Source of the DNA: Bacillota bacterium
GTDB taxonomy: Bacteria; Bacillota; Negativicutes; Sporomusales; CTSoil-080
Length of the DNA stretch: 64,000 nt
Direction of reading: 5' to 3'
Assembly (NCBI GenBank): GCA_017889635.1
Contig: JAGGAC010000011.1
Span: forward strand, 1 to 64,000
Positions 1 to 64,000 of this stretch are shown here, one piece after another. Within the stretch, counting starts at the first letter, position 1, and every line of letters begins with the position of its first letter. The notes under the pieces were generated by a model. The model made no database searches, was not told the origin of the DNA, and was given only the letters and a program-made list of their open reading frames with translations. The position numbers and the translations under genes were made by a program.

Positions 1-48
1 AGGTTGGTATGATAATACAAAGTATGCAGGCTTTTGAGGAGGAGTATT

Positions 49-645
49 GTGAGAGATTTTTCCCGAATCCCCAATAATAATGACAATTGGTTTATAAAAA
101 CAGTAAGTTTTTTTGTAGTTTTTGTAACAGTAATAATTTGCTATTGGCACTTCATTTATGTTCCAAACAAAGAAATAAAGCAACTACAGACTTACTCAGT
201 TCAGATCAATCAAATCTACGCTACTTTTAATTCATATGATGAGAACTCAAAACAAGCTAAAACCAACCAGCCTCAACCAGAAAAACAGATTATCGAAAAA
301 CGTACTATAAAACCGACGGACGATGTAAAATGTTACTACGACTTACAAACCAGCCTAATCAACATAAAAAAACTCATTATGACTACAATACCATCACTAC
401 GAAATCAAAAATCAAAAGATGCTGCTAATTGTATGGTAAAAACTATTGACACCTTAGACCAATTACTTAAGTTACAAATCGAAAAGCAAGTTATAGTTTA
501 TAACGGTGAAAATAAGAAATCCTCAAAAACGGACCCGTTGGAAAAAAATACCCATGACAGCGATGCGTTAAAGAAAAAGCTTGCTGAAGAGCTTATGCCG
601 CTGATGAACGGATACTATACCAAAAGTACATATTTAATATTTTGA
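49..645 (+). CDS. hypothetical membrane-anchored protein, probable cargo of the skin-like element
   Basis: ORF track 34..645; better GTG start at 49 after GAGGAGGAG; one N-terminal TM segment (FFVVFVTVIICYWHFIYV); no recognised domain. Confidence 0.55.
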   Translation: MRDFSRIPNNNDNWFIKTVSFFVVFVTVIICYWHFIYVPNKEIKQLQTYSVQINQIYATFNSYDENSKQAKTNQPQPEKQIIEKRTIKPTDDVKCYYDLQTSLINIKKLIMTTIPSLRNQKSKDAANCMVKTIDTLDQLLKLQIEKQVIVYNGENKKSSKTDPLEKNTHDSDALKKKLAEELMPLMNGYYTKSTYLIF

Positions 646-718
646 TACTATTAAAATGACCTGCAGCGCCCCTTCCACAGTCCTGCGCATCACCAAAAAA
701 TATTAACGGTGATACAAT

Positions 719-2248
719 ATGAACAAACAATCCCCCCCCCTCGAACCAGCCTGTTTCTACCTCCGCAAATCCCGCGAAGACCAAGAAGCCGAAGCCCGCG
801 GCGAAGGAGAAACCCTGGCCAAACATCGCAAAGCTTTATTAAAATTGGCAAAAGAATACGATATTACTGTAACTAAGGTTTTCGAAGAAATTATCTCCGG
901 CGAAAGCCTTATTCACCGTCCCCAAATGCTGACAATGCTCAAAGAAGTCGCCGAAGGACACTGGAAGTCTGTTTGGTGCATGGATGTCGACCGGCTTGGT
1001 CGCGGCGGAATGCAGGACCAAGGTTTAATATTAGAAACATTTAAAAACGCTCATACTTTGATTGTAACCCCACGCAAAATTTATGATCTTAGTAACGAAT
1101 TTGACGAAGAATATACCGAATTTGAAGCGTTCATGGCGCGGAAAGAATTGAAAATTATTACCCGCCGTCTTCAGGGCGGCCGGCGCCGCTCAGTTGAAGA
1201 AGGCAACTATATCGGCACCAGACCACCCTACGGCTACCTAATTGAAAAAACTCCTACCAGCCGCGTACTTATTCCCCACCCCGAACAGGCCGATATTGTA
1301 AAATTGATATTTGCCCTTTACACTAATGACGACCCGCAGCTACGCATGGGAAGCAGTAAAATAGCGGCCGAGCTAAACCGCATGAAAAAAACTACCTACA
1401 CAGGCAGAGCCTGGGAATCATCAACAGTATTGTCTATATTGAAAAATGAAGTTTATACCGGCAGAATACAGTGGCGCAAAAAGGAAGCCAAAAAGTCTAC
1501 TGCCCCTGGCAAAAAGGAAACTGTCCGAACCCGCTCCCGCGAAGAATGGATTGACGTTAAAGGCAAACATGAACCGCTAATAACGCAAGCAACTTTTTGC
1601 AAGGCTCAGGAAATACTAAAAGGTAAATATCATGTACCATATCAATTAGTTAATGGCATCACCAATCCGCTAGCCGGATTAATTCGTTGTGATATATGCG
1701 GCTGCTCTATGGTTTACAGGACCTATACCCATCAAAAATATCCGCACATAATATGTTATAACCCTAAATGCACTAATAAAAGCAGCCGGTTTGACTATGT
1801 CGAAACCGCGCTTTTAGACGGCTTAAAAATTTGGCTAGACCAATACCAGAATATATTAACTGCTCACTCCAAACCCGAACAGACCCTAAACCTCATAACC
1901 ATTAAAGCCAAAACTTTGAAAAACTTACAACAAGCCAAAAAAGATGCCGAACAACAAAAAGGCCGCTTGCACGACCTATTAGAAAAAGGCATCTATGACG
2001 CTGCTACATATTTGGAGCGCTCTGCCAAAATGACTGAACGTATTGCTGCTGTTGAAAAAGCAATTATTGAAACCGCACAGTCAATCAGCATTGAGAAAAC
2101 AACTAAAAATATTGAACAAGAAATAATACCCAAAATTGGCAACCTTTTATCGTCATACCATAAAACAACTGATCCGGCTTTAAAAAACCACATGCTGAAA
2201 TCAATTCTTGAATATGCCGTCTACCGAAAAGAACAGCATCAACAATAA
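719..2248 (+). CDS. spoIVCA: large serine recombinase (resolvase N-domain, recombinase domain, zinc ribbon, coiled coil), SpoIVCA-like
   Basis: FYLRKSREDQEAEARGEGETLAKHR, DVDRLGRGG, CDICGCSM zinc ribbon; convergent with truncated sigK as in the B. subtilis skin element. Confidence 0.85.
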   Translation: MNKQSPPLEPACFYLRKSREDQEAEARGEGETLAKHRKALLKLAKEYDITVTKVFEEIISGESLIHRPQMLTMLKEVAEGHWKSVWCMDVDRLGRGGMQDQGLILETFKNAHTLIVTPRKIYDLSNEFDEEYTEFEAFMARKELKIITRRLQGGRRRSVEEGNYIGTRPPYGYLIEKTPTSRVLIPHPEQADIVKLIFALYTNDDPQLRMGSSKIAAELNRMKKTTYTGRAWESSTVLSILKNEVYTGRIQWRKKEAKKSTAPGKKETVRTRSREEWIDVKGKHEPLITQATFCKAQEILKGKYHVPYQLVNGITNPLAGLIRCDICGCSMVYRTYTHQKYPHIICYNPKCTNKSSRFDYVETALLDGLKIWLDQYQNILTAHSKPEQTLNLITIKAKTLKNLQQAKKDAEQQKGRLHDLLEKGIYDAATYLERSAKMTERIAAVEKAIIETAQSISIEKTTKNIEQEIIPKIGNLLSSYHKTTDPALKNHMLKSILEYAVYRKEQHQQ

Positions 2249-2252
2249 GTAA

Positions 2253-2296
2253 GGCATGTGTTCGGTGGAGGTTATTGCCCCCACCGAACACATGCC
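2253..2296. terminator. perfect 16-bp hairpin between the recombinase and truncated sigK
   Basis: GGCATGTGTTCGGTGG - 12 nt - CCACCGAACACATGCC; no clear T-run, so it may be more than a terminator. Confidence 0.6.
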
Positions 2297-2338
2297 GACA
2301 CGAAACCAGATATATTTTTATATTCAACGCAAATACAG

Positions 2339-2785
2339 CTAACAGGTTAGTGTTATCTCGTTTCCCTCTTTATCAACACCGATAGGGTCATACAAACTAA
2401 CTTCAGCCCTAGTACGCCGAGTACTTCTAAAATGCATTAGTATCTCATTTTCAATGCAGCGGGCAGCGTAAGTAGCCAGCCTGGTCTTTTTGCCGGGATC
2501 AAAGGTGTTTATGGCTTTGATAAGACCAATTGTGCCAATTGATATCAAGTCATCAACATCTTCCCCGGTATTATCAAATTTTTTTACAATATGTGCCACC
2601 AAGCGAAGATTACGTTCGATTAACACATTTTTGGCTGTTTCATCCCCGCTTCTCAACCGGCCCAAATAGACTTGCTCATCTTTTTCCGACAACGGCAATG
2701 GGAATGTGTTGTTGGTCAGATAAGCAACAAAAAGAGAAAATCCCTTGAAAACCGCCGCAGCCATGGCCACAATTACAGACACCAA
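2339..2785 (-). CDS. sigK: N-terminal half of mother-cell sigma factor sigma-K, interrupted by an intervening element
   Basis: [31 protein letters not shown]...[19 protein letters not shown]...[15 protein letters not shown] then TC-stop; sigma region 4 missing. Confidence 0.9.
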
Positions 2786-2944
2786 AACCCCCCACCCCCT
2801 GTTTGGACTGTGTTCTATTGTATGGGAGAGTCATAACTAACGTGCCTGTAAAAATATTCTAACAGTTAAATTTAATCCACTTGCAACAACATTGCTGGGC
2901 AACACCACAAAAATATTGTATAATCTTCCCAGGAGAGTGATCAA

Positions 2945-3034
2945 ATGGCACAGTATATTGGAGATTTAGGGATTATTTTTGCCATAATACTGGTAGTTAT
3001 GTATACTATGTGGGACGAATTATTTCCCCGTTAG
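2945..3034 (+). CDS. 29-aa putative small membrane protein MAQYIGDLGIIFAIILVVMYTMWDELFPR
   Basis: AGGAGAG RBS ~8 nt upstream of ATG, single TM helix; overlaps the 3' end of yyaC antisense. Confidence 0.5.
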   Translation: MAQYIGDLGIIFAIILVVMYTMWDELFPR

Positions 3035-3617
3035 GCACGGCGAAGCATGCTGCTGCATCACTTGATCGCAGACATTTATGTACCGCTAAAAGAGAAATAC
3101 TGATAACCTTACTAAGCTTAACCACAATTGATAGTGGCGTACTGTGTAAATCAAGGTAGCCCATTTGACCGCCGGTGTTCACCACCCCGATTACAGCTAC
3201 ATCACCGACACAGGGAAGCCTATTGCCTACAGCAATGCCGGCTTCAATCCCACCCGACCAGGCTTCTACATTGCCGACTTCACCCAATTTGCCCAAACAG
3301 GCATCAACGGCAATAATCAGCGGATTGTTATACTTTTTTGCAATTTCGTCAATGGTGTCCACCAAATTTCCTGCATGAACCGGATTATCAAGCGAACCAT
3401 AGATATTCCCTACGCCATGTTCTTCCAGATAGCTTCCTACTAATGGTCCAAGGGCATCTCCGGTATAACGATCTGAACCGATACACAAATATACAAGTGG
3501 TCTCGTATTTACCCCCGGCTCTCGTGCCAACAGCCAAACAATATGTTCGGTTAACCTTTTGTTTGCATTATTCTCCGCTAACCTAACGATTACTTTATGA
3601 TTTACCTTTTTCCCCAT
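3006..3617 (-). CDS. yyaC: spore protease YyaC (DUF1256)
   Basis: VYLCIGSDRYTGDALGPLVG...GSLDNPVHAGNL...VDACLG. Confidence 0.9.
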   Translation of the reverse strand: MGKKVNHKVIVRLAENNANKRLTEHIVWLLAREPGVNTRPLVYLCIGSDRYTGDALGPLVGSYLEEHGVGNIYGSLDNPVHAGNLVDTIDEIAKKYNNPLIIAVDACLGKLGEVGNVEAWSGGIEAGIAVGNRLPCVGDVAVIGVVNTGGQMGYLDLHSTPLSIVVKLSKVISISLLAVHKCLRSSDAAACFAVPNGEIIRPT

Positions 3618-3712
3618 TCTATCGCTCCTTTGGCCAGTCTCATAAAAAGCTATGCAAATAAGCGATGAATAATTTCACAAAATAAGACTGATCCCCAAAT
3701 AACTTTGAACTA

Positions 3713-3755
3713 AAAAGCACAAGCTTTTGCAACAGATGCAAAAGCTTGTGCTTTT
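3713..3755. terminator. bidirectional terminator hairpin
   Basis: AAAAGCACAAGCTTTTGCAacagaTGCAAAAGCTTGTGCTTTT. Confidence 0.75.
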
Positions 3756-3773
3756 AGTTCAAAATTTAAGCAA

Positions 3774-4340
3774 TCAAATCAACGGTGGATTCTGGTACTC
3801 TGGCTTTTTAGCGGCCTGAGCCAACGCCTTAGTAACAAAGCTGATATGCTCACTAAGCTCAATCCCCATAGCCGCCGCTCCGTTAATAATATTATCGCGA
3901 TTGACTGCTCTGGCAAATCCTTTATCCTTCATTTTCTTAAGCACCGATTTAGCCTCTAAATTGTCCAAACTTTTATCCGGGCGCACCATCGCACAAGCAA
4001 TAATAAAGCCGGTTAGCTCGTCAAGCGCCAACAACGTCGTTTGCAGAAACGACCGCTCTTTCGGCCAGTCGCGGGCATGAGACTCCACATCGGTGATAAA
4101 AGCATCATCATAACCATAGGCCATTAATATTTCACGCGCATGGGCCGGATGTTCGTTCGGAAATTTATCAAAATCAATATCATGCAAAAGGCCGACTGTT
4201 CTCCAATACTGGGCATCCTCGCCAAACTTCTCAGCATAAGCCTGCATAGCCACTTCTACCGCCATAGAGTGCTTTAATAGAACGTCACTGGTAACATGTT
4301 GGCGTAATGCCTGCCAGTTTTCTTCTCGTGTCCTTAACAT
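3774..4340 (-). CDS. HD domain-containing protein
   Basis: GLLHDIDFDKFP...HPAHAREIL HD motif. Confidence 0.8.
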   Translation of the reverse strand: MLRTREENWQALRQHVTSDVLLKHSMAVEVAMQAYAEKFGEDAQYWRTVGLLHDIDFDKFPNEHPAHAREILMAYGYDDAFITDVESHARDWPKERSFLQTTLLALDELTGFIIACAMVRPDKSLDNLEAKSVLKKMKDKGFARAVNRDNIINGAAAMGIELSEHISFVTKALAQAAKKPEYQNPPLI

Positions 4341-4470
4341 AATTGACCTCCTAGTTTCTATACTTGTTATTAGTATACCAAAAAATAATCCGCGCGAAAA
4401 AAGCGTTTAGAAAAAGGCTGTAGCACATACATATTACTATATAAGTGAGTCTTGTGTTCGGAGGTATCAA

Positions 4471-5385
4471 ATGTACGATCTAGCGGCCCTAATAGTTGGA
4501 ATCGCGCTCTTAGTTGGTGGCCTTTTTACTATGCGCTTCGGCTTAATGAATATTTTTTCTCATTCCTTTAGGCACATCCTAACTCAACTTACGCTAACCC
4601 CCTTACGCGGCCTCGTTATCGGCACAATTGCCGCCGCCGTCATGCAGAGCAGCACTGCCCTTACGCTTATTACAGTCGGCCTGGTAAGCGCTGAATACTT
4701 AACCTTTTACGCCGGTCTTGGGATCATCCTTGGAGCAAATATCGGCACCTGTTCCACCGTTCAACTACTGACAATATCACCACCTATTGAATACTTGCTG
4801 CCGGCCCTCTTACTTAGCGCTCTGTTAGCAGTTTCAGCAAAATATCGTACCTACGCCCTGGCAGCCTTAGGGCTCTTTGCTATGTTTACCGGACTTAGCC
4901 TTGTAACCACGACCATGGGCAAACTAGCTGAAATTAGCACCGTTGTGAAGTATCTGGCAGACACCAGCCACAGCCCGGTATACGGCATTGGCGGCGGCAT
5001 TCTTCTTACCTTCCTGTTCCAATCCAGCAGTGCGGCCACCGGCCTCCTAATGGTCTTAACCCAAGAAGGAATTATCGACCTCACCGGCGCGGCCTACGGC
5101 GTGTATGGTAACAATATCGGCTCCTGCCTTCCGTCCCTCATAGCCGGACTCGCCGCCCCACTGTCCGCCAAACGGGTCGCTCTATCCCACATTGTCCTCA
5201 ACTTGCTTGGCGTAATGCTTTTTTTTCCCTTCAGCAATTTACTAATAAAAATAGCCACCCTTCTTTCCGGCGACTTAGCCGGACAGGTAGCTATGATTCA
5301 CACCCTCTTCAACGTTATATCTTCCCTGGCCGTGCTACCATTTGTCAAGCCTTTCGCCAAATTAATAACTATTCTTGTGCCCTGA
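4471..5385 (+). CDS. Na/Pi cotransporter family protein lacking a PhoU-like tail
   Basis: repeated MQSSTALTL / LFQSSSAATGL QSS motifs, GANIGTC, GNNIGSC. Confidence 0.85.
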   Translation: MYDLAALIVGIALLVGGLFTMRFGLMNIFSHSFRHILTQLTLTPLRGLVIGTIAAAVMQSSTALTLITVGLVSAEYLTFYAGLGIILGANIGTCSTVQLLTISPPIEYLLPALLLSALLAVSAKYRTYALAALGLFAMFTGLSLVTTTMGKLAEISTVVKYLADTSHSPVYGIGGGILLTFLFQSSSAATGLLMVLTQEGIIDLTGAAYGVYGNNIGSCLPSLIAGLAAPLSAKRVALSHIVLNLLGVMLFFPFSNLLIKIATLLSGDLAGQVAMIHTLFNVISSLAVLPFVKPFAKLITILVP

Positions 5386-6237
5386 TTTAACTATTGTGTC
5401 AGCGCTCTTTTTCCTGGTTAGCGTAAAGTTCACATTAAGGTCAGCACAAACTAACATGATCAGATAAATCGCAACAGCAGTAACAACAATTGTTCCGCCT
5501 GGTGCGATATCTAAATTAAATGACAGTACCAACCCACCCAGTACCGAAATTACCGAAAAAGCTACCGCCAACGCAAGCGTTGCTCTAAAACCGCGCCGCA
5601 AGAGTTGAGCCGCTGCCACCGGAATAACCATCAGCGAACTAACCAGCAAAATACCGACTACCCGCATACCAACAACCACTACCAAGGCCGCCATCATGCT
5701 GAAAATCGTACCTGTCAAGCCAGTATTAATTCCCGAAACATGCGCGACATCTTCATCAAACGCCATCAGCAATAAGCGATCAAAATACCGATGCATCACC
5801 CCTAAGACCAGTACACCGCTCCCGGCAATCAGCCATATATCAGCTCCGGTAACAGTTAGAATGCTTCCAAAAAGCACCCCGATCATGCCATTGCCAGGCA
5901 CTTTGGCCATACTGCTAAAAATAACCGCCAACGCAATGCCGGAATAAAAAAAGATAGCCAAGGCAGTATCCGCCTGGCGCATATGGCGATGTCTAACAAA
6001 TTCGATAGCCGCCGCCCCCAACATGGTAACAAGTGCCGCAACCGCAGTAGGATAAACGCCAAGCACATATCCACCCATGACTCCGGCGAAGGCAATATGC
6101 CCCAAACCGTCGCCAATCATCGCCTGACGGCGAACAACAACAAAAATTCCAATTAGCGGGCAAGCAACCGCTGTAATCAACCCGGCAATCAACGCCCGCT
6201 GCATAAAGTCATATTGAAAAAGTTCCATGATAATCAC
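5362..6237 (-). CDS. znuB: metal ABC transporter permease (ZnuB/MntB type)
   Basis: ABC-3 family: CPLIGIFVVVRRQAMIGDGLGHIAFAGV. Confidence 0.85.
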   Translation of the reverse strand: MIIMELFQYDFMQRALIAGLITAVACPLIGIFVVVRRQAMIGDGLGHIAFAGVMGGYVLGVYPTAVAALVTMLGAAAIEFVRHRHMRQADTALAIFFYSGIALAVIFSSMAKVPGNGMIGVLFGSILTVTGADIWLIAGSGVLVLGVMHRYFDRLLLMAFDEDVAHVSGINTGLTGTIFSMMAALVVVVGMRVVGILLVSSLMVIPVAAAQLLRRGFRATLALAVAFSVISVLGGLVLSFNLDIAPGGTIVVTAVAIYLIMLVCADLNVNFTLTRKKSADTIVKSGHKNSY

Positions 6238-6289
6238 CTTAACTTCCGTAATTAAGAGCTTATCCTAGCATATTAATTTACAACAAGTA

Positions 6290-7015
6290 CTATACTTTCT
6301 GGTAGGGAAAGAAATGCGGCGCACCAGCATGATTGTGGCGAAACTCAGTGCTGTCGCCATAGAAACACAAGCCATTATTGATGCAAGCTACTTTATTAGC
6401 AAAGCGTGTAACCTTATCAATATCATGCGAAACAGCAACAATAGTAATACCAAGGTTACGATTGATTTCGCCAAGCAAACCATAAAGCTTGGTCCCGGTC
6501 TCATAATCAACCCCGCTGGTTGGCTCATCCAAAAGTAACAGACCGGGATTGGCAGCAAGAGCCCGTGCCACCATTACCCGTTGCTGCTGACCGCCGCTAA
6601 GTTCACCAACCAGGCGATGGTTCAACCCTTCAAGTCCCACAAGGTCCAGCATATGCTTAACAATATGTCGTGCCCCTTCCCGCTTTACGCGCTTAGAGCC
6701 GCTGGAAGTTAGGCCAAGAGCAACAATTTCTTCTACCGTTGCCGGAAACCCAGCTGTATTATTAGCGTAGTGCTGAGGCACATAACCAATTTCACACGAA
6801 TAACACGCGTCCCGAACCACTTTGCCGCCAACTTGCACTACCCCATCCGCAGGACGTACCAAACCGGCAATAAGCTTTAAGATGGTACTTTTACCTGCGC
6901 CGTTAGGACCAACTATCGCCACAAAATCTCCTGCTGCCACCGTCAATGACAAATCAGAAAGAACTTTGTTATCCCCATAAGCGAAAGAAACATTCTTTAT
7001 TGCAATATCAAACAT
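6290..7015 (-). CDS. znuC: metal ABC transporter ATP-binding protein
   Basis: GPNGAGKSTILK, LSGGQQQRVMVARAL, LLLDEPTSGVD; next to the permease. Confidence 0.87.
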   Translation of the reverse strand: MFDIAIKNVSFAYGDNKVLSDLSLTVAAGDFVAIVGPNGAGKSTILKLIAGLVRPADGVVQVGGKVVRDACYSCEIGYVPQHYANNTAGFPATVEEIVALGLTSSGSKRVKREGARHIVKHMLDLVGLEGLNHRLVGELSGGQQQRVMVARALAANPGLLLLDEPTSGVDYETGTKLYGLLGEINRNLGITIVAVSHDIDKVTRFANKVACINNGLCFYGDSTEFRHNHAGAPHFFPYQKV

Positions 7016-7070
7016 GCTAACCCCTAGTCATTTAAGTTTACTCTTAACTACTTTTAAACCATTAAATAGC

Positions 7071-8801
7071 TTACGCCAGAATTCCCTGTTCTACAGCCTG
7101 AGCATATAACCCGCCAAGCGCTAAGAGCTCGGCATGAGTGCCTGATTCCGCAACCCTGCCGCCAGCCAAATAAACCACTTTGTCAGTAGACCGCAGCGTC
7201 GACAACCGATGCGTAATAATAAATGTTGTCCGACCAGCACTGGCGTTACGAACAGCAACCATCACCTGGTTTTCGGCATAAACATCCAAAGCTGCAGTTG
7301 GCTCGTCTAAAAGCAATATTTCCGGCTCAATAACCAGCGCACGAGCAATAGCTATGCGTTGACGCTGGCCGCCTGAGAGCAGCCCCCCAAGCTCACCGAC
7401 AGGTGAATGATAGCCCTGCGGCAGCTCCATAATAAAATCATGAGCATTGGCAAGCTTGGCAGCCCGTTCCACCTCGCTGTAAGTTGCAGTTGGACGCCCA
7501 TAGCGAATATTCTCTAATATGCTGGCATCAAACAAAACGGGTTCCTGCTGAATAAAGCCGATGTGATTCCTCAGCGCACTAATCTTTAGCTGTTTAATAT
7601 CTATTCCATCAAGACAAATGACACCATCATTAGGATCATAAAACCTGAGCAGCAAATTGGCAAACGACGACTTACCGGCGCCGCTTGGCCCAACCACAGC
7701 AACCACATCTCCTGATTCTGCACAAACACTAATGTCCTTCAAAACTTCATTTCCTGCCTGATAGGCAAACGACACATGCTTAAACTCTACCCGCCCGGCG
7801 CATTTCGGCAAATCCAAGGTGCCATCCGCCACCGTAAGCGGCTCATAGTCAAGGTCTTTAATCCTGCTCCAGGCAACCAAACCAAGTTTCATTCGCGAAA
7901 GGGCCTGAGTAATCTTTCCGACCGGAGCAGGCATATTAATAATATACACCAGGAAAGCGAACATTCCGCCAATCGTAAGCTTACCACTGACTACTTCGCG
8001 TCCTCCGTACCAAATAATAATTGTAATCCCAATCGCAGTAAGAAACTCCACTAGTGGTATGAGAAGAGCATTCCAGCGCTGCACCTTAAATAAATCCCGT
8101 GCCGCTTCATGCAGCTTTTGCCGAAACTTACAATACTCATAATCTTCCCGAACATAGCTTTGAACCATTGCCACCGACATCAGCGACTGATGCACCAGAC
8201 CGGTAACCTTACCTAAAGCGTCCTCATACAAGGTTCCAAAGGCGGCAATCCGTTTATTACAGTAGCTGGCAACAGTTATGGTAAAAGGCAACGTGGCAAA
8301 CGTAACAATAGCTAATTGCCAGTCAAAATACAGCATGACCGCCATAATAGCAACCAGGTTTAAAGACTCAACCAATAAGTCAGGGATGCCCAAAGATATA
8401 GCCTGCTGCAATAGCCACAAGTCATTAGTGAAATATGCAATTATATTCCCACTTGATGAATTAATAAAATACCCATAATCCATCGAATGTAACTTTTGGA
8501 ACATATCGCGGCGCAGTCTAGCGATCATTAGGTTGCCAGCTTTCGCCATATTATATCCGTAATAATAGGAAAATAGCGCCCGAACAGCGTATAATCCCAC
8601 AATACTGACAACAATAATATTAAGTGTTGTCAGATCGGCCTGTTCAAGCGCAACATCAATTAACGATTTCAAAATTAACGGTGCCGACAAACCGGCTGCT
8701 GCTGCAACAACAAAGCTGGCCACTGCAGTTAAAATCAGCGACCAGTAAGGCATGACAAATTTTGTCCAATAAAGCCTGAACATGCTGTTAATAGCCTCCA
8801 A
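7071..8801 (-). CDS. ABC transporter fused permease/ATP-binding protein (multidrug/lipid exporter type)
   Basis: six-TM domain plus GPSGAGKSSFANL, LSGGQRQRIAIARAL, LLLDEPTAALD. Confidence 0.88.
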   Translation of the reverse strand: MEAINSMFRLYWTKFVMPYWSLILTAVASFVVAAAAGLSAPLILKSLIDVALEQADLTTLNIIVVSIVGLYAVRALFSYYYGYNMAKAGNLMIARLRRDMFQKLHSMDYGYFINSSSGNIIAYFTNDLWLLQQAISLGIPDLLVESLNLVAIMAVMLYFDWQLAIVTFATLPFTITVASYCNKRIAAFGTLYEDALGKVTGLVHQSLMSVAMVQSYVREDYEYCKFRQKLHEAARDLFKVQRWNALLIPLVEFLTAIGITIIIWYGGREVVSGKLTIGGMFAFLVYIINMPAPVGKITQALSRMKLGLVAWSRIKDLDYEPLTVADGTLDLPKCAGRVEFKHVSFAYQAGNEVLKDISVCAESGDVVAVVGPSGAGKSSFANLLLRFYDPNDGVICLDGIDIKQLKISALRNHIGFIQQEPVLFDASILENIRYGRPTATYSEVERAAKLANAHDFIMELPQGYHSPVGELGGLLSGGQRQRIAIARALVIEPEILLLDEPTAALDVYAENQVMVAVRNASAGRTTFIITHRLSTLRSTDKVVYLAGGRVAESGTHAELLALGGLYAQAVEQGILA

Positions 8802-8946
8802 AACCTTTCAGAAGCTGTTCACGTCAGATTAGAACAGTACCTGCCATTTATAATACAACTTTAGGAGTAAAAATTAAACCGTCCTACCTTTAGCTATACA
8901 GGCAATATACGTTATAATTAGTTGAAAAGCTTCCATAAGGCAAATT

Positions 8947-8965
8947 CGGGAGGCTATGCCTCCCG
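8947..8965 (-). terminator. terminator of the NlpC/P60 gene
   Basis: CGGGAGGcaTAGCCTCCCG-type hairpin just after the stop codon. Confidence 0.55.
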
Positions 8966-8969
8966 GATA

Positions 8970-9638
8970 TTACATGAATCTACGTGCTCCGATATAACGT
9001 GCTGCCCAGTAGCTCATATCAAGCGGGTCAATAACCACCCCGCGACTGGAAGTAGCACTTATAAAGTATCCGTCTCCAATATAAATCCCTACATGTGATG
9101 CTCCCGAAGCATATGTACTAAAATAAACAGTATCTCCAGGCCGCAAGCGGCTTCTGCTGACTGGGTAGCCTGCATCATACTGGGCATCAGCCGTCCGTGG
9201 CAGCATTACCCCGGCGCGGGCAAAAACAAATTGAACGAAACCGGAACAATCAAACCCATCAAGACTTGTGCCACCATAAACATACGGTACTCCCTGGCAC
9301 CTTAAAGCGGCTTGAATTATCCGTCGCGCACCACCTAGCATCGACCCATCACGGCTGACAGGAATATCACGCCCCATTAAAGCACGATATGTAGCCGGAC
9401 CTATAATGCCATCCGCATCTAATCCCTGAGCCTTCTGAAATTCTTTAACTGCGGCTGTCGTAGCACCGCCAAAGTCTCCGTCCACACTTCCGACTCTATA
9501 GCCGCATGAAATTAATCTTGACTGAACCTCTGCGACCTCCGGTCCCTTGTCGCCTTCCTCCAAAGCGTTTGCTTCAGCTAAAGCAACGCTAGAGAATAGA
9601 AGTAGAAACAGTGCCGTAGTTCTCAAAGCTTTTTTCAA
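8970..9638 (-). CDS. secreted NlpC/P60 cell-wall hydrolase with peptidoglycan-binding domain
   Basis: signal peptide; PG_binding_1 (GDKGPEVAEVQSRL); VPYVYGGTSLDGFDCSGFVQFVF catalytic motif. Confidence 0.92.
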   Translation of the reverse strand: MKKALRTTALFLLLFSSVALAEANALEEGDKGPEVAEVQSRLISCGYRVGSVDGDFGGATTAAVKEFQKAQGLDADGIIGPATYRALMGRDIPVSRDGSMLGGARRIIQAALRCQGVPYVYGGTSLDGFDCSGFVQFVFARAGVMLPRTADAQYDAGYPVSRSRLRPGDTVYFSTYASGASHVGIYIGDGYFISATSSRGVVIDPLDMSYWAARYIGARRFM

Positions 9639-9649
9639 TAATTCTCTCT

Positions 9650-9800
9650 CCTTTGACGCCTCCGGAGTTAGCTGACGGGCTAGGGCTGAAGAGATGCCCT
9701 ACTCTATAAGAGTTTCGCCCCAATTATTGGTTCCCCCGTACCTGAGCAGGTTTCGGCATTTTTCGCTCAAAAAATTTACTCGCTTTTTTAAGTTATTCGC
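9650..9800 (-). ncRNA. c-di-AMP riboswitch (ydaO/yuaA leader)
   Basis: minus strand GCCGAAACCTGCTCAGGTACGGGGGAACCAA...GGGGCGAA...TAGGGCATCTCTTCAGCCCTAGCCCGTCAGCTAACTCCGGAGGCGT, upstream of a cell-wall hydrolase. Confidence 0.9.
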
Positions 9801-9830
9801 CCTTTAATTACAAACTCCTTCCTTTGATTT

Positions 9831-10772
9831 TCATTTTTTTGCCTTACATTGATTAAATTCTTCGCGAATTAAATATAACGGACGTTGCTTCACCTCTTCA
9901 AAAATCCGGCCGACATACTCGCCAATAACGCCCATAAACAATAGCTGAAGTCCGCCCAAAAGCAAAATACTGGCGGAAAGTGTAGCCCAGCCAGGCACCG
10001 CCTCGTCAGTCAGCAGCTTAATATATAAGACATGCACTAAGAGGCCAAAACTAGCCAAAGCAAATACTAAACCTAAGTAGAACGATATTCTCAGCGGCAA
10101 TTTTGAAAAAGCGGTAATACCATCCAACGCAAAATGAAGCATTTTTTTCACCGAAAACTTTGAGCTGCCGGCAAAACGTTTGGGCGCTATAAACTCCATC
10201 GTAACTTGCCGGTATCCGATAGCACTTACCAGTCCCCGGATAAACCGCGCCCGTTCATTGAAGCGGCGAAAACTCTCAACCACCTTCTTGTCCAACAAAC
10301 GAAAATCCGAACCGCCTTCCTGCACCCGAACGTTAGACATAACGTTTATCAGACGATAAAAAAGACTGGAGGTAAAACTCTTCAGCCAGGAAACTCCTTC
10401 AGTACTAATCCTGATAGTCTGGACAACCTCAAAGCCCTCTTCCCACTTAGCCAAGAGCTGCGGCAGCATCTCTGGCGGATGTTGCATGTCCCCATCCATC
10501 GTAATGACACTATTGCCATCGGCATGGTCAAGACCGCAACTCAGCGCAACCTGATGGCCAAAGTTTCTGGCCAAAATCAGCGCCCGCACCCGTGAATCTT
10601 CCCTTGCCAGCCGGTCTAAAATTAACGGTGTTGCATCCCGCGAACCGTCATCAACAAAAATTATCTCCAGTTGGTAAGGCAACGGATCCATATATTTTAA
10701 TACTTCACGGTAAAAAAACTCGATATTGTCCTGCTCATTATAAACAGGAACAACAATAGAAACCAGATTCAC
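9831..10772 (-). CDS. family 2 glycosyltransferase (GtrB / polyprenyl-phosphate glycosyltransferase type)
   Basis: SIVVPVYNEQDNI...FVDDGSRDAT...MDGDMQHPPE; two C-terminal TM helices. Confidence 0.88.
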   Translation of the reverse strand: MNLVSIVVPVYNEQDNIEFFYREVLKYMDPLPYQLEIIFVDDGSRDATPLILDRLAREDSRVRALILARNFGHQVALSCGLDHADGNSVITMDGDMQHPPEMLPQLLAKWEEGFEVVQTIRISTEGVSWLKSFTSSLFYRLINVMSNVRVQEGGSDFRLLDKKVVESFRRFNERARFIRGLVSAIGYRQVTMEFIAPKRFAGSSKFSVKKMLHFALDGITAFSKLPLRISFYLGLVFALASFGLLVHVLYIKLLTDEAVPGWATLSASILLLGGLQLLFMGVIGEYVGRIFEEVKQRPLYLIREEFNQCKAKK

Positions 10773-10893
10773 ATCACGCCCTCCTTCATCCCTTTATTAT
10801 TGCATTTGCAGTTCATACGGTCAATACCGTTTTTTCAAAAGCAACTAAAGGAACTTCGTACCGCTAACCTGGCACTAATGCATTATACCTCGT

Positions 10894-11047
10894 TTAACCC
10901 CCACCTGAATTAAGTCTCATTTATCCGATGAATAACCTGTTCTAATACTCCGTCCTCTATAGGCTGGAGTAAAGAACGGCTAATTCCCTGGATAATTCGA
11001 CTAAAATTCAGATTGGGTTAACCCCCACCTGAATTAAGTCTCATTTA
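10894..11047. repeat. dispersed structured repeat, copy A (one ~124-bp unit bounded by two identical 30-bp direct repeats)
   Basis: TTAACCCCCACCTGAATTAAGTCTCATTTA at 10894-10923 and again at 11018-11047; intervening hairpin shared with 22471-22603. Confidence 0.85.
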
Positions 11048-11089
11048 TAATATTATCAAAAAACCCTCGCCCCATACACAGCGTAAGAT

Positions 11090-11458
11090 TTATTCGCGGT
11101 CTGATTTGATATCCGCACGCAGTGTACGAGCTCCGCGTAAATATATATGTCTTACTTCTTTAGCTGACTTGTCGGTATTCCATAGCACCAACACCCGGAC
11201 ACACAGCGCCAAGCCCTGGGGATGTTCTATTTCCTGAGTGCCAAATAAAGGCACCTCTGCCCAACCTATAGCCCTGGCTGCAGCTGCCGGAAACCCGGCA
11301 TTCAAATCAGGAGTTGAACTAAAAATAGCTGCCGCAATATCCTCTAAAGCAAATTTATTTGCTTCAGACATCGCTGTCAGAAGTTCTATCACTCGTTCTG
11401 TAATCTCATTAGCTTCATTAGCATCAACCGTTATTGCTCCTCTGATCCCCCGTAACAA
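11090..11458 (-). CDS. aroH: chorismate mutase, AroH class
   Basis: LRGIRGAITVDANEANEITERVIELL...FSSTPDLNAGFPAAAAR. Confidence 0.92.
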   Translation of the reverse strand: MLRGIRGAITVDANEANEITERVIELLTAMSEANKFALEDIAAAIFSSTPDLNAGFPAAAARAIGWAEVPLFGTQEIEHPQGLALCVRVLVLWNTDKSAKEVRHIYLRGARTLRADIKSDRE

Positions 11459-11521
11459 AACATAACCACCCCTTTGATATTATTATGCTTTTATTCGCGA
11501 GGCTGTCCGGTTATCCTGCAG

Positions 11522-11561
11522 AATAACAAAAAACCCGGAATATTCCGAGCTTTTTGTTATT
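11522..11561. terminator. bidirectional terminator
   Basis: AATAACAAAAA...CGGAATATTCCG...TTTTTGTTATT. Confidence 0.7.
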
Positions 11562-11565
11562 GGTG

Positions 11566-11724
11566 TTACTTTGTTATAAAAGTTTTACAGTTAGTCTCGC
11601 GGCTAGCCTGGGCACTTTGTCCGCCGCCATCAATATTGACTTCAATGTTTGAAGCAGAACAGGCATCACCTTGGCTATGATACTTGCAATTTGCTACTGT
11701 GCATTTTACCCCCGATAATGTCAT
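11566..11724 (-). CDS. 52-aa DUF1540-type cysteine-motif protein (absent from ORF track)
   Basis: MTLSGVKCTVANCKYHSQGDACSASNIEVNIDGGGQSAQASRETNCKTFITK; GAGGAGGTGAT RBS; CxVxNCxY...C...C spacing. Confidence 0.8.
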   Translation of the reverse strand: MTLSGVKCTVANCKYHSQGDACSASNIEVNIDGGGQSAQASRETNCKTFITK

Positions 11725-11795
11725 ACTATCACCTCCTCGATTTGGCGATGCTAGTATTCCTTCTAGAGCAAAATTTTATTCTTTTCCCCTGCCAT

Positions 11796-12278
11796 TTAAG
11801 CCTGCTTTGTTACCCCCACCCGCCAGCGGGTAAGCTCAGTAATAACCGCCGCCACAACTTTGTCTATAGTCTTAGCCACCCCTGGCGTCAATTCCAGCCC
11901 CAGTTCAATAGACTCGGGCTGAACCCCCAGCACGACTATCTCGCCAATATTCTCGCCCTGCATCTCCAGTACCGCTAATACATCCTTTATCCCAAGTTCG
12001 TGCAATGATACCTTTTCCTGAAAGTAAGCCTGGACTTCATCACCGGCAAAACGGTAAAAGGTTCCCGGCAAGCCGCCACCGTTGATAGCATCGACAACAA
12101 GCAGTTTATCGGCACCAGTAATGAAACTTAGTAGTTCGAAGCCAAGGGTTCCGCCATCTAAAAGTTCAACATTGTCCGGGAACCGCAAACGCCGCCCTAA
12201 TTCTTCAATTACCCTGACCCCAAAGCCATCATCCTGCATCAAAATATTCCCGATGCCCAGTACTATTATCTTTTCCAT
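11796..12278 (-). CDS. [NiFe]-hydrogenase maturation protease (HyaD/HybD/HycI family)
   Basis: MEKIIVLGIGNILMQDDGFGVRVIEEL...LLDGGTLGFELL...DAINGG; start trimmed from 12320. Confidence 0.88.
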   Translation of the reverse strand: MEKIIVLGIGNILMQDDGFGVRVIEELGRRLRFPDNVELLDGGTLGFELLSFITGADKLLVVDAINGGGLPGTFYRFAGDEVQAYFQEKVSLHELGIKDVLAVLEMQGENIGEIVVLGVQPESIELGLELTPGVAKTIDKVVAAVITELTRWRVGVTKQA

Positions 12279-12292
12279 CAGCTTTACCGCTC

Positions 12293-13282
12293 CTATAGCT
12301 CTCTCCCGTATTTGCACCACGGCTCCTCAGCCAAATAGTCGCCAGCAGCATAATAATAGGCTCTGGCCCGGCAGCCGCCGCAAACATCATCAAAACCGCA
12401 CCTGCTGCAAGCCCCTTTTAGAGGCTGCTGCCTTAGCTCGCGAAACAGCGGACTCTCCTTCCACAACCAATCAAAGGAAGCGTCACGAATATTTCCGGCC
12501 TTTACCGGTAAATACGGACATGACTGCACATCACCATTGGGCAAAATCACACAATACGCCGTCCCTGCCAAACATCCTTTTGTAAACCGTTGCGGCAGAT
12601 TCCGCTGTTTAGCAATTCGCATAAACTGCGGCGCGCAGGTAGGCTTTAATTCTATCGACACTTCTAGTTGCTTATCTAAAATCCGCTCCAGCAAAGCTTC
12701 ATACTGTGCCGTTTTCAAACTAGTCTCCTCAATATCTCTGCCCCGCCCGGTCGGGACAAGGAAGAAAATGTGATGCGCCACGGCCCCCAAACTTACCGCC
12801 AAATCGGTGACCGCAGTAACCTCGCCCTCATTCCAGTCCAACACCGTAGTATGAATCTGGAACGACAATCCGGCGGCCTGACAAGCTTGAATTCCTGCCA
12901 TTGTCTGTTCCCAAGCGCCGCTCCGGCCTCGAAACCAGTCATGTTTCGCTTTGTCGCAGCTATCCAGACTAATACCGGCACAAGCCAAGCCCGCAGCCTT
13001 AAGCTGCTTGGCCACAGCAGGTGTAATCAACGTCCCGTTGGTGCCGATAACCGGGCGCAGCCCCACACTTTTGGCATGACCAATAAGTTCGAAAATATCT
13101 GACCGGAGCAGCGGCTCACCACCGCTGAAAATCATGATCTTAAACCCGGCCCGAGCGATTTCACTCAAAAGCTGCTTACCTTCAGCAGTGCTAAGTTCAT
13201 CAGCATATTTAGTGCCTGCATCGCGATAGCAATGGATACAATTAATATTGCAGGCCTGGGTAGTATTCCAGGAAATAATCAT
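12293..13282 (-). CDS. radical SAM/SPASM protein, NirJ2/AhbD-like
   Basis: CNINCIHCYRD, FSGGEPLLR, C-terminal CSRCGFDDVCGGCRARAYY SPASM cysteines. Confidence 0.8.
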   Translation of the reverse strand: MIISWNTTQACNINCIHCYRDAGTKYADELSTAEGKQLLSEIARAGFKIMIFSGGEPLLRSDIFELIGHAKSVGLRPVIGTNGTLITPAVAKQLKAAGLACAGISLDSCDKAKHDWFRGRSGAWEQTMAGIQACQAAGLSFQIHTTVLDWNEGEVTAVTDLAVSLGAVAHHIFFLVPTGRGRDIEETSLKTAQYEALLERILDKQLEVSIELKPTCAPQFMRIAKQRNLPQRFTKGCLAGTAYCVILPNGDVQSCPYLPVKAGNIRDASFDWLWKESPLFRELRQQPLKGACSRCGFDDVCGGCRARAYYYAAGDYLAEEPWCKYGREL

Positions 13283-13286
13283 CGCC

Positions 13287-14459
13287 CTACTCCTTCCAGT
13301 CAGTCAAATAACAAGCCGGATCTTCGCCCCAAATATTTCCCGAAACAGCTTCCGCCCGAATACGGCAGCCACAGCATAAACTTTTATACCGGCATTCCCC
13401 GCAGCGCCCCTCAACATGCTTACCCTTACTTCGCATTTTTTGTAGAAATTCATCCTGCGTCGTTTGCCAAATATCCTCGAAAGACTTCTCCCTAACATTG
13501 CCCAGCGTCCGATGACCCCAGAACTGGCAAGCGTGAACATTACCTAACGGATCGACATTGGCCATCTTCTGACCGGCTGAGCAACCGCCGTGCATCTCGA
13601 GCAGAGCTTTAATCTCCGGCACCCTTTCCGGTTGATTGCGCTCAAAGTATTGAAGAATATATATTCCGTCGGCATGGTTGTCAGTAGTCAAAATCTCCAC
13701 CTCGACCCCGCGGTTATAAAAATCAATGGTTCGCTCCATTAATAAGTCTATTGTCTGCTGTTTTTCCAGGCCCGTAGTGTCCAACTCAGCCATATCTTTA
13801 GCACGCCCGGCGTAAACCAAATGATACATGCAGAAACGGGGGATTTTCTCCTGCTCCACTATATCAAGGATATCCGGCAAAGTATGCTGATTAAGTTTAT
13901 TAATCGTAAAGCGAATACCGGTCTTATTACCGGCGGCAAGCGAATTACGGATACCTGCCAGCGCATCATTGAAACAGCCCTTACGCCCCCGAAATTGATC
14001 ATGAATATCTTCGGTGCCATCAATACTAACCCCTACATACTGAAACCCTGTCTCTTTAATTCGCCTCGCCACAGCAGGCGTAATCAGCGTCCCGTTAGTT
14101 GAAATCACCGCTCGAATACCTTTGGTCCTAGCATACGCCCCAAGCTCAAACAGGTCAGAGCGCATTAGCGGCTCACCGCCCGAAAATAGCAGCACCGGAA
14201 CGGCTATGTTCGCCAAATCATCGATAAAAGCCTTTGCTTCTTTGGTATTGAGCTCGCTCCCATAGGCCCGGTCCTCAGCCTCAATATAACAATGCCTACA
14301 GCCAAGATTACAACGGTTAGTCATGTTCCAGACAACAATCGGCGTTGCATCAGATGAAAACTGCAACATATTGGGCGGCAACTCGCGTGAACTACGGCCA
14401 TACTTGACAATATCTGAAACCGTAGCCGTACCGCACAGCAATTTTGTACATCCTATCAC
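13287..14459 (-). CDS. radical SAM/SPASM protein, NirJ1/AhbC-like
   Basis: CNLGCRHCYIEAEDRAYGSELNTKEAK, FSGGEPLMR, CGECRYKSLCCGCRIRAEAVSGN. Confidence 0.8.
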   Translation of the reverse strand: MIGCTKLLCGTATVSDIVKYGRSSRELPPNMLQFSSDATPIVVWNMTNRCNLGCRHCYIEAEDRAYGSELNTKEAKAFIDDLANIAVPVLLFSGGEPLMRSDLFELGAYARTKGIRAVISTNGTLITPAVARRIKETGFQYVGVSIDGTEDIHDQFRGRKGCFNDALAGIRNSLAAGNKTGIRFTINKLNQHTLPDILDIVEQEKIPRFCMYHLVYAGRAKDMAELDTTGLEKQQTIDLLMERTIDFYNRGVEVEILTTDNHADGIYILQYFERNQPERVPEIKALLEMHGGCSAGQKMANVDPLGNVHACQFWGHRTLGNVREKSFEDIWQTTQDEFLQKMRSKGKHVEGRCGECRYKSLCCGCRIRAEAVSGNIWGEDPACYLTDWKE

Positions 14460-14479
14460 CGAAATACCTCCTTATAATA

Positions 14480-15469
14480 CTACTTATCGCTACATTTTAA
14501 AAAACATTCCAGACAAACCGGTTGGTTACTAACAGGCTGGTAAACCTGTCCACAAGAGTCACACCTGGGAAACTCTCTGAGCACTACCGGATAGATACTG
14601 AGCTTGCTTGCCTCGGTCAAGCTAATGGCTCCATTAGGACAATGCCGAGCGCACACCCCACAGCCACTGCAAAGCAGCGGATTATGGAAAAACTCCAGCG
14701 CGGTGCCTTGATCGGCGGTTACTATCGCCTTATTCGGGCATAGCCTATAACACCGACCGCAAGTCCGGCACGCAAGCGAAATTCGCAAATTATAAAACAG
14801 GCGACTTACCGTATCATTAACAGCAGATAAACTAGCGGCATACTCAGTGAACCACTGTCGCCGGGGCAGCAGTTCACCGCCAGACGAACCTGCCCCATCC
14901 CGGACAGCATTAACCGCCGCCCCCATAATTTGCGCAAAAAAAGCCCGGCGGGATACAATTTTCTCGGGCTGCTTGATATCGGTAGCCAGATCACCGCTTA
15001 TAACCGGCTGTTTTCCTATTTTTACCAGAATTTGGGTTATCTCAGCCGCGAGCTTTTTCAACCAGTCGGCCACCAGCGGACGGCAAGAAGCACACTTGCT
15101 GTTATCCACCACCACCTGGCGATCGCCATCTTTTCCGCTAAGCACCAAACTCAATAGCAGCCGGCCATTGAGAAATCCTAAACAAGGCCAGGCGCTGTGC
15201 CGATTATTATGCTGACAGTCTAATACCAGCGGTGAAACGTCCGCTACTAAAATTTGCTCAATACTCTGCCGGGAAAAATTCTCCCCGGTTACAGCCTCCG
15301 CCGGACACACCGCTAAACACAATCCGCATTCATTACATAACATGTCATTGACGGTAAGACATGGATCAATACATACCTGTGAACAACTCTTAACACAGCT
15401 AGAGCACGACATTTGAGGATAATTAAAATTTAAACAGTACTCTTGGTTTATGGCCACAACACCCTTCAC
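14480..15469 (-). CDS. 4Fe-4S ferredoxin-type iron-sulfur protein
   Basis: CNECGLCLAVCP, CRTCGRCYRLCP, CSGCGVCARHCP clusters. Confidence 0.85.
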   Translation of the reverse strand: MKGVVAINQEYCLNFNYPQMSCSSCVKSCSQVCIDPCLTVNDMLCNECGLCLAVCPAEAVTGENFSRQSIEQILVADVSPLVLDCQHNNRHSAWPCLGFLNGRLLLSLVLSGKDGDRQVVVDNSKCASCRPLVADWLKKLAAEITQILVKIGKQPVISGDLATDIKQPEKIVSRRAFFAQIMGAAVNAVRDGAGSSGGELLPRRQWFTEYAASLSAVNDTVSRLFYNLRISLACRTCGRCYRLCPNKAIVTADQGTALEFFHNPLLCSGCGVCARHCPNGAISLTEASKLSIYPVVLREFPRCDSCGQVYQPVSNQPVCLECFLKCSDK

Positions 15470-15515
15470 CGTTCATACCGCCTTCCTCTAAACTCACTCC
15501 AGACTAAGCGCACGT

Positions 15516-15563
15516 TAATAAAGGCTGCTTATATGCCTGAGCAATATAAAGCAGCCTTTATTA
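15516..15563. terminator. strong bidirectional terminator separating tatA from the Fe-S/radical SAM cluster
   Basis: TAATAAAGGCTGCTTATAT ... ATATAAAGCAGCCTTTATTA. Confidence 0.75.
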
Positions 15564-15592
15564 CTCTTTTTCCTGTCAAAACAAACCGGCAG

Positions 15593-15832
15593 CTACTTTG
15601 CCTGCTCTTTTTGGGACCCTTCAAGCAGCATGGCCTTTTTATCTTCTTCCCCGTTAGTCGCGGCTTTAAATTCACGGATACTTTTACCAACCGCCTTGCC
15701 AATATCAGGTAACTTTGACGGACCAAAAACGACCAAAGCAATCACCAGTATAAGTACTAGCTCGGGCATACCTACGTTCCACATGGTTAAGCCCCCTCTC
15801 TTCTTACATATTAACCTAAATCTAGCTGGCAA
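15593..15832 (-). CDS. tatA: twin-arginine translocase subunit TatA/TatE
   Basis: MWNVGMPELVLILVIALVVFGPSKLPDIGKAVGKSIREFK. Confidence 0.93.
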   Translation of the reverse strand: MPARFRLICKKRGGLTMWNVGMPELVLILVIALVVFGPSKLPDIGKAVGKSIREFKAATNGEEDKKAMLLEGSQKEQAK

Positions 15833-15966
15833 ACAACTTATTTATAACCAGTTTTTAACATTTTAATGTTGCAATTCGGGACAAAGGTTTCGTCAAACAG
15901 CTCAAAACCATTTTTCTTTGTTGCAGAAAGAGTATATCATTGTTTCATCTTTTGCACCAAAATCGA

Positions 15967-16003
15967 AAAGGACAGATCGAAAAAATTCAGTCTGTCCTCT
16001 TTC
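15967..16003. terminator. hairpin terminator
   Basis: GGACAGA...TCTGTCC followed by T-rich sequence. Confidence 0.5.
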
Positions 16004-16057
16004 TAAAGTTGAATTTATAAATATGACTATGGGTATTGCAACTTAATGAAATATCCT

Positions 16058-17233
16058 TTAGACGATGGTTTCAATCTCTTTGTTCTTACTATCAAAGAGA
16101 TTCTTGTGATTTACCATAATTGCGATAATTGATGCGATACAGCCTAGCAAAACCAATCCTAGCCAACCATATATCCCGCCAAGAAGACTTCCCAATTTTG
16201 TACCAACTGCGCCACCCAAAAAATAGCTAGTCATAAACGCGGTATTTAATCTGCTTCTGGCATCTTCCCTGAGGGAAAATGCGCGGAGTTGATTTCCTAT
16301 AATACTATGCCTAGCAGAAATATCAAGCAGCACCATGGACAATACCAGAATAATTATACTATATACCGAATAATACATGACAACAAACCCTATAAACGAA
16401 ATTATACCACCTATCGCCACAACAAACCCTGGAGTATATTTATCAGCAAGACGGCCAACATACGGAGATGCAATAATTCCAGCTATGCCGCTTAGCCCTA
16501 GTAATCCGACCTCATGACTAGTAAGATAAAAAGGAGGAAGACTTGTTAAATAAGCTACTATTCCCCATAAAGCGCTATATGCGCCAAATATAACAAAACC
16601 ACTTAGGCAGCAGCGTCTTAATTCCTTTTCGGCCACCACTAATTCAAAAGTTGAAGTAATTAGGTTTTTATAGCTTATTTGCTTGTTACTTTTATTCGAT
16701 GGAAATTTAAAATAAATAACTGACATGTTAAATAAATTTATAAAGGCAGCGAAGTAGAAAACAGCTCTCCAACCATATATTCCACCAATATAGCCGGACA
16801 ATAGCCGTGCAAGTAATATCCCTGTAACTAAACCGGAAAGCAATATCCCCACTGCTTTTCCTCTATTATTAGCATCAACATAAGAGGGAGCAGCAGGAAT
16901 GATTATTTGGGCTCCAATTGAGGTTACGCCTATAAAAAAACTTGCTAGTTCTAATAGAATAAAAGAATCAGATATTGAAGCAAGAATAGATGATAAAAGA
17001 TTAATAAAGAGTAAAGTTTGTAATAAATTCTTTCTATTAAGTTTATCTCCCAAAGGAACCAATAACAATAATCCTGCGGCATAAGATAATTGAACTATTG
17101 TAGGAATATTTCCGATTTCAGTATGTGTAACCCCTATAGAATCAGCTATAATCATTAATATTGGTTGGCTGTAATAAATATTCGCAACACAAAATGCGCA
17201 TATAAGCGACATTATATAAACAAGCCCCATCAT
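16058..17233 (-). CDS. MFS transporter
   Basis: 12-TM hydrophobic pattern, IYGWRAVFYF; likely start MMGLVYIMSLIC after an AAAGGTAG RBS (track start 17317 too long). Confidence 0.85.
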   Translation of the reverse strand: MMGLVYIMSLICAFCVANIYYSQPILMIIADSIGVTHTEIGNIPTIVQLSYAAGLLLLVPLGDKLNRKNLLQTLLFINLLSSILASISDSFILLELASFFIGVTSIGAQIIIPAAPSYVDANNRGKAVGILLSGLVTGILLARLLSGYIGGIYGWRAVFYFAAFINLFNMSVIYFKFPSNKSNKQISYKNLITSTFELVVAEKELRRCCLSGFVIFGAYSALWGIVAYLTSLPPFYLTSHEVGLLGLSGIAGIIASPYVGRLADKYTPGFVVAIGGIISFIGFVVMYYSVYSIIILVLSMVLLDISARHSIIGNQLRAFSLREDARSRLNTAFMTSYFLGGAVGTKLGSLLGGIYGWLGLVLLGCIASIIAIMVNHKNLFDSKNKEIETIV

Positions 17234-17237
17234 TACA

Positions 17238-17396
17238 CTACCTTTCCAGACTATACATTCTAAGAAGGCCAGTATCATCATTTTGCTTTCTGCATAACAG
17301 AAAAATACGATCGACATTTTTGTTTTCGATCATCTCTTTTAAAAGATATGTTCCAATAAGACCAGTTGCTCCTGTAATAAATATTGATTTTTTCAT
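17238..17396 (-). pseudogene. truncated N-terminus of an NAD(P)-binding SDR/epimerase-type protein
   Basis: MKKSIFITGATGLIGTYLLKEMIENKNVDRIFLLCRKQND (GxxGxxG) then loss of homology and stop after ~52 aa; GAGGAG RBS. Confidence 0.7.
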
Positions 17397-17523
17397 TTTA
17401 AAACACTCCTCTTTAACAAATTGTAAATTAGTTAACAATTGTAGTGTATAATAGTTATAGAACTAGAAAAAGTAACTATATATCCTAGAAGTTTTAGTCC
17501 TAGTTTTAGTAAAGGAGCGAATT

Positions 17524-18354
17524 ATGGAAAATTATGATGATATCCGTAGAAAACAATTAGGCGATTTTCTTAAAATAAGACGCTCTAAGATATCACCTGA
17601 ATACGTAGGCTTTAATAAAAAAAAACGCCGCCGAACTATTGGATTAAGACGTTCTGAAGTTGCCGAGTTAATAGAAATTAGTGTCGAGTGGTATACTTGG
17701 TTGGAACAAGGTCGTGATATCCATGTATCCTCGAAAGTTTTAGAAAAATTAGCTATAGCTTTTAATTTAAATCCTAGTGAACGTAAACACCTATTCTTAT
17801 TAGCACAGCAGCAAATTCCGTTAGATATACCAAAAAAACAAATTTTTATCAGCCCTACTTTACAGCAATTTCTTGATCTTCAAGGGTATTGTCCGGCTTA
17901 CATAACTAATTTAAGATGGGATATAATCGCTTGGAACCAAGCTGCATGTGTAATTTTTGGTAATTATGAGACTATGTCGATTCGCGAACGAAATACTGTT
18001 TGGAGGGCTTTTACCTCTCCCTATTTACGACAATTATTAGATGACTGGGAAGGACATGCTCAAAAACGAATCGCCCAATTTCGTGCTAGTTATAGCCATT
18101 TATATGATGATCCTTGGTGGACCACTATGGTTGATGAGCTTACCCAGGTAAGTGAAGAATTTAGAAATTGGTGGTCTCGTTATGATATACTTGATTCTCC
18201 TGAGGGAACCAAAATAATTCATCATCCAACTATAGGAAAACTCCAATTTCAACATCTTTCTTTTCGTCTATGTGATGCACCAAATTTAATGGCCACAGTC
18301 AATATCCCTCTTGAAGAAACTACTGCTAATAAGATTAAAAGGTACTGTCAATAA
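17524..18354 (+). CDS. MmyB-like helix-turn-helix transcriptional regulator
   Basis: LGDFLKIRRSKISPEYVGF...GLRRSEVAELIEISVEWYTWLEQGRDI. Confidence 0.9.
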   Translation: MENYDDIRRKQLGDFLKIRRSKISPEYVGFNKKKRRRTIGLRRSEVAELIEISVEWYTWLEQGRDIHVSSKVLEKLAIAFNLNPSERKHLFLLAQQQIPLDIPKKQIFISPTLQQFLDLQGYCPAYITNLRWDIIAWNQAACVIFGNYETMSIRERNTVWRAFTSPYLRQLLDDWEGHAQKRIAQFRASYSHLYDDPWWTTMVDELTQVSEEFRNWWSRYDILDSPEGTKIIHHPTIGKLQFQHLSFRLCDAPNLMATVNIPLEETTANKIKRYCQ

Positions 18355-18418
18355 TTTGGTTCCGGTGCAAAAATCTCACCAAATAAAGCCCCTGCAATCC
18401 GAATATTCGTGCGTTAAC

Positions 18419-18461
18419 AGCCTGCGCCCCTCCGGTTCAAAAGCTCGGAGGGGCGCAGGCT
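18419..18461 (+). terminator. GC-rich perfect hairpin downstream of the MmyB-like regulator
   Basis: AGCCTGCGCCCCTCCG - 11 nt - CGGAGGGGCGCAGGCT. Confidence 0.7.
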
Positions 18462-18680
18462 ACTTTCTAAGCACCAGTTAGAAACAAATTCAACCTCAGA
18501 AAGAGCATACTGAATTTCTTCAACCTTCCCTTTCTGAGGTTAAGTTCTTAAACAAAATTATGGATGTCGTTGATTAACACAATTAACTATCATCATTAAT
18601 TGGCTCACACTTGAACCGCTCTTAAAATAAATGGCCTATTCTTTTATATTTTTGATTAAAATTAATGATTCTATAATAGT

Positions 18681-20159
18681 TCATACCCCAGGAAAGAGAA
18701 TTCTAAATATTGTTCCCTGCCCGCTCATACTCTTCACCTCAACTGTCGCGCCATGGCGATCAATAATTTCTCGGGCAATTGATAAGCCCAGCCCGGTTCC
18801 AGTTTCTGACCGGCTATGAGACTTGTCTACTTTGTAAAACCGCTCCCAAATAAACGGCAAATCAGCCTCAGGTATACCTGCGCCGCTGTCGGCTACTGTC
18901 AATACTACTTTTTCAGCTGTACGCTCAACGCCCACCGTTATCCTACCGCCAGCCGGCGTAAACTTCAGGGCATTATCAAGTAAAATCAGCATTAACTGAG
19001 TAAGCCGGTCACCATTGCCCCGGATGTCACTCTCGTCAGTTGTCACCGCCAAATCCAGAAATACCCTTTTCTGCTCAGCGCGCTTAGTCATCATAATAAC
19101 CGCCCCGTCAGCAATTGCAGCCAAAGGAAGGTTTTCAACAGCCATTGAGGTATTTTCCGCCTCCAGTCGGCTTAAATCCAAGAGTTCATTAATAAGCCTT
19201 TCCAACCGTATAGTCTCATCACGCATTACCCGCTGATACTTCTCAGCCAGCTCGGCATCTCCAATCGTTCCGTCCAAGAGCGCCTCGGTATACCCCCGGA
19301 TAACGGTGACCGGCGTTCTGAGTTCGTGGGAAACATTGGCAACAAAATCACGCCGCATTTTCTCCATTTTAGTTGTGTTGCTAACAAACTTCTCCAGCTC
19401 GCAAGCCAATACATTCAGTGACTTACCCAGCGCCCCCAGTTCGTCGTCAGAAGCAATGTTTATCCTTGTGTTATAGTTCCCGCAAGCCATGTCGGCAGCT
19501 GACTTTTGCATCATCTTAAGCGGTCTGGCAATACTTCCTGCCAGCCACCTTACTACCAGAATTGTTAACCCCAGCGCCAGCAAACCAATACCGCTGATAG
19601 AATAGTAAAGTTGGCGCAAAAACTCGTCAATTCCGCGCACCGGGGAATTAAGAATTACCGCCGCCTCTACACTTCCGTCATCATTAGCCAAAGGAACAGC
19701 AACAGTCAGCATATTTTCCTCATAAACTGGGCTATAATAGTGCCTAACTAAAACTTGTCCGGCAAAAACCTGTTCTAAATCCCGCATTGCCCTGCCTAGG
19801 GCCCCTTTTCCCAGCCTTACCTGACCGTTTGCCGGACCATAAACTTCTCCCATCCGAGATAACTTTGGTGTCGAAATAACCAGTATATTTCGGGAGTTAT
19901 CCACTACCCATACCCGGGCATCAAGAATACTATCCACACTATTAATAAAATTCTCAAACTGATTTTGGTCGATTCGGCCATCATTGTAGCTGTCCACAAT
20001 TCGGCCAATTTCATAGCCTTTATTAACAAGTTCCTTGCTCTTACTGGCAATAAAATATTCCCTTAGCAGAAGTGATATCGCCAGCGACACTCCTACTAAA
20101 ACAACAACCATCAGTATTATATAACTATAAAGCAACCTATTTTGTAGTGATGTTCTCAC
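18681..20159 (-). CDS. two-component sensor histidine kinase (HAMP, HisKA, HATPase)
   Basis: FVANVSHELRTPVTVIRGYTEALLDG, GTGLGLSIAREIIDRHG. Confidence 0.92.
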   Translation of the reverse strand: MRTSLQNRLLYSYIILMVVVLVGVSLAISLLLREYFIASKSKELVNKGYEIGRIVDSYNDGRIDQNQFENFINSVDSILDARVWVVDNSRNILVISTPKLSRMGEVYGPANGQVRLGKGALGRAMRDLEQVFAGQVLVRHYYSPVYEENMLTVAVPLANDDGSVEAAVILNSPVRGIDEFLRQLYYSISGIGLLALGLTILVVRWLAGSIARPLKMMQKSAADMACGNYNTRINIASDDELGALGKSLNVLACELEKFVSNTTKMEKMRRDFVANVSHELRTPVTVIRGYTEALLDGTIGDAELAEKYQRVMRDETIRLERLINELLDLSRLEAENTSMAVENLPLAAIADGAVIMMTKRAEQKRVFLDLAVTTDESDIRGNGDRLTQLMLILLDNALKFTPAGGRITVGVERTAEKVVLTVADSGAGIPEADLPFIWERFYKVDKSHSRSETGTGLGLSIAREIIDRHGATVEVKSMSGQGTIFRILFPGV

Positions 20160-20848
20160 TGTTTCACCTCAAACTTATACCCCACTCCCCACACTGTCTT
20201 TATATCCCACGGCGTATTATCCTGAGCTCCGATCTTTTGCCTGATTCTTTTTATATGGGTATCCACAGTACGAGTATCACCACAATAAGTATAGCCCCAT
20301 ATTGATTCCAAAAGCTGATCACGGGAAAATACCCGGCCGGGATGGGAAGCAAGATGCCATAAAAGCTCCATTTCCTTAGCGGTAAGTGCAACCTCTTGGC
20401 CTGATACACTGGCGGTATATTCCCCCAGATTTATTTCCAGCTCGGGAAAACGTAAAACATCCTTGCTTTCAGGCAGCGCGTCAGGTAAACGCCTAAGCAC
20501 CGCCTTAACCCTGGCGACGACTTCCCGGGGATTAAACGGTTTAGCTATATAATCGTCAGCTCCGGTATCCAGACCGATAATACGTTCCTCATCATCCCCA
20601 AGCGCGGTAAGCATAATAATCGGCACCCGCGAAAACTTGCGAATCTGGCGGCAGGCTTCTAACCCGTCAAGCACCGGCATCATTAAATCCAAGATTACCA
20701 AACTCGGATTTACTTGCTGGACCTTGACAATAGTCTCCGCTCCGTCAGCAGCGGTTGCAACCTTAAATCCCTCTTTCTGAATATACAAAGTCAAAAGTTC
20801 CCTGATTTGAGCATCGTCATCGGCGATAAGTACTGTTGGCTCAACCAA
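20156..20848 (-). CDS. OmpR/PhoB-family response regulator
   Basis: VLIADDDAQIRELL...GADDYIAKPFNPREVVARV; wHTH C-terminus; overlaps HK start by 4 nt. Confidence 0.93.
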   Translation of the reverse strand: MVEPTVLIADDDAQIRELLTLYIQKEGFKVATAADGAETIVKVQQVNPSLVILDLMMPVLDGLEACRQIRKFSRVPIIMLTALGDDEERIIGLDTGADDYIAKPFNPREVVARVKAVLRRLPDALPESKDVLRFPELEINLGEYTASVSGQEVALTAKEMELLWHLASHPGRVFSRDQLLESIWGYTYCGDTRTVDTHIKRIRQKIGAQDNTPWDIKTVWGVGYKFEVKQ

Positions 20849-20922
20849 AAAACCAGCCTCCTTCTCCTAATAGCCTTCGTGAATAGTATATACGAAATAC
20901 AGGTAAAATCGCCAGTACCGTA

Positions 20923-20964
20923 TTATAATGAAAAAAGCGGGATAACCCGCTTTTTTCATTATAA
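20923..20964. terminator. bidirectional terminator overlapping the trxA stop codon
   Basis: TTATAATGAAAAAAGCGGGATAACCCGCTTTTTTCATTATAA. Confidence 0.8.
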
Positions 20965-21288
20965 CAGACTGTTCAATGCTGAACTAAATTCGCTTTTGGG
21001 ACGAAAACCAACAATGCGATTTACCTCTTTGCCGTCTTTAAAAACAAGAATGGTGGGAATGCTCATAACTCCATACTGCTGCGCTAATTCCTGCTGTTCG
21101 TCCACATTTACCTTGACCACCGCGGCTTTTCCGGAATAATCTGCCGCCACTGCCTCCAGTTCCGGCGCAACCATCTTGCAGGGGCCGCACCATGAAGCCC
21201 AAAAATCGACCAGCACTGGCTGCGCGGCCCCCAAAACCTTATCTTTGAAATCAGCAGAATTTGCAATGTTTTCTACCGCCATTGTCAA
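20959..21288 (-). CDS. trxA: thioredoxin
   Basis: VDFWASWCGPCKMVAPELE. Confidence 0.95.
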   Translation of the reverse strand: MTMAVENIANSADFKDKVLGAAQPVLVDFWASWCGPCKMVAPELEAVAADYSGKAAVVKVNVDEQQELAQQYGVMSIPTILVFKDGKEVNRIVGFRPKSEFSSALNSLL

Positions 21289-21455
21289 TCCCCCTTTATA
21301 ATTGCTTCATCCTTTATAGTATGAAGCAATTGCTATTTTTTAAACCGCCCCCCCCTGTAGGAGGGGTTAATTACATTGTAAAAAACTTTCCCGCCCTTGT
21401 CAAACAAAATAACATACCCCCCAGTTAATTAATGCGAAGGGTATGTTATCATACA

Positions 21456-21590
21456 TTAGTTTTTATTTGATTGATTAGCAATCCTTTTCAATGAATGAGA
21501 TATGCTATATAGGCAGTATAACGCTCCCGCTATAACCGCCACATGAACTACGCTATAAAGTATACCCACTGGCCAAAATCCATGCATCAT
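21456..21590 (-). CDS. 44-aa putative small membrane protein (absent from ORF track)
   Basis: MMHGFWPVGILYSVVHVAVIAGALYCLYSISHSLKRIANQSNKN; GGGAGG RBS; single TM helix. Confidence 0.55.
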   Translation of the reverse strand: MMHGFWPVGILYSVVHVAVIAGALYCLYSISHSLKRIANQSNKN

Positions 21591-21706
21591 ATTAATTCCT
21601 CCCTTTACTTTAATCATTATAAAATTAAATTGTGATAAAAGTGTGGCAAGAATATGATTACTTTGTGAATTATGGATAAATTAACCAGCGAGAATTTATC
21701 TATATA

Positions 21707-22294
21707 TCAATACTCCTGTTCAGCCAAACGTTTTTCAAGACTTGCATTACGGTATATAAGGTCAACTTCTCCATTAGTAATGCTTCTGTCGCGATTATAA
21801 TTTATCCAATTGACTTGCAACAAAATTTGAACATTGTCAGCGGAAGCGGCATCTTTCACTCCCCAGTACAATATACGGCCATAACTATTAGGTCTGAGCT
21901 CCTTAACCGGCCGCCAGTTGTCGCTTTTTAGACTTCTGCGTTTTTGTAACTGGCCGTATTTCTCATTTAGTTTATATGTCCACTCATTTGCAAGCCTTTG
22001 TACGCCAGTATTATTATTTGCAGTTCCAAGACAAACATAGCCTTCATAAAACTTATTATTACTTAAACGAAACTTTAAAACACGAGCTTCTCCAGCAAAA
22101 ATACCGTTGTACGATCGCATAGTCGAGCTTGCACTACTTAGACTAAACCCTTTTTCCTGCATCGTTTGATCAATCTGTTCAGAGGAAGCCCCCCATGGCA
22201 CACCAACAAACCCGTCCACTGTCGGCGCTGCGTAAACCGGCAACGAAATTAATATGGAAATTAAAATAACTAATACAAAAATTCTATGTTTCAT
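21707..22294 (-). CDS. secreted hypothetical protein with signal peptide
   Basis: MKHRIFVLVILISILISLPVYA signal sequence; no recognised domain. Confidence 0.7.
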   Translation of the reverse strand: MKHRIFVLVILISILISLPVYAAPTVDGFVGVPWGASSEQIDQTMQEKGFSLSSASSTMRSYNGIFAGEARVLKFRLSNNKFYEGYVCLGTANNNTGVQRLANEWTYKLNEKYGQLQKRRSLKSDNWRPVKELRPNSYGRILYWGVKDAASADNVQILLQVNWINYNRDRSITNGEVDLIYRNASLEKRLAEQEY

Positions 22295-22470
22295 AAAGCA
22301 TCCTCCTTGATGATTGACTCAACACCTATAATTAAGATTTTCTATATAATAGCACAATTAATAAACCAATGCCAGACAGCATATTCCAACCCGTTTAACA
22401 CGAACTTAGTTCGATGGTAATAGACTGCTCCCCTCCGCCCTAAAAGAAGGAATCCTCCAGGCTGTTAACA

Positions 22471-22603
22471 GGATAAATGAGACTTAATTCAGGTGGGGTT
22501 TTAAGCCCATCTGAATTTTAGTCGAATTATCCAGGGAATTAGCCGTTCGCGTGCTCCAGCCTGTAGAGGATGGAGCACGCGAACGGGTTATTCATCGGAT
22601 AAA
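22471..22603. repeat. dispersed structured repeat, copy B
   Basis: GGATAAATGAGACTTAATTCAGGTGGGG...TAGTCGAATTATCCAGGGAATTAGCCGTTC...GAACGGGTTATTCATCGGATAAA, matches reverse complement of copy A. Confidence 0.85.
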
Positions 22604-22610
22604 AAAGTTA

Positions 22611-22645
22611 AAACCCCTGCAGCTCTTTTTGCTGCAGGGGTAAAC
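22611..22645 (-). terminator. rnpB terminator
   Basis: ACCCCTGCAGCtctttttGCTGCAGGGGT; minus-strand product ends in a T-rich tract. Confidence 0.75.
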
Positions 22646-22654
22646 AATCAGTTC

Positions 22655-23020
22655 CGGTGAGTAGTCAATAAGCCGAGTTTTGTTCCGCCTCCGCGGTGAC
22701 GATCATTTATCTACGCCGGCAGTTGCCTGACGACTCTAGCGACACAACCCGGAAGGATCTGCGGGCCGCTTCATCCCTTCCCTATTCGGTCTTGCTCCAG
22801 GTGGGGTTTACCTAGCCAGTCAGTCACCTGACTGCTGGTGCGCTCTTACCGCACCGTTCCATCCTTACCCGGCCAAAACCGGGCGGTCTACATTTCTGTG
22901 GCACTGTCCCTGAGGTCACCCTCGCTGGCCATTAACCAGCACCCTGCCCTATGGAGCTCGGACTTTCCTCGTATGCCTTTAGGCATCCGCGATCATCTTT
23001 CGTACTCACTGTCTGAAGTT
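22655..23020 (-). ncRNA. rnpB: RNase P RNA
   Basis: minus strand GAGGAAAGTCCGAGCTCCATAGGGCAGGGTGCTGG...CCGCAGATCCTTCCGGGTTG...ACAAAACTCGGCTTA. Confidence 0.95.
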
Positions 23021-23080
23021 GTCTGGGATAATAGAATATCATGAAAAAGCAACGGGGTCAAGTCTTACTTACTATGTAAA

Positions 23081-23734
23081 CTATGCCTTTACCATTAGCT
23101 GCTTCAAACTTCTGGCCTTGCCCGCTACATCCACCGCACCAACCAGTTCACTTACCAGCGCTGCCATGCGTGCTCCGTGCTCTCGCACTGAAACAATATT
23201 GTGTTCTTTAATGCCACCGATAGCAACAAACGGTAAGCTAATATCTTTCACCACATAATCAAGATACTCAAATCCTACCGGATCACAAACATCCTGTTTG
23301 GTTTGCGTAGCAAAAATAGGTCCGACTCCGATATAGTCAATAATCCCGCCCAAAGCCTCTGCCGAACGGGCCTGGATAATACTATGGGTAGATAAACCAA
23401 GTACCATATCATTGCCGATAAGGTCCCGGACTTTTTCCGGCGGCAAGTCATCCTGTCCGATATGCACTCCGTCCGCGGCTGCCAATATCGCTAGATCAAT
23501 ATGATCATTCACAATAAAAGTAGCCCCTGCCTCGCGGGTCATACTCCGAATTGCCATACACTCTTCGTACATCTGACGTGCGCTTTTCCTTTTCTCCCGG
23601 TACTGAATAACCCTTATCCCCGCTGCAATCAGCAGTCTAACGGTCTCAACATTGCCTCGCCCCAGCGAATATTCGTCGGCAGTTATACCATAAATTGCGG
23701 TCTGCAAAAAATTAGTCATCCCTGGTCGTTTCAT
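23081..23734 (-). CDS. thiE: thiamine phosphate synthase
   Basis: VIQYREKRKSARQMYEE...FIVNDHIDLA...GVHIGQDDLP...YIGVGPIFATQTK. Confidence 0.93.
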   Translation of the reverse strand: MKRPGMTNFLQTAIYGITADEYSLGRGNVETVRLLIAAGIRVIQYREKRKSARQMYEECMAIRSMTREAGATFIVNDHIDLAILAAADGVHIGQDDLPPEKVRDLIGNDMVLGLSTHSIIQARSAEALGGIIDYIGVGPIFATQTKQDVCDPVGFEYLDYVVKDISLPFVAIGGIKEHNIVSVREHGARMAALVSELVGAVDVAGKARSLKQLMVKA

Positions 23735-24404
23735 AACTCTGGCCTCCCTTCATTGGTCCCAGCACATGACTTAGAATAACATCGGCTTGTTTAGCTGCTG
23801 CAATGGTCACACACGGTGCCAAAGGCGGACTGTCAGGCCCAATACCAGTAACCAGATCCCCAACAAGATAAAAATTTTCTTTCACCCGCCGAACAGTTAT
23901 CCGGTCGCTATTCCCCCAGCCGGCAAGCCCAGATGCAGCCACCACTAATTTTCCTGAATTAAGATACTGTTCGACAACTAGCCGCTTTAACTCCGGAGAG
24001 TCAAACGCCTCCACCACTACATCACAGTCAATAAACAAATCCGCAATATTTGCCGCATCAACCCTTTCCGGCAGCAGTTCAACTTCTAACAGCGGATTAA
24101 TTAGCCGTAAATTTTCTTTCAGGGCCTCGATCTTCATGCAGCCAACCTGATCGCTAAAATAAAACTGGCGGTTAAGATTACTGTAATCGACAACATCAAA
24201 ATCAACAATTTTAAACTTACGAAACCCACTCCTGGCAAGAAACTGAGCGCAATTCGACCCCAGTCCGCCCGCCCCGCCTATTCCTATTTTAACCTTGCTG
24301 ATTTTTTCCAAGTCCACCGCACTAATATAACGCAAAAGCGCTTCTTCAAATCCGGTCATTATTGTCACCTCAATTACCAGCGCTCTTTTTACAGCATCTG
24401 CCAA
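23712..24404 (-). CDS. thiF: thiamine biosynthesis ThiF (sulfur-carrier adenylyltransferase)
   Basis: [43 protein letters not shown]. Confidence 0.92.
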
Positions 24405-25492
24405 TCCTTATATACCGGCTGATAGCCCTGCCTGTACAGACTTGCCGCCATCTCAGCCACACTGCGTTTATCAGCTATTTCGAACTGGCCTGTTACATCC
24501 TCGGCGCTATGCCCGCCCACGGCATTAGACACCCCGGCCGACATTCTGGTAACCCCCAGCCGCACCAAGTTATCGCGAAAAGCCGCACTCTCCCTTGTTG
24601 ACACCGTTACACCACTCCTCGGCATAAACAAGCGAAAAGCAGCTATATACTGCACCAAGTTTTCATCATTTACAACCGAAGCCGGCTGAAAGTCAGCACC
24701 CGAATAAGGACGCATTCGCGGCGGGCAGAGGCCTACCTCTACGGCCGGGTAGCAGCGCTGTAAATAATCGACATGCAAACCGGAAAAAAACGCATCACGC
24801 CGCCATTCACCAAGCCCCAACAGCGCCCCGACATTTAAAGACCGCATTCCTGCGGCTCCGCCCCGTTCAGGCGCTTCCAACCGAAACCGGTAGTCACGTT
24901 TTGGTCCGGCCGGATGAAGCCGCGCATATAAAACCGGATCATACGTTTCCTGAAACATCGTCAGGCTATCCACCCCAGCCTTAACAAGCTCGGCATATTC
25001 CTCACCTTGAAGTGAATATACCTCAATTCCGATTGAAGTAAAATAGCCTTTTAAGATAGCTGCACATTCCTTAATATATTCCACCGGTGACTGTTGCCTG
25101 GAATCACCGGTTAATAACAATATATGCTTAAGCCCGCTTTCAGCAATTTTTCCGGCTTCGGCAGCAACTTCCCTGGCCGAAAGCTTATGTCGCTTTAAAC
25201 CATTAGTAACTCGAAAACCGCAGTAAACACACTGATTGACGCAAAAATCGGACACATAAATAGGTGTAAAAAGCTGCATGGTCCGACCAAAATGCTGCAC
25301 AGTCAGCCGGTTAGCCTTACTCGCCATTTCTTCCAAATATATTTCGGCCGTCGGTGAAAGCAGTGCTAAAAAATCAAGTGGTGTGAGCCGATTCTTGGCC
25401 AAAACCCTTTGAACATCCGCTTCATTAGTTCGCTCAAAAAAACCATCAAAATCAAAATCCTGATATTTTTTTACTTCATCATAAAAAGACAT
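24389..25492 (-). CDS. thiH: 2-iminoacetate synthase ThiH
   Basis: [13 protein letters not shown]-like radical SAM motif ([24 protein letters not shown]); operon context. Confidence 0.93.
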
Positions 25493-25504
25493 TTTTCTCC
25501 CTTC

Positions 25505-26275
25505 CTAACCCCGCAAAAATCCCGTAAGTGGTGATGACGCGCGGGCTATGGTTTGAACCGCCCCAGGCCCAGCTTTAAAGGCCAGCCGACCGGCTTCAAC
25601 AGCCAAAGCAAAGGCCCGGCTAATTGTTATCGGATCATTAGCTGTAGCCACTGCAGTATTAACCAGCACAGCCGCGGCCCCCATTTCCATCGCCTCAGCC
25701 GCTTCTGACGGCCTGCCAATTCCAGCATCGACAATAACTGGCAAAGGAATTTCCTCAATCAAAATTCTTATCAGTTCTTTGGTTTTTAACCCCCGGTTAC
25801 TGCCGATTGGCGCCCCCAAGGGCATAACGGCAGCGGCTCCGGCCTTAACCAGGTTCCTTGCTGCCATCAGATCAGGACTCATATAAGGGAACACCACAAA
25901 TCCTTCTGCCGCTAAGATTTCAGTTGTTTTAATTGTCTCATAATTATCAGGCAGCAAATAGCGGTTGTCTGAAATAACCTCAATCTTGATCCAATTGCCA
26001 CACCCGGCAGCCTTTGCTAGCCGGGCTATACGCACCGCTTCGCCCGAATCGCGCGCCCCAGAAGTATTCGGCATTAAAATACAGTTCTTAGGAATGTAAT
26101 TGACGATATTCTCCTCATCATAAACAGTATCCACGCGCCGCAAAGCTACTGTCACCACCTCAGCTCCAGCAGCAGCCACAACATCAGGAATCAATTTATT
26201 GGCCGAAAATTTGCCGGTACCCAAAAAAAGCCGGCTGCTTAGTTCCCGTCCCGCAATTACTAACGAATCAGACAT
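25505..26275 (-). CDS. thiG: thiazole synthase
   Basis: [33 protein letters not shown]...[18 protein letters not shown]. Confidence 0.94.
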
Positions 26276-26279
26276 AAGT

Positions 26280-26480
26280 TTAACCCCCTCCTACAAATGT
26301 GACAATTTCGACTTGATCTCCCTGACCAAGCATTTTCGTCCCCCAATCGGCCCGGCACAAAATAACAGAATTGTGCTCAACAACAACACTCTCGCTATTT
26401 AAACCTTTTTCCGCTACCAACTGGCTAATTGTAATTCCGTCAGCAGCTTCTACCTTTTTACCGTTTACAATTAGTTGCAC
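26280..26480 (-). CDS. thiS: sulfur carrier protein ThiS
   Basis: 66 aa, C-terminal VTFVGGG. Confidence 0.93.
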
Positions 26481-26505
26481 AGCCTACCTCCTCTGAAAAT
26501 AAAAT

Positions 26506-26534
26506 TAAGCGCACCCGCTAGTTAGGTGCGCTTA
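26506..26534 (-). terminator. TPP riboswitch expression-platform terminator
   Basis: TAAGCGCACC...GGTGCGCTTA followed by T-rich sequence on the minus strand. Confidence 0.7.
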
Positions 26535-26537
26535 TAC

Positions 26538-26628
26538 GCAAAGGCCTTTCCTACGCGGGCATTATCCCGATCAGGTCAAAAGGTCAGGTGCTTAATAGCC
26601 CTCTCTCAGCCCATAACATGAGCTCCCT
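26538..26628 (-). ncRNA. TPP riboswitch (THI element)
   Basis: minus strand GGGCTGAGAGAGGGC...ACCTGACCTTTTGACCTGATCGGGATAATGCCCGCGTAGGAA. Confidence 0.95.
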
Positions 26629-26681
26629 TGAATATTATTCTTTGCCACCAGTATACATCCAGGTTCGAACTCCGTCAATAA

Positions 26682-27386
26682 TTAATCGCTAACCAATAGC
26701 ATCCGGCCACAATTATCGCAGTACACTATTCCTCCCCGGCTTTCATTCATCCTACTTGATGGAATACTTATTCGACAGCCACTGCAAATCCCATTTTCAA
26801 CTCTCGCCACAGGTAACGACAGCCTGCGCTTTAGGTCCCGAAACCGCTGCAACACCCCTGCATCAACCTTCTCGGCAAGCTGTCTGCACGACTCTTCGAT
26901 TTTCGCTATTTCTGAATCTAAGCCCGCCACCTGCTTAACAATCTGCTGCTGTTTTTCAACATGCGCCCGCCGTCTTTGCTCCGCAAGCTCCTCTTGGGCA
27001 GCAATATTTGCTGTCAAACGTTCACACTCCTCCATATTAGCAAATAGTTCACTCTCATAGCCGGCAATTTCTTTGCGCGCTGCATCACACTTAATTTTCA
27101 TCTTTTCAAGTTCCTTTAAACTAACTATCTCACCGCTATAGAGCCGGGCCTCCTCCTCTTTACAATGCTTAGTGACCACAGAAAGATCCTCTTCCTGTCT
27201 TGAACACACCTTTTCCAAACAACTCAGCTTTTGGCGTTCCGTGGCCGTCTCTTCCCCCAGCAGCCTAATTTCTTGCCAAAGCTGACGCACCTCAGCGGCG
27301 TCAACTTTAGCCTTTTGCGCCACTAACACTCCCTTCTTTTGCTCCAGCAGTTGTAATTCTACTAAAACCTCAAGTTGCTCTTTCAT
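26682..27386 (-). CDS. coiled-coil C4-type zinc-ribbon protein
   Basis: long coiled coil, C-terminal GICSGCRISIPSSRMNE...IVYCDNCGRML. Confidence 0.88.
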   Translation of the reverse strand: MKEQLEVLVELQLLEQKKGVLVAQKAKVDAAEVRQLWQEIRLLGEETATERQKLSCLEKVCSRQEEDLSVVTKHCKEEEARLYSGEIVSLKELEKMKIKCDAARKEIAGYESELFANMEECERLTANIAAQEELAEQRRRAHVEKQQQIVKQVAGLDSEIAKIEESCRQLAEKVDAGVLQRFRDLKRRLSLPVARVENGICSGCRISIPSSRMNESRGGIVYCDNCGRMLLVSD

Positions 27387-27446
27387 TTATTAATTCCTCC
27401 TAACTTTTCAGGCAAAAAATATAACGACAGGCTAAACAACCTGTCG

Positions 27447-28565
27447 TTATACAATATAGAATACATCTTTATCTCTGTTATCGGCTTTCACGTCGATCAA
27501 CCAGCTATTCCGGGCAGAACACTCCTGTAAATATGTACTAACAGCATTGACCATCAGCCTCTCTGTAGCAAAATGACCGGCGTCAATAACTGCCAACCCT
27601 AAGTCAAGCGCTTCTAGAGCAGCGTCATACTTCACATCACCGGTAACCAGTACATCAGCTCCTAGTTCTATTGCTCTGGCAACAAAATCTGAGCCGGCTC
27701 CACCGCAAACTGCGACTACCTGTACCTTCCGATCACCATTCCCGACTACTTTTACAAATTCCACCTTTAACGCAGTTTTAATCATTTGGGAAAAATCATT
27801 CAACGCCATCGGTTCCATTATTCTGCCAATCCGCCCTAAGCCCTGACTGGAATATGAATTAGCCAGCGGATACACATCATAAGCTACTTCCTCATAGGGG
27901 TGAGCTGCCACCATTTCCGCTACAACCTGCGGCAAAATTGTTGCCGGCACAATTGTTTCTAACCGCATTTCCGGAACCCGTTCCAGCTTTCCCTGCTCAC
28001 CAATGAACGGCTGTGTTCCTGCCAAAGGCAAAAATGTCCCTAGGCCGGAAACCTGAAAGGTACAGTGACTGTACTTGCCAATGTGCCCCGCACCAGCTTT
28101 AGTAATTGCTGATCGCACTGTTTCAATATGGCCTTCCGGCACAAATACAGCCAACTTCACAAGCTTATCAGCATCATTCGCTTCCAGCGGTCTACAGTCT
28201 GCCAACCCCAACCGGTCAGCCAGTAAATCATTTATTCCGCCGGCAGCAGAATCAAGATTGGTGTGCGCAGCATATACAGCAATATCATTTTTTAATAAAA
28301 TCGCCAAGGTTTTTCCTACCGTAGAATCAGTGCGAACCTTCTTAATCGCGTTAAAAATAAGCGGATGGTGAGCCACAATCATATCTATGCCTTCCACCGC
28401 AGCACGGCTGGCCACCTCTGGTGTAACATCCAGCGCTACCAATACTTTCTTTATCTCCTGCGCTGGGCTGCCAACAATAAGCCCGGGATTATCCCAGCTC
28501 TCCGCTAAATTAATTGGCGCCATGGCTTCCATAGCCTTTATAATCATCCCGCATTTTACAGGCAT
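27447..28565 (-). CDS. Nif3-like dinuclear metal centre hexameric protein
   Basis: PINLAESWDNPGLIVG...VAHHPLIF...AAHTNLDSAAGGIND. Confidence 0.92.
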   Translation of the reverse strand: MPVKCGMIIKAMEAMAPINLAESWDNPGLIVGSPAQEIKKVLVALDVTPEVASRAAVEGIDMIVAHHPLIFNAIKKVRTDSTVGKTLAILLKNDIAVYAAHTNLDSAAGGINDLLADRLGLADCRPLEANDADKLVKLAVFVPEGHIETVRSAITKAGAGHIGKYSHCTFQVSGLGTFLPLAGTQPFIGEQGKLERVPEMRLETIVPATILPQVVAEMVAAHPYEEVAYDVYPLANSYSSQGLGRIGRIMEPMALNDFSQMIKTALKVEFVKVVGNGDRKVQVVAVCGGAGSDFVARAIELGADVLVTGDVKYDAALEALDLGLAVIDAGHFATERLMVNAVSTYLQECSARNSWLIDVKADNRDKDVFYIV

Positions 28566-29245
28566 GTCAACTTTTCCTCCAATTGATCAACTTTTTTCTG
28601 ATATTCGCGATATTTAGGCGAATTTACCGCCTGAGTACTTAACCTCATTTTTACTATAACCTGGTTCAGGCGTTCAAGCATTATCGTCAGATGAGTTTTT
28701 AGCAGCGGATGACGTTTTTCCCATAGTACCGGCCCAATCTCATCCATTAAGAACTCGTATCCGGGCGCACTGCCAGGCTCGGCGGCAATAACTTCATAAA
28801 GAATACCATCTTCCACCACCAGTGTCTCATCATCAATACACCAGCCATTATCCGCTAACCAACGCCGCAAAAAGCCCGCCCCGGACATCGGCTGAAGAAC
28901 CAGGCGTCGAAAAGATGTTGTAACCTCCGGCCTTGCGGCAAGTATCCCAGCGATAGTCGTACCGCCCATTCCAGCAATAACTGCTGTATCGGCCTCACCG
29001 GGACAGACAACAGCCAAGCCGTCTCCAAGCCTAACCGAAATCTTTTCCCCGACCCCTGACCCGCAAGCGGTATTAACTGCCGAAAGGTACGGTCCTTTAT
29101 GAACATCCCCGGCAATAGCACTCTCCGCAATGCCTTCAGCCACTAAATATACCGGCAGATACGCATGATCGGTGCCGATATCCGCAACGCAGCGGCTCTT
29201 CGGCACCATTGCCGCAATCGCAGTCATCCTTTTGCCAAGTTTCAC
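28556..29245 (-). CDS. trmK: tRNA (adenine22-N1)-methyltransferase
   Basis: VADIGTDHAYLPVYLV...VIAGMGGTTIAGIL. Confidence 0.9.
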   Translation of the reverse strand: MKLGKRMTAIAAMVPKSRCVADIGTDHAYLPVYLVAEGIAESAIAGDVHKGPYLSAVNTACGSGVGEKISVRLGDGLAVVCPGEADTAVIAGMGGTTIAGILAARPEVTTSFRRLVLQPMSGAGFLRRWLADNGWCIDDETLVVEDGILYEVIAAEPGSAPGYEFLMDEIGPVLWEKRHPLLKTHLTIMLERLNQVIVKMRLSTQAVNSPKYREYQKKVDQLEEKLTCL

Positions 29246-29343
29246 GCCCGCGTTTCCCCCTTTTTACTAGTATTTCTCTTATCTACTGCTAAAATCCTCC
29301 ACAAAAAAACAGCAAGCTCATCGGCTTGCTGTTTTTATATTCT

Positions 29344-30597
29344 TCACGACTCCTCTTGCACAGTTAAAGGCATTACCGCCGTCGTTTCTTTCTTTTGGCG
29401 ATAAGCAGCTAATAACACAAGACCAATGCCTACTATGCTAAGGGCACCGGCAATAACAAACGCTTGGGTATAATCGCCGTTATTAGCCTCTTTTGCTACC
29501 GCGGCCAGCCGGGGTCCGATATATGCCGCTACCCCGATCGTAAGAAACATTATCCCAAAATTAATCCCTAAATGTTTAGCACCAAAGGAATCCGCGGTTA
29601 CCGGCGGCATTAAGGATAAAAACCCGCCGTAACAAAGACCGACCGTAGATATTGCAAGCACAAATGGCAAGTATGATTTAAATGTCGCAAGACCAGCCAG
29701 CGCGGCCACTGAAAACACAAACACCGCGATAAACACCGGGTAACGGCCAATTTTATCGGATATTGCCGCCCAAAATATTTTCCCTGCCACCATTGCCAGC
29801 GCCAAATAACCTACCACTACACTGGCATCTTGGGGTGAAATCTTAAGCACATCCTGGGCTAGAGGCGACGCCTGCCCTAATATCATAAGTCCCGACATTG
29901 CGCCGATAATAAAAATCAAAGCCAAAATGTAGAACTGAGGATCACACAGCATCTCTTTCCAGTTCTTATCTCTGCTGCCGCCAGCCACTTGTCCGGTCTT
30001 GGCAGCCGGCTCCCACCCCGCCGGGCGATAGCCAGCCGGGGCGGTTTTCACTAAGGTAGCAAGCCCACAGGCAATAACCAGGAAAACTACGCCCAGTATC
30101 TTAAATGTTGTTAAAATCCCATAACCGTCAATAAGAAACGATGCCAGTGGTGCCCAAATAACAGCCCCGGCCCCATAGCCACCGGCCAATAAACCGGAAG
30201 CAAGTCCGCTCTTATCAGGGAAAAATTTAACAATGTTGCTCATCGTGCCACCGTAAATAAGACCATTGCCAATTCCGCCGAAAACTCCGCACACCAGATA
30301 TAACCCGGTTAGTGAGCTGACAAAACCGCTGCCGCCAACTGCGAACGCAAGTGCAATCCCGCCGATAAATATTACCCAGCGCGGCGCCATATACTCTTGA
30401 AGTTTACCTGCCACAAGCGGCATAACGGAGCCAACACCCATCACAATGGTAAAGGCTAATAATACATCCTTCCCATCCCAGCCAAAATGACTAACCAGTG
30501 GCCGCTGGAAAACGCTCCAGGCATAAAAAACGCCGATGCAAATGTTAATTGCCATGCAAGCGACTAGATAAAACCATCTTTTTGAATCGTAATTCAT
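29344..30597 (-). CDS. OFA-family MFS transporter (oxalate/formate antiporter type)
   Basis: NICIGVFYAWSVFQRPLVSHFGW...GGIGNGLIYGGTMSNIVKFFPDKSGLASGLLAGGYGAGA. Confidence 0.9.
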   Translation of the reverse strand: MNYDSKRWFYLVACMAINICIGVFYAWSVFQRPLVSHFGWDGKDVLLAFTIVMGVGSVMPLVAGKLQEYMAPRWVIFIGGIALAFAVGGSGFVSSLTGLYLVCGVFGGIGNGLIYGGTMSNIVKFFPDKSGLASGLLAGGYGAGAVIWAPLASFLIDGYGILTTFKILGVVFLVIACGLATLVKTAPAGYRPAGWEPAAKTGQVAGGSRDKNWKEMLCDPQFYILALIFIIGAMSGLMILGQASPLAQDVLKISPQDASVVVGYLALAMVAGKIFWAAISDKIGRYPVFIAVFVFSVAALAGLATFKSYLPFVLAISTVGLCYGGFLSLMPPVTADSFGAKHLGINFGIMFLTIGVAAYIGPRLAAVAKEANNGDYTQAFVIAGALSIVGIGLVLLAAYRQKKETTAVMPLTVQEES

Positions 30598-30832
30598 ACC
30601 TTACCTCCATAAAATTTCCCAATAATCAAATTAGTGCAACAATGCGAAGCGCAACTCGTTAATTAATTACATGTTTATTATCCACACATCAATTATATTG
30701 GAGGCTTATTCGGGTGTCAACAAATTCAAATTTACTGTTTATGCAAAATATAAAACTAAAAAGTCGCAATTTGCATTACATATTGCGACTTCCGTTAAAT
30801 CAACAGGCTATAGCACTCAAACTTATATCTAT

Positions 30833-30868
30833 TAGACAATGTAAAATATTCCCTGTATAATATTGTCT
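30833..30868 (+). promoter_or_regulatory. marR promoter overlapped by an AGACAAT/ATTGTCT inverted repeat (candidate operator)
   Basis: TAGACA - 17 nt - TATAAT; inverted repeat arms 30834-30840 and 30862-30868; RBS and ATG at 30894 follow. Confidence 0.6.
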
Positions 30869-30893
30869 GTAAAATTCTTCATTAGGAGGAATA

Positions 30894-31337
30894 ATGGAAC
30901 TTACCAATGATGCTCTTGGTTTTATGCTTCATCACTCTGATTTACGCCTTTTAAAGCTGCAACTTATAAAATTCAAGGCTTTCGGTGTAACGCCGGAACA
31001 ATGGCACCTATTAAACAGTTTGGCCGAAAAAGACATCATCAACCAAAAAGAGCTAGCGAAACGGGTTGACAAAAATCAAACTATTGTCACCAGAATGCTG
31101 CTGATTCTTGAACGAAAAGGATTTGTCAAAAAAGAAATTGATCCAAACGACCGTAGAGCTTTTTTACTATATTTGACCGAGTCAGGCCAAAAAGTCCAAA
31201 ACAACCTTTTACAGCTTGCCGAGAAAACATTTGAAACATTATTACAAGACATTCCGCAAGAAGATGTTGCCAAATTCGCTCAAGTATTAAATACCGTGTA
31301 TCAAAAGCTTGATGTAATGATTGCCGCCCATAAATGA
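30894..31337 (+). CDS. MarR-family transcriptional regulator
   Basis: INQKELAKRVDKNQTIVTRMLLILERKGFVKKEIDPNDRRAFLLYLTESGQ. Confidence 0.92.
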   Translation: MELTNDALGFMLHHSDLRLLKLQLIKFKAFGVTPEQWHLLNSLAEKDIINQKELAKRVDKNQTIVTRMLLILERKGFVKKEIDPNDRRAFLLYLTESGQKVQNNLLQLAEKTFETLLQDIPQEDVAKFAQVLNTVYQKLDVMIAAHK

Positions 31338-31379
31338 CTAAAATTCAGGTGGGGTTTTAACCCCACCTGAATTTTAGTC
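31336..31379. repeat. dispersed repeat, copy C: solo first hairpin with a short downstream remnant
   Basis: GACTAAAATTCAGGTGGGGTT-TT-AACCCCACCTGAATTTTAGTC (21-bp perfect stem) followed by CGAATTAACCAGGGAAT. Confidence 0.85.
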
Positions 31380-31412
31380 GAATTAACCAGGGAATAAAGT
31401 TGTCGATCAGCA

Positions 31413-31455
31413 AAAATGATTGAGCCACTTCAAAAAAGAATGGCTCAGTCATTTT
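31413..31455 (+). terminator. probable native marR terminator
   Basis: AAAATGATTGAGCCA - 13 nt - TGGCTCAGTCATTTT. Confidence 0.7.
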
Positions 31456-31525
31456 ACATCGGTATATTAAATATGTCTGTATAATATTCTCTCTGCTGCT
31501 ATCAACCCTTAATAACTCCTTTTAC

Positions 31526-32314
31526 TTAGGAAAAACTACCACCATGATTTTTCGCTATAATATAATTCACGGCATGCTGATGTGGAATACTAGCTGAATT
31601 ACAGTCGACAATTTTTTCTTCGCATTGAATAATCTCCCAGTCATGGTAATACCCCGCAAGGTCGCCTGAAGTGTAAAGGTATTCATTTCTCTGCCAATCT
31701 GGAGCAACCTCAATAAACGGTTTTTCTACAAAAACTAAATGTGCATTTATTCCACCAGTCCGCGTATGCTGCTTATATTTATCGAAATGTTTTCTTCGTT
31801 GTTCTGGAGGTAAAAACTGGAGCGATCCCATAGAATACACAACGTCATAAAATTCAATGATGTCATAGCCAATCATATTGGCGTGGATTATGTTTATATT
31901 ACATCCTGTCAAATGACTATAATGTTTAATTTTTTCAATACCAGGTTTAGATAATTCAAGTGCATCCACTATATAGTCACCTTTTGCGAAAAAAATGGCG
32001 TCTCTTCCTTCACCACTACCGATATCTAAAATTCGTTTTTCCAGCCTACTGTCACCCTGCATTATTCTCACAACTTGTTCGGCAAGGACAGAATGCTGAA
32101 GCCCCCAGTAATATTCCTCTTTTTCATATTCCTTGTCATACGGACTTACTTGTTCCATTGCCAATAGATTGTTTCCAGTTAGCAATCTATCAATTGACAC
32201 CCCGAGTAATTTTCCCAAAAGCGGTAATAAAGCCGTATCTGGTAATGAATTACCATTTTCCCATTTTGATACTGCCTGCGGGGTAACATTTAAAAGTAAT
32301 TCATTATTAAACAT
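31526..32314 (-). CDS. class I SAM methyltransferase fused to a partial XRE-type HTH (probably N-terminally truncated)
   Basis: N-term LNVTPQAVSKWENGNSLPDTALLPLLGKLLGVSIDRLL is the second half of an HTH_3; then ILDIGSGEGRDAIFFAKGDYIVDALELS. Confidence 0.75.
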   Translation of the reverse strand: MFNNELLLNVTPQAVSKWENGNSLPDTALLPLLGKLLGVSIDRLLTGNNLLAMEQVSPYDKEYEKEEYYWGLQHSVLAEQVVRIMQGDSRLEKRILDIGSGEGRDAIFFAKGDYIVDALELSKPGIEKIKHYSHLTGCNINIIHANMIGYDIIEFYDVVYSMGSLQFLPPEQRRKHFDKYKQHTRTGGINAHLVFVEKPFIEVAPDWQRNEYLYTSGDLAGYYHDWEIIQCEEKIVDCNSASIPHQHAVNYIIAKNHGGSFS

Positions 32315-32468
32315 GCTTCATATTCCCTTTTCTTTAGAATACTTACATTTTTATTGTATCTTTTACCATAACCAAAGTATAGCAAGCTTTAGTTGTTCAT
32401 TTATAGATTATTTCAACCAACAGTTAACCAGGGCTTTTACAAAAGTGTCCATATTCCTACAACAGAAA

Positions 32469-32497
32469 AAAGCCTCATCCTCAACAGGACAAGGCTA
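32469..32497 (-). terminator. tRNA operon terminator
   Basis: minus strand AGCCTTGTCCTGTTGAGGATGAGGCTTTTTT. Confidence 0.7.
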
Positions 32498-32571
32498 AAG
32501 AATTTATACGTTACATAGTTATGTAGTTCAAGCCACTCTACTAAAGTGACTCGAAGCCAATAAAATCTGAA

Positions 32572-32647
<76 letters not shown>

Positions 32648-32725
32648 GAATGGTGACCCGTAGGGGAAAGGCCCGAGAGATATAAAACAGGTCTTCCGAA
32701 GAAAGCCTGTTTTGTAAACAATAGA

Positions 32726-32800
32726 TGGCTCCTTGAGTAGGACTCGAACCTACAACCGCCCGGTTAACAGCCGGGTGCTCTACCATTGAGCTATCAAGGA
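32726..32800 (-). tRNA. tRNA-Asn (anticodon GTT)
   Basis: TCCTTGATAGCTCAATGGTAGAGCACCCGGCTGTTAACCGGG...GGTTCGAGTCCTACTCAAGGAGCCA. Confidence 0.96.
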
Positions 32801-32885
32801 ATGTTTACCGACAAAATATATTATATAACAGTGGCCATCTGTCGTCAAGATATTTTTTTGAGGATTTTCGAAACCGCTCTATTTC

Positions 32886-34019
32886 CTATTCCAGGAAATC
32901 CTTAAGTTTTTTGCTGCGAGTCGGATGTCTTAGTTTTCTTAGCGCTTTAGCCTCAATCTGGCGAATACGTTCACGAGTTACGCCAAAATGCTGCCCCACT
33001 TCCTCAAGTGTCCGGGCCCGACCGTCATCCAACCCGAAGCGAAGCCTGAGGACCTTTTCTTCCCTTGGCGTCAAAGTCTCCAATACCTCTTCAAGCTGTT
33101 CTTTTAAGAGCATAAAGGAAGCGGCTTCCGCCGGAGCCGGAGCATCCTGATCTTCAATAAAGTCACCCAGATGAGAATCTTCTTCCTCACCAATCGGCGT
33201 TTCTAATGACACAGGCTCTTGGGCAATCTTCATAATCTCGCGCACTCGTTCGATACTTACATCCATTTCTACGGCAATTTCCTCAGCGCTTGGCTCACGC
33301 CCAAGCTCTTGGAGAAGCTGCCGCGATACCCGGATAAGTTTGTTGATAGTCTCCACCATATGCACAGGAATACGGATAGTCCGAGCCTGGTCGGCAATAG
33401 CCCTGGTAATGGCCTGACGAATCCACCATGTAGCATAAGTGCTGAATTTATATCCTTTGTTATAATCGAACTTCTCCACTGCTTTAATCAGGCCCAAATT
33501 TCCTTCCTGAATCAAATCAAGGAAAAGCATACCTCGACCCACGTAACGTTTGGCAATACTTACAACTAACCGCAAATTGGCCTCCGCTAACCGCCGCTTA
33601 GCTTCCTCATCGCCCAATTCCATGCGTTTAGCCAGTACAATCTCTTCCTCCGCTGACAAAAGCGGCACCCGGCCGATTTCCTTTAAATACATGCGGACCG
33701 GATCATCAATATTTACACCTTCAGGAATAGATAAATCAATGTCGACTTCTTCCGGCGTAGTTTCAATTTCTGTAATGTCTGCATCATCGAGTGTTTCAAC
33801 ATCAGGAATCTCTTCAACTATCTCAATTCCTTTGTTGGTAAACACTTCGTACATATCGTCAATTTCATCCGGTGTCAACTCTTCATTTTGGAGGGTATCC
33901 ATAATTTCGGCATAAGTCAACATGCCGCCGCGCTTTTTCCCTTTATGCAGCAATTCGTTTACTTGTTCGGCAGGTATGTTCTTTTTTTCGGTCATCTTAT
34001 TCCCCTCCTTCCCAGGCAT
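32886..34019 (-). CDS. rpoD: RNA polymerase primary sigma factor
   Basis: [56 protein letters not shown]. Confidence 0.97.
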
Positions 34020-34048
34020 CCCCAGATAAATTGGCGCTCATATTCAAT

Positions 34049-35800
34049 TCAAGAAAGGCGTAATTTACTAATTTCATCTTGTATTCGCTGACTTTCAGCT
34101 AATTCCTGCAGAAAGTTGCTATCCCCCATGCGTTCTAATTCGTGAGCCCGTAAACTATGTTCTTCAAGCAAAACCTTCAAGCGAGCCAACCTTATCGCTT
34201 TGATCAAGTCGTCAACCATCCGGGCAATGTCGCCAACCTCCAGATCCATAACCATAATATTTGATAATTCATTTGCAGCCTCTTCAGGCAATGTTAGCGT
34301 AAAAACATCCGGAATTAGACTTTTTCCCATATTATACGCATCTATGATCAATTTGATTATTATTCTACGCTGCCGCCCCTGTATATCATCATCACTAAGC
34401 TGGGCCTGAACGTAAGGAATAACCGAATTGTCCTCAAACATCAGACGGATAATCTGGCGCTCAGCCACTACTGTCCTTTGTCCAGGGCGTTGCGAGAGAC
34501 TGGAAATATTAATATTCTTCCCACCGTTTACATTTTTATCCTTTTTTTCCTGTGCAATATATTTTCGAATCTCAGCCCTTATCGCGCTTTCATCAATTGT
34601 AACCGCCACTTTACCGTCAAGGCCGGAATAATCCGAGCTTTCAATAGCACACCTGACCCGATACTCAAGCAGCCCCTGCGAAGTATCAAGCAAAGAGTTA
34701 AAAGCTTCTACTCCATGCCTTCGCACAAATTCATCAGGGTCTTTGCCATCAGGAATAGCTATCACCCTGACATTAAGCCCCAGCGACTTTACTGTCGATA
34801 ACGCTCTGACAGTAGCCTCCTGCCCGGCTGCATCACTGTCATAGGCAAAGTAAATCTCTGTAGCCCGTGACCGTACAAGTTTTCGGGCCTGATCAAGTGT
34901 AAACGCCGTTCCCAAGGAAGCAACCGCATTCATGATTCCATTGCTCTGAAGTGCAATCAGATCCATATAGCCTTCCACCACGACAGCTTTACCGGACTGA
35001 CGGATGAACTGGTTAGCCAAATCATATCCATAAAGAAGCTGACGCTTATTAAAAACCGGTGTTTCAGGTGTATTCAAGTATTTTGGCTGCGAAGCATCCA
35101 GTACCCTCCCGCCAAAACCAACAACCCGGCCATGGACATCAGCAATAGGAAACATAATTCGGCCCCGAAACCGATCATAAACCCCTTCACCAGACGAACG
35201 TTTTACCGCCAGTCCGGCTTTAACCAAAACATCCGGTTGCAAACCACGTGCGGTTAGTGCTGTCGACAACTTATCCCAAGCAGTAGGACTGTACCCTAAT
35301 TTAAAAGTTTCAATCGTCTGTGCCGTAATTCCCCGCGCAGCTAGATACTCCCTGGCGTCTTTGCCGTAACTGGTATTAACCAGACAGGAGTGAAAAAAAT
35401 CCCGTGCCGTTTCATTGGCATGGTACAAATTGGCCATTTCCCGTTCCATTTGCCTGTCACGAGCGGATTTTTCCTTTTCCGGCAACGGAATACCAAGTTT
35501 ATTTGCCAGTAGTTTCACAACCTCAGGAAAATCAAGGTTCTCTACTCGCATTAAAAAATTGAATACATTCCCGCCAGCCTGACATCCGAAGCAATAAAAA
35601 AAACCTTTATCAGGAGTCACAGAAAAAGACGGCGTCTTTTCATGATGGAACGGACAACACCCCCAATAATTCCTCCCACGCTTTTTTAGCGGCACATACT
35701 CGGAGATGATATTGACGATATCGCTCGCGGCGCGCAACTTTTCGATAAACCCATCATAAACTGAGTCTCTCATTTCACCACCTCTTACGCGCTCAACCAA
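34049..35800 (-). CDS. dnaG: DNA primase
   Basis: CPFHHEKTPSFSVTPDKGFFYCFGCQAGGN; TOPRIM VVVEGYMDLIAL. Confidence 0.97.
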   Translation of the reverse strand: MVERVRGGEMRDSVYDGFIEKLRAASDIVNIISEYVPLKKRGRNYWGCCPFHHEKTPSFSVTPDKGFFYCFGCQAGGNVFNFLMRVENLDFPEVVKLLANKLGIPLPEKEKSARDRQMEREMANLYHANETARDFFHSCLVNTSYGKDAREYLAARGITAQTIETFKLGYSPTAWDKLSTALTARGLQPDVLVKAGLAVKRSSGEGVYDRFRGRIMFPIADVHGRVVGFGGRVLDASQPKYLNTPETPVFNKRQLLYGYDLANQFIRQSGKAVVVEGYMDLIALQSNGIMNAVASLGTAFTLDQARKLVRSRATEIYFAYDSDAAGQEATVRALSTVKSLGLNVRVIAIPDGKDPDEFVRRHGVEAFNSLLDTSQGLLEYRVRCAIESSDYSGLDGKVAVTIDESAIRAEIRKYIAQEKKDKNVNGGKNINISSLSQRPGQRTVVAERQIIRLMFEDNSVIPYVQAQLSDDDIQGRQRRIIIKLIIDAYNMGKSLIPDVFTLTLPEEAANELSNIMVMDLEVGDIARMVDDLIKAIRLARLKVLLEEHSLRAHELERMGDSNFLQELAESQRIQDEISKLRLS

Positions 35801-36081
35801 TTTTGATTTTTTTTGGCATTATTATACAAAATCGGAATAACTTAGCATCAAAATCGAACTTTATGATTATTCTGCAGCCTCTCCAGTTATCCTTCCCGCC
35901 GGCTAAAAAAATTTGCCGCTAACAGCATTCCTTGTTAATTAATAATATTCAAGACAAAGATTCGAAATCCTCTTTTTCCTCTTGACAAAGTCCGTTTATT
36001 TTGATAGAAGCTTACAAAATTCCCTGTGGTCTAATCCCAACCGACATTTATCGTCCAAAGGCCTCATACGGACGAAATATT

Positions 36082-37113
36082 CTACCTGGTTATTATGCCA
36101 CTAGGAGGCACAAATAGATTCTTGAATAAATATATGGCATACAGGTCGGTAAGTCCGGCAATATAGTCGACAATAGTTGTCCTCATGTCCCACTGGTTTT
36201 CCCGATCAATAAATTCTCGTGGCAAAGCTTCAGGGTGATCAATATAATACTCATATAACTTATGGATAACATACTTCGCTTTCCGGCGTTCATCGTCCAG
36301 CTTTGTAGATTTGTATACGCTTGCAAACATAAATTGGCGAAACTCATCCATCGCCTGCTGAACCGGCGGCGATAACTGAACCACACCGGCCCTGGCTGAT
36401 ACTTCAATCATATCAGCAACCATCACGGTAATCATATCCGAGGGTTTAGACCCTAGGACTTTGGCTATATTTCCTGGTAAATCAGAGCTGCTCAGGAGGC
36501 CGGCCCGGATACCGTCGTCGTAATCATGACAAAGATACGCGATCCGGTCGCCAATCCGCACAATATTCCCCTCTAAGGTTTCCGGGGTATTGGGTCCGGT
36601 ATGATTGACAATGCCATCTTTCACTGCCTGCGTCAGATTAAGCCCCTGGCCGCTCTTTTCCAGGTATGTTACCACTCTTAGGCTTTGCTCATTATGAGCG
36701 AAATGTCCTAAAATCTCCCCCAAAGCCTCTTCACCGGCATGGCCAAACGGAGTATGTCCCACGTCATGTCCAAGGGCAATAGCTTCAACTAAATCCTCAT
36801 TAAGCATTAACCCCCGTGCGATAGTCCGTGAAATCTGAGCCGTCTCCAAACTATGCGTCATTCGGGTACGATAATGGTCACCAGGCGAAATATATACCTG
36901 TGTTTTGTGTTTAAGTCGCCGGAAAGCTTTACAGTGAATAATACGATCCCGGTCACGCTGATAAGCAGTACGAAACTCGCATTCTTTTTCCACCAAATCC
37001 CGTTTTGCATCACGGCTTTTTGCCGCCAAAGGCGACAGTATTTTGAGCTCCAACTCTTCAATACGTTCACGGATATTCAAAATAACAGCCTCCTTTTTAC
37101 CCACTTCACCCAT
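36082..37113 (-). CDS. dgt: deoxyguanosinetriphosphate triphosphohydrolase-like HD protein
   Basis: KAFRRLKHKTQVYISPGDHYRTRMTHSLETAQISRTIAR...ALGHDVGHTPFGHAGE. Confidence 0.92.
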   Translation of the reverse strand: MGEVGKKEAVILNIRERIEELELKILSPLAAKSRDAKRDLVEKECEFRTAYQRDRDRIIHCKAFRRLKHKTQVYISPGDHYRTRMTHSLETAQISRTIARGLMLNEDLVEAIALGHDVGHTPFGHAGEEALGEILGHFAHNEQSLRVVTYLEKSGQGLNLTQAVKDGIVNHTGPNTPETLEGNIVRIGDRIAYLCHDYDDGIRAGLLSSSDLPGNIAKVLGSKPSDMITVMVADMIEVSARAGVVQLSPPVQQAMDEFRQFMFASVYKSTKLDDERRKAKYVIHKLYEYYIDHPEALPREFIDRENQWDMRTTIVDYIAGLTDLYAIYLFKNLFVPPSGIITR

Positions 37114-37187
37114 CCATATATTTACACATGTAAAATTATCATTAAATTTGCTATAATTATGCTAGAAGTTGAAAGGCGGGATAGCTA

Positions 37188-37667
37188 ATGAAATCTAAGA
37201 CTATTGTAATTGTGTTACTTCTTTTTTTATGCTTGACAGGGACAGTTTGGGCTGGCCCCAAACCGATCATCCAGTCCGACACCAAATATTTTGACATAAA
37301 TACCGGTCTATATGTGCTTAAAGGAAATGTCTACCTGCAAGTAAAAAACAGAATTATAACCGCCGATCAAGCTCGTGTAAGCGTCGGTTCCCTTGAAGTT
37401 TGGGGTTCAGGCAATGTAACAGTAACCCAGGATGACATCCGCTTCACCGGCGATAGTGTTTATGTCTATGGCGCGGAAAATCGCGCTACAGTCAATGGCG
37501 GAGTAAGTTTCAGCCGCACCGGCCTCAATATTACCGCCGATACAGCCGATTTCAACTGGCGGAGCAAGATTGGCACATTCAGCGGCAATGTTACTGTAAC
37601 TCAGGACGGCAACACCTGGACAACCGATTACCTCAGTTACAACGTCGAAACCAATAGTATTCTATAA
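37188..37667 (+). CDS. OstA/LptA-like periplasmic protein
   Basis: signal peptide then YFDINTGLYVLKGNVYLQVKNRIITADQARV...GNVTVTQDGNTWTTDYLSYN beta-jellyroll repeats. Confidence 0.8.
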   Translation: MKSKTIVIVLLLFLCLTGTVWAGPKPIIQSDTKYFDINTGLYVLKGNVYLQVKNRIITADQARVSVGSLEVWGSGNVTVTQDDIRFTGDSVYVYGAENRATVNGGVSFSRTGLNITADTADFNWRSKIGTFSGNVTVTQDGNTWTTDYLSYNVETNSIL

Positions 37668-37674
37668 AACCCAA

Positions 37675-38568
37675 TTATCTACGCTGCTGATTTTTCCGCA
37701 CAATTTCCAAAATTTTATTAGCGGTTTCCTCAATGGCTTTATTAGATACGTCAATCACCGGGCAACGCAGTTTTTGCATTATGCTTCTGGCATACTCAAG
37801 TTCCTCTTCAATCCGCGCGATATTGGCATAGTTGGCATCAGAAGCCAGCCCCATTGCTTTCAACCGCTCAGTACGAATCTGATTTAATTTAGCGGTATTT
37901 ATTATCAGCCCCACAACATGCGTGGTCGGTATTTCGAATAATTCCCGCGGCGGTGCAACCTCCGGCACCAACGGCACGTTAGCAATCTTCACCTTTTTGT
38001 GAGCCAAATACATACTCAACGGTGTCTTAGATGTACGTGATACTCCCACAAGAACAATATCGGCATTTTTAAGCCCCCAGGGATTTTTGCCATCATCATA
38101 CTTAACAGCAAATTCTACCGCCTCAACCCGCCGGAAATAGTCCTGATCCAGTTGGTGTACAAGACCGGGCTTGAGTTTAGGGGACAGTTTGGTAATCTTT
38201 TGAACCGCCTGAATCATCGGCCCCATAATGTCAACAGTTGGAACATTGCTACTTTCAGCTAATTCCTTAAACGCATCTCTAAGTTCAGGAGATACCAGCG
38301 TGTGGCAAATTACGCTGGGCTGTTTTGACGCCATTTCCAGCGTCTCCGCAATTTGTTCGACCGAACTAATATAGGAATAGCGAATAATCTCAAATTCGCC
38401 GGAATTAAACTGGCTGGCCGTAGCGCGGGCCACCATTTCCGCCGTTTCGCCAATAGAATCCGATAAAGCGTAAATAATTGGTGTTGTAGAAATAATAACT
38501 ACCTCCCTCAATTTTATCAAATGGTTTACTATCTTTTTGACACAGCGAACTGATAATCCTGCAACCAA
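37675..38568 (-). CDS. ppsR: pyruvate, water dikinase / PPDK regulatory kinase-phosphotransferase
   Basis: IIYALSDSIGETAEMVARA...VLVGVSRTSKTPLSMYLAHK; true start probably downstream of 38568. Confidence 0.92.
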   Translation of the reverse strand: MVAGLSVRCVKKIVNHLIKLREVVIISTTPIIYALSDSIGETAEMVARATASQFNSGEFEIIRYSYISSVEQIAETLEMASKQPSVICHTLVSPELRDAFKELAESSNVPTVDIMGPMIQAVQKITKLSPKLKPGLVHQLDQDYFRRVEAVEFAVKYDDGKNPWGLKNADIVLVGVSRTSKTPLSMYLAHKKVKIANVPLVPEVAPPRELFEIPTTHVVGLIINTAKLNQIRTERLKAMGLASDANYANIARIEEELEYARSIMQKLRCPVIDVSNKAIEETANKILEIVRKNQQRR

Positions 38569-38672
38569 AAGTGTCGCAATATGTCCTTAGAATTCCACCA
38601 ATCAAACTGAATATGAACTTCAATCAAAAAACAACCCCTGAAGACAGAAGTTTCTTCAGGGGTTAAACTTTT

Positions 38673-40733
38673 TTAGGCCACAATTTTTGTTAAATCAGCC
38701 AAGTCTGATGAAAGTCCGGCGATGGCTTTTAAAAGTGCCAGACGGTTGTTTCGTACCGGCATGTCATCCACCATTACCATTACCTGGCCAAAGAAGTCGT
38801 CAATCGGCACAGTCATAGCGGCCAGAACATTGAGCACGCCGCTATAATCCTTAGCCTTGGTCATGGCCTTAGTCTTGCGCAATGCGTCAACATACGCCTG
38901 ATATAAATTCTTTTCGGCATCTGTAGTAAACCGTTCCGGCTCGATTCCCACATTAGACGCGTTTTTAGCCAAGTTAGCAACCCGCGTGAGCCCTTGAATA
39001 ATGCGCACCAGAGACTCAGTCCCGGTCTCCGCCGAGAGAGCCTTGGCTTTGAGCCAAGTATCAAATATATCATCATCGCCAACTGCAAGCACAGCATCAA
39101 TCATGTCATAGCGCATTCCTTCATCTGTAAGAACATTTTTTAGCCGCAACCGGAAAAAATCCATCAAATCACTGACCAGCTTCTCCCGCCGGTCAGACTC
39201 AGTAATAGCCAGTAAATCCATTGCCTTTTTCGCGATTTGACTAAGCGAGATATGAAACTGGGCATTAATCAAAATATTGACGATCCCCAGCGCCTGCCGC
39301 CGCAGTGCGAAAGGGTCCTGGGAGCCTGTCGGGATAAGTCCGCGACTGAATGTAGCCACAATATTATCCAGTTTATCGGCCAAACTTACTACCCGGCCCG
39401 CCGGTGTCTCAGGCAACACATCTCCAGCAAACCGCGGCAAGTAGTGTTCAAAAATCGCTTGCGCCACCGCAGGATTTTCTCCATTCAAAAGAGCGTACTC
39501 TCGCCCCATTACCCCTTGCAATTCTGTGAACTCACAAACCATGCCGGTCACCAGATCAGCCTTTGACAGATGGGCACTTCGTTCAACTACCGGCAGTTCA
39601 GCTTTATCGATCCCGGCCTCCTCGGCAATAAATGCCGCCAGCTGCTCCACCCGCATAACCTTGTCAAACATTGTCCCTAGGCCTTCCTGATATACAATGG
39701 TTTTGAGTTTTTCCACCCGTTCAGCCAGCGGAACTTTTTTATCCTCTTCAAAGAAGAATCTAGCGTCAGCTAATCTCGCTCTCAGCACCCGCTCGTTGCC
39801 GCGCCGCACAATATCAATACAATCTTGGCCTCCGTTACGAACAGTGATAAATACCGGCAATAGTTTGCCGTTTTCGCCAAACACAGGAAAATACCGCTGA
39901 TGCTCACGCATCGGAGTAATAATCGTTTCCGACGGAAGAGCAAGATATTTTTCATCAAACTTGCCGCATAGCGCTGTAGGATACTCAACCAAATACAATA
40001 CTTCCTCCAGCAAGTCTTCATCAATAACTGCCTTGCCACCCTGCTGTACCGCAAGTTTTTCTACCTGCTCACGAATGACCCGGCGTCTTAGCTCCTGATC
40101 TACCATTACATGGTTTTCAACCATTTTGACAAAGTATTCCTCTACCGATTCCACCGTTATCTGACCCTTGCTTAGAAACCGGTGACCATAACTGGTCCTG
40201 CCGGCAGCAACCCTGCAAAGCTCAAACGGCACAACTGCATCGCCAAAAAGCGCGAGTAACCAGCGGAGAGGGCGGACAAACCTCATATCAAGGTTGCCCC
40301 AGCGCATACTTTTAGGAAATGCAAGGGACGTTACTATCTCCGGCAATAATTCCGGCAATAGTTCTTTAACTTCTTGCCCTGTCTTGTGCACCATAGCATA
40401 AACATAGCCATCTTTGGTCACTAATTGGCTGACATCAACCCCCTGACCACGGGCGAAGCCTTGAGCAGCCTTGGTTGGAGCCCCCTTATCATCAAAGGCA
40501 ATTTTTAGTGACGGTCCCTTGTTCTCACTCTTCTGGTCAGCCTGTTTTTCGGCCACACCGCTTACCAAAAGCGTCAGCCGCCGCGGGGTACCGTAAGTCT
40601 TAATTTCATTATATTCAATTCGCCGCTCGCCAAGTTTTGCTGCAGCAATCTCTTTTAAATCCTTAAGCGCCCCAGGCATAAACTTGGCTGGCATTTCCTC
40701 TGTACCAATTTCCAGCAATAAATCCTTAGCCAT
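38673..40733 (-). CDS. glyS: glycyl-tRNA synthetase beta subunit
   Basis: [19 protein letters not shown]...[10 protein letters not shown]. Confidence 0.96.
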
Positions 40734-41610
40734 TCGCGTTTTCTCCTTTCAGCAGCGGGTAACCCAGTTTCTCACGTTGCTCCAGATAGCCTTGAGCACA
40801 TAACCGGGCTAAGTTGCGAACCCTTCCAATAAACGCGGTCCGTTCACTGACACTTATTGCACCACGGGCGTCCAGCAAATTAAAAGCATGCGAACATTTC
40901 AGCACATAGTCATATGCCGGAAGGACAAACCCCAGCTCAACTACCCTGACAGCTTCTTTCTCATACATGTCAAACAAATTAAACAATAGGTTAGTATCAG
41001 CAATTTCGAAGTTATAGTGGGACTGCTCCACTTCATTGCGATGAAAAACATCGCCATAGGTAATGCCTGCTACCCACTCAATGTCATATACGTTTTCGAT
41101 CTCCTGAATATACATTGCCAGCCGTTCCAGCCCATATGTAATTTCTACTGCCACAGGCTTTACATCCACGCTGCCAACCTGCTGAAAATAGGTGAATTGG
41201 GTGATTTCCATCCCATCCAGCCATACTTCCCAACCCAAGCCCCAAGCTCCAAGCGTCGGCGACTCCCAGTTATCCTCAACAAAACGGATATCATGCTTTC
41301 CGGGATCAATCCCCAGCCGGGCAAGGCTTTCGAGGTAAAGCTCCTGAATATTAGCTGGCGATGGTTTCATAATCACCTGGTATTGATGATGTTGAAACAA
41401 GCGGTTAGGATTGTCCCCATACCTACCGTCGGCTGGACGACGTGATGGTTCGACATAAGCCACATTCCACGGTTCCGGCCCAAGCGCCCGCAGAAAAGTA
41501 GCTGGATTCATAGTTCCTGCTCCCTTTTCCACATCATATGGCTGCTGAATAATGCATTTCTGCCCAGCCCAAAATGTTTGCAATGATAAAATTATTTCTT
41601 GAAAAGTCAT
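40726..41610 (-). CDS. glyQ: glycyl-tRNA synthetase alpha subunit
   Basis: [57 protein letters not shown]. Confidence 0.97.
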
Positions 41611-41639
41611 ACCCGATTATCGCCTCCTGATAATTATTA

Positions 41640-41870
41640 AGACACAAAAAACTCCCGTCCCAGTAACACAAAGTTACCAGGGACGAGAGTCAATTAACTC
41701 CCGCGGTTCCACCCTGTTTGACCGCAAGCGGTCCGCCTTTATTTTAATTGCGAGGTTTACTTTCCAAATAGGATTTCCTCTCGCAGCTCAAAAATGCCTT
41801 CACCGCTTTACCGGGCTTGCACCTTCCCCGATTCGCTGCATCTGCGGCTACTAAGTTTCATCATCGCCAA
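41640..41870 (-). ncRNA. T-box leader, probable Gly (GGC) specifier
   Basis: minus strand GGGTGGAACCGCGGGAGTT; terminator ACTCTCGTCCCTGGTAAC...GTTACTGGGACGGGAGTTTTTT; upstream of glyQS; GAAGGCA in the putative specifier loop. Confidence 0.93.
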
Positions 41871-41949
41871 ATATTGAGAATACTATATCACACCAGCATA
41901 GACAAAATCAAGTATGGCTTGCGACATATTAAATAAAGACAAACGAGCA

Positions 41950-42396
41950 CTACAGGCCGTAGTGCTCTGTATCCTTTTTCTCTGTTAAAAGCGCTTCATC
42001 CTGCTCCACATCTTCTGTCTCAGCCTCGCCGCGTACCACCTCAATAGTGCAACGTTTAAATACCGCCACCAGAACTCCCAGCGCCGCTATTTGGGGCAAA
42101 ACCATGGCTCCAATAGCGCCAAGAGTAACCGGAATTTCGACAAGTACTTTCCCCTCATGCTTGACCCGGATTTTAGTGACATTGCCTTCACGGATAAGCT
42201 CTTTGACTTTATCCATAACTTCACCGGATTTTACCGAAAACTCTTCCGTCCAACTGCTCTTTTGGTCACTTTCCAACTCTATCAAAGCTTCAACAACATC
42301 ACCACGTGTTTTAGTCAGTACCTCTCTCGCTTCCCGGTAAGAAATCCCGGTACGCTCTCGTATAATATCGATTTTTTCCAAAGTGATTTCTTCCAT
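41950..42396 (-). CDS. DUF4342/UBA-like domain protein
   Basis: IDIIRERTGISYREAREVLTKTRGDVVEALIELE then VKELIREGNVTKIRVKHEGKVLVEIPVTLGAIGAM. Confidence 0.75.
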   Translation of the reverse strand: MEEITLEKIDIIRERTGISYREAREVLTKTRGDVVEALIELESDQKSSWTEEFSVKSGEVMDKVKELIREGNVTKIRVKHEGKVLVEIPVTLGAIGAMVLPQIAALGVLVAVFKRCTIEVVRGEAETEDVEQDEALLTEKKDTEHYGL

Positions 42397-42459
42397 TTCG
42401 TTTACCTCCCTCTGCCGGCGGTTTTTACTATTTTCTCCACCCGGCCTCTTTTTATCCGT

Positions 42460-43191
42460 CTAGGTAACGGCAGCAATAAACGACATTGACTTTAGCGGTT
42501 TATCTAAACAATAAGTAATAAATTGAGCTAATATTTTTTCGGTCTCAATTAACACCGCCCCGGTCACCGAAAAACCTCCCGGCGACTGCCAGTCTAATTG
42601 AAGCAGGCGTTCAAAAAAAGCAGCAACCTCCTCGGAAAACTCGGTGAGTCCCGGCCTAGCACACTTACTGCAGACAGTACCGCCGGTCGCTGCATCAAAA
42701 AAAGCCGGATAAGTTAACGGTTCACCGCAGCAAACGCATATTCCCCGTTCCGGGTTAAAACCGGCCAAAGCTAAGAGCTGCAGAGCCGAGGCCAACGCGG
42801 TAATCCTGGGATTACGCACTTTCATAATCTCAAACGAAGCCAGCAATAAATCAAAGACCGCTGGCTCGGCCTCTCGTTCCGGCCATAATTCAACTACAAG
42901 CTCCGCCAAAAAATTGGCATAAGCCAGCATCGAAAGATCTTCCCGAATAGCCCGAAAAGAATTGATAATATCACATTGTTTTATCGATTCATAACCTTTC
43001 CCCGGAAGTAATGATAACTCGGCATGAACAAACGGCTGCACCGTTCCGGCCAGTTGACTTTTCGGACGCCTGGCGCCATAGCCGACAGCAAAAATTTTAC
43101 CAAAGTCCCGCGAAAATAGAGTAACCATCCTAGCAGTATCGTCCCAATCACGCACCGCCAAGAGGATGGCTTCTGTCCTGTATTGGCCCAT
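42460..43191 (-). CDS. recO: DNA repair protein RecO
   Basis: YRTEAILLAVRDWDDTARMVTLFSRDFGKIFAVGYGARRPKS; CVCCGEPL...CSKCA. Confidence 0.92.
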   Translation of the reverse strand: MGQYRTEAILLAVRDWDDTARMVTLFSRDFGKIFAVGYGARRPKSQLAGTVQPFVHAELSLLPGKGYESIKQCDIINSFRAIREDLSMLAYANFLAELVVELWPEREAEPAVFDLLLASFEIMKVRNPRITALASALQLLALAGFNPERGICVCCGEPLTYPAFFDAATGGTVCSKCARPGLTEFSEEVAAFFERLLQLDWQSPGGFSVTGAVLIETEKILAQFITYCLDKPLKSMSFIAAVT

Positions 43192-43202
43192 TTTAGTTCA
43201 CG

Positions 43203-43328
43203 CTACTTCCCACTTCGACCCTTGGTTTCATAAACCGAATAACATTCCTGACACTGTCGGTACAGAAGATAAGCGGTGACCTCCCCTGTATTGGTAAAAA
43301 CATCCCACATCAAATCCTGTATCAACAT
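43203..43328 (-). CDS. yqzL: YqzL-family small protein (absent from ORF track)
   Basis: MLIQDLMWDVFTNTGEVTAYLLYRQCQECYSVYETKGRSGK; GGGAGG RBS; immediately upstream of recO. Confidence 0.8.
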   Translation of the reverse strand: MLIQDLMWDVFTNTGEVTAYLLYRQCQECYSVYETKGRSGK

Positions 43329-43370
43329 TTGTCTTCCTCCCTTTTCAAACGATATTAGGCAAACGAACCC

Positions 43371-44759
43371 CTACAACAGTTCCGAACTCTGTTCAGCACC
43401 ATCATCATCTTCGCTTTCAATAGTTAAAGCTACAGCTTTAACCCTAACAACCCTGAAACCGTTGACCAATAAAACCGTAAACGTATACTTGCCAATATTT
43501 AATTGATCCCCAACCTCAGGCCGTCGTCCAAGGAGACCGAAAATATATCCACCAATAGTATCTTCTTCATGTTCTTCAAGTTCTATATCAATAATTTCCG
43601 CAACATCATCCAAAAGCACTCGTCCATCAAATTCATAGCTGCCGTCAGGAAAACGCTGGATATCTATTTCTTCCTCATCATGCTCATCCTGAATGTCACC
43701 GACGATTTCTTCCAGCACATCCTCCATTGCCACAAGACCGGCAGTACCACCGTATTCGTCGGCAACCACTGCCAGATGAGTTCTTTTTCGGCGCATAAAC
43801 TGCAGCAGCGTCGCCACCGACATTCCCTCCGGCACCACAAGAATTTCCCGCATAATGCTTTTTAGATCCTGTCCCTGGGTATTGGTATGATTCATATCCA
43901 TAAGGTCGCGGATATGAATCATACCAATGACATGGTCCTTATCATCAACGCATAAGGGATAGCGGGTGTGACCGGTATCCCTGACAACACGCATATTTTC
44001 TGCAAAAGAATCATCAGTAAAAAGACAAATCATATCTTGCCGGGGCACCATAACCTCACGAGCCAGACGGTCAGCAAAGTCAAAAACATTGTCAATAAGC
44101 TCACTTTCCATCTCGTCAAGTACTCCGCCACGATGACTGGCGTTGACAATCATTCTTAGTTCCTCTTCCGAATGCGCCAGCTCCGTTTCTGTAGCAGATT
44201 TAACCCCCATCAAGGCTAATATTGCTTTAGCGGCTTTATTAAACAATATAATTACCGGATACCCAAGTTTATGAAAAACATACAGCGGCCAAACAACTAA
44301 GAGTGCCAGACCTTCCGACCGCTGAATAGCCATTGACTTCGGCACAAGTTCGCCTAAAACGATATGAAGGAAAGTAATTACAATAAAGCCAATCGCAATA
44401 CTTACTGTATGCACCAGCCATAAAGCATCCGGGAAATAAGAAAGAAGGATTGGCATAATAAGCGAGGAAACAGCCGGTTCACCCAGCCAGCCCAGTGCCA
44501 GCGACGCTAAAGTAATCCCCAGCTGGGTCGCGCCAAGATAAGTATCAAAGGACGACACTATCTTTAACGCCAACTTCGCGCGATTATTTCCCTGATGTAC
44601 AAGTTCTTCAAGTCTAGTTCGGCGAATTTTCACCAACGAAAATTCGGCTATTACAAAAAAGCCGTTTAAAAGCACCAATAATAACGCGGCAATTAACTCA
44701 ATAATCCCTAACGACGGGCTAATAGCGCATCTCTCCCTAAGATTTGGTTCCATCTTCAT
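43371..44759 (-). CDS. hemolysin-family CNNM/CBS/CorC-HlyC transporter-associated protein
   Basis: DUF21 TM region, CBS pair, VVADEYGGTAGLVAMEDVLEEIVGDIQDEHDEE. Confidence 0.92.
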   Translation of the reverse strand: MKMEPNLRERCAISPSLGIIELIAALLLVLLNGFFVIAEFSLVKIRRTRLEELVHQGNNRAKLALKIVSSFDTYLGATQLGITLASLALGWLGEPAVSSLIMPILLSYFPDALWLVHTVSIAIGFIVITFLHIVLGELVPKSMAIQRSEGLALLVVWPLYVFHKLGYPVIILFNKAAKAILALMGVKSATETELAHSEEELRMIVNASHRGGVLDEMESELIDNVFDFADRLAREVMVPRQDMICLFTDDSFAENMRVVRDTGHTRYPLCVDDKDHVIGMIHIRDLMDMNHTNTQGQDLKSIMREILVVPEGMSVATLLQFMRRKRTHLAVVADEYGGTAGLVAMEDVLEEIVGDIQDEHDEEEIDIQRFPDGSYEFDGRVLLDDVAEIIDIELEEHEEDTIGGYIFGLLGRRPEVGDQLNIGKYTFTVLLVNGFRVVRVKAVALTIESEDDDGAEQSSELL

Positions 44760-45324
44760 GGCGTGGCATCACAGCACCAGCGGTAAGAACATATTGCAGG
44801 GCACTTTCACTTGTAACATCTAAAGCTATTATATCCCGCTTGGGTACGATTATATTAAACCCGGTTGTCATGTTTACGCTCATTGGTACGAATACACATA
44901 CGTTTTCTTCATCAAAATGACAAGCCATATGTTCTGGCAGTTCTGAAATTACAAAACCCAAAGCTTTCACTCCCGGATGCGGATAGGGTACTAGCACCGC
45001 CTGCTTAAGCAGCCTGTCAGATTCGAACACCGCGGTAGAAAGCTGTTTTACACTATTATAAATAAATTTAACAATTGGAATAGTACTTAGCAACCATTCC
45101 CCTAAAGCAATTAATCGCTGTGGCAGCCAATAAGAGGACAGCCAACCGATAATAAATATCACAATCAAACTGACAAGCAGGCTAAGACCGGGAAATCTCA
45201 CCGGCAAATACCTGCCGAATATCGCTTCAGTAATATTCAAAATCTCATAAACCGCGAATGCAGTTATCGCTATTGGCACAACAACGATCATACCGCTAAC
45301 AAAATATCGAGAAAGATTTTGCAT
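44737..45324 (-). CDS. DUF502 membrane protein
   Basis: SGMIVVVPIAITAFAVYEI...GFVISELP...FVPMSVNMTTGFNIIVPKRDI. Confidence 0.88.
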   Translation of the reverse strand: MQNLSRYFVSGMIVVVPIAITAFAVYEILNITEAIFGRYLPVRFPGLSLLVSLIVIFIIGWLSSYWLPQRLIALGEWLLSTIPIVKFIYNSVKQLSTAVFESDRLLKQAVLVPYPHPGVKALGFVISELPEHMACHFDEENVCVFVPMSVNMTTGFNIIVPKRDIIALDVTSESALQYVLTAGAVMPRHEDGTKS

Positions 45325-45465
45325 AAACCACCCCTCTTAACAAATCATACCATCAACTACCACCGCGGTCAATAAATACCATTGGTAAATAAGACATTAT
45401 AATTATGTCACCAAGCGGAATTTGAAAATCCGCCGGGCCTGCCCGACGGATAATACACACTAAAA

Positions 45466-46722
45466 CTAGTATTTTCTTCTGCGTCGCGGTAAAGCGGCAT
45501 CAATAACATCATCAACCGTAATAATTCCAACCAGCTTTTTGTCGTTATCAACCACCGGTACAGCTAAAAGATCATATTTTCGGATAAGATTAAAAACCTC
45601 TTCCACCGAAGCTTCATCACCAACAGTTATAACTCTAAGCTGCATCAAATCGGACAACTTAGTATCAGGTCGGGCAACAATCAGCTCGCGTAGCGAAAGC
45701 ACTCCAGCCAAATGCTCTTCGGCATCGATAACATAAATATAGTAAATAGTCTCCGCTTCCGGAGCTAGACGCCTAAGCTCATTAATAGTCTCATCCGCAG
45801 TCAAATGCTGCGGCAATGCGATATACTCAGTAGTCATAAGGCTTCCGGCCTCATCTTCCTCATATTCGCGAAGTTCTTTAACCTCAACAGCTTCCTCATA
45901 ATTCATCATATTCAGAAGCTCCTGGGCTTTATCATCCTCCATCTCATTGAGCACATCGGCGGCATCATCAGTAGCCATCATTTCCAGAATGTCGGCTGCC
46001 CGGTCCTTGCTCATGCCTTCAAGGATGGAGACTTGCAATTCAGTCTCCATCTCAACCAACGTTTCGGCTGCCTTCTCGGTGTCTAGCGTTTCCATTATCA
46101 TTGAACGTTCCTGAGCGCTGAGCTCACTGACAATGTTCGCCACGTCATAAGGATGAAGCGTGGCCAGTTTTCCTTGAGACACTGACAGCTTAATGGCTGA
46201 TAAGTCCGGTGTTATCAAATCTACGTAATCCCACGAAATAAGCCTTTCCGGCAAATCACTATTAAACCAACCGGCAATCCTTTTTAAGCCGCGTTCAGCT
46301 CCCAGACGACGCACCAGCCCCCGGAAACCTATATCAACTGCCATAAGTCGATATTCATTATTAACCTCTGTAATCTTAAGGTCATTAACCCTAACTACCT
46401 TAGCTCCATTGATATCAACAATCTGACGATCCAAAAGGTCGCGCCGCAAAAAAAACTCTTTGCCGCTAAGTTCAGGCTGATTAATTTCACTGCGCAAAAT
46501 ATTTAATGAAACAATTTCCTTATTCATCATGACGATTGTGTCGTCGCCAATAATCACGGTTTCCAACCTGCGCCTGACTGCTATACCGCGCACCTTGGGA
46601 AAACCCGGTTCCAGCGCAATCAACACGTCGGTTACTGTCCCTACTTTTTTTCCAATCTTGTCAATAACCAACTTGCCGATAAGTTGACTTAAATACACCT
46701 CAGTAAACGACAAAGACAGCAT
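45466..46722 (-). CDS. PRC-barrel, MgtE N-domain and CBS-pair protein lacking a transporter domain
   Basis: DRAADILEMMATDDAADVLNEMEDDKAQELLNMM and C-terminal CBS pair; no TM domain. Confidence 0.85.
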   Translation of the reverse strand: MLSLSFTEVYLSQLIGKLVIDKIGKKVGTVTDVLIALEPGFPKVRGIAVRRRLETVIIGDDTIVMMNKEIVSLNILRSEINQPELSGKEFFLRRDLLDRQIVDINGAKVVRVNDLKITEVNNEYRLMAVDIGFRGLVRRLGAERGLKRIAGWFNSDLPERLISWDYVDLITPDLSAIKLSVSQGKLATLHPYDVANIVSELSAQERSMIMETLDTEKAAETLVEMETELQVSILEGMSKDRAADILEMMATDDAADVLNEMEDDKAQELLNMMNYEEAVEVKELREYEEDEAGSLMTTEYIALPQHLTADETINELRRLAPEAETIYYIYVIDAEEHLAGVLSLRELIVARPDTKLSDLMQLRVITVGDEASVEEVFNLIRKYDLLAVPVVDNDKKLVGIITVDDVIDAALPRRRRKY

Positions 46723-46751
46723 CCGCTTTCCCCCTTCGGCGCTGGCGTCAA

Positions 46752-47642
46752 CTACTCATAACCGAACGTTTTTAAAACCCCGGAGCGATTGCGCCAATCT
46801 TTTTTAACCTTCACCCATAAATCCAAATAGGCCTTTGACCCCAATAAATTTTCGATATCCAGGCGTGCCAGTCGACCGACATCTTTTAGCACCTGCCCAC
46901 CAGCACCAATAACAATGCCTTTCTGCGAATCGCGCTCAACATAAATTACCGCCCGAACATAAAGATCATCATTGGAACGCACCGTTATTTCCTCAATATC
47001 AACCGCAATGGCATGCGGAATTTCTTCTCTGGTAAAGTGCAGAACCTTTTCGCGAATTAGTTCGGCAATTAACATTCTTTCAGGCTGATCGGTTATCATA
47101 TCATCCGGATAATACTTTGGGCCAGGCCCAAGATGCTGTTTTATTTCCGCAACAAGACTCTCTAGATTCGTCTTTTTCTCAGCCGATACCGGAACAACAG
47201 CTGCAAATTCACGTTCTTTGGTGTAACGCGCTATTGCCGGCAAAACCTCAGAATGGGCAACCTTGTCAATTTTATTAATAACCAGCACAACTGGTGTCGA
47301 CACCGCCGCTAAATGCTCCAATATGTAACGTTCTCCTGCCCCAAGCTCTTCGGTAACATCCACGACAAAGAGCACCACATCAACTTCACGCAGCGTGTTC
47401 TCGGCAGTACGAACCATGTACTCTCCCAGTTTATGACGAGGCTTATGAATCCCCGGCGTATCAATAAACAATATCTGAGCATCATCCAGATTCAAAATAC
47501 ACAAAATCTTGTTACGTGTAGTCTGCGGCTTGTCTGACATAATTGCAATTTTATGGCCAATCAAACTGTTGACCAACGTTGATTTTCCGACATTCGGGCG
47601 ACCAATAACTGCGACAAATCCGGACTTAAAAGTATCACTCAT
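46752..47642 (-). CDS. era: GTPase Era
   Basis: MSDTFKSGFVAVIGRPNVGKSTLVNSLIG, DTPGIH, NKID, KH domain; start trimmed from 47744. Confidence 0.96.
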   Translation of the reverse strand: MSDTFKSGFVAVIGRPNVGKSTLVNSLIGHKIAIMSDKPQTTRNKILCILNLDDAQILFIDTPGIHKPRHKLGEYMVRTAENTLREVDVVLFVVDVTEELGAGERYILEHLAAVSTPVVLVINKIDKVAHSEVLPAIARYTKEREFAAVVPVSAEKKTNLESLVAEIKQHLGPGPKYYPDDMITDQPERMLIAELIREKVLHFTREEIPHAIAVDIEEITVRSNDDLYVRAVIYVERDSQKGIVIGAGGQVLKDVGRLARLDIENLLGSKAYLDLWVKVKKDWRNRSGVLKTFGYE

Positions 47643-48042
47643 TATCTCTATCCTTCCCTGGTAAATTTGGTTTTTTAAACCCCAATGGCAACAGCTCATC
47701 GAGCGTTGTAGACTGCCACTTACCAGTCGTATTCCCCATAACAACAGTATTAATACCGAACTCTGCCATTACTTGTCGGCATGCTCCGCATGGCGTCACA
47801 GGTTCCTCGGTATCAGCAACCACCGCCAAAGCATTAAAAACCATTTCACCCTCTGATACCGCCTTGAAAATTGCTGTCCGCTCGGCACAGTTAGTAAGAC
47901 CATACGAGGCATTCTCAATATTGCAGCCGCAATAAATTCTGCCACTCGCTGCCCTAACCGCTGCTCCCACGCTAAAGTGCGAATATGGCGCGTAAGCCTT
48001 AAATCTAGCTATCTGAGCCGCAGCAATTAGCTCATCATCCAT
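47635..48042 (-). CDS. cdd: cytidine deaminase
   Basis: YAPYSHFSVGAAVR...CNIENASYGLTNCAERTAIFKAVSEG...PCGACRQVMAEF; start trimmed. Confidence 0.95.
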   Translation of the reverse strand: MDDELIAAAQIARFKAYAPYSHFSVGAAVRAASGRIYCGCNIENASYGLTNCAERTAIFKAVSEGEMVFNALAVVADTEEPVTPCGACRQVMAEFGINTVVMGNTTGKWQSTTLDELLPLGFKKPNLPGKDRDNE

Positions 48043-48055
48043 CTTATCCCCCCCT

Positions 48056-48460
48056 TTAGCCGAACAGCTGCCGCCAGAATAACAAACCACCCACCAGCAC
48101 CGCCGTTATTGCCATAACAAGTACAGCTCCAGCAGACATGTCCTTTGCGGCCTTAGCCAGAGGATGAACGTCTGGCGAAACTAAGTCTACCACCTTTTCA
48201 ATAGCAGTATTGACAATTTCAGCGCTCAACACCCCAGCAATGGTCAGCAGCAGAATCATCATTTCGACCCGCGAAACACCAACCTGCCAAGCTAAGATTA
48301 GCGTTCCTGCCCCAACGGCAACATGGACCTTCATATTGCGTTGGGTTACAAAACAATGGATCAATCCGGCCCAGGCATAGCTAAACATTCTAAGCCAACC
48401 TTTTTTAGCATAACCGCTGTCCTTATCATCAATATTACCCATTTGAGCGGCCGATTCCAA
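48056..48460 (-). CDS. dgkA: diacylglycerol/undecaprenol kinase
   Basis: AEIVNTAIEKVVDLVSPDVHPLAKAAKDMSAGAVL. Confidence 0.93.
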   Translation of the reverse strand: MESAAQMGNIDDKDSGYAKKGWLRMFSYAWAGLIHCFVTQRNMKVHVAVGAGTLILAWQVGVSRVEMMILLLTIAGVLSAEIVNTAIEKVVDLVSPDVHPLAKAAKDMSAGAVLVMAITAVLVGGLLFWRQLFG

Positions 48461-48908
48461 GCGCTGTTAATATGTCTTCTTCCTGACGACGCATCTCAGC
48501 TTTATCAGCTTCCGCTTCATGATCATACCCCACCAAATGCAGCATACCATGTACGGTAAGATAGGCCAATTCCCGTTCCAGACCATGACCGAAATCCTGC
48601 GACTGCCGCAATGCTGTTTCTACCGATATAACAATATCACCGAGCAGTGATTCCTCCGGCCCGTCCAAAATCTCAGGTTCGTCTCCTTCATCAAGGGCAA
48701 AGGAAAGAACATCTGTAGCAGTATCCTTGCCACGATATTGACAGTTGAGTTCCCGGATATATTCATCGTCGGCAAACACCACGCTTACCTCACTGCCCTC
48801 ATTAATCTCCAGCACCTCGGCTGCTTTATTAAGAACTTTCGTCACCATATTTTCCATTTGCGCCGTTATCGGCATCTTTTCCTGAACATTGCTTAGAACT
48901 ACTTGCAT
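48435..48908 (-). CDS. ybeY: endoribonuclease YbeY
   Basis: YLTVHGMLHLVGYDHE. Confidence 0.95.
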   Translation of the reverse strand: MQVVLSNVQEKMPITAQMENMVTKVLNKAAEVLEINEGSEVSVVFADDEYIRELNCQYRGKDTATDVLSFALDEGDEPEILDGPEESLLGDIVISVETALRQSQDFGHGLERELAYLTVHGMLHLVGYDHEAEADKAEMRRQEEDILTALGIGRSNG

Positions 48909-51006
48909 TCTTTGCCTTTCTCCTCTCTAACTCTTTCAGAGCATCAGGATATTCAATTCGATGATGAAACATACTTGACAGTACTCTTATATAAACATCG
49001 CCAATAACATTAAGATCCTTCAGCGTCAAGTCACATTCGTCAAGCTGTCCGTCATTTAGTCTCTGACGAATAAGCTTACGAACAGCTACCTCTATACGGC
49101 TTACATTTGGCCTGGACAACGCGCGTACCGCAGCTTCACAGGCATCGCCCAGCATAACCAGCGCCGCTTCTTTAGTCTTGGGGCGCGGCCCTTCATAACG
49201 GAAATCAGCCTCAACAATACATTCGCTATGCTCTGTCTCGGTCGCCCGTTTATAAAAATACGACACCAGCATCGTACCATGATGCTGTTGTATAACATCA
49301 CTAACGATAGCAGGCAGCCTATATTCGCGACATAAATCAAGACCGTCTTTAATATGGGAAGTAATAATCAGAGTACTGAGTGACGGTGCAAGCTTATCAT
49401 GAGGATTGTCGCCTTCTGCCTGATTCTCAATAAAAAATAGAGGCCGTTTTATTTTTCCAATATCGTGATAATACGCACCAACTCTCACAGTTACCGGATC
49501 AGCTCCGATAAGATCAGCCGCTGTTTCCGCCAAATTTCCCACCAGCAGGCTATGATGATAAGTACCAGGCGCTTCTAAAAGCAAGCGCTGTAAAAGCGGA
49601 TGACCAGGATTAGCCAGTTCTAAGAGTTTATACGAAGTAGTTACATTAAAAGCATGCTCAAGATAGGGCAATAGGCCAATCGTAATAATTGCCGCAACCA
49701 CTCCGCCCAGAATGCCATGCATTCCCTGAACCATTATCTGGTTCAAATTGACTTGTTCCAATAGCCCAGTGGCACCAACAGACACCAAATTCATCCCAGC
49801 AATCCATATTCCCGACTTAGCTAGACTATAGCCATGCCGCATCTTGGAAACACTATATACCCCAGTCAAGCAGCCAACAAGGGCGACAATCACCGCTCTA
49901 AGTTCGTGATCAGCAATAACTCCAAATAACATGGCCACAGCAACGCTAATAATTATTGCAATTCTGGAATCAATCAATATCGCTGTAAGCAACGCCCCTG
50001 TAGCCAACGGAGCCGCAAAATCAGAATAATAATGCGCAGCTTTGCCAACAAGTAAAGCTACTACCATAATCAGTCCTAAAAGAACCATCTGTAAGTCGTT
50101 TTTTAACACAGCGGGGTAAAACTTATACAAAAACCCCATAATAAACGCCATCATGAGAAGCACAAAAATTGCCAGTCCCAAAATACGCACTGCATTAATA
50201 TCACCACGGTGAAGCCCTAATTCCTCCATAACATGAATCTGTTCCTCGCTAACTACGTCACCTCGCCGCACCAGTACTTCACCTTTTTTTACCGTCTCGC
50301 GCACAGGCTCCACACTAGCCAGCGCTGCCTGCTTACGCTTATCTGTTTCGCGGGCATTCAAAATAAAATTGGGTTTAAGTAAAACTTGGGCAATACCTGC
50401 TACCGCAGCTTCGGCAGTTTTGCCCAAACCCAATTGTTCGGTATCAAGCACAATGTTCTTACGATCATTGTCAAAACTATCATCCCGAACACCACGCTGA
50501 AAGTACTTGCGCAAAATTCCTTTGGTATACTCCTCCGAACTTACAAGCGCTGTAGCATCCAATTTAACCAGACTATTAAGCGCGCTGGCCGGCAAAGGAA
50601 CAGGCAGCCCTGCCTGAAGCTTCGTTGCCTTCTGGTCAGGAGATATCAACGTACGATCTGCTACCACCATTCGGGCTAAATTAAAAATGGTTGCAGCATT
50701 CTCTTCGGACTTTGCTGCCACCGTAACATCAAAGTCATAAACGCTGGCCACATTGGCCAGTACTTCCTCTTCCAGCTTCTTGGTCTTAATAAAATTTACA
50801 TATGACACCGATCGAGGAGCAATAACATCCCGATCACTAACCTGTCCAACCTGCAACGGAACCTTATCCGAAATAAACTCAGCTGACAGAACAATCATAA
50901 ACAGAGAAAAAAACGCCAGTCCCAGCACGATTCGGCGTGTTAACGGCCTGGCATGCCAATTGACCGGCTGGTTAAAAAAACCCCTAATCTTATTTGACAG
51001 TGACAT
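48829..51006 (-). CDS. pgpH: 7TMR-HD family c-di-AMP phosphodiesterase (PgpH-like)
   Basis: 7TM region then APGTYHHSLLVGNLAETAADLIGADPVTVRVGAYYHDIGKIKRP. Confidence 0.93.
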   Translation of the reverse strand: MSLSNKIRGFFNQPVNWHARPLTRRIVLGLAFFSLFMIVLSAEFISDKVPLQVGQVSDRDVIAPRSVSYVNFIKTKKLEEEVLANVASVYDFDVTVAAKSEENAATIFNLARMVVADRTLISPDQKATKLQAGLPVPLPASALNSLVKLDATALVSSEEYTKGILRKYFQRGVRDDSFDNDRKNIVLDTEQLGLGKTAEAAVAGIAQVLLKPNFILNARETDKRKQAALASVEPVRETVKKGEVLVRRGDVVSEEQIHVMEELGLHRGDINAVRILGLAIFVLLMMAFIMGFLYKFYPAVLKNDLQMVLLGLIMVVALLVGKAAHYYSDFAAPLATGALLTAILIDSRIAIIISVAVAMLFGVIADHELRAVIVALVGCLTGVYSVSKMRHGYSLAKSGIWIAGMNLVSVGATGLLEQVNLNQIMVQGMHGILGGVVAAIITIGLLPYLEHAFNVTTSYKLLELANPGHPLLQRLLLEAPGTYHHSLLVGNLAETAADLIGADPVTVRVGAYYHDIGKIKRPLFFIENQAEGDNPHDKLAPSLSTLIITSHIKDGLDLCREYRLPAIVSDVIQQHHGTMLVSYFYKRATETEHSECIVEADFRYEGPRPKTKEAALVMLGDACEAAVRALSRPNVSRIEVAVRKLIRQRLNDGQLDECDLTLKDLNVIGDVYIRVLSSMFHHRIEYPDALKELERRKAKNASSSKQCSGKDADNGANGKYGDESS

Positions 51007-51034
51007 CTGATCAACCCCAAATCAACCGACGCTA

Positions 51035-52018
51035 TTAAATCGGTCCCGGATTTGATGACTCGAAACGCTCATAGGCCTTAATAATTTTGCCCACAATCTC
51101 ATGGCGCACCACATCGCCATCCGTAAAAAAGACTGTCTCAATACCGTTTATCCCAGCCAGCACTGCCTGAGCATGCTTCAAACCGGAAAAATTGCCCCGC
51201 GGCAAATCCACCTGGGTAATATCGCCGATCACCACCATCTTTGATCCAAACCCCAGCCTTGTTAAAAACATTTTCATTTGCTCAGGAGTAGTATTCTGTG
51301 CTTCATCCAAAATAATAAACGAATTGTCCAGTGTCCGCCCCCGCATATACGCGAGCGGCGCAACTTCAATAATATTTTTGGTCATAAACTTTTGAAAAGT
51401 TTCCTGTCCAAGAATATCATACAGTGCGTCATACAATGGGCGAAGATATGGATCAACCTTCTCCTGCAAATCGCCAGGCAAAAAACCAAGTTTCTCGCCA
51501 GCTTCCACCGCTGGCCTGGTCAATACAATTCGCTCCACTGCCTTTTGTTTCAAGGAAAAAACTGCCATCGCCACCGCAAGAAAAGTTTTCCCTGTTCCTG
51601 CCGGTCCTATTCCGATTGTTATATCATTCTGCCTAATAGCCTCAAGATAGCAACTCTGCCCAAGTGTCTTAGGCTTTATCTGACGTCCCCGGGCGGTAAC
51701 CATTATTGTATCAAGGAACATCTGATGCAACTTATCCTGGTTTCCCGCTTTAATCATCTTAGTACTATATTGAACATCATGAGCCGTTACCCGGTTTCCC
51801 TCACGATACAAAAAAATCAGCTCATCAAATAAAGCGCAAAGTTCTTCAACCTCTGTCTTCACCCCAGAAATAACTAACTCATCATCCCGGGCAAGCAAGC
51901 GGCTACTAACCTTACCGCTCACCATACGCAAAAATTCGTCGTTTTTACCTAGTACAGCGACAGCTTCCTCTCGGCTGACAAACTGTATCCGTCTTTCCTC
52001 ACGCTCTTCTTGTGGCAA
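51035..52018 (-). CDS. phoH: PhoH-family ATPase
   Basis: IGIGPAGTGKTFLAVAMAV...GDITQVDLPRG. Confidence 0.95.
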   Translation of the reverse strand: MPQEEREERRIQFVSREEAVAVLGKNDEFLRMVSGKVSSRLLARDDELVISGVKTEVEELCALFDELIFLYREGNRVTAHDVQYSTKMIKAGNQDKLHQMFLDTIMVTARGRQIKPKTLGQSCYLEAIRQNDITIGIGPAGTGKTFLAVAMAVFSLKQKAVERIVLTRPAVEAGEKLGFLPGDLQEKVDPYLRPLYDALYDILGQETFQKFMTKNIIEVAPLAYMRGRTLDNSFIILDEAQNTTPEQMKMFLTRLGFGSKMVVIGDITQVDLPRGNFSGLKHAQAVLAGINGIETVFFTDGDVVRHEIVGKIIKAYERFESSNPGPI

Positions 52019-52035
52019 AGGTCCAGGCCTCCCAG

Positions 52036-53247
52036 TTATTGAGTAATATTCATGGTAAGTCCAATATCTTCAATTGTTTCAGTCGACACCTTCACCCGAA
52101 CCAAGCCTGATTCCGAAGTTTTTAGTACTTCAAAATCGCTGACCAGAACTTGCGCCGTCTCGGGAATTTTGCTCACCAGCGCTTGAAAAGCCTTGGCTTT
52201 CGCCAATTCGCGTGCCTCATCAAAGCTTATCTCATATAGGTCGGTAGCAACCTCATGATATATATTTATTGTAGATTCGACAGTGAAATCGCTATTCCTC
52301 CACTCCGGTAGTTTTTTGTGAATAACCTCTGTCTCATACCTTGCAAACGGCGGCACTATCACTTTTTTAAAAGCCATCTCTGCTCCCCCCACCTTCACCG
52401 TCACAGCCGACACCTTTCTGCCTGTACGCCTGTATTCCTCCCGTACCAAACCTGACTCACCGTAGCTATCATACCATATCCGGGCCTTAATAATACCATT
52501 AGCCCTAATTAGCTCACCAGCACCTTGAACTGTATTCTGTCCGTCCGACTGTGGCGGCGGACTGTTTACCCCCCTTACCAGGATATCCCCTTTACTTACA
52601 GTATCGCCCTTTTTTACAACCGCTTGCCCAGCAATAGCAATAATCTCTGTAATAACTCCGTCTTTTGCGGCAACAATATCGGCAGGAGCTTTATCCGCTA
52701 TCCGCGGCAAAGTCTTTTCAACAATCTCTATCAACGCTCTTGTTCCGTTAACCTTGACGCCAACCCAGGCGACCTCCGGCATATTCAGCAAAATCTGGCT
52801 TTCAATTTCTTTTACATTGACATCATTCTTAAACACGCCGGTTCTAAGACCGTTAGAAGCTGCAATATCTTTGACCCTATCGCCAGAAACAGTTTTTACA
52901 CCATCAATATCGATAAACCAAATATAAGAGGTCAACACCTCCAATAAAATAAAAAACAGCACCGCTCCAGCCAACATCATTTTTCGCTGTTTAAACCGTT
53001 TCAGCGTAAACGGCAACCCGCGGACCCCTACTATCCGCACTTTATTATGGCTTTTAAACGCAGGCTCTCTGATAGCAAAAAAATCCGGCAGACGCACATA
53101 AGCATAAATATCCTCACCGACTTTTTTTATTCCCCAGAGCATAATACCACCGTTTAGGCACAAATTGATAAACTTTTCCGGAAAAATGCCGCTAATTTTA
53201 ATCCGGACTACGCCGGTTGTATAGTTGGCCAAATTACGTGTCAACAC
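52036..53247 (-). CDS. yqfD: sporulation protein YqfD
   Basis: gene order and RGLPFTLKRFKQRKMMLAGAVLFFILLEVLTSYIWFIDI. Confidence 0.92.
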   Translation of the reverse strand: MLTRNLANYTTGVVRIKISGIFPEKFINLCLNGGIMLWGIKKVGEDIYAYVRLPDFFAIREPAFKSHNKVRIVGVRGLPFTLKRFKQRKMMLAGAVLFFILLEVLTSYIWFIDIDGVKTVSGDRVKDIAASNGLRTGVFKNDVNVKEIESQILLNMPEVAWVGVKVNGTRALIEIVEKTLPRIADKAPADIVAAKDGVITEIIAIAGQAVVKKGDTVSKGDILVRGVNSPPPQSDGQNTVQGAGELIRANGIIKARIWYDSYGESGLVREEYRRTGRKVSAVTVKVGGAEMAFKKVIVPPFARYETEVIHKKLPEWRNSDFTVESTINIYHEVATDLYEISFDEARELAKAKAFQALVSKIPETAQVLVSDFEVLKTSESGLVRVKVSTETIEDIGLTMNITQ

Positions 53248-53259
53248 AAAGCCGGCCTC

Positions 53260-53538
53260 CTAAACTTCATACTTAATTTGTGCCACAGTACCCTCCACCA
53301 GTATCTGCTCAGCCGCTAAATTCCCCAGTGTTAACTCCTCGCCATTGATAACAAGTTCCCCTTGATTTAACTTGATGCGTACTAAAAACGGCGCATATTC
53401 AATAATACCTTTATGATTCTCCACCAAAAGCTGCTGGTTTCCTAACATAGTTATTCGTGGTAAATCAAGAACAATATCCTCCGGTATTTCCAAAATTCGG
53501 GCTAAGCGTTCTAGTTTTCCCCTCCTGCGGCGTTGCAT
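53260..53538 (-). CDS. yqfC: sporulation protein YqfC
   Basis: 92 aa; DIVLDLPRITMLGNQQLLVENHKGIIEY; adjacent to yqfD. Confidence 0.92.
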   Translation of the reverse strand: MQRRRRGKLERLARILEIPEDIVLDLPRITMLGNQQLLVENHKGIIEYAPFLVRIKLNQGELVINGEELTLGNLAAEQILVEGTVAQIKYEV

Positions 53539-53590
53539 TCCTATTCCCCCTTATCTAGAAATGTATGCTCATAATCATAGATTTAGTAGA

Positions 53591-53608
53591 GTTATTCATC
53601 GGATAAAA
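53591..53608. repeat. 18-nt remnant of the dispersed repeat (copy D)
   Basis: GTTATTCATCGGATAAAA identical to the right end of copy B. Confidence 0.5.
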
Positions 53609-53618
53609 CATAAAAAAA

Positions 53619-53648
53619 CCGCTTAACCTAATCGTTATAAGCGGTTTA
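53619..53648 (-). terminator. terminator downstream of the HerA-like gene
   Basis: AACCGCTTA...TAAGCGGTTT. Confidence 0.65.
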
Positions 53649-53661
53649 ATTTGCCTATATC

Positions 53662-55224
53662 TCACACAATCGCTTCTATCGAACTCTCTAAATGCGTTGC
53701 CAAGGACGACGCCACCTGTCGTCGTGCTAAAAAATCTTCAAATTTATGCACTTTCACCGGTGCGGCAAACCGCATATAGTTTGTCGCAACAATCATTTCA
53801 CCGCAATCCAGATTCTTGATCTCATTGCGTTGCTGCAGAATATCTTTGCGACACATCGCCTCAAGCTTATTCCGGTCGGCCTTAGAAGCTAATCCAAGAA
53901 TGAACAGTGTGTTAAGTTGGCTTAGTACCTTGTCAGCTAAGAGCCGGGGCTGTTGATCAACCACGCACAGCCCCAAATTGAACTTACGAGCCTCACTAAC
54001 AAGCCTGGCAAAAACATTATTGCTGGCATGCTCCTTCTTGCCCAAGAAGCGGTGCGCCTCCTCCAGCACGATAAGCACAGGCTTAACTAAAGCCCGTTCA
54101 GCATCAGTTTTAGCAGCATAATCATAAAATAGCTTTTTAGAAAGAAGCGTTGAAAGAGCCTGTTCAGCAAGAAGCGAAATATTCTTCAGCTCAATCAGCA
54201 CTACCTTCCCCTGCTCAAGATCATTAACAAGATCGGCGACTGTCGATACTTCGTCATCACCAATATTCAGCTCCTGCTGTATATTCCAGCAGACACTCTT
54301 TATTTTACTGATGGTACGCGCCTGAAACTTCTGTCCGGTACAAACGTTTAATTCGTCAACAATGTCGGCTGTATCATAGTTCAGCACATCACGCATCCAA
54401 TGATCTTGCCAAACTGACGAAAGCTTATAAAGAGCATCCATTTGCGGTTCAGAAAAAGTAGCGCATGCCGTAATATCTTCCGGACCAACCGCACTAAAAT
54501 TGAGTGCCAAAGAACGAGCATAATCACCTTGCGGACAGGTATTATATACCCGGAGTCGCTCGCATATTTCCGGATGCTTGGCCAAGTCCTGATAATACTC
54601 ATTATGAACATCAAATATCAGTAATCCATAACTGCGGTTATCAATAACCGACCCCGCCAATACCTTGACCAAATTACTCTTTCCTGTACCAGTGGTGCCG
54701 AAAATCCCAATGTGTTCAGTAATTGCTTTCGAGCCATATATACCAACCGGCAACTCTAGTACCCCACGACCACTTTTCAAAAAGCCCAGTTCCAAGTCAC
54801 CTTTCATCTCCGACAATAATTCCGAATCGTCCGCACTTAGTCCACGTACCTCGCAAAAAAAATCCGGGCAAGTCTTAGGATTATATAAATTACCCTGTCC
54901 ATCAGCATAACAAAGTTGCTCCGCCATACCGATCTTTACAGTGTGATTACCCCCCAAATAAAAATCGAGTTCCTCCTGATTTTCCACCTGACCGTCATTA
55001 TCTAACTTACCAAGCAAATATCCGACATTACTAATACCTGACCAGCGTGATTTTACCTTGAAATCATAAGCGCGAATATAAAAACGATCGCCGTCTTTGC
55101 CTTCTACCACCAGAATATCGCCAAAATCAACATTCTGGTTAGGCGCAACAACAAACTCTACATACGTCCCTTTTGCATAAGTCAGCCGTCCCTTATAGTC
55201 CATCACCCAGCCTCCTTTTGCCAA
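53662..55224 (-). CDS. HerA/DUF87-type ATP-binding protein
   Basis: IGIFGTTGTGKSNLVKVLAGSVIDNRSYGLLIFDVHNEY; VLIVLEEAHRFLG; N-terminal HAS-barrel-like region. Confidence 0.85.
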   Translation of the reverse strand: MAKGGWVMDYKGRLTYAKGTYVEFVVAPNQNVDFGDILVVEGKDGDRFYIRAYDFKVKSRWSGISNVGYLLGKLDNDGQVENQEELDFYLGGNHTVKIGMAEQLCYADGQGNLYNPKTCPDFFCEVRGLSADDSELLSEMKGDLELGFLKSGRGVLELPVGIYGSKAITEHIGIFGTTGTGKSNLVKVLAGSVIDNRSYGLLIFDVHNEYYQDLAKHPEICERLRVYNTCPQGDYARSLALNFSAVGPEDITACATFSEPQMDALYKLSSVWQDHWMRDVLNYDTADIVDELNVCTGQKFQARTISKIKSVCWNIQQELNIGDDEVSTVADLVNDLEQGKVVLIELKNISLLAEQALSTLLSKKLFYDYAAKTDAERALVKPVLIVLEEAHRFLGKKEHASNNVFARLVSEARKFNLGLCVVDQQPRLLADKVLSQLNTLFILGLASKADRNKLEAMCRKDILQQRNEIKNLDCGEMIVATNYMRFAAPVKVHKFEDFLARRQVASSLATHLESSIEAIV

Positions 55225-55420
55225 AAATCAATTCATTACTTATTGTACGCATAAGAACACAAAAAAACCGGAAGTTAAGAAAGTTTATTTTTCCATTGCT
55301 TATGAATAATCCAAATGTTACTTCTTTTTTGTATCCTCTTGTAAAGACACCCCAAGATATACTAGAATAACTACATGAACTTATAGACGCAATAAATTTA
55401 AATTTAAGAGGAGTAACACT

Positions 55421-56272
55421 ATGCCTCAAAAACTTTTTCAGTATATCATGATCTCTATCGGTTGTTTGTCTGCTGCTTGCTCAATTAATCTCTTTTTTGT
55501 TCCCCACCATTTGTTAAGTAATGGCATAAGTGGCTTGGCGATTATCTTTTATTACTTGTTCGGTTGGCCGATCGGCATCCAAATGTTTATAATGAATTTA
55601 CCCCTCTTTTACTTAGCCTATCGCCTTATTGGTAAAGCATATGTGGTTTCTACCATTTATGGCGCGGTTATCCTATCAATCGCAATAGATGCTACCCGAT
55701 TTCTATCGCAATTCACAACCATTGACGACCCCATCATTTCTGCTATAACTGGCGGTATTATGGGAGGTATCGGTGCCGGTCTTATGTTTCGAGCCAATGG
55801 TAGCGCCGGTGGCCTTGATATCATCGCCTCGATTATCAAGAAATACTATTCATTTAATGTCGGACTTGTCAGTTTCGCAGCAAATTGTCTTATCATGATT
55901 ATTGCAGCTTTTTTCTTCGGCCTCAAATTAGCGGTTTTGACCCTTATCGCCATGTTCATCGGCGCGCAAATAACTGACAAGGTGGTTGAAGGGTTTAATA
56001 ACAAAAAAAGCATTCATATTATTTCTTACAACTCCGAAAAAATCGTCGAATCCATTATCCGGGAGGTTGGCCGCGGAGCAACAATATTGCGCGGTGTTGG
56101 CGCTTATACTCGTCAAGATAAACAAGTTGTTTTTGTTGTTGTAAACCTAACCCAAATCACACAAATTAAACAGCTTGTCCACGATGCTGACCCTGATGCC
56201 TTCATGATTGTTACCGATGCTACCGAAGTACTGGGAAAAGGATTTACTATGCCGTTATCCAAAAAAGGTTAA
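55421..56272 (+). CDS. YitT-family (DUF161/DUF2179) membrane protein
   Basis: NLFFVPHHLLSNGISGLAIIFYYLFGWPIG...C-terminal DUF2179 RGATILRGVGAYTRQDKQVVFVVV. Confidence 0.92.
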   Translation: MPQKLFQYIMISIGCLSAACSINLFFVPHHLLSNGISGLAIIFYYLFGWPIGIQMFIMNLPLFYLAYRLIGKAYVVSTIYGAVILSIAIDATRFLSQFTTIDDPIISAITGGIMGGIGAGLMFRANGSAGGLDIIASIIKKYYSFNVGLVSFAANCLIMIIAAFFFGLKLAVLTLIAMFIGAQITDKVVEGFNNKKSIHIISYNSEKIVESIIREVGRGATILRGVGAYTRQDKQVVFVVVNLTQITQIKQLVHDADPDAFMIVTDATEVLGKGFTMPLSKKG

Positions 56273-56308
56273 CTATACTCCAACAAAATTAAAAATTCAA
56301 ATATACAA

Positions 56309-56352
56309 AGAGAAGCTATGTGCGTATTCTTTACTACACATAGCTTCTCTTG
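56309..56352. terminator. bidirectional terminator
   Basis: AGAGAAGCTATGTG ... CACATAGCTTCTCTT. Confidence 0.75.
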
Positions 56353-56353
56353 T

Positions 56354-56704
56354 TCATTTCCGCTTATACCTTAAAGCCTTCGGCGGCTTTAAAATCTCCG
56401 CAAAAACAATTCCATTCAGCACCACTTCTTGACTAAGCTTCCCTTGCCAACAAGCCGAATTATCAATCGATACTGGAATTTCAGTCGGTAAAATCGGTGT
56501 TTGAACAACCTGCCTATCAGGCAACTGTCCCAATCCAGTAGTCAGAACCTCTGGTGATTTCACTTCTGTCTGAGGCGTCCCTCCCGGCGGCGGCACCCGT
56601 CTGGGAACGTCAGGATACTCATACTTTTTTGGCTGCCGACTTTTAAGTAACAATGGCACCAAATAAAATACCACCATAAAAATGATAACCCATACTATAT
56701 CCAT
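56354..56704 (-). CDS. hypothetical membrane-anchored protein in the nfeD-floA operon
   Basis: N-terminal TM helix, proline-rich linker; follows floA. Confidence 0.65.
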   Translation of the reverse strand: MDIVWVIIFMVVFYLVPLLLKSRQPKKYEYPDVPRRVPPPGGTPQTEVKSPEVLTTGLGQLPDRQVVQTPILPTEIPVSIDNSACWQGKLSQEVVLNGIVFAEILKPPKALRYKRK

Positions 56705-56714
56705 ACCCTATCAC

Positions 56715-57707
56715 CTATTTCTTTGTGGGTTCAGTCTTGACTGGCGGTGACGAAGGCCCGGCTTTGGCTATCGTTTCCCTCATCTCGGTATCGGCCATCA
56801 CATTGTTCATATTATAATAATCCATTACACCCATTCTACCTTCTTTAAGCGCCACTGCCAGTGCATGAGGCACTTCAGCCTGAGCCTCCACCACCTTGGC
56901 CTGCATTTCTTGGGTATACGCCCGCATCTCCTGCTCTTTGGCCACCGCCATCGCTCGGCGTTCCTCGGCTTTCGCTTGTGCCACGCGTTTCTCTGCTTCG
57001 GCCTGATCGGTCATTAGTTCAGCTCCAATATTGCGTCCTACATCCACATCAGCAATATCAATTGACAATATTTCAAACGCCGTTCCAGCGTCTAACCCTT
57101 TAGCAAGCACCGTCCGGGAAATAAAATCCGGGTTTTCCAGTACATCCTTATGATCACTAGATGAACCAACATTAGTTACTATGCCCTCACCAACACGTGC
57201 AATAATTGTCGCTTCACCAGCGCCTCCAACCAGCCTATCAATATTTGCCCGAACCGTCACCCGGGCTTTTACCTTAAGTTCAATACCGTTTTTAGCTACC
57301 GCCGAAATAAATGGCGTTTCAATAACCTTGGGGTTAACACTCATCTGAACCGCTTCCAACACATTACGGCCAGCCAGATCGATCGCCGCCGACCGTTCGA
57401 ACGGCAAGCTAATTTGGGCCCGATGGGCTGCAATCAATGAATCAATAACCCTGTCAACATTCCCGCCAGCTAAAAAGTGGGCCTCCAGTTGATTTACACT
57501 AACATCAAGCCCGGCTTTATTTGCCTTAATTAAGGGTAAAACAATCTTGGCTGGTGGCACCCTCCGCAGCCGCATCCCGATAAGAGTAAAAATTCCCACG
57601 TTTACTCCAGCAGCCAGCGCCGAAATCCATAGTCCCAGTGGTACAAAATGCAAAAACAAACTAAGTGCCACAACAAATATCACCAAAATAACAATACTAC
57701 CCAACAC
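56715..57707 (-). CDS. floA: flotillin-like protein FloA
   Basis: [25 protein letters not shown]...[19 protein letters not shown]...[29 protein letters not shown]. Confidence 0.94.
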
Positions 57708-57718
57708 GTTATCGCCTC

Positions 57719-59038
57719 CTAATTTTGTTTACTGTCAAACCGTCTTACTACTATTCGATTACCATTAACAGCAATCACCTTTATCAAAGTTCGAGCCTCA
57801 ATATACTCGCCTTCGGACACAACATCCAGATGAACACCGTCAATCTCGACGGTACCAGCAGGGCGAAGCTGCGTCAGCGTAATTCCTTGACAGCCTAAAT
57901 ATGAAAGATAATCACTAGATGCTATATACCCAGCCTTACTTGTTGCCGCGTTTTCCAGTACAAATTTCAACCACAGGCGACTTGACGGAAGCTTCTTGAG
58001 CAGCAACAAAAATATTATAATTGCCGCAATAATACTAGCAGCCAAGATATTCAGCGCCATAGAATCCGCCCCCAATGTAAGAAAAAAGCTGGTTAAAATC
58101 GCGGTAATTCCTCCTATGCCAAAAATTCCAAACCCAGGCACATAAAGCTCGACTATTATTGCCAGTGCGCCACCAATAAATAAGAGTACCTCCAACCAGC
58201 CAGCCAGACCGGTAAACCACTGGCTGACAAAAAAAACCAAAGCCCCTATCACCGCCACCAGCGCCGCAATTCCTGTTCCAGCTGTCTTAATTTCCACAAA
58301 AACAGCCAGAAAAATCAAAGAAATAAGCGCTGATTTGACCAGTGGATTAGACAATACCCCGGCAAATTTCTCTGACCAGCCCATAGTATATTCAATCACC
58401 GGAGCATCGTCCAGCCCATAATATGCCAAGACTTCAGCTCTGTTTGCAGCAACTAGGTCAGCATAGCCGACTTTAACTGCTTGATAATCAGTAAGCGCCA
58501 ATATCTGCCCCGGCTCAGCATAGCCCGGATAACCGCGCGACTTATCCACCATGGCCTCTGCTACAGCAGGTTCACGTCCAGTCTTGTTAGCAACAGCCGC
58601 AAATTCCGCTTTCAAGGCAGCAATTGTTTTCTCTGTAGCTGGAATAGGCTCAGCGGCCCCGATACTTCCGCCAGGAGCAATAGCAATCTTTTGATGGGAA
58701 ATTGCAATTAGAGCCCCAGCCGACCAAGCTCTATTCTTTATGTAACAAATCGTTAGCACTGGCGAATCGCCAATCGCGTCCCGGATTTTAGTGGCAGCTT
58801 CCACAAGTCCACCAAAAGTGTCAAGCTCCACCAGTATCGCCCGAGGGTTTTTATCTTTCGCCTCAGTTATCGCTTTATGGACAAGTGCTACTTGTCCGTC
58901 GTCAATCTCACCCCTGATATCAATGACAACAACCGGCGAATCATTACTATAACTTGTTGAATTCGCAGCAGTAAGCGCTATTACGAATACTAATGCCAAC
59001 CATAACACTTTTACTAAGCCCCGCATAAGCACCTCCAT
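57719..59038 (-). CDS. NfeD-family membrane-bound serine protease (ClpP-like)
   Basis: [20 protein letters not shown]...[21 protein letters not shown]...[30 protein letters not shown]. Confidence 0.92.
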
Positions 59039-59161
59039 TTTTGCTGATTATAATAATCTATTCTTCATTTTCCTTAGTATTCCTTTTATGCTTGTTTTTA
59101 TCTAATTTCGACTTACTTTTTATAAAAAATTGTTTAAATTTTTGCACTTTTTATACTAGTC

Positions 59162-59436
59162 TTGACTTATTTTCCTTGATATGATATTTTTTAATAGTAA
59201 TAGTGAAGCATATAACATTAATTATAGTTTATATACAGCAAACAACATACTATCTTCGCCACAGCTATGTAGTACAAGTTTCTCCCTAATTCCACTAACG
59301 CACATCTAATTAATCTTGTCTAGTTTCACTACTAATTATTGCATAAATTGCAGTTTCTTCACAGCAAATTTTGCATTTAAAATATTGTGTCAGCTTCACT
59401 ACCAAACACTTCAGACAGGCCTCTGGCCTGTCTTTT
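59162..59436 (+). ncRNA. candidate small RNA between yqeY and nfeD (promoter-like sequence to terminator)
   Basis: TTGACT(17)TATTTT at 59162-59190; alternative CATACTA -10-like at 59246; terminator GACAGGCC-TCT-GGCCTGTC-TTTT at 59413-59436; no plausible ORF. Confidence 0.35.
59413..59436 (+). terminator. plus-strand intrinsic terminator
   Basis: AGACAGGCCTCTGGCCTGTCTTTT. Confidence 0.75.
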
Positions 59437-59490
59437 GTTATGCACACATAATAAATTAACCCGGTATTCGTAATGAATACCGGGTCTGTA

Positions 59491-59943
59491 TTATTGATTC
59501 AGGTGTTCCTTTACCAGCATATTAACTAGTTTCCCATCGGCGCGACCTTTAACTTTTGGCATCAATATTGCCATTACCTTGCCCATTTCCTTCGGTCCAA
59601 CCGCTCCGGAAGCTTTAACTGCTTCAGCTACCAATTTTCCGACCTCTTCCTCGCTCAATTGTTCCGGAAGATAGGCAAGTAAAACGGCAACTTCTTGTTT
59701 AAGGGATTCAACCAAATCCGGCCTGTTACCTTTTTGAAACTCTTCCATTGCGTCCCGGCGCATTTTGACTTCTTTAGCCAATACTTCCAGGACTTCCTCA
59801 TCACTAAGCTCTTTTTTATGATCTATCTCGACATTTTTGATGCTGCCACGAACCATCCGGATAACTGAAAGCCGAGCCTTACCAGCTTCTTTATCCTTCA
59901 TGGCCTGCTTCATGTCTTCAGTCAACCTATCTTTTATAGACAT
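59491..59943 (-). CDS. yqeY: GatB/YqeY domain protein
   Basis: LTEDMKQAMKDKEAGKARLSVIRMVRGSIKNVEID...GAVGPKEMGKVMAILMPKVKGRADGK. Confidence 0.93.
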   Translation of the reverse strand: MSIKDRLTEDMKQAMKDKEAGKARLSVIRMVRGSIKNVEIDHKKELSDEEVLEVLAKEVKMRRDAMEEFQKGNRPDLVESLKQEVAVLLAYLPEQLSEEEVGKLVAEAVKASGAVGPKEMGKVMAILMPKVKGRADGKLVNMLVKEHLNQ

Positions 59944-59960
59944 ATAAAAAACCTCCGAAA

Positions 59961-60137
59961 CTATTTGAACTTGCGCTTCCGCGCCGCTTCGGATTTCTTC
60001 TTGCGCTTAACACTCGGTTTTTCATAATGCTCGCGTTTTCTAACTTCCGAAAGAACTCCCGCTTTTTGGCAAGTACGTTTAAACCTGCGGATTGCACTAT
60101 CCAATGTTTCGTTTTTACCTACTTTAATTTCTGACAC
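59961..60137 (-). CDS. rpsU: 30S ribosomal protein S21 (GTG start; absent from ORF track)
   Basis: (V)[57 protein letters not shown]. Confidence 0.95.
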
Positions 60138-60231
60138 CTAATCTCCCCCCCTCCACACAGACCTCGGGAAGCTACTGTTTGGCTTATGGGTTACCTAAAA
60201 ATTATACATGACCGTGAAGCTAATGTCAATA

Positions 60232-60579
60232 TTAGCCTGGCGGCCACTTCATAAATCGTCCGCCTAATACATGACAGTGCAAATGATGGACAGTCTGTCC
60301 GCCGTCGTCCTTGGTATTGATAACAGTACGAAACCCATTGTCTGCCAAGCCAGCCTCAGCGGCTATCTTGGGAATTGTTGTCATAATATGCCCCATTAAA
60401 GCGGCATCTTCAGGAGACACTTCAGTTAAATTGGGAATGTGGCGTTTTGGTATAACCAGAATATGGACAGGAGCCGCAGGACTAACATCAGGAAATGCGA
60501 TGACATACTCATCTTCATAGATTATTTTTGCGGGAATATCTCGGTTAACTATTTTGCAAAAAATACAATCGTGTTGCAT
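60232..60579 (-). CDS. HIT-family hydrolase
   Basis: CIFCKIVNRDIPAKIIYEDE...HHLHCHVLGGR. Confidence 0.94.
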   Translation of the reverse strand: MQHDCIFCKIVNRDIPAKIIYEDEYVIAFPDVSPAAPVHILVIPKRHIPNLTEVSPEDAALMGHIMTTIPKIAAEAGLADNGFRTVINTKDDGGQTVHHLHCHVLGGRFMKWPPG

Positions 60580-60692
60580 ATGACACCTCCTCTCGTCCTA
60601 CGGTAGCACAGCTTGGAATTATATACACATTTACAGAAATATTCGGCTTATCTATAAGATATCCTGCCAAAACACTTACGGCTTTGGAATAT

Positions 60693-62012
60693 TTAGTCAA
60701 TTATTTTTCCCCACAACCCGTCACGATAGGCTGCCTTAAGTTCAGCCTTTACTAGTCTGTCACCCACCCGACCGATATCGTCAGTATAGACTCTGATGTA
60801 ATTGCCTGTCATCCCTTCGACCTTTATGCCATCCCGCCCCTCTGGCAAAAACGTCATTTTCCGTCCGATAAATCGGGATTGAAAGGCGACAGTTTTAGCG
60901 TCAGCCAACTCTTGGAGTACCAGAACCCGACGCTTCTTTTCCTGTTCCGGAACCTGATCGGAAAACTCAGCAGCCGGCGTTCCCTGGCGGCGAGAATACG
61001 GAAAAACGTGTATCCGGGCAAAATTTATTCTTTCCACAAACTTAAGAGTATTATTAAACATTGCTGTCGTTTCCCCTGGAAACCCGACAATAATATCGGT
61101 TGAAATCGCAATATCAGGCACCCTTACCTGAATATCAGCCACCAGCCGCTCGTATTCGGCAGTGCTATAATGACGATTCATTGCTTTTAAAACAGCATCA
61201 TCTCCGGCTTGCAGCGGCAAATGAAGATGTTGGCACAGCCGCTCATCGTTCTGCATAATAGTAATAATTTCGTCAGATACTTCCACCGATTCAAGCGAAC
61301 TTAACCTGATTCGAACAACCCCTGCAACCTTCAAAATTTGCTTAACAACTTCGGTAAGAGTATCTGAACTACCCGCATCCCTACCATAAGCGCCTAGATT
61401 TATTCCTGTAAGCACAATTTCCTTAAATCCAGCGGCTACTAACTTTTCCGTTTCCTGCAATACACTCGCAATAGGACGCGACCTGAGCGGCCCCCTGGCA
61501 TAAGGAATTATACAGTAACTGCAGTAATTAGAGCACCCCTCTTGGATTTTTAGAAATGCCCTAGTACGCCCCGGCACCGAAAAAAGCGGAATATCCTCAA
61601 ACTCCCCGGCAGCCATAATGTCACCAACTGCATTTATCTTATCACCACTCCTAAGTGCCTTTTCCGCCAGTTCAACAATATGCTGCCGCTCCTTGGTTCC
61701 CACTACTACATCAACACCGGCAATCGCCGCTACCTCGTCCGACGAAATCTGGGCATAACAGCCTGTTACAACAATAGCAGCAGCCGGATTTAACCGCCCG
61801 GCACGCCGAATTAATTGGCGTGATTTCCGTTCCCCCATGTGGGTAACTGAACAGGTATTGACAACATATACATCGGCAGGCTGATCAAAGCCAACCACTT
61901 CATAGCCGCGCTCTTTAAACAGCCCGGCAATAGCATCAGTTTCAGCCTGATTAACCTTACACCCTAAAGTAGTTAACGCAACAAACGGCACACCCTTACC
62001 TCCCTGTACCAA
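60693..62012 (-). CDS. mtaB: tRNA (t6A37) methylthiotransferase MtaB
   Basis: TTLGCKVNQAETDAI...EGCSNYCSYCIIPYARGPLRSR...IVGFPGET. Confidence 0.94.
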   Translation of the reverse strand: MVQGGKGVPFVALTTLGCKVNQAETDAIAGLFKERGYEVVGFDQPADVYVVNTCSVTHMGERKSRQLIRRAGRLNPAAAIVVTGCYAQISSDEVAAIAGVDVVVGTKERQHIVELAEKALRSGDKINAVGDIMAAGEFEDIPLFSVPGRTRAFLKIQEGCSNYCSYCIIPYARGPLRSRPIASVLQETEKLVAAGFKEIVLTGINLGAYGRDAGSSDTLTEVVKQILKVAGVVRIRLSSLESVEVSDEIITIMQNDERLCQHLHLPLQAGDDAVLKAMNRHYSTAEYERLVADIQVRVPDIAISTDIIVGFPGETTAMFNNTLKFVERINFARIHVFPYSRRQGTPAAEFSDQVPEQEKKRRVLVLQELADAKTVAFQSRFIGRKMTFLPEGRDGIKVEGMTGNYIRVYTDDIGRVGDRLVKAELKAAYRDGLWGKIID

Positions 62013-62020
62013 AGGTTAGC

Positions 62021-62752
62021 CTAACCTAAATCGCCGTTTTGATACATAATAATACTCAATGCAACCACAGCCGCCGTCTCTGTCCGCAGAATACGCGGTC
62101 CCAAAGTAGCAATACACGCCCCATGACTTTTACATGCTTCAACCTCATCTGGACTAAAGCCACCCTCAGGTCCAACTAAGATTAAATACGATTTAGCCTG
62201 GCAGCCGCTGAGAATAGCTTTCAAATTTTGCCTTGTCTCACCCTCATAAAGCATTATCACTCTAGTATCTGGCTTTACCTCTTCCAACACTTCAATCAGA
62301 CTTTGCACTGGCGCCACCGTAGGAACTATGCCCCGACCGCACTGTTTCGCGGCTTCCTGGGCAATCTTTTGCCACCGTTCCACACGAGCTCGCTTTTTTT
62401 GTTCATCATAATGAACGGTGCTAAAACGAACAGCCATGGGGATTACACAAACAGCACCAATCTCCACGGCTTTCTGAATTATATACTCCATTTTGTCAGA
62501 CTTCGGCAATCCCTGAGCCAGGCACACTTCAATCGGCGGTTCACGCCGCTCATCAAGCTTCTCGATAAGTACAGCTTCAACCGTAGTTGCTTTAATTGCG
62601 ACAATACCAGCCCTCCCAGCCTGTCCATCCAGACCAACAACGACAATTTCCGCTCCAGGCACCATTCTCAGAACCTGCCCAATGTGCCGAGCATCAGGCC
62701 CCTCTATAATAATATTTTCCCTTAGCGGTTCGTTGATAAAAAAACGGCGCAA
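62021..62752 (-). CDS. rsmE: 16S rRNA (uracil1498-N3)-methyltransferase
   Basis: LRRFFINEPLR...ILVGPEGGFSPDEVEACKSHGACIATLGPRILRTETAAV; TTG start at 62752 inferred. Confidence 0.9.
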   Translation of the reverse strand: MRRFFINEPLRENIIIEGPDARHIGQVLRMVPGAEIVVVGLDGQAGRAGIVAIKATTVEAVLIEKLDERREPPIEVCLAQGLPKSDKMEYIIQKAVEIGAVCVIPMAVRFSTVHYDEQKKRARVERWQKIAQEAAKQCGRGIVPTVAPVQSLIEVLEEVKPDTRVIMLYEGETRQNLKAILSGCQAKSYLILVGPEGGFSPDEVEACKSHGACIATLGPRILRTETAAVVALSIIMYQNGDLG

Positions 62753-62753
62753 A

Positions 62754-63695
62754 TTAGTTGCCTCCCTTGCGGGCCAGTACTGCCCCCCAACCGCCTTCCT
62801 CGGTAGCCTTTTCCAAAGTAAGACCATTGGCCGATAAAGCAAGCAAAACTTCGCCTACCCGTTCGGCAATAATTCCGCTGGCAACAAAATAGCCTCCCGT
62901 AACCAGCCCCGCCGGCACGTCAGGCAACATATTAATAATTACATCGGCAATAATGTTAGCAACAATGACATCAGCCTGTCCGGTAAAACCGGACAATAAA
63001 TCTCCTTTTGCTACTTCAACAACATTCTCAACCTGGTTAACAGCGATATTCTCTGCAGCAACTCGTACCGCCACCGAATCGATATCCACCGCCCGTACTT
63101 GAGTTGCTCCAAGCTTAGCTGCCGCAACCGACAGAATGCCAGAACCGGTACCAACATCATAAACAATATTGCCATTAGCAACAATGTCTTCCAGTAATCT
63201 AATGCACATTGCGGTTGTATGATGACTGCCGGTACCAAAAGCCATACCCGGATCAATCTCTATTACAATCTCATCTTCTCTGGCATTATAATCCTTCCAG
63301 GTTGGTTTAATAACAATTCGTTCGCCCACCTTAACCGGCACAAAAAATTCTTTCCAGGCCACTGCCCAGTCTTCCTCCTGAACTTCGCGCCGCTCTACCA
63401 AGCCAACCCTTTTTTCGATATTATGCTCAAGCTCTTCCAAGCACTGACTAAGCAACCTAATTTTCTCATCAAGACAATCATCTACCGGCAAATAGGCTTT
63501 AACGGTTACCACTTCTGTCTCCGCTTGTTCTGGAATATCGCAATATTCCCAAGTTCCCGACTGCCGATATAAATTGATGAGTTCTGGATCTTCAATAACT
63601 ACACCAGAAGATCCCAGTTCATGAAAAATATTGGCCACCGCTTCGGTGGCCTCACGCACGGTCTGAATACTAAGCTCAGCCCACTTCATCCACAA
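62754..63695 (-). CDS. prmA: ribosomal protein L11 methyltransferase
   Basis: EIDPGMAFGTGSHHTTAMCIRLLEDI...VYDVGTGSGILSVAAAKLGA. Confidence 0.95.
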   Translation of the reverse strand: MWMKWAELSIQTVREATEAVANIFHELGSSGVVIEDPELINLYRQSGTWEYCDIPEQAETEVVTVKAYLPVDDCLDEKIRLLSQCLEELEHNIEKRVGLVERREVQEEDWAVAWKEFFVPVKVGERIVIKPTWKDYNAREDEIVIEIDPGMAFGTGSHHTTAMCIRLLEDIVANGNIVYDVGTGSGILSVAAAKLGATQVRAVDIDSVAVRVAAENIAVNQVENVVEVAKGDLLSGFTGQADVIVANIIADVIINMLPDVPAGLVTGGYFVASGIIAERVGEVLLALSANGLTLEKATEEGGWGAVLARKGGN

Positions 63696-63713
63696 TCGCC
63701 CCCTGTTATGATG

Positions 63714-64000
63714 TCACACCCCGAAGGCATCCTTCATTTTTTTGAAAAAGCCCTTCTCTTCCGGGTTGATATCCGACCCGCCAAGCTTCGCAAACTCTAA
63801 CAAAAGCTCGCGCTGACGTTCGGAAATTTTCTTGGGGGTCACCACTTTAACCCTAACGTGTTGATCTCCGCGGCCATGACTCCGTAAATGCTGAATTCCT
63901 TTGTCCTTTAACCTAAACGCAGTCCCAGACTGAGTACCTTCCGGAATACGCAGACTAACCTTTCCATCAAGGGTTGGAACTTCAATTTCGTCGCCTAAAG
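63714..64000 (-). CDS. dnaJ: C-terminal part of DnaJ (truncated by window end)
   Basis: [59 protein letters not shown]... Confidence 0.93.

Follow-up and report, generated by a model that had tools for sequence, protein, structure and literature searches.

The bcr1 repeats of the Bacillus cereus group are short, gene-less, structured sequences that carry a TTTAT motif and occur in many copies, and previous studies described them as MITE-like and suggested that they move by a route resembling site-specific recombination (PMC6542083, PMC3446304). REPs are 21-65 nt long with a GT[AG]G foot (PMC6006769), and the SLS families Clop-1 of Clostridium perfringens and Clot-1 of Clostridium tetani are dispersed clostridial stem-loop families of 93 and 74 bp (PMC2267715). 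In the open-access literature, we found no description of the repeat family analyzed here, and no catalogued repeat or IS family was found for it with the tools used. With a probability of roughly 0.77, we consider it a bcr1-like, non-autonomous, gene-less hairpin DNA element of ~130 bp, which inserts at ATAAA and would be moved by a candidate enzyme acting in trans; to our knowledge, no mobiliser of bcr1-like elements has been identified.

Repeat unit and its copies in the window

The window is the whole stretch of DNA that was analyzed, 64,000 nucleotides in length. Copy A is a complete element of 129 bp (ATAAATGAGACTT...CATCGGATAAA) at 10920-11048 on the reverse strand, found by BLAST, by the alignment of copies and by the covariance model (127.8 bits, E 3e-26), and its limits were set by aligning copies from its own genome and from relatives. 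A sequence of 31 nt is present twice in identical form, at 10894-10924 and 11018-11048, spaced 124 bp apart. An earlier reading made from the sequence only had taken this arrangement for a body of 124 bp with a 30-bp direct repeat on either side; the exact repeat and its spacing held, but the unit is the 129-bp element with ATAAA ends, and the outer 31 nt (10894-10924, reverse strand, 100% identical) are what remains of the 5' end of another element in tandem, which has the ATAAA at 10920-10924 in common with copy A. The order of the element is ATAAA, hairpin 1, hairpin 2, CATCGG and ATAAA, ~130 bp in total. Folding recovered both of the hairpins that had been proposed for the unit, and in copy A hairpin 1 (GACT...AGTC) lies at 10999-11040 and hairpin 2 (TTATCC...GGATAA) at 10921-10995, both on the reverse strand. 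As the sequence-only reading had also stated, there is no transposase ORF near copy A.

Copy B, a complete element at 22473-22603 on the forward strand (BLAST; covariance model 133.5 bits, E 2e-27), is the match to the reverse complement of copy A that had been noted at 22471-22603, and has the 3' side of the RNase P RNA gene as one neighbour and the remnant of a family 2 element as the other. The latter, a degenerate member of a related subfamily (GAACTTAGTTCGA...CAGGCTGTTAACAGGATAA; 22386-22477, forward strand, left limit approximate; motif match and fold), directly adjoins copy B, with an ATAA common to both, and the family 2 module is also nested in loci L104-L106 and L219. Copy C at 31330-31398 on the forward strand (51.4 bits) is a short form consisting of ATAAA, a near-perfect hairpin 1 palindrome, a truncated hairpin 2 and ATAAA, and a motif match at 53591-53607 on the forward strand marks a remnant of the 3' end, GTTATTCATCGGATAAA. 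Copies A and B were among the 60 copies from which the covariance model was built, and therefore the BLAST E-values serve as the independent measure. In the own genome (G000), BLAST gave 36 rows with E from 7e-76 to 1e-4, corresponding to ~30 distinct loci after merging the opposite-strand matches of palindromes, so that the repeat, for which further copies had been predicted, matches far beyond chance. Eighteen of these matches are long and the remainder are mostly hairpin 1 alone. Short forms lacking hairpin 2 and ending in TTATCCATCGGATAAA were observed at several loci of this genome (e.g. L021, L028, L029) with the same deletion point, which may mean either that the short form is mobile on its own or that the palindrome is deleted repeatedly.

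Other structured sequences were observed in the window. A strong palindrome around GGCATGTGTTCGGTGGAGGTTATTGCCCCCACCGAACACATGCC at 2249-2297, with a weak model match (E 5e-4), resembles hairpin 1 of the family 2 module in locus L023 and is possibly a further diverged subfamily. A c-di-AMP riboswitch (9642-9768, reverse strand) is present directly upstream of an NlpC/P60-type hydrolase ORF (8970-9638), the RNase P RNA, with copy B just downstream of it, lies at 22654-23008 on the reverse strand, and a TPP riboswitch lies at 26531-26639 on the reverse strand.

Target site, distribution and nested growth

When 97 copies from several genomes were aligned, the base preceding TAAA was A in 93%, the flanks further out had no clear base preference, and the 3' end was CATCGGATAA with A as the usual next base. 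Empty sites were sought by comparing the joined flanks of 15 copies of Pelosinus fermentans JBW45 (G042) with seven other Pelosinus genomes. At locus L217, the empty site is TTTGAATAAAAATC and the filled site is TTTGA-ATAAA-element-ATAAA-AATC; the empty site of L218 is CCATAAAATA, those of L214 and L215 are likewise rich in A+T, and some of the Pelosinus empty sites deviate from exact ATAAA by a base or more. ATAAA is thus present at both ends of the element and once in the empty site, with the same bases at every locus, and the comparison of empty with filled sites shows that the element enters ATAAA (TTTAT on the opposite strand), as reported for bcr1, and that one ATAAA thereby becomes two. 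Tandem copies with one common ATAAA were found at L001, L058, L213 and L236.

The covariance model of 60 copies, a kind of search that the sequence-only reading had proposed with copies A, B and C, detected the repeat in many genomes of the phylum: full-length matches were present in 31 of 300 genomes sampled across it, and hosts include Sporomusa malonica, S. silvacetica, S. acidovorans, P. fermentans JBW45, Clostridium sp. OS1-26 and several MAGs. In the order of Clostridium sp. OS1-26, 61 of 147 sampled genomes have full-length matches, with counts that are in many of them lower bounds (at least the number found). Among Sporomusa relatives the distribution is patchy, with dozens of candidates in some genomes and one in others. 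Between S. silvacetica (family f7) and G031 (family f12 of the same class), non-coding copies reach 98.5% identity, and between G010 and G067, which belong to different classes of the phylum, 93%; such identity across families and classes indicates horizontal spread. Moreover, identical copies at several loci in S. malonica (G021) and in G031 indicate recent movement. With two subfamilies as query, blastn found no match among 72,556 plasmid records (thresholds E 0.01 and E 1) or among 50,697 phage records, a third plasmid query gave three short partial matches only (E 0.3-4), and a search of IMG/VR with exact 20-22-mers of the repeat gave nothing convincing. All 93 copies examined were intergenic, as judged from ORFs of at least 70 codons, their orientation to neighbouring genes was not fixed, and a cluster of four copies in L318 was surrounded by ordinary chromosomal genes. 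A second dispersed motif around CGGCTTGCGCCGAGC...GTTTTCT adjoins elements at L057, L060, L064, L066, L086 and L122 (Sporomusa, CTSoil_079), and is apparently a separate repeat family.

In G031, a complete genome of 5.1 Mb in one contig, we paired 53 5' ends with 3' ends, and 52 of them had a 3' end within 107-536 bp. The lengths rise in steps (~130, 232-234, 332-335 and one of 536 bp) with few intermediates, and the extra modules of 102-103 bp are of a related subfamily (ATAAGTGAGCCTTGG...CTGTTAACGAGATAA), situated in the loop of hairpin 2 and in tandem where there is more than one. Composites of a single size were present at ~20 loci, which suggests that such a composite is mobile as a whole. 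No gene was found in any of the G031 copies, and no gene-bearing relative was present among the 53 5' ends; an apparent element of 7.35 kb was rejected as a coincidental pairing, its 3' end being part of a separate complete unit. The ladder of 130, 233, 334 and 536 bp illustrates how a gene-less element can grow and yet stay mobile. On contig C1 of the same genome, positions 1493408-2845817 (1.35 Mb) are free of copies, against 53 copies elsewhere (chance ~1e-7 under uniform placement), and this stretch was not assigned to the terminus because dnaA was not found at base 1.

Mobility, mobilising enzyme and alternative explanations

The sharp ends, the empty sites, the identical dispersed copies and the spread between host families agree with the earlier suggestion of a non-autonomous mobile repeat, and the mobility of the element is near certain. 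It inserts into an existing ATAAA (TTTAT on the other strand), whereby the single ATAAA is doubled. We propose that insertion at the end of an earlier copy would give tandem arrays with a common ATAAA, and that insertion inside the loop of another copy would give nested composites, which may thereafter spread as a unit. The element would be recognised as folded DNA, either single-stranded or as a cruciform, and an enzyme supplied in trans would cut and join at TTTAT, by analogy with IS200/IS605 or with the recombination of integron cassettes.

The foremost alternative is an element of the REP or IS200/IS605 type, mobilised through single-stranded DNA by a Y1 HUH transposase (TnpA or RAYT). The subterminal imperfect hairpins, the fixed target of 4-5 nt on the TTTAT strand and the tandem sharing of the target all fit it, as does a modest replication-strand bias: when five genomes starting at dnaA (base 1) were pooled, 48 of the 74 copies among the matches listed had their element strand against the fork (48:26, p=0.014, uncorrected), G031, G041, G482 and G370 having been excluded from the pooled test because DnaA was not found in their first 2.5 kb. 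The bias hints weakly that the element is coupled to a single-stranded replication intermediate, and its direction, again weakly, is that expected from single-stranded transposition on the lagging template. In one set of 24 genomes, to which the own genome belongs, every member also had Y1 genes, but some of these genomes had a single repeat match or none, and the only Y1 gene of the own genome is of the IS200 type and broken. No association with the repeat emerged for this candidate. Only one of 20 Y1 genes inspected was near any piece of the repeat, a partial match of 23 nt, and across the 147 genomes sampled from one clostridial order, 35 of the 61 with the repeat and 46 of the 86 without it had a RAYT-like gene (Fisher p=0.74). 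Moreover, a Y1_Tnp match was absent from 10 of 28 copy-rich genomes, such as G464, a genome of at least 20 copies whose 4.63-Mb contig has dnaA at base 1. Since small replicons are perhaps missing and a helper was perhaps lost after a burst, this absence weakens the Y1 model without closing the question. The resident Y1 transposases are probably not the mobilising enzyme, and we regard mobilisation by a Y1 transposase as unlikely.

A less probable alternative still, and one that the sequence-only reading had offered beside a mobile repeat, is a repeated structured RNA, either an sRNA or a regulatory element of UTRs, whose function would explain its conservation. It would account for the intergenic position of every checked copy, transcription of bcr elements as part of UTRs is common in B. 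cereus (PMC3446304), and covariation is strong. The fold consists of two imperfect hairpins, GACT...AGTC and TTATCC...GGATAA, the latter (hairpin 2) with asymmetric, conserved bulges. Gaps shifted in the raw MAFFT alignment and made its RNAalifold consensus poor; we therefore used the structure of one copy and tested it by counting pairs. Among 60 copies, 22 of 47 stem pairs had changes on both sides, and 156 double-change cells were observed versus 56 in shuffles and 11-40 with the partner slid, so that the stems have changed in a compensatory manner. An RNA stem tolerates G-U pairs but not A-C. The stem mismatches comprised 89 G-T versus 107 A-C, which suggests that the stem structure matters as DNA; in a second alignment, which was fitted to the model and thus leans towards G-U, the counts were 52 G-T versus 35 A-C. 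Folding of the element at the DNA level is therefore likely. The palindromes of some copies (L008, L069) are perfected, as hairpin-templated correction of DNA would give, and such correction alone could produce the covariation. Further, the repeat has no match in Rfam at gathering or relaxed thresholds, its gene neighbourhood and orientation are not fixed, and copy numbers range from 0 or 1 to dozens among related species; a conserved RNA is accordingly quite improbable. A true MITE, which would descend by deletion from a DNA transposon and be moved by a DDE transposase acting on terminal inverted repeats, is the least probable of all. The size and dispersal of the repeat and the constant short duplication at its ends would fit, but ATAAATGAGACT at one end and CATCGGATAAA at the other do not form an inverted pair. 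Random target duplications would differ between sites, whereas the bases duplicated here are everywhere the same. No parental transposon was found, nor did any of the 53 5' ends in G031 belong to a gene-bearing relative. The label MITE, given earlier, thus does not apply in the strict sense.

Comparison with known systems

Returning to the gene-less hairpin DNA element moved in trans, its anatomy, but its anatomy only, is like that of IS200/IS605-derived elements, with subterminal hairpins and a fixed cleavage site of 4-5 nt, and it shares with the short elements derived from IS200/IS605 and with REPs and REPINs an intergenic location, a fixed short target and imperfect hairpins. It is unlike the IS200/IS605 derivatives in that 10 of 28 copy-rich genomes do not have Y1_Tnp. 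The description as REP-like, made from the sequence before, did not stand, because the repeat is ~130 nt long and ends in ATAA(A), its consensus is without the GT[AG]G foot (no GTAG-tagged REP), and it neither flanks nor co-occurs with a RAYT gene, unlike the REP/RAYT system. Compared by description only, it resembles Clop-1 and Clot-1 as a dispersed stem-loop family, but is ~130 bp in length versus 93 and 74 bp.

In integrons, the attC site of the cassettes is recombined as folded single-stranded DNA, and cassettes form tandem arrays with a common core site. The element resembles attC cassettes in the folded recombination site that we propose and in its tandem arrays, and differs from them in having no attC core sequence and in being dispersed and gene-less.

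The closest likeness is to bcr1-bcr3, again by description: a TTTAT/ATAAA motif is present at each end, and the repeats are gene-less, multi-copy and essentially chromosomal. Tentatively, and at somewhat less than even odds, these repeats could belong to one Bacillota-wide superfamily of folded DNA, possibly including bcr1, with insertion at ATAAA/TTTAT, nested and tandem growth, jumps between families and classes, and an undescribed enzyme other than a Y1 HUH transposase. With so many independent hosts, the enzyme could be sought by co-occurrence, and the Y1-free genomes already argue against the most obvious candidate. Elements like bcr1 have been treated as a peculiarity of the B. cereus group, to which bcr1-bcr3 are described as specific, whereas the present repeat family spans much of Bacillota, and elements of the same kind are present in Sporomusa, in Pelosinus and, within one clostridial order, in ~40% of the species sampled.
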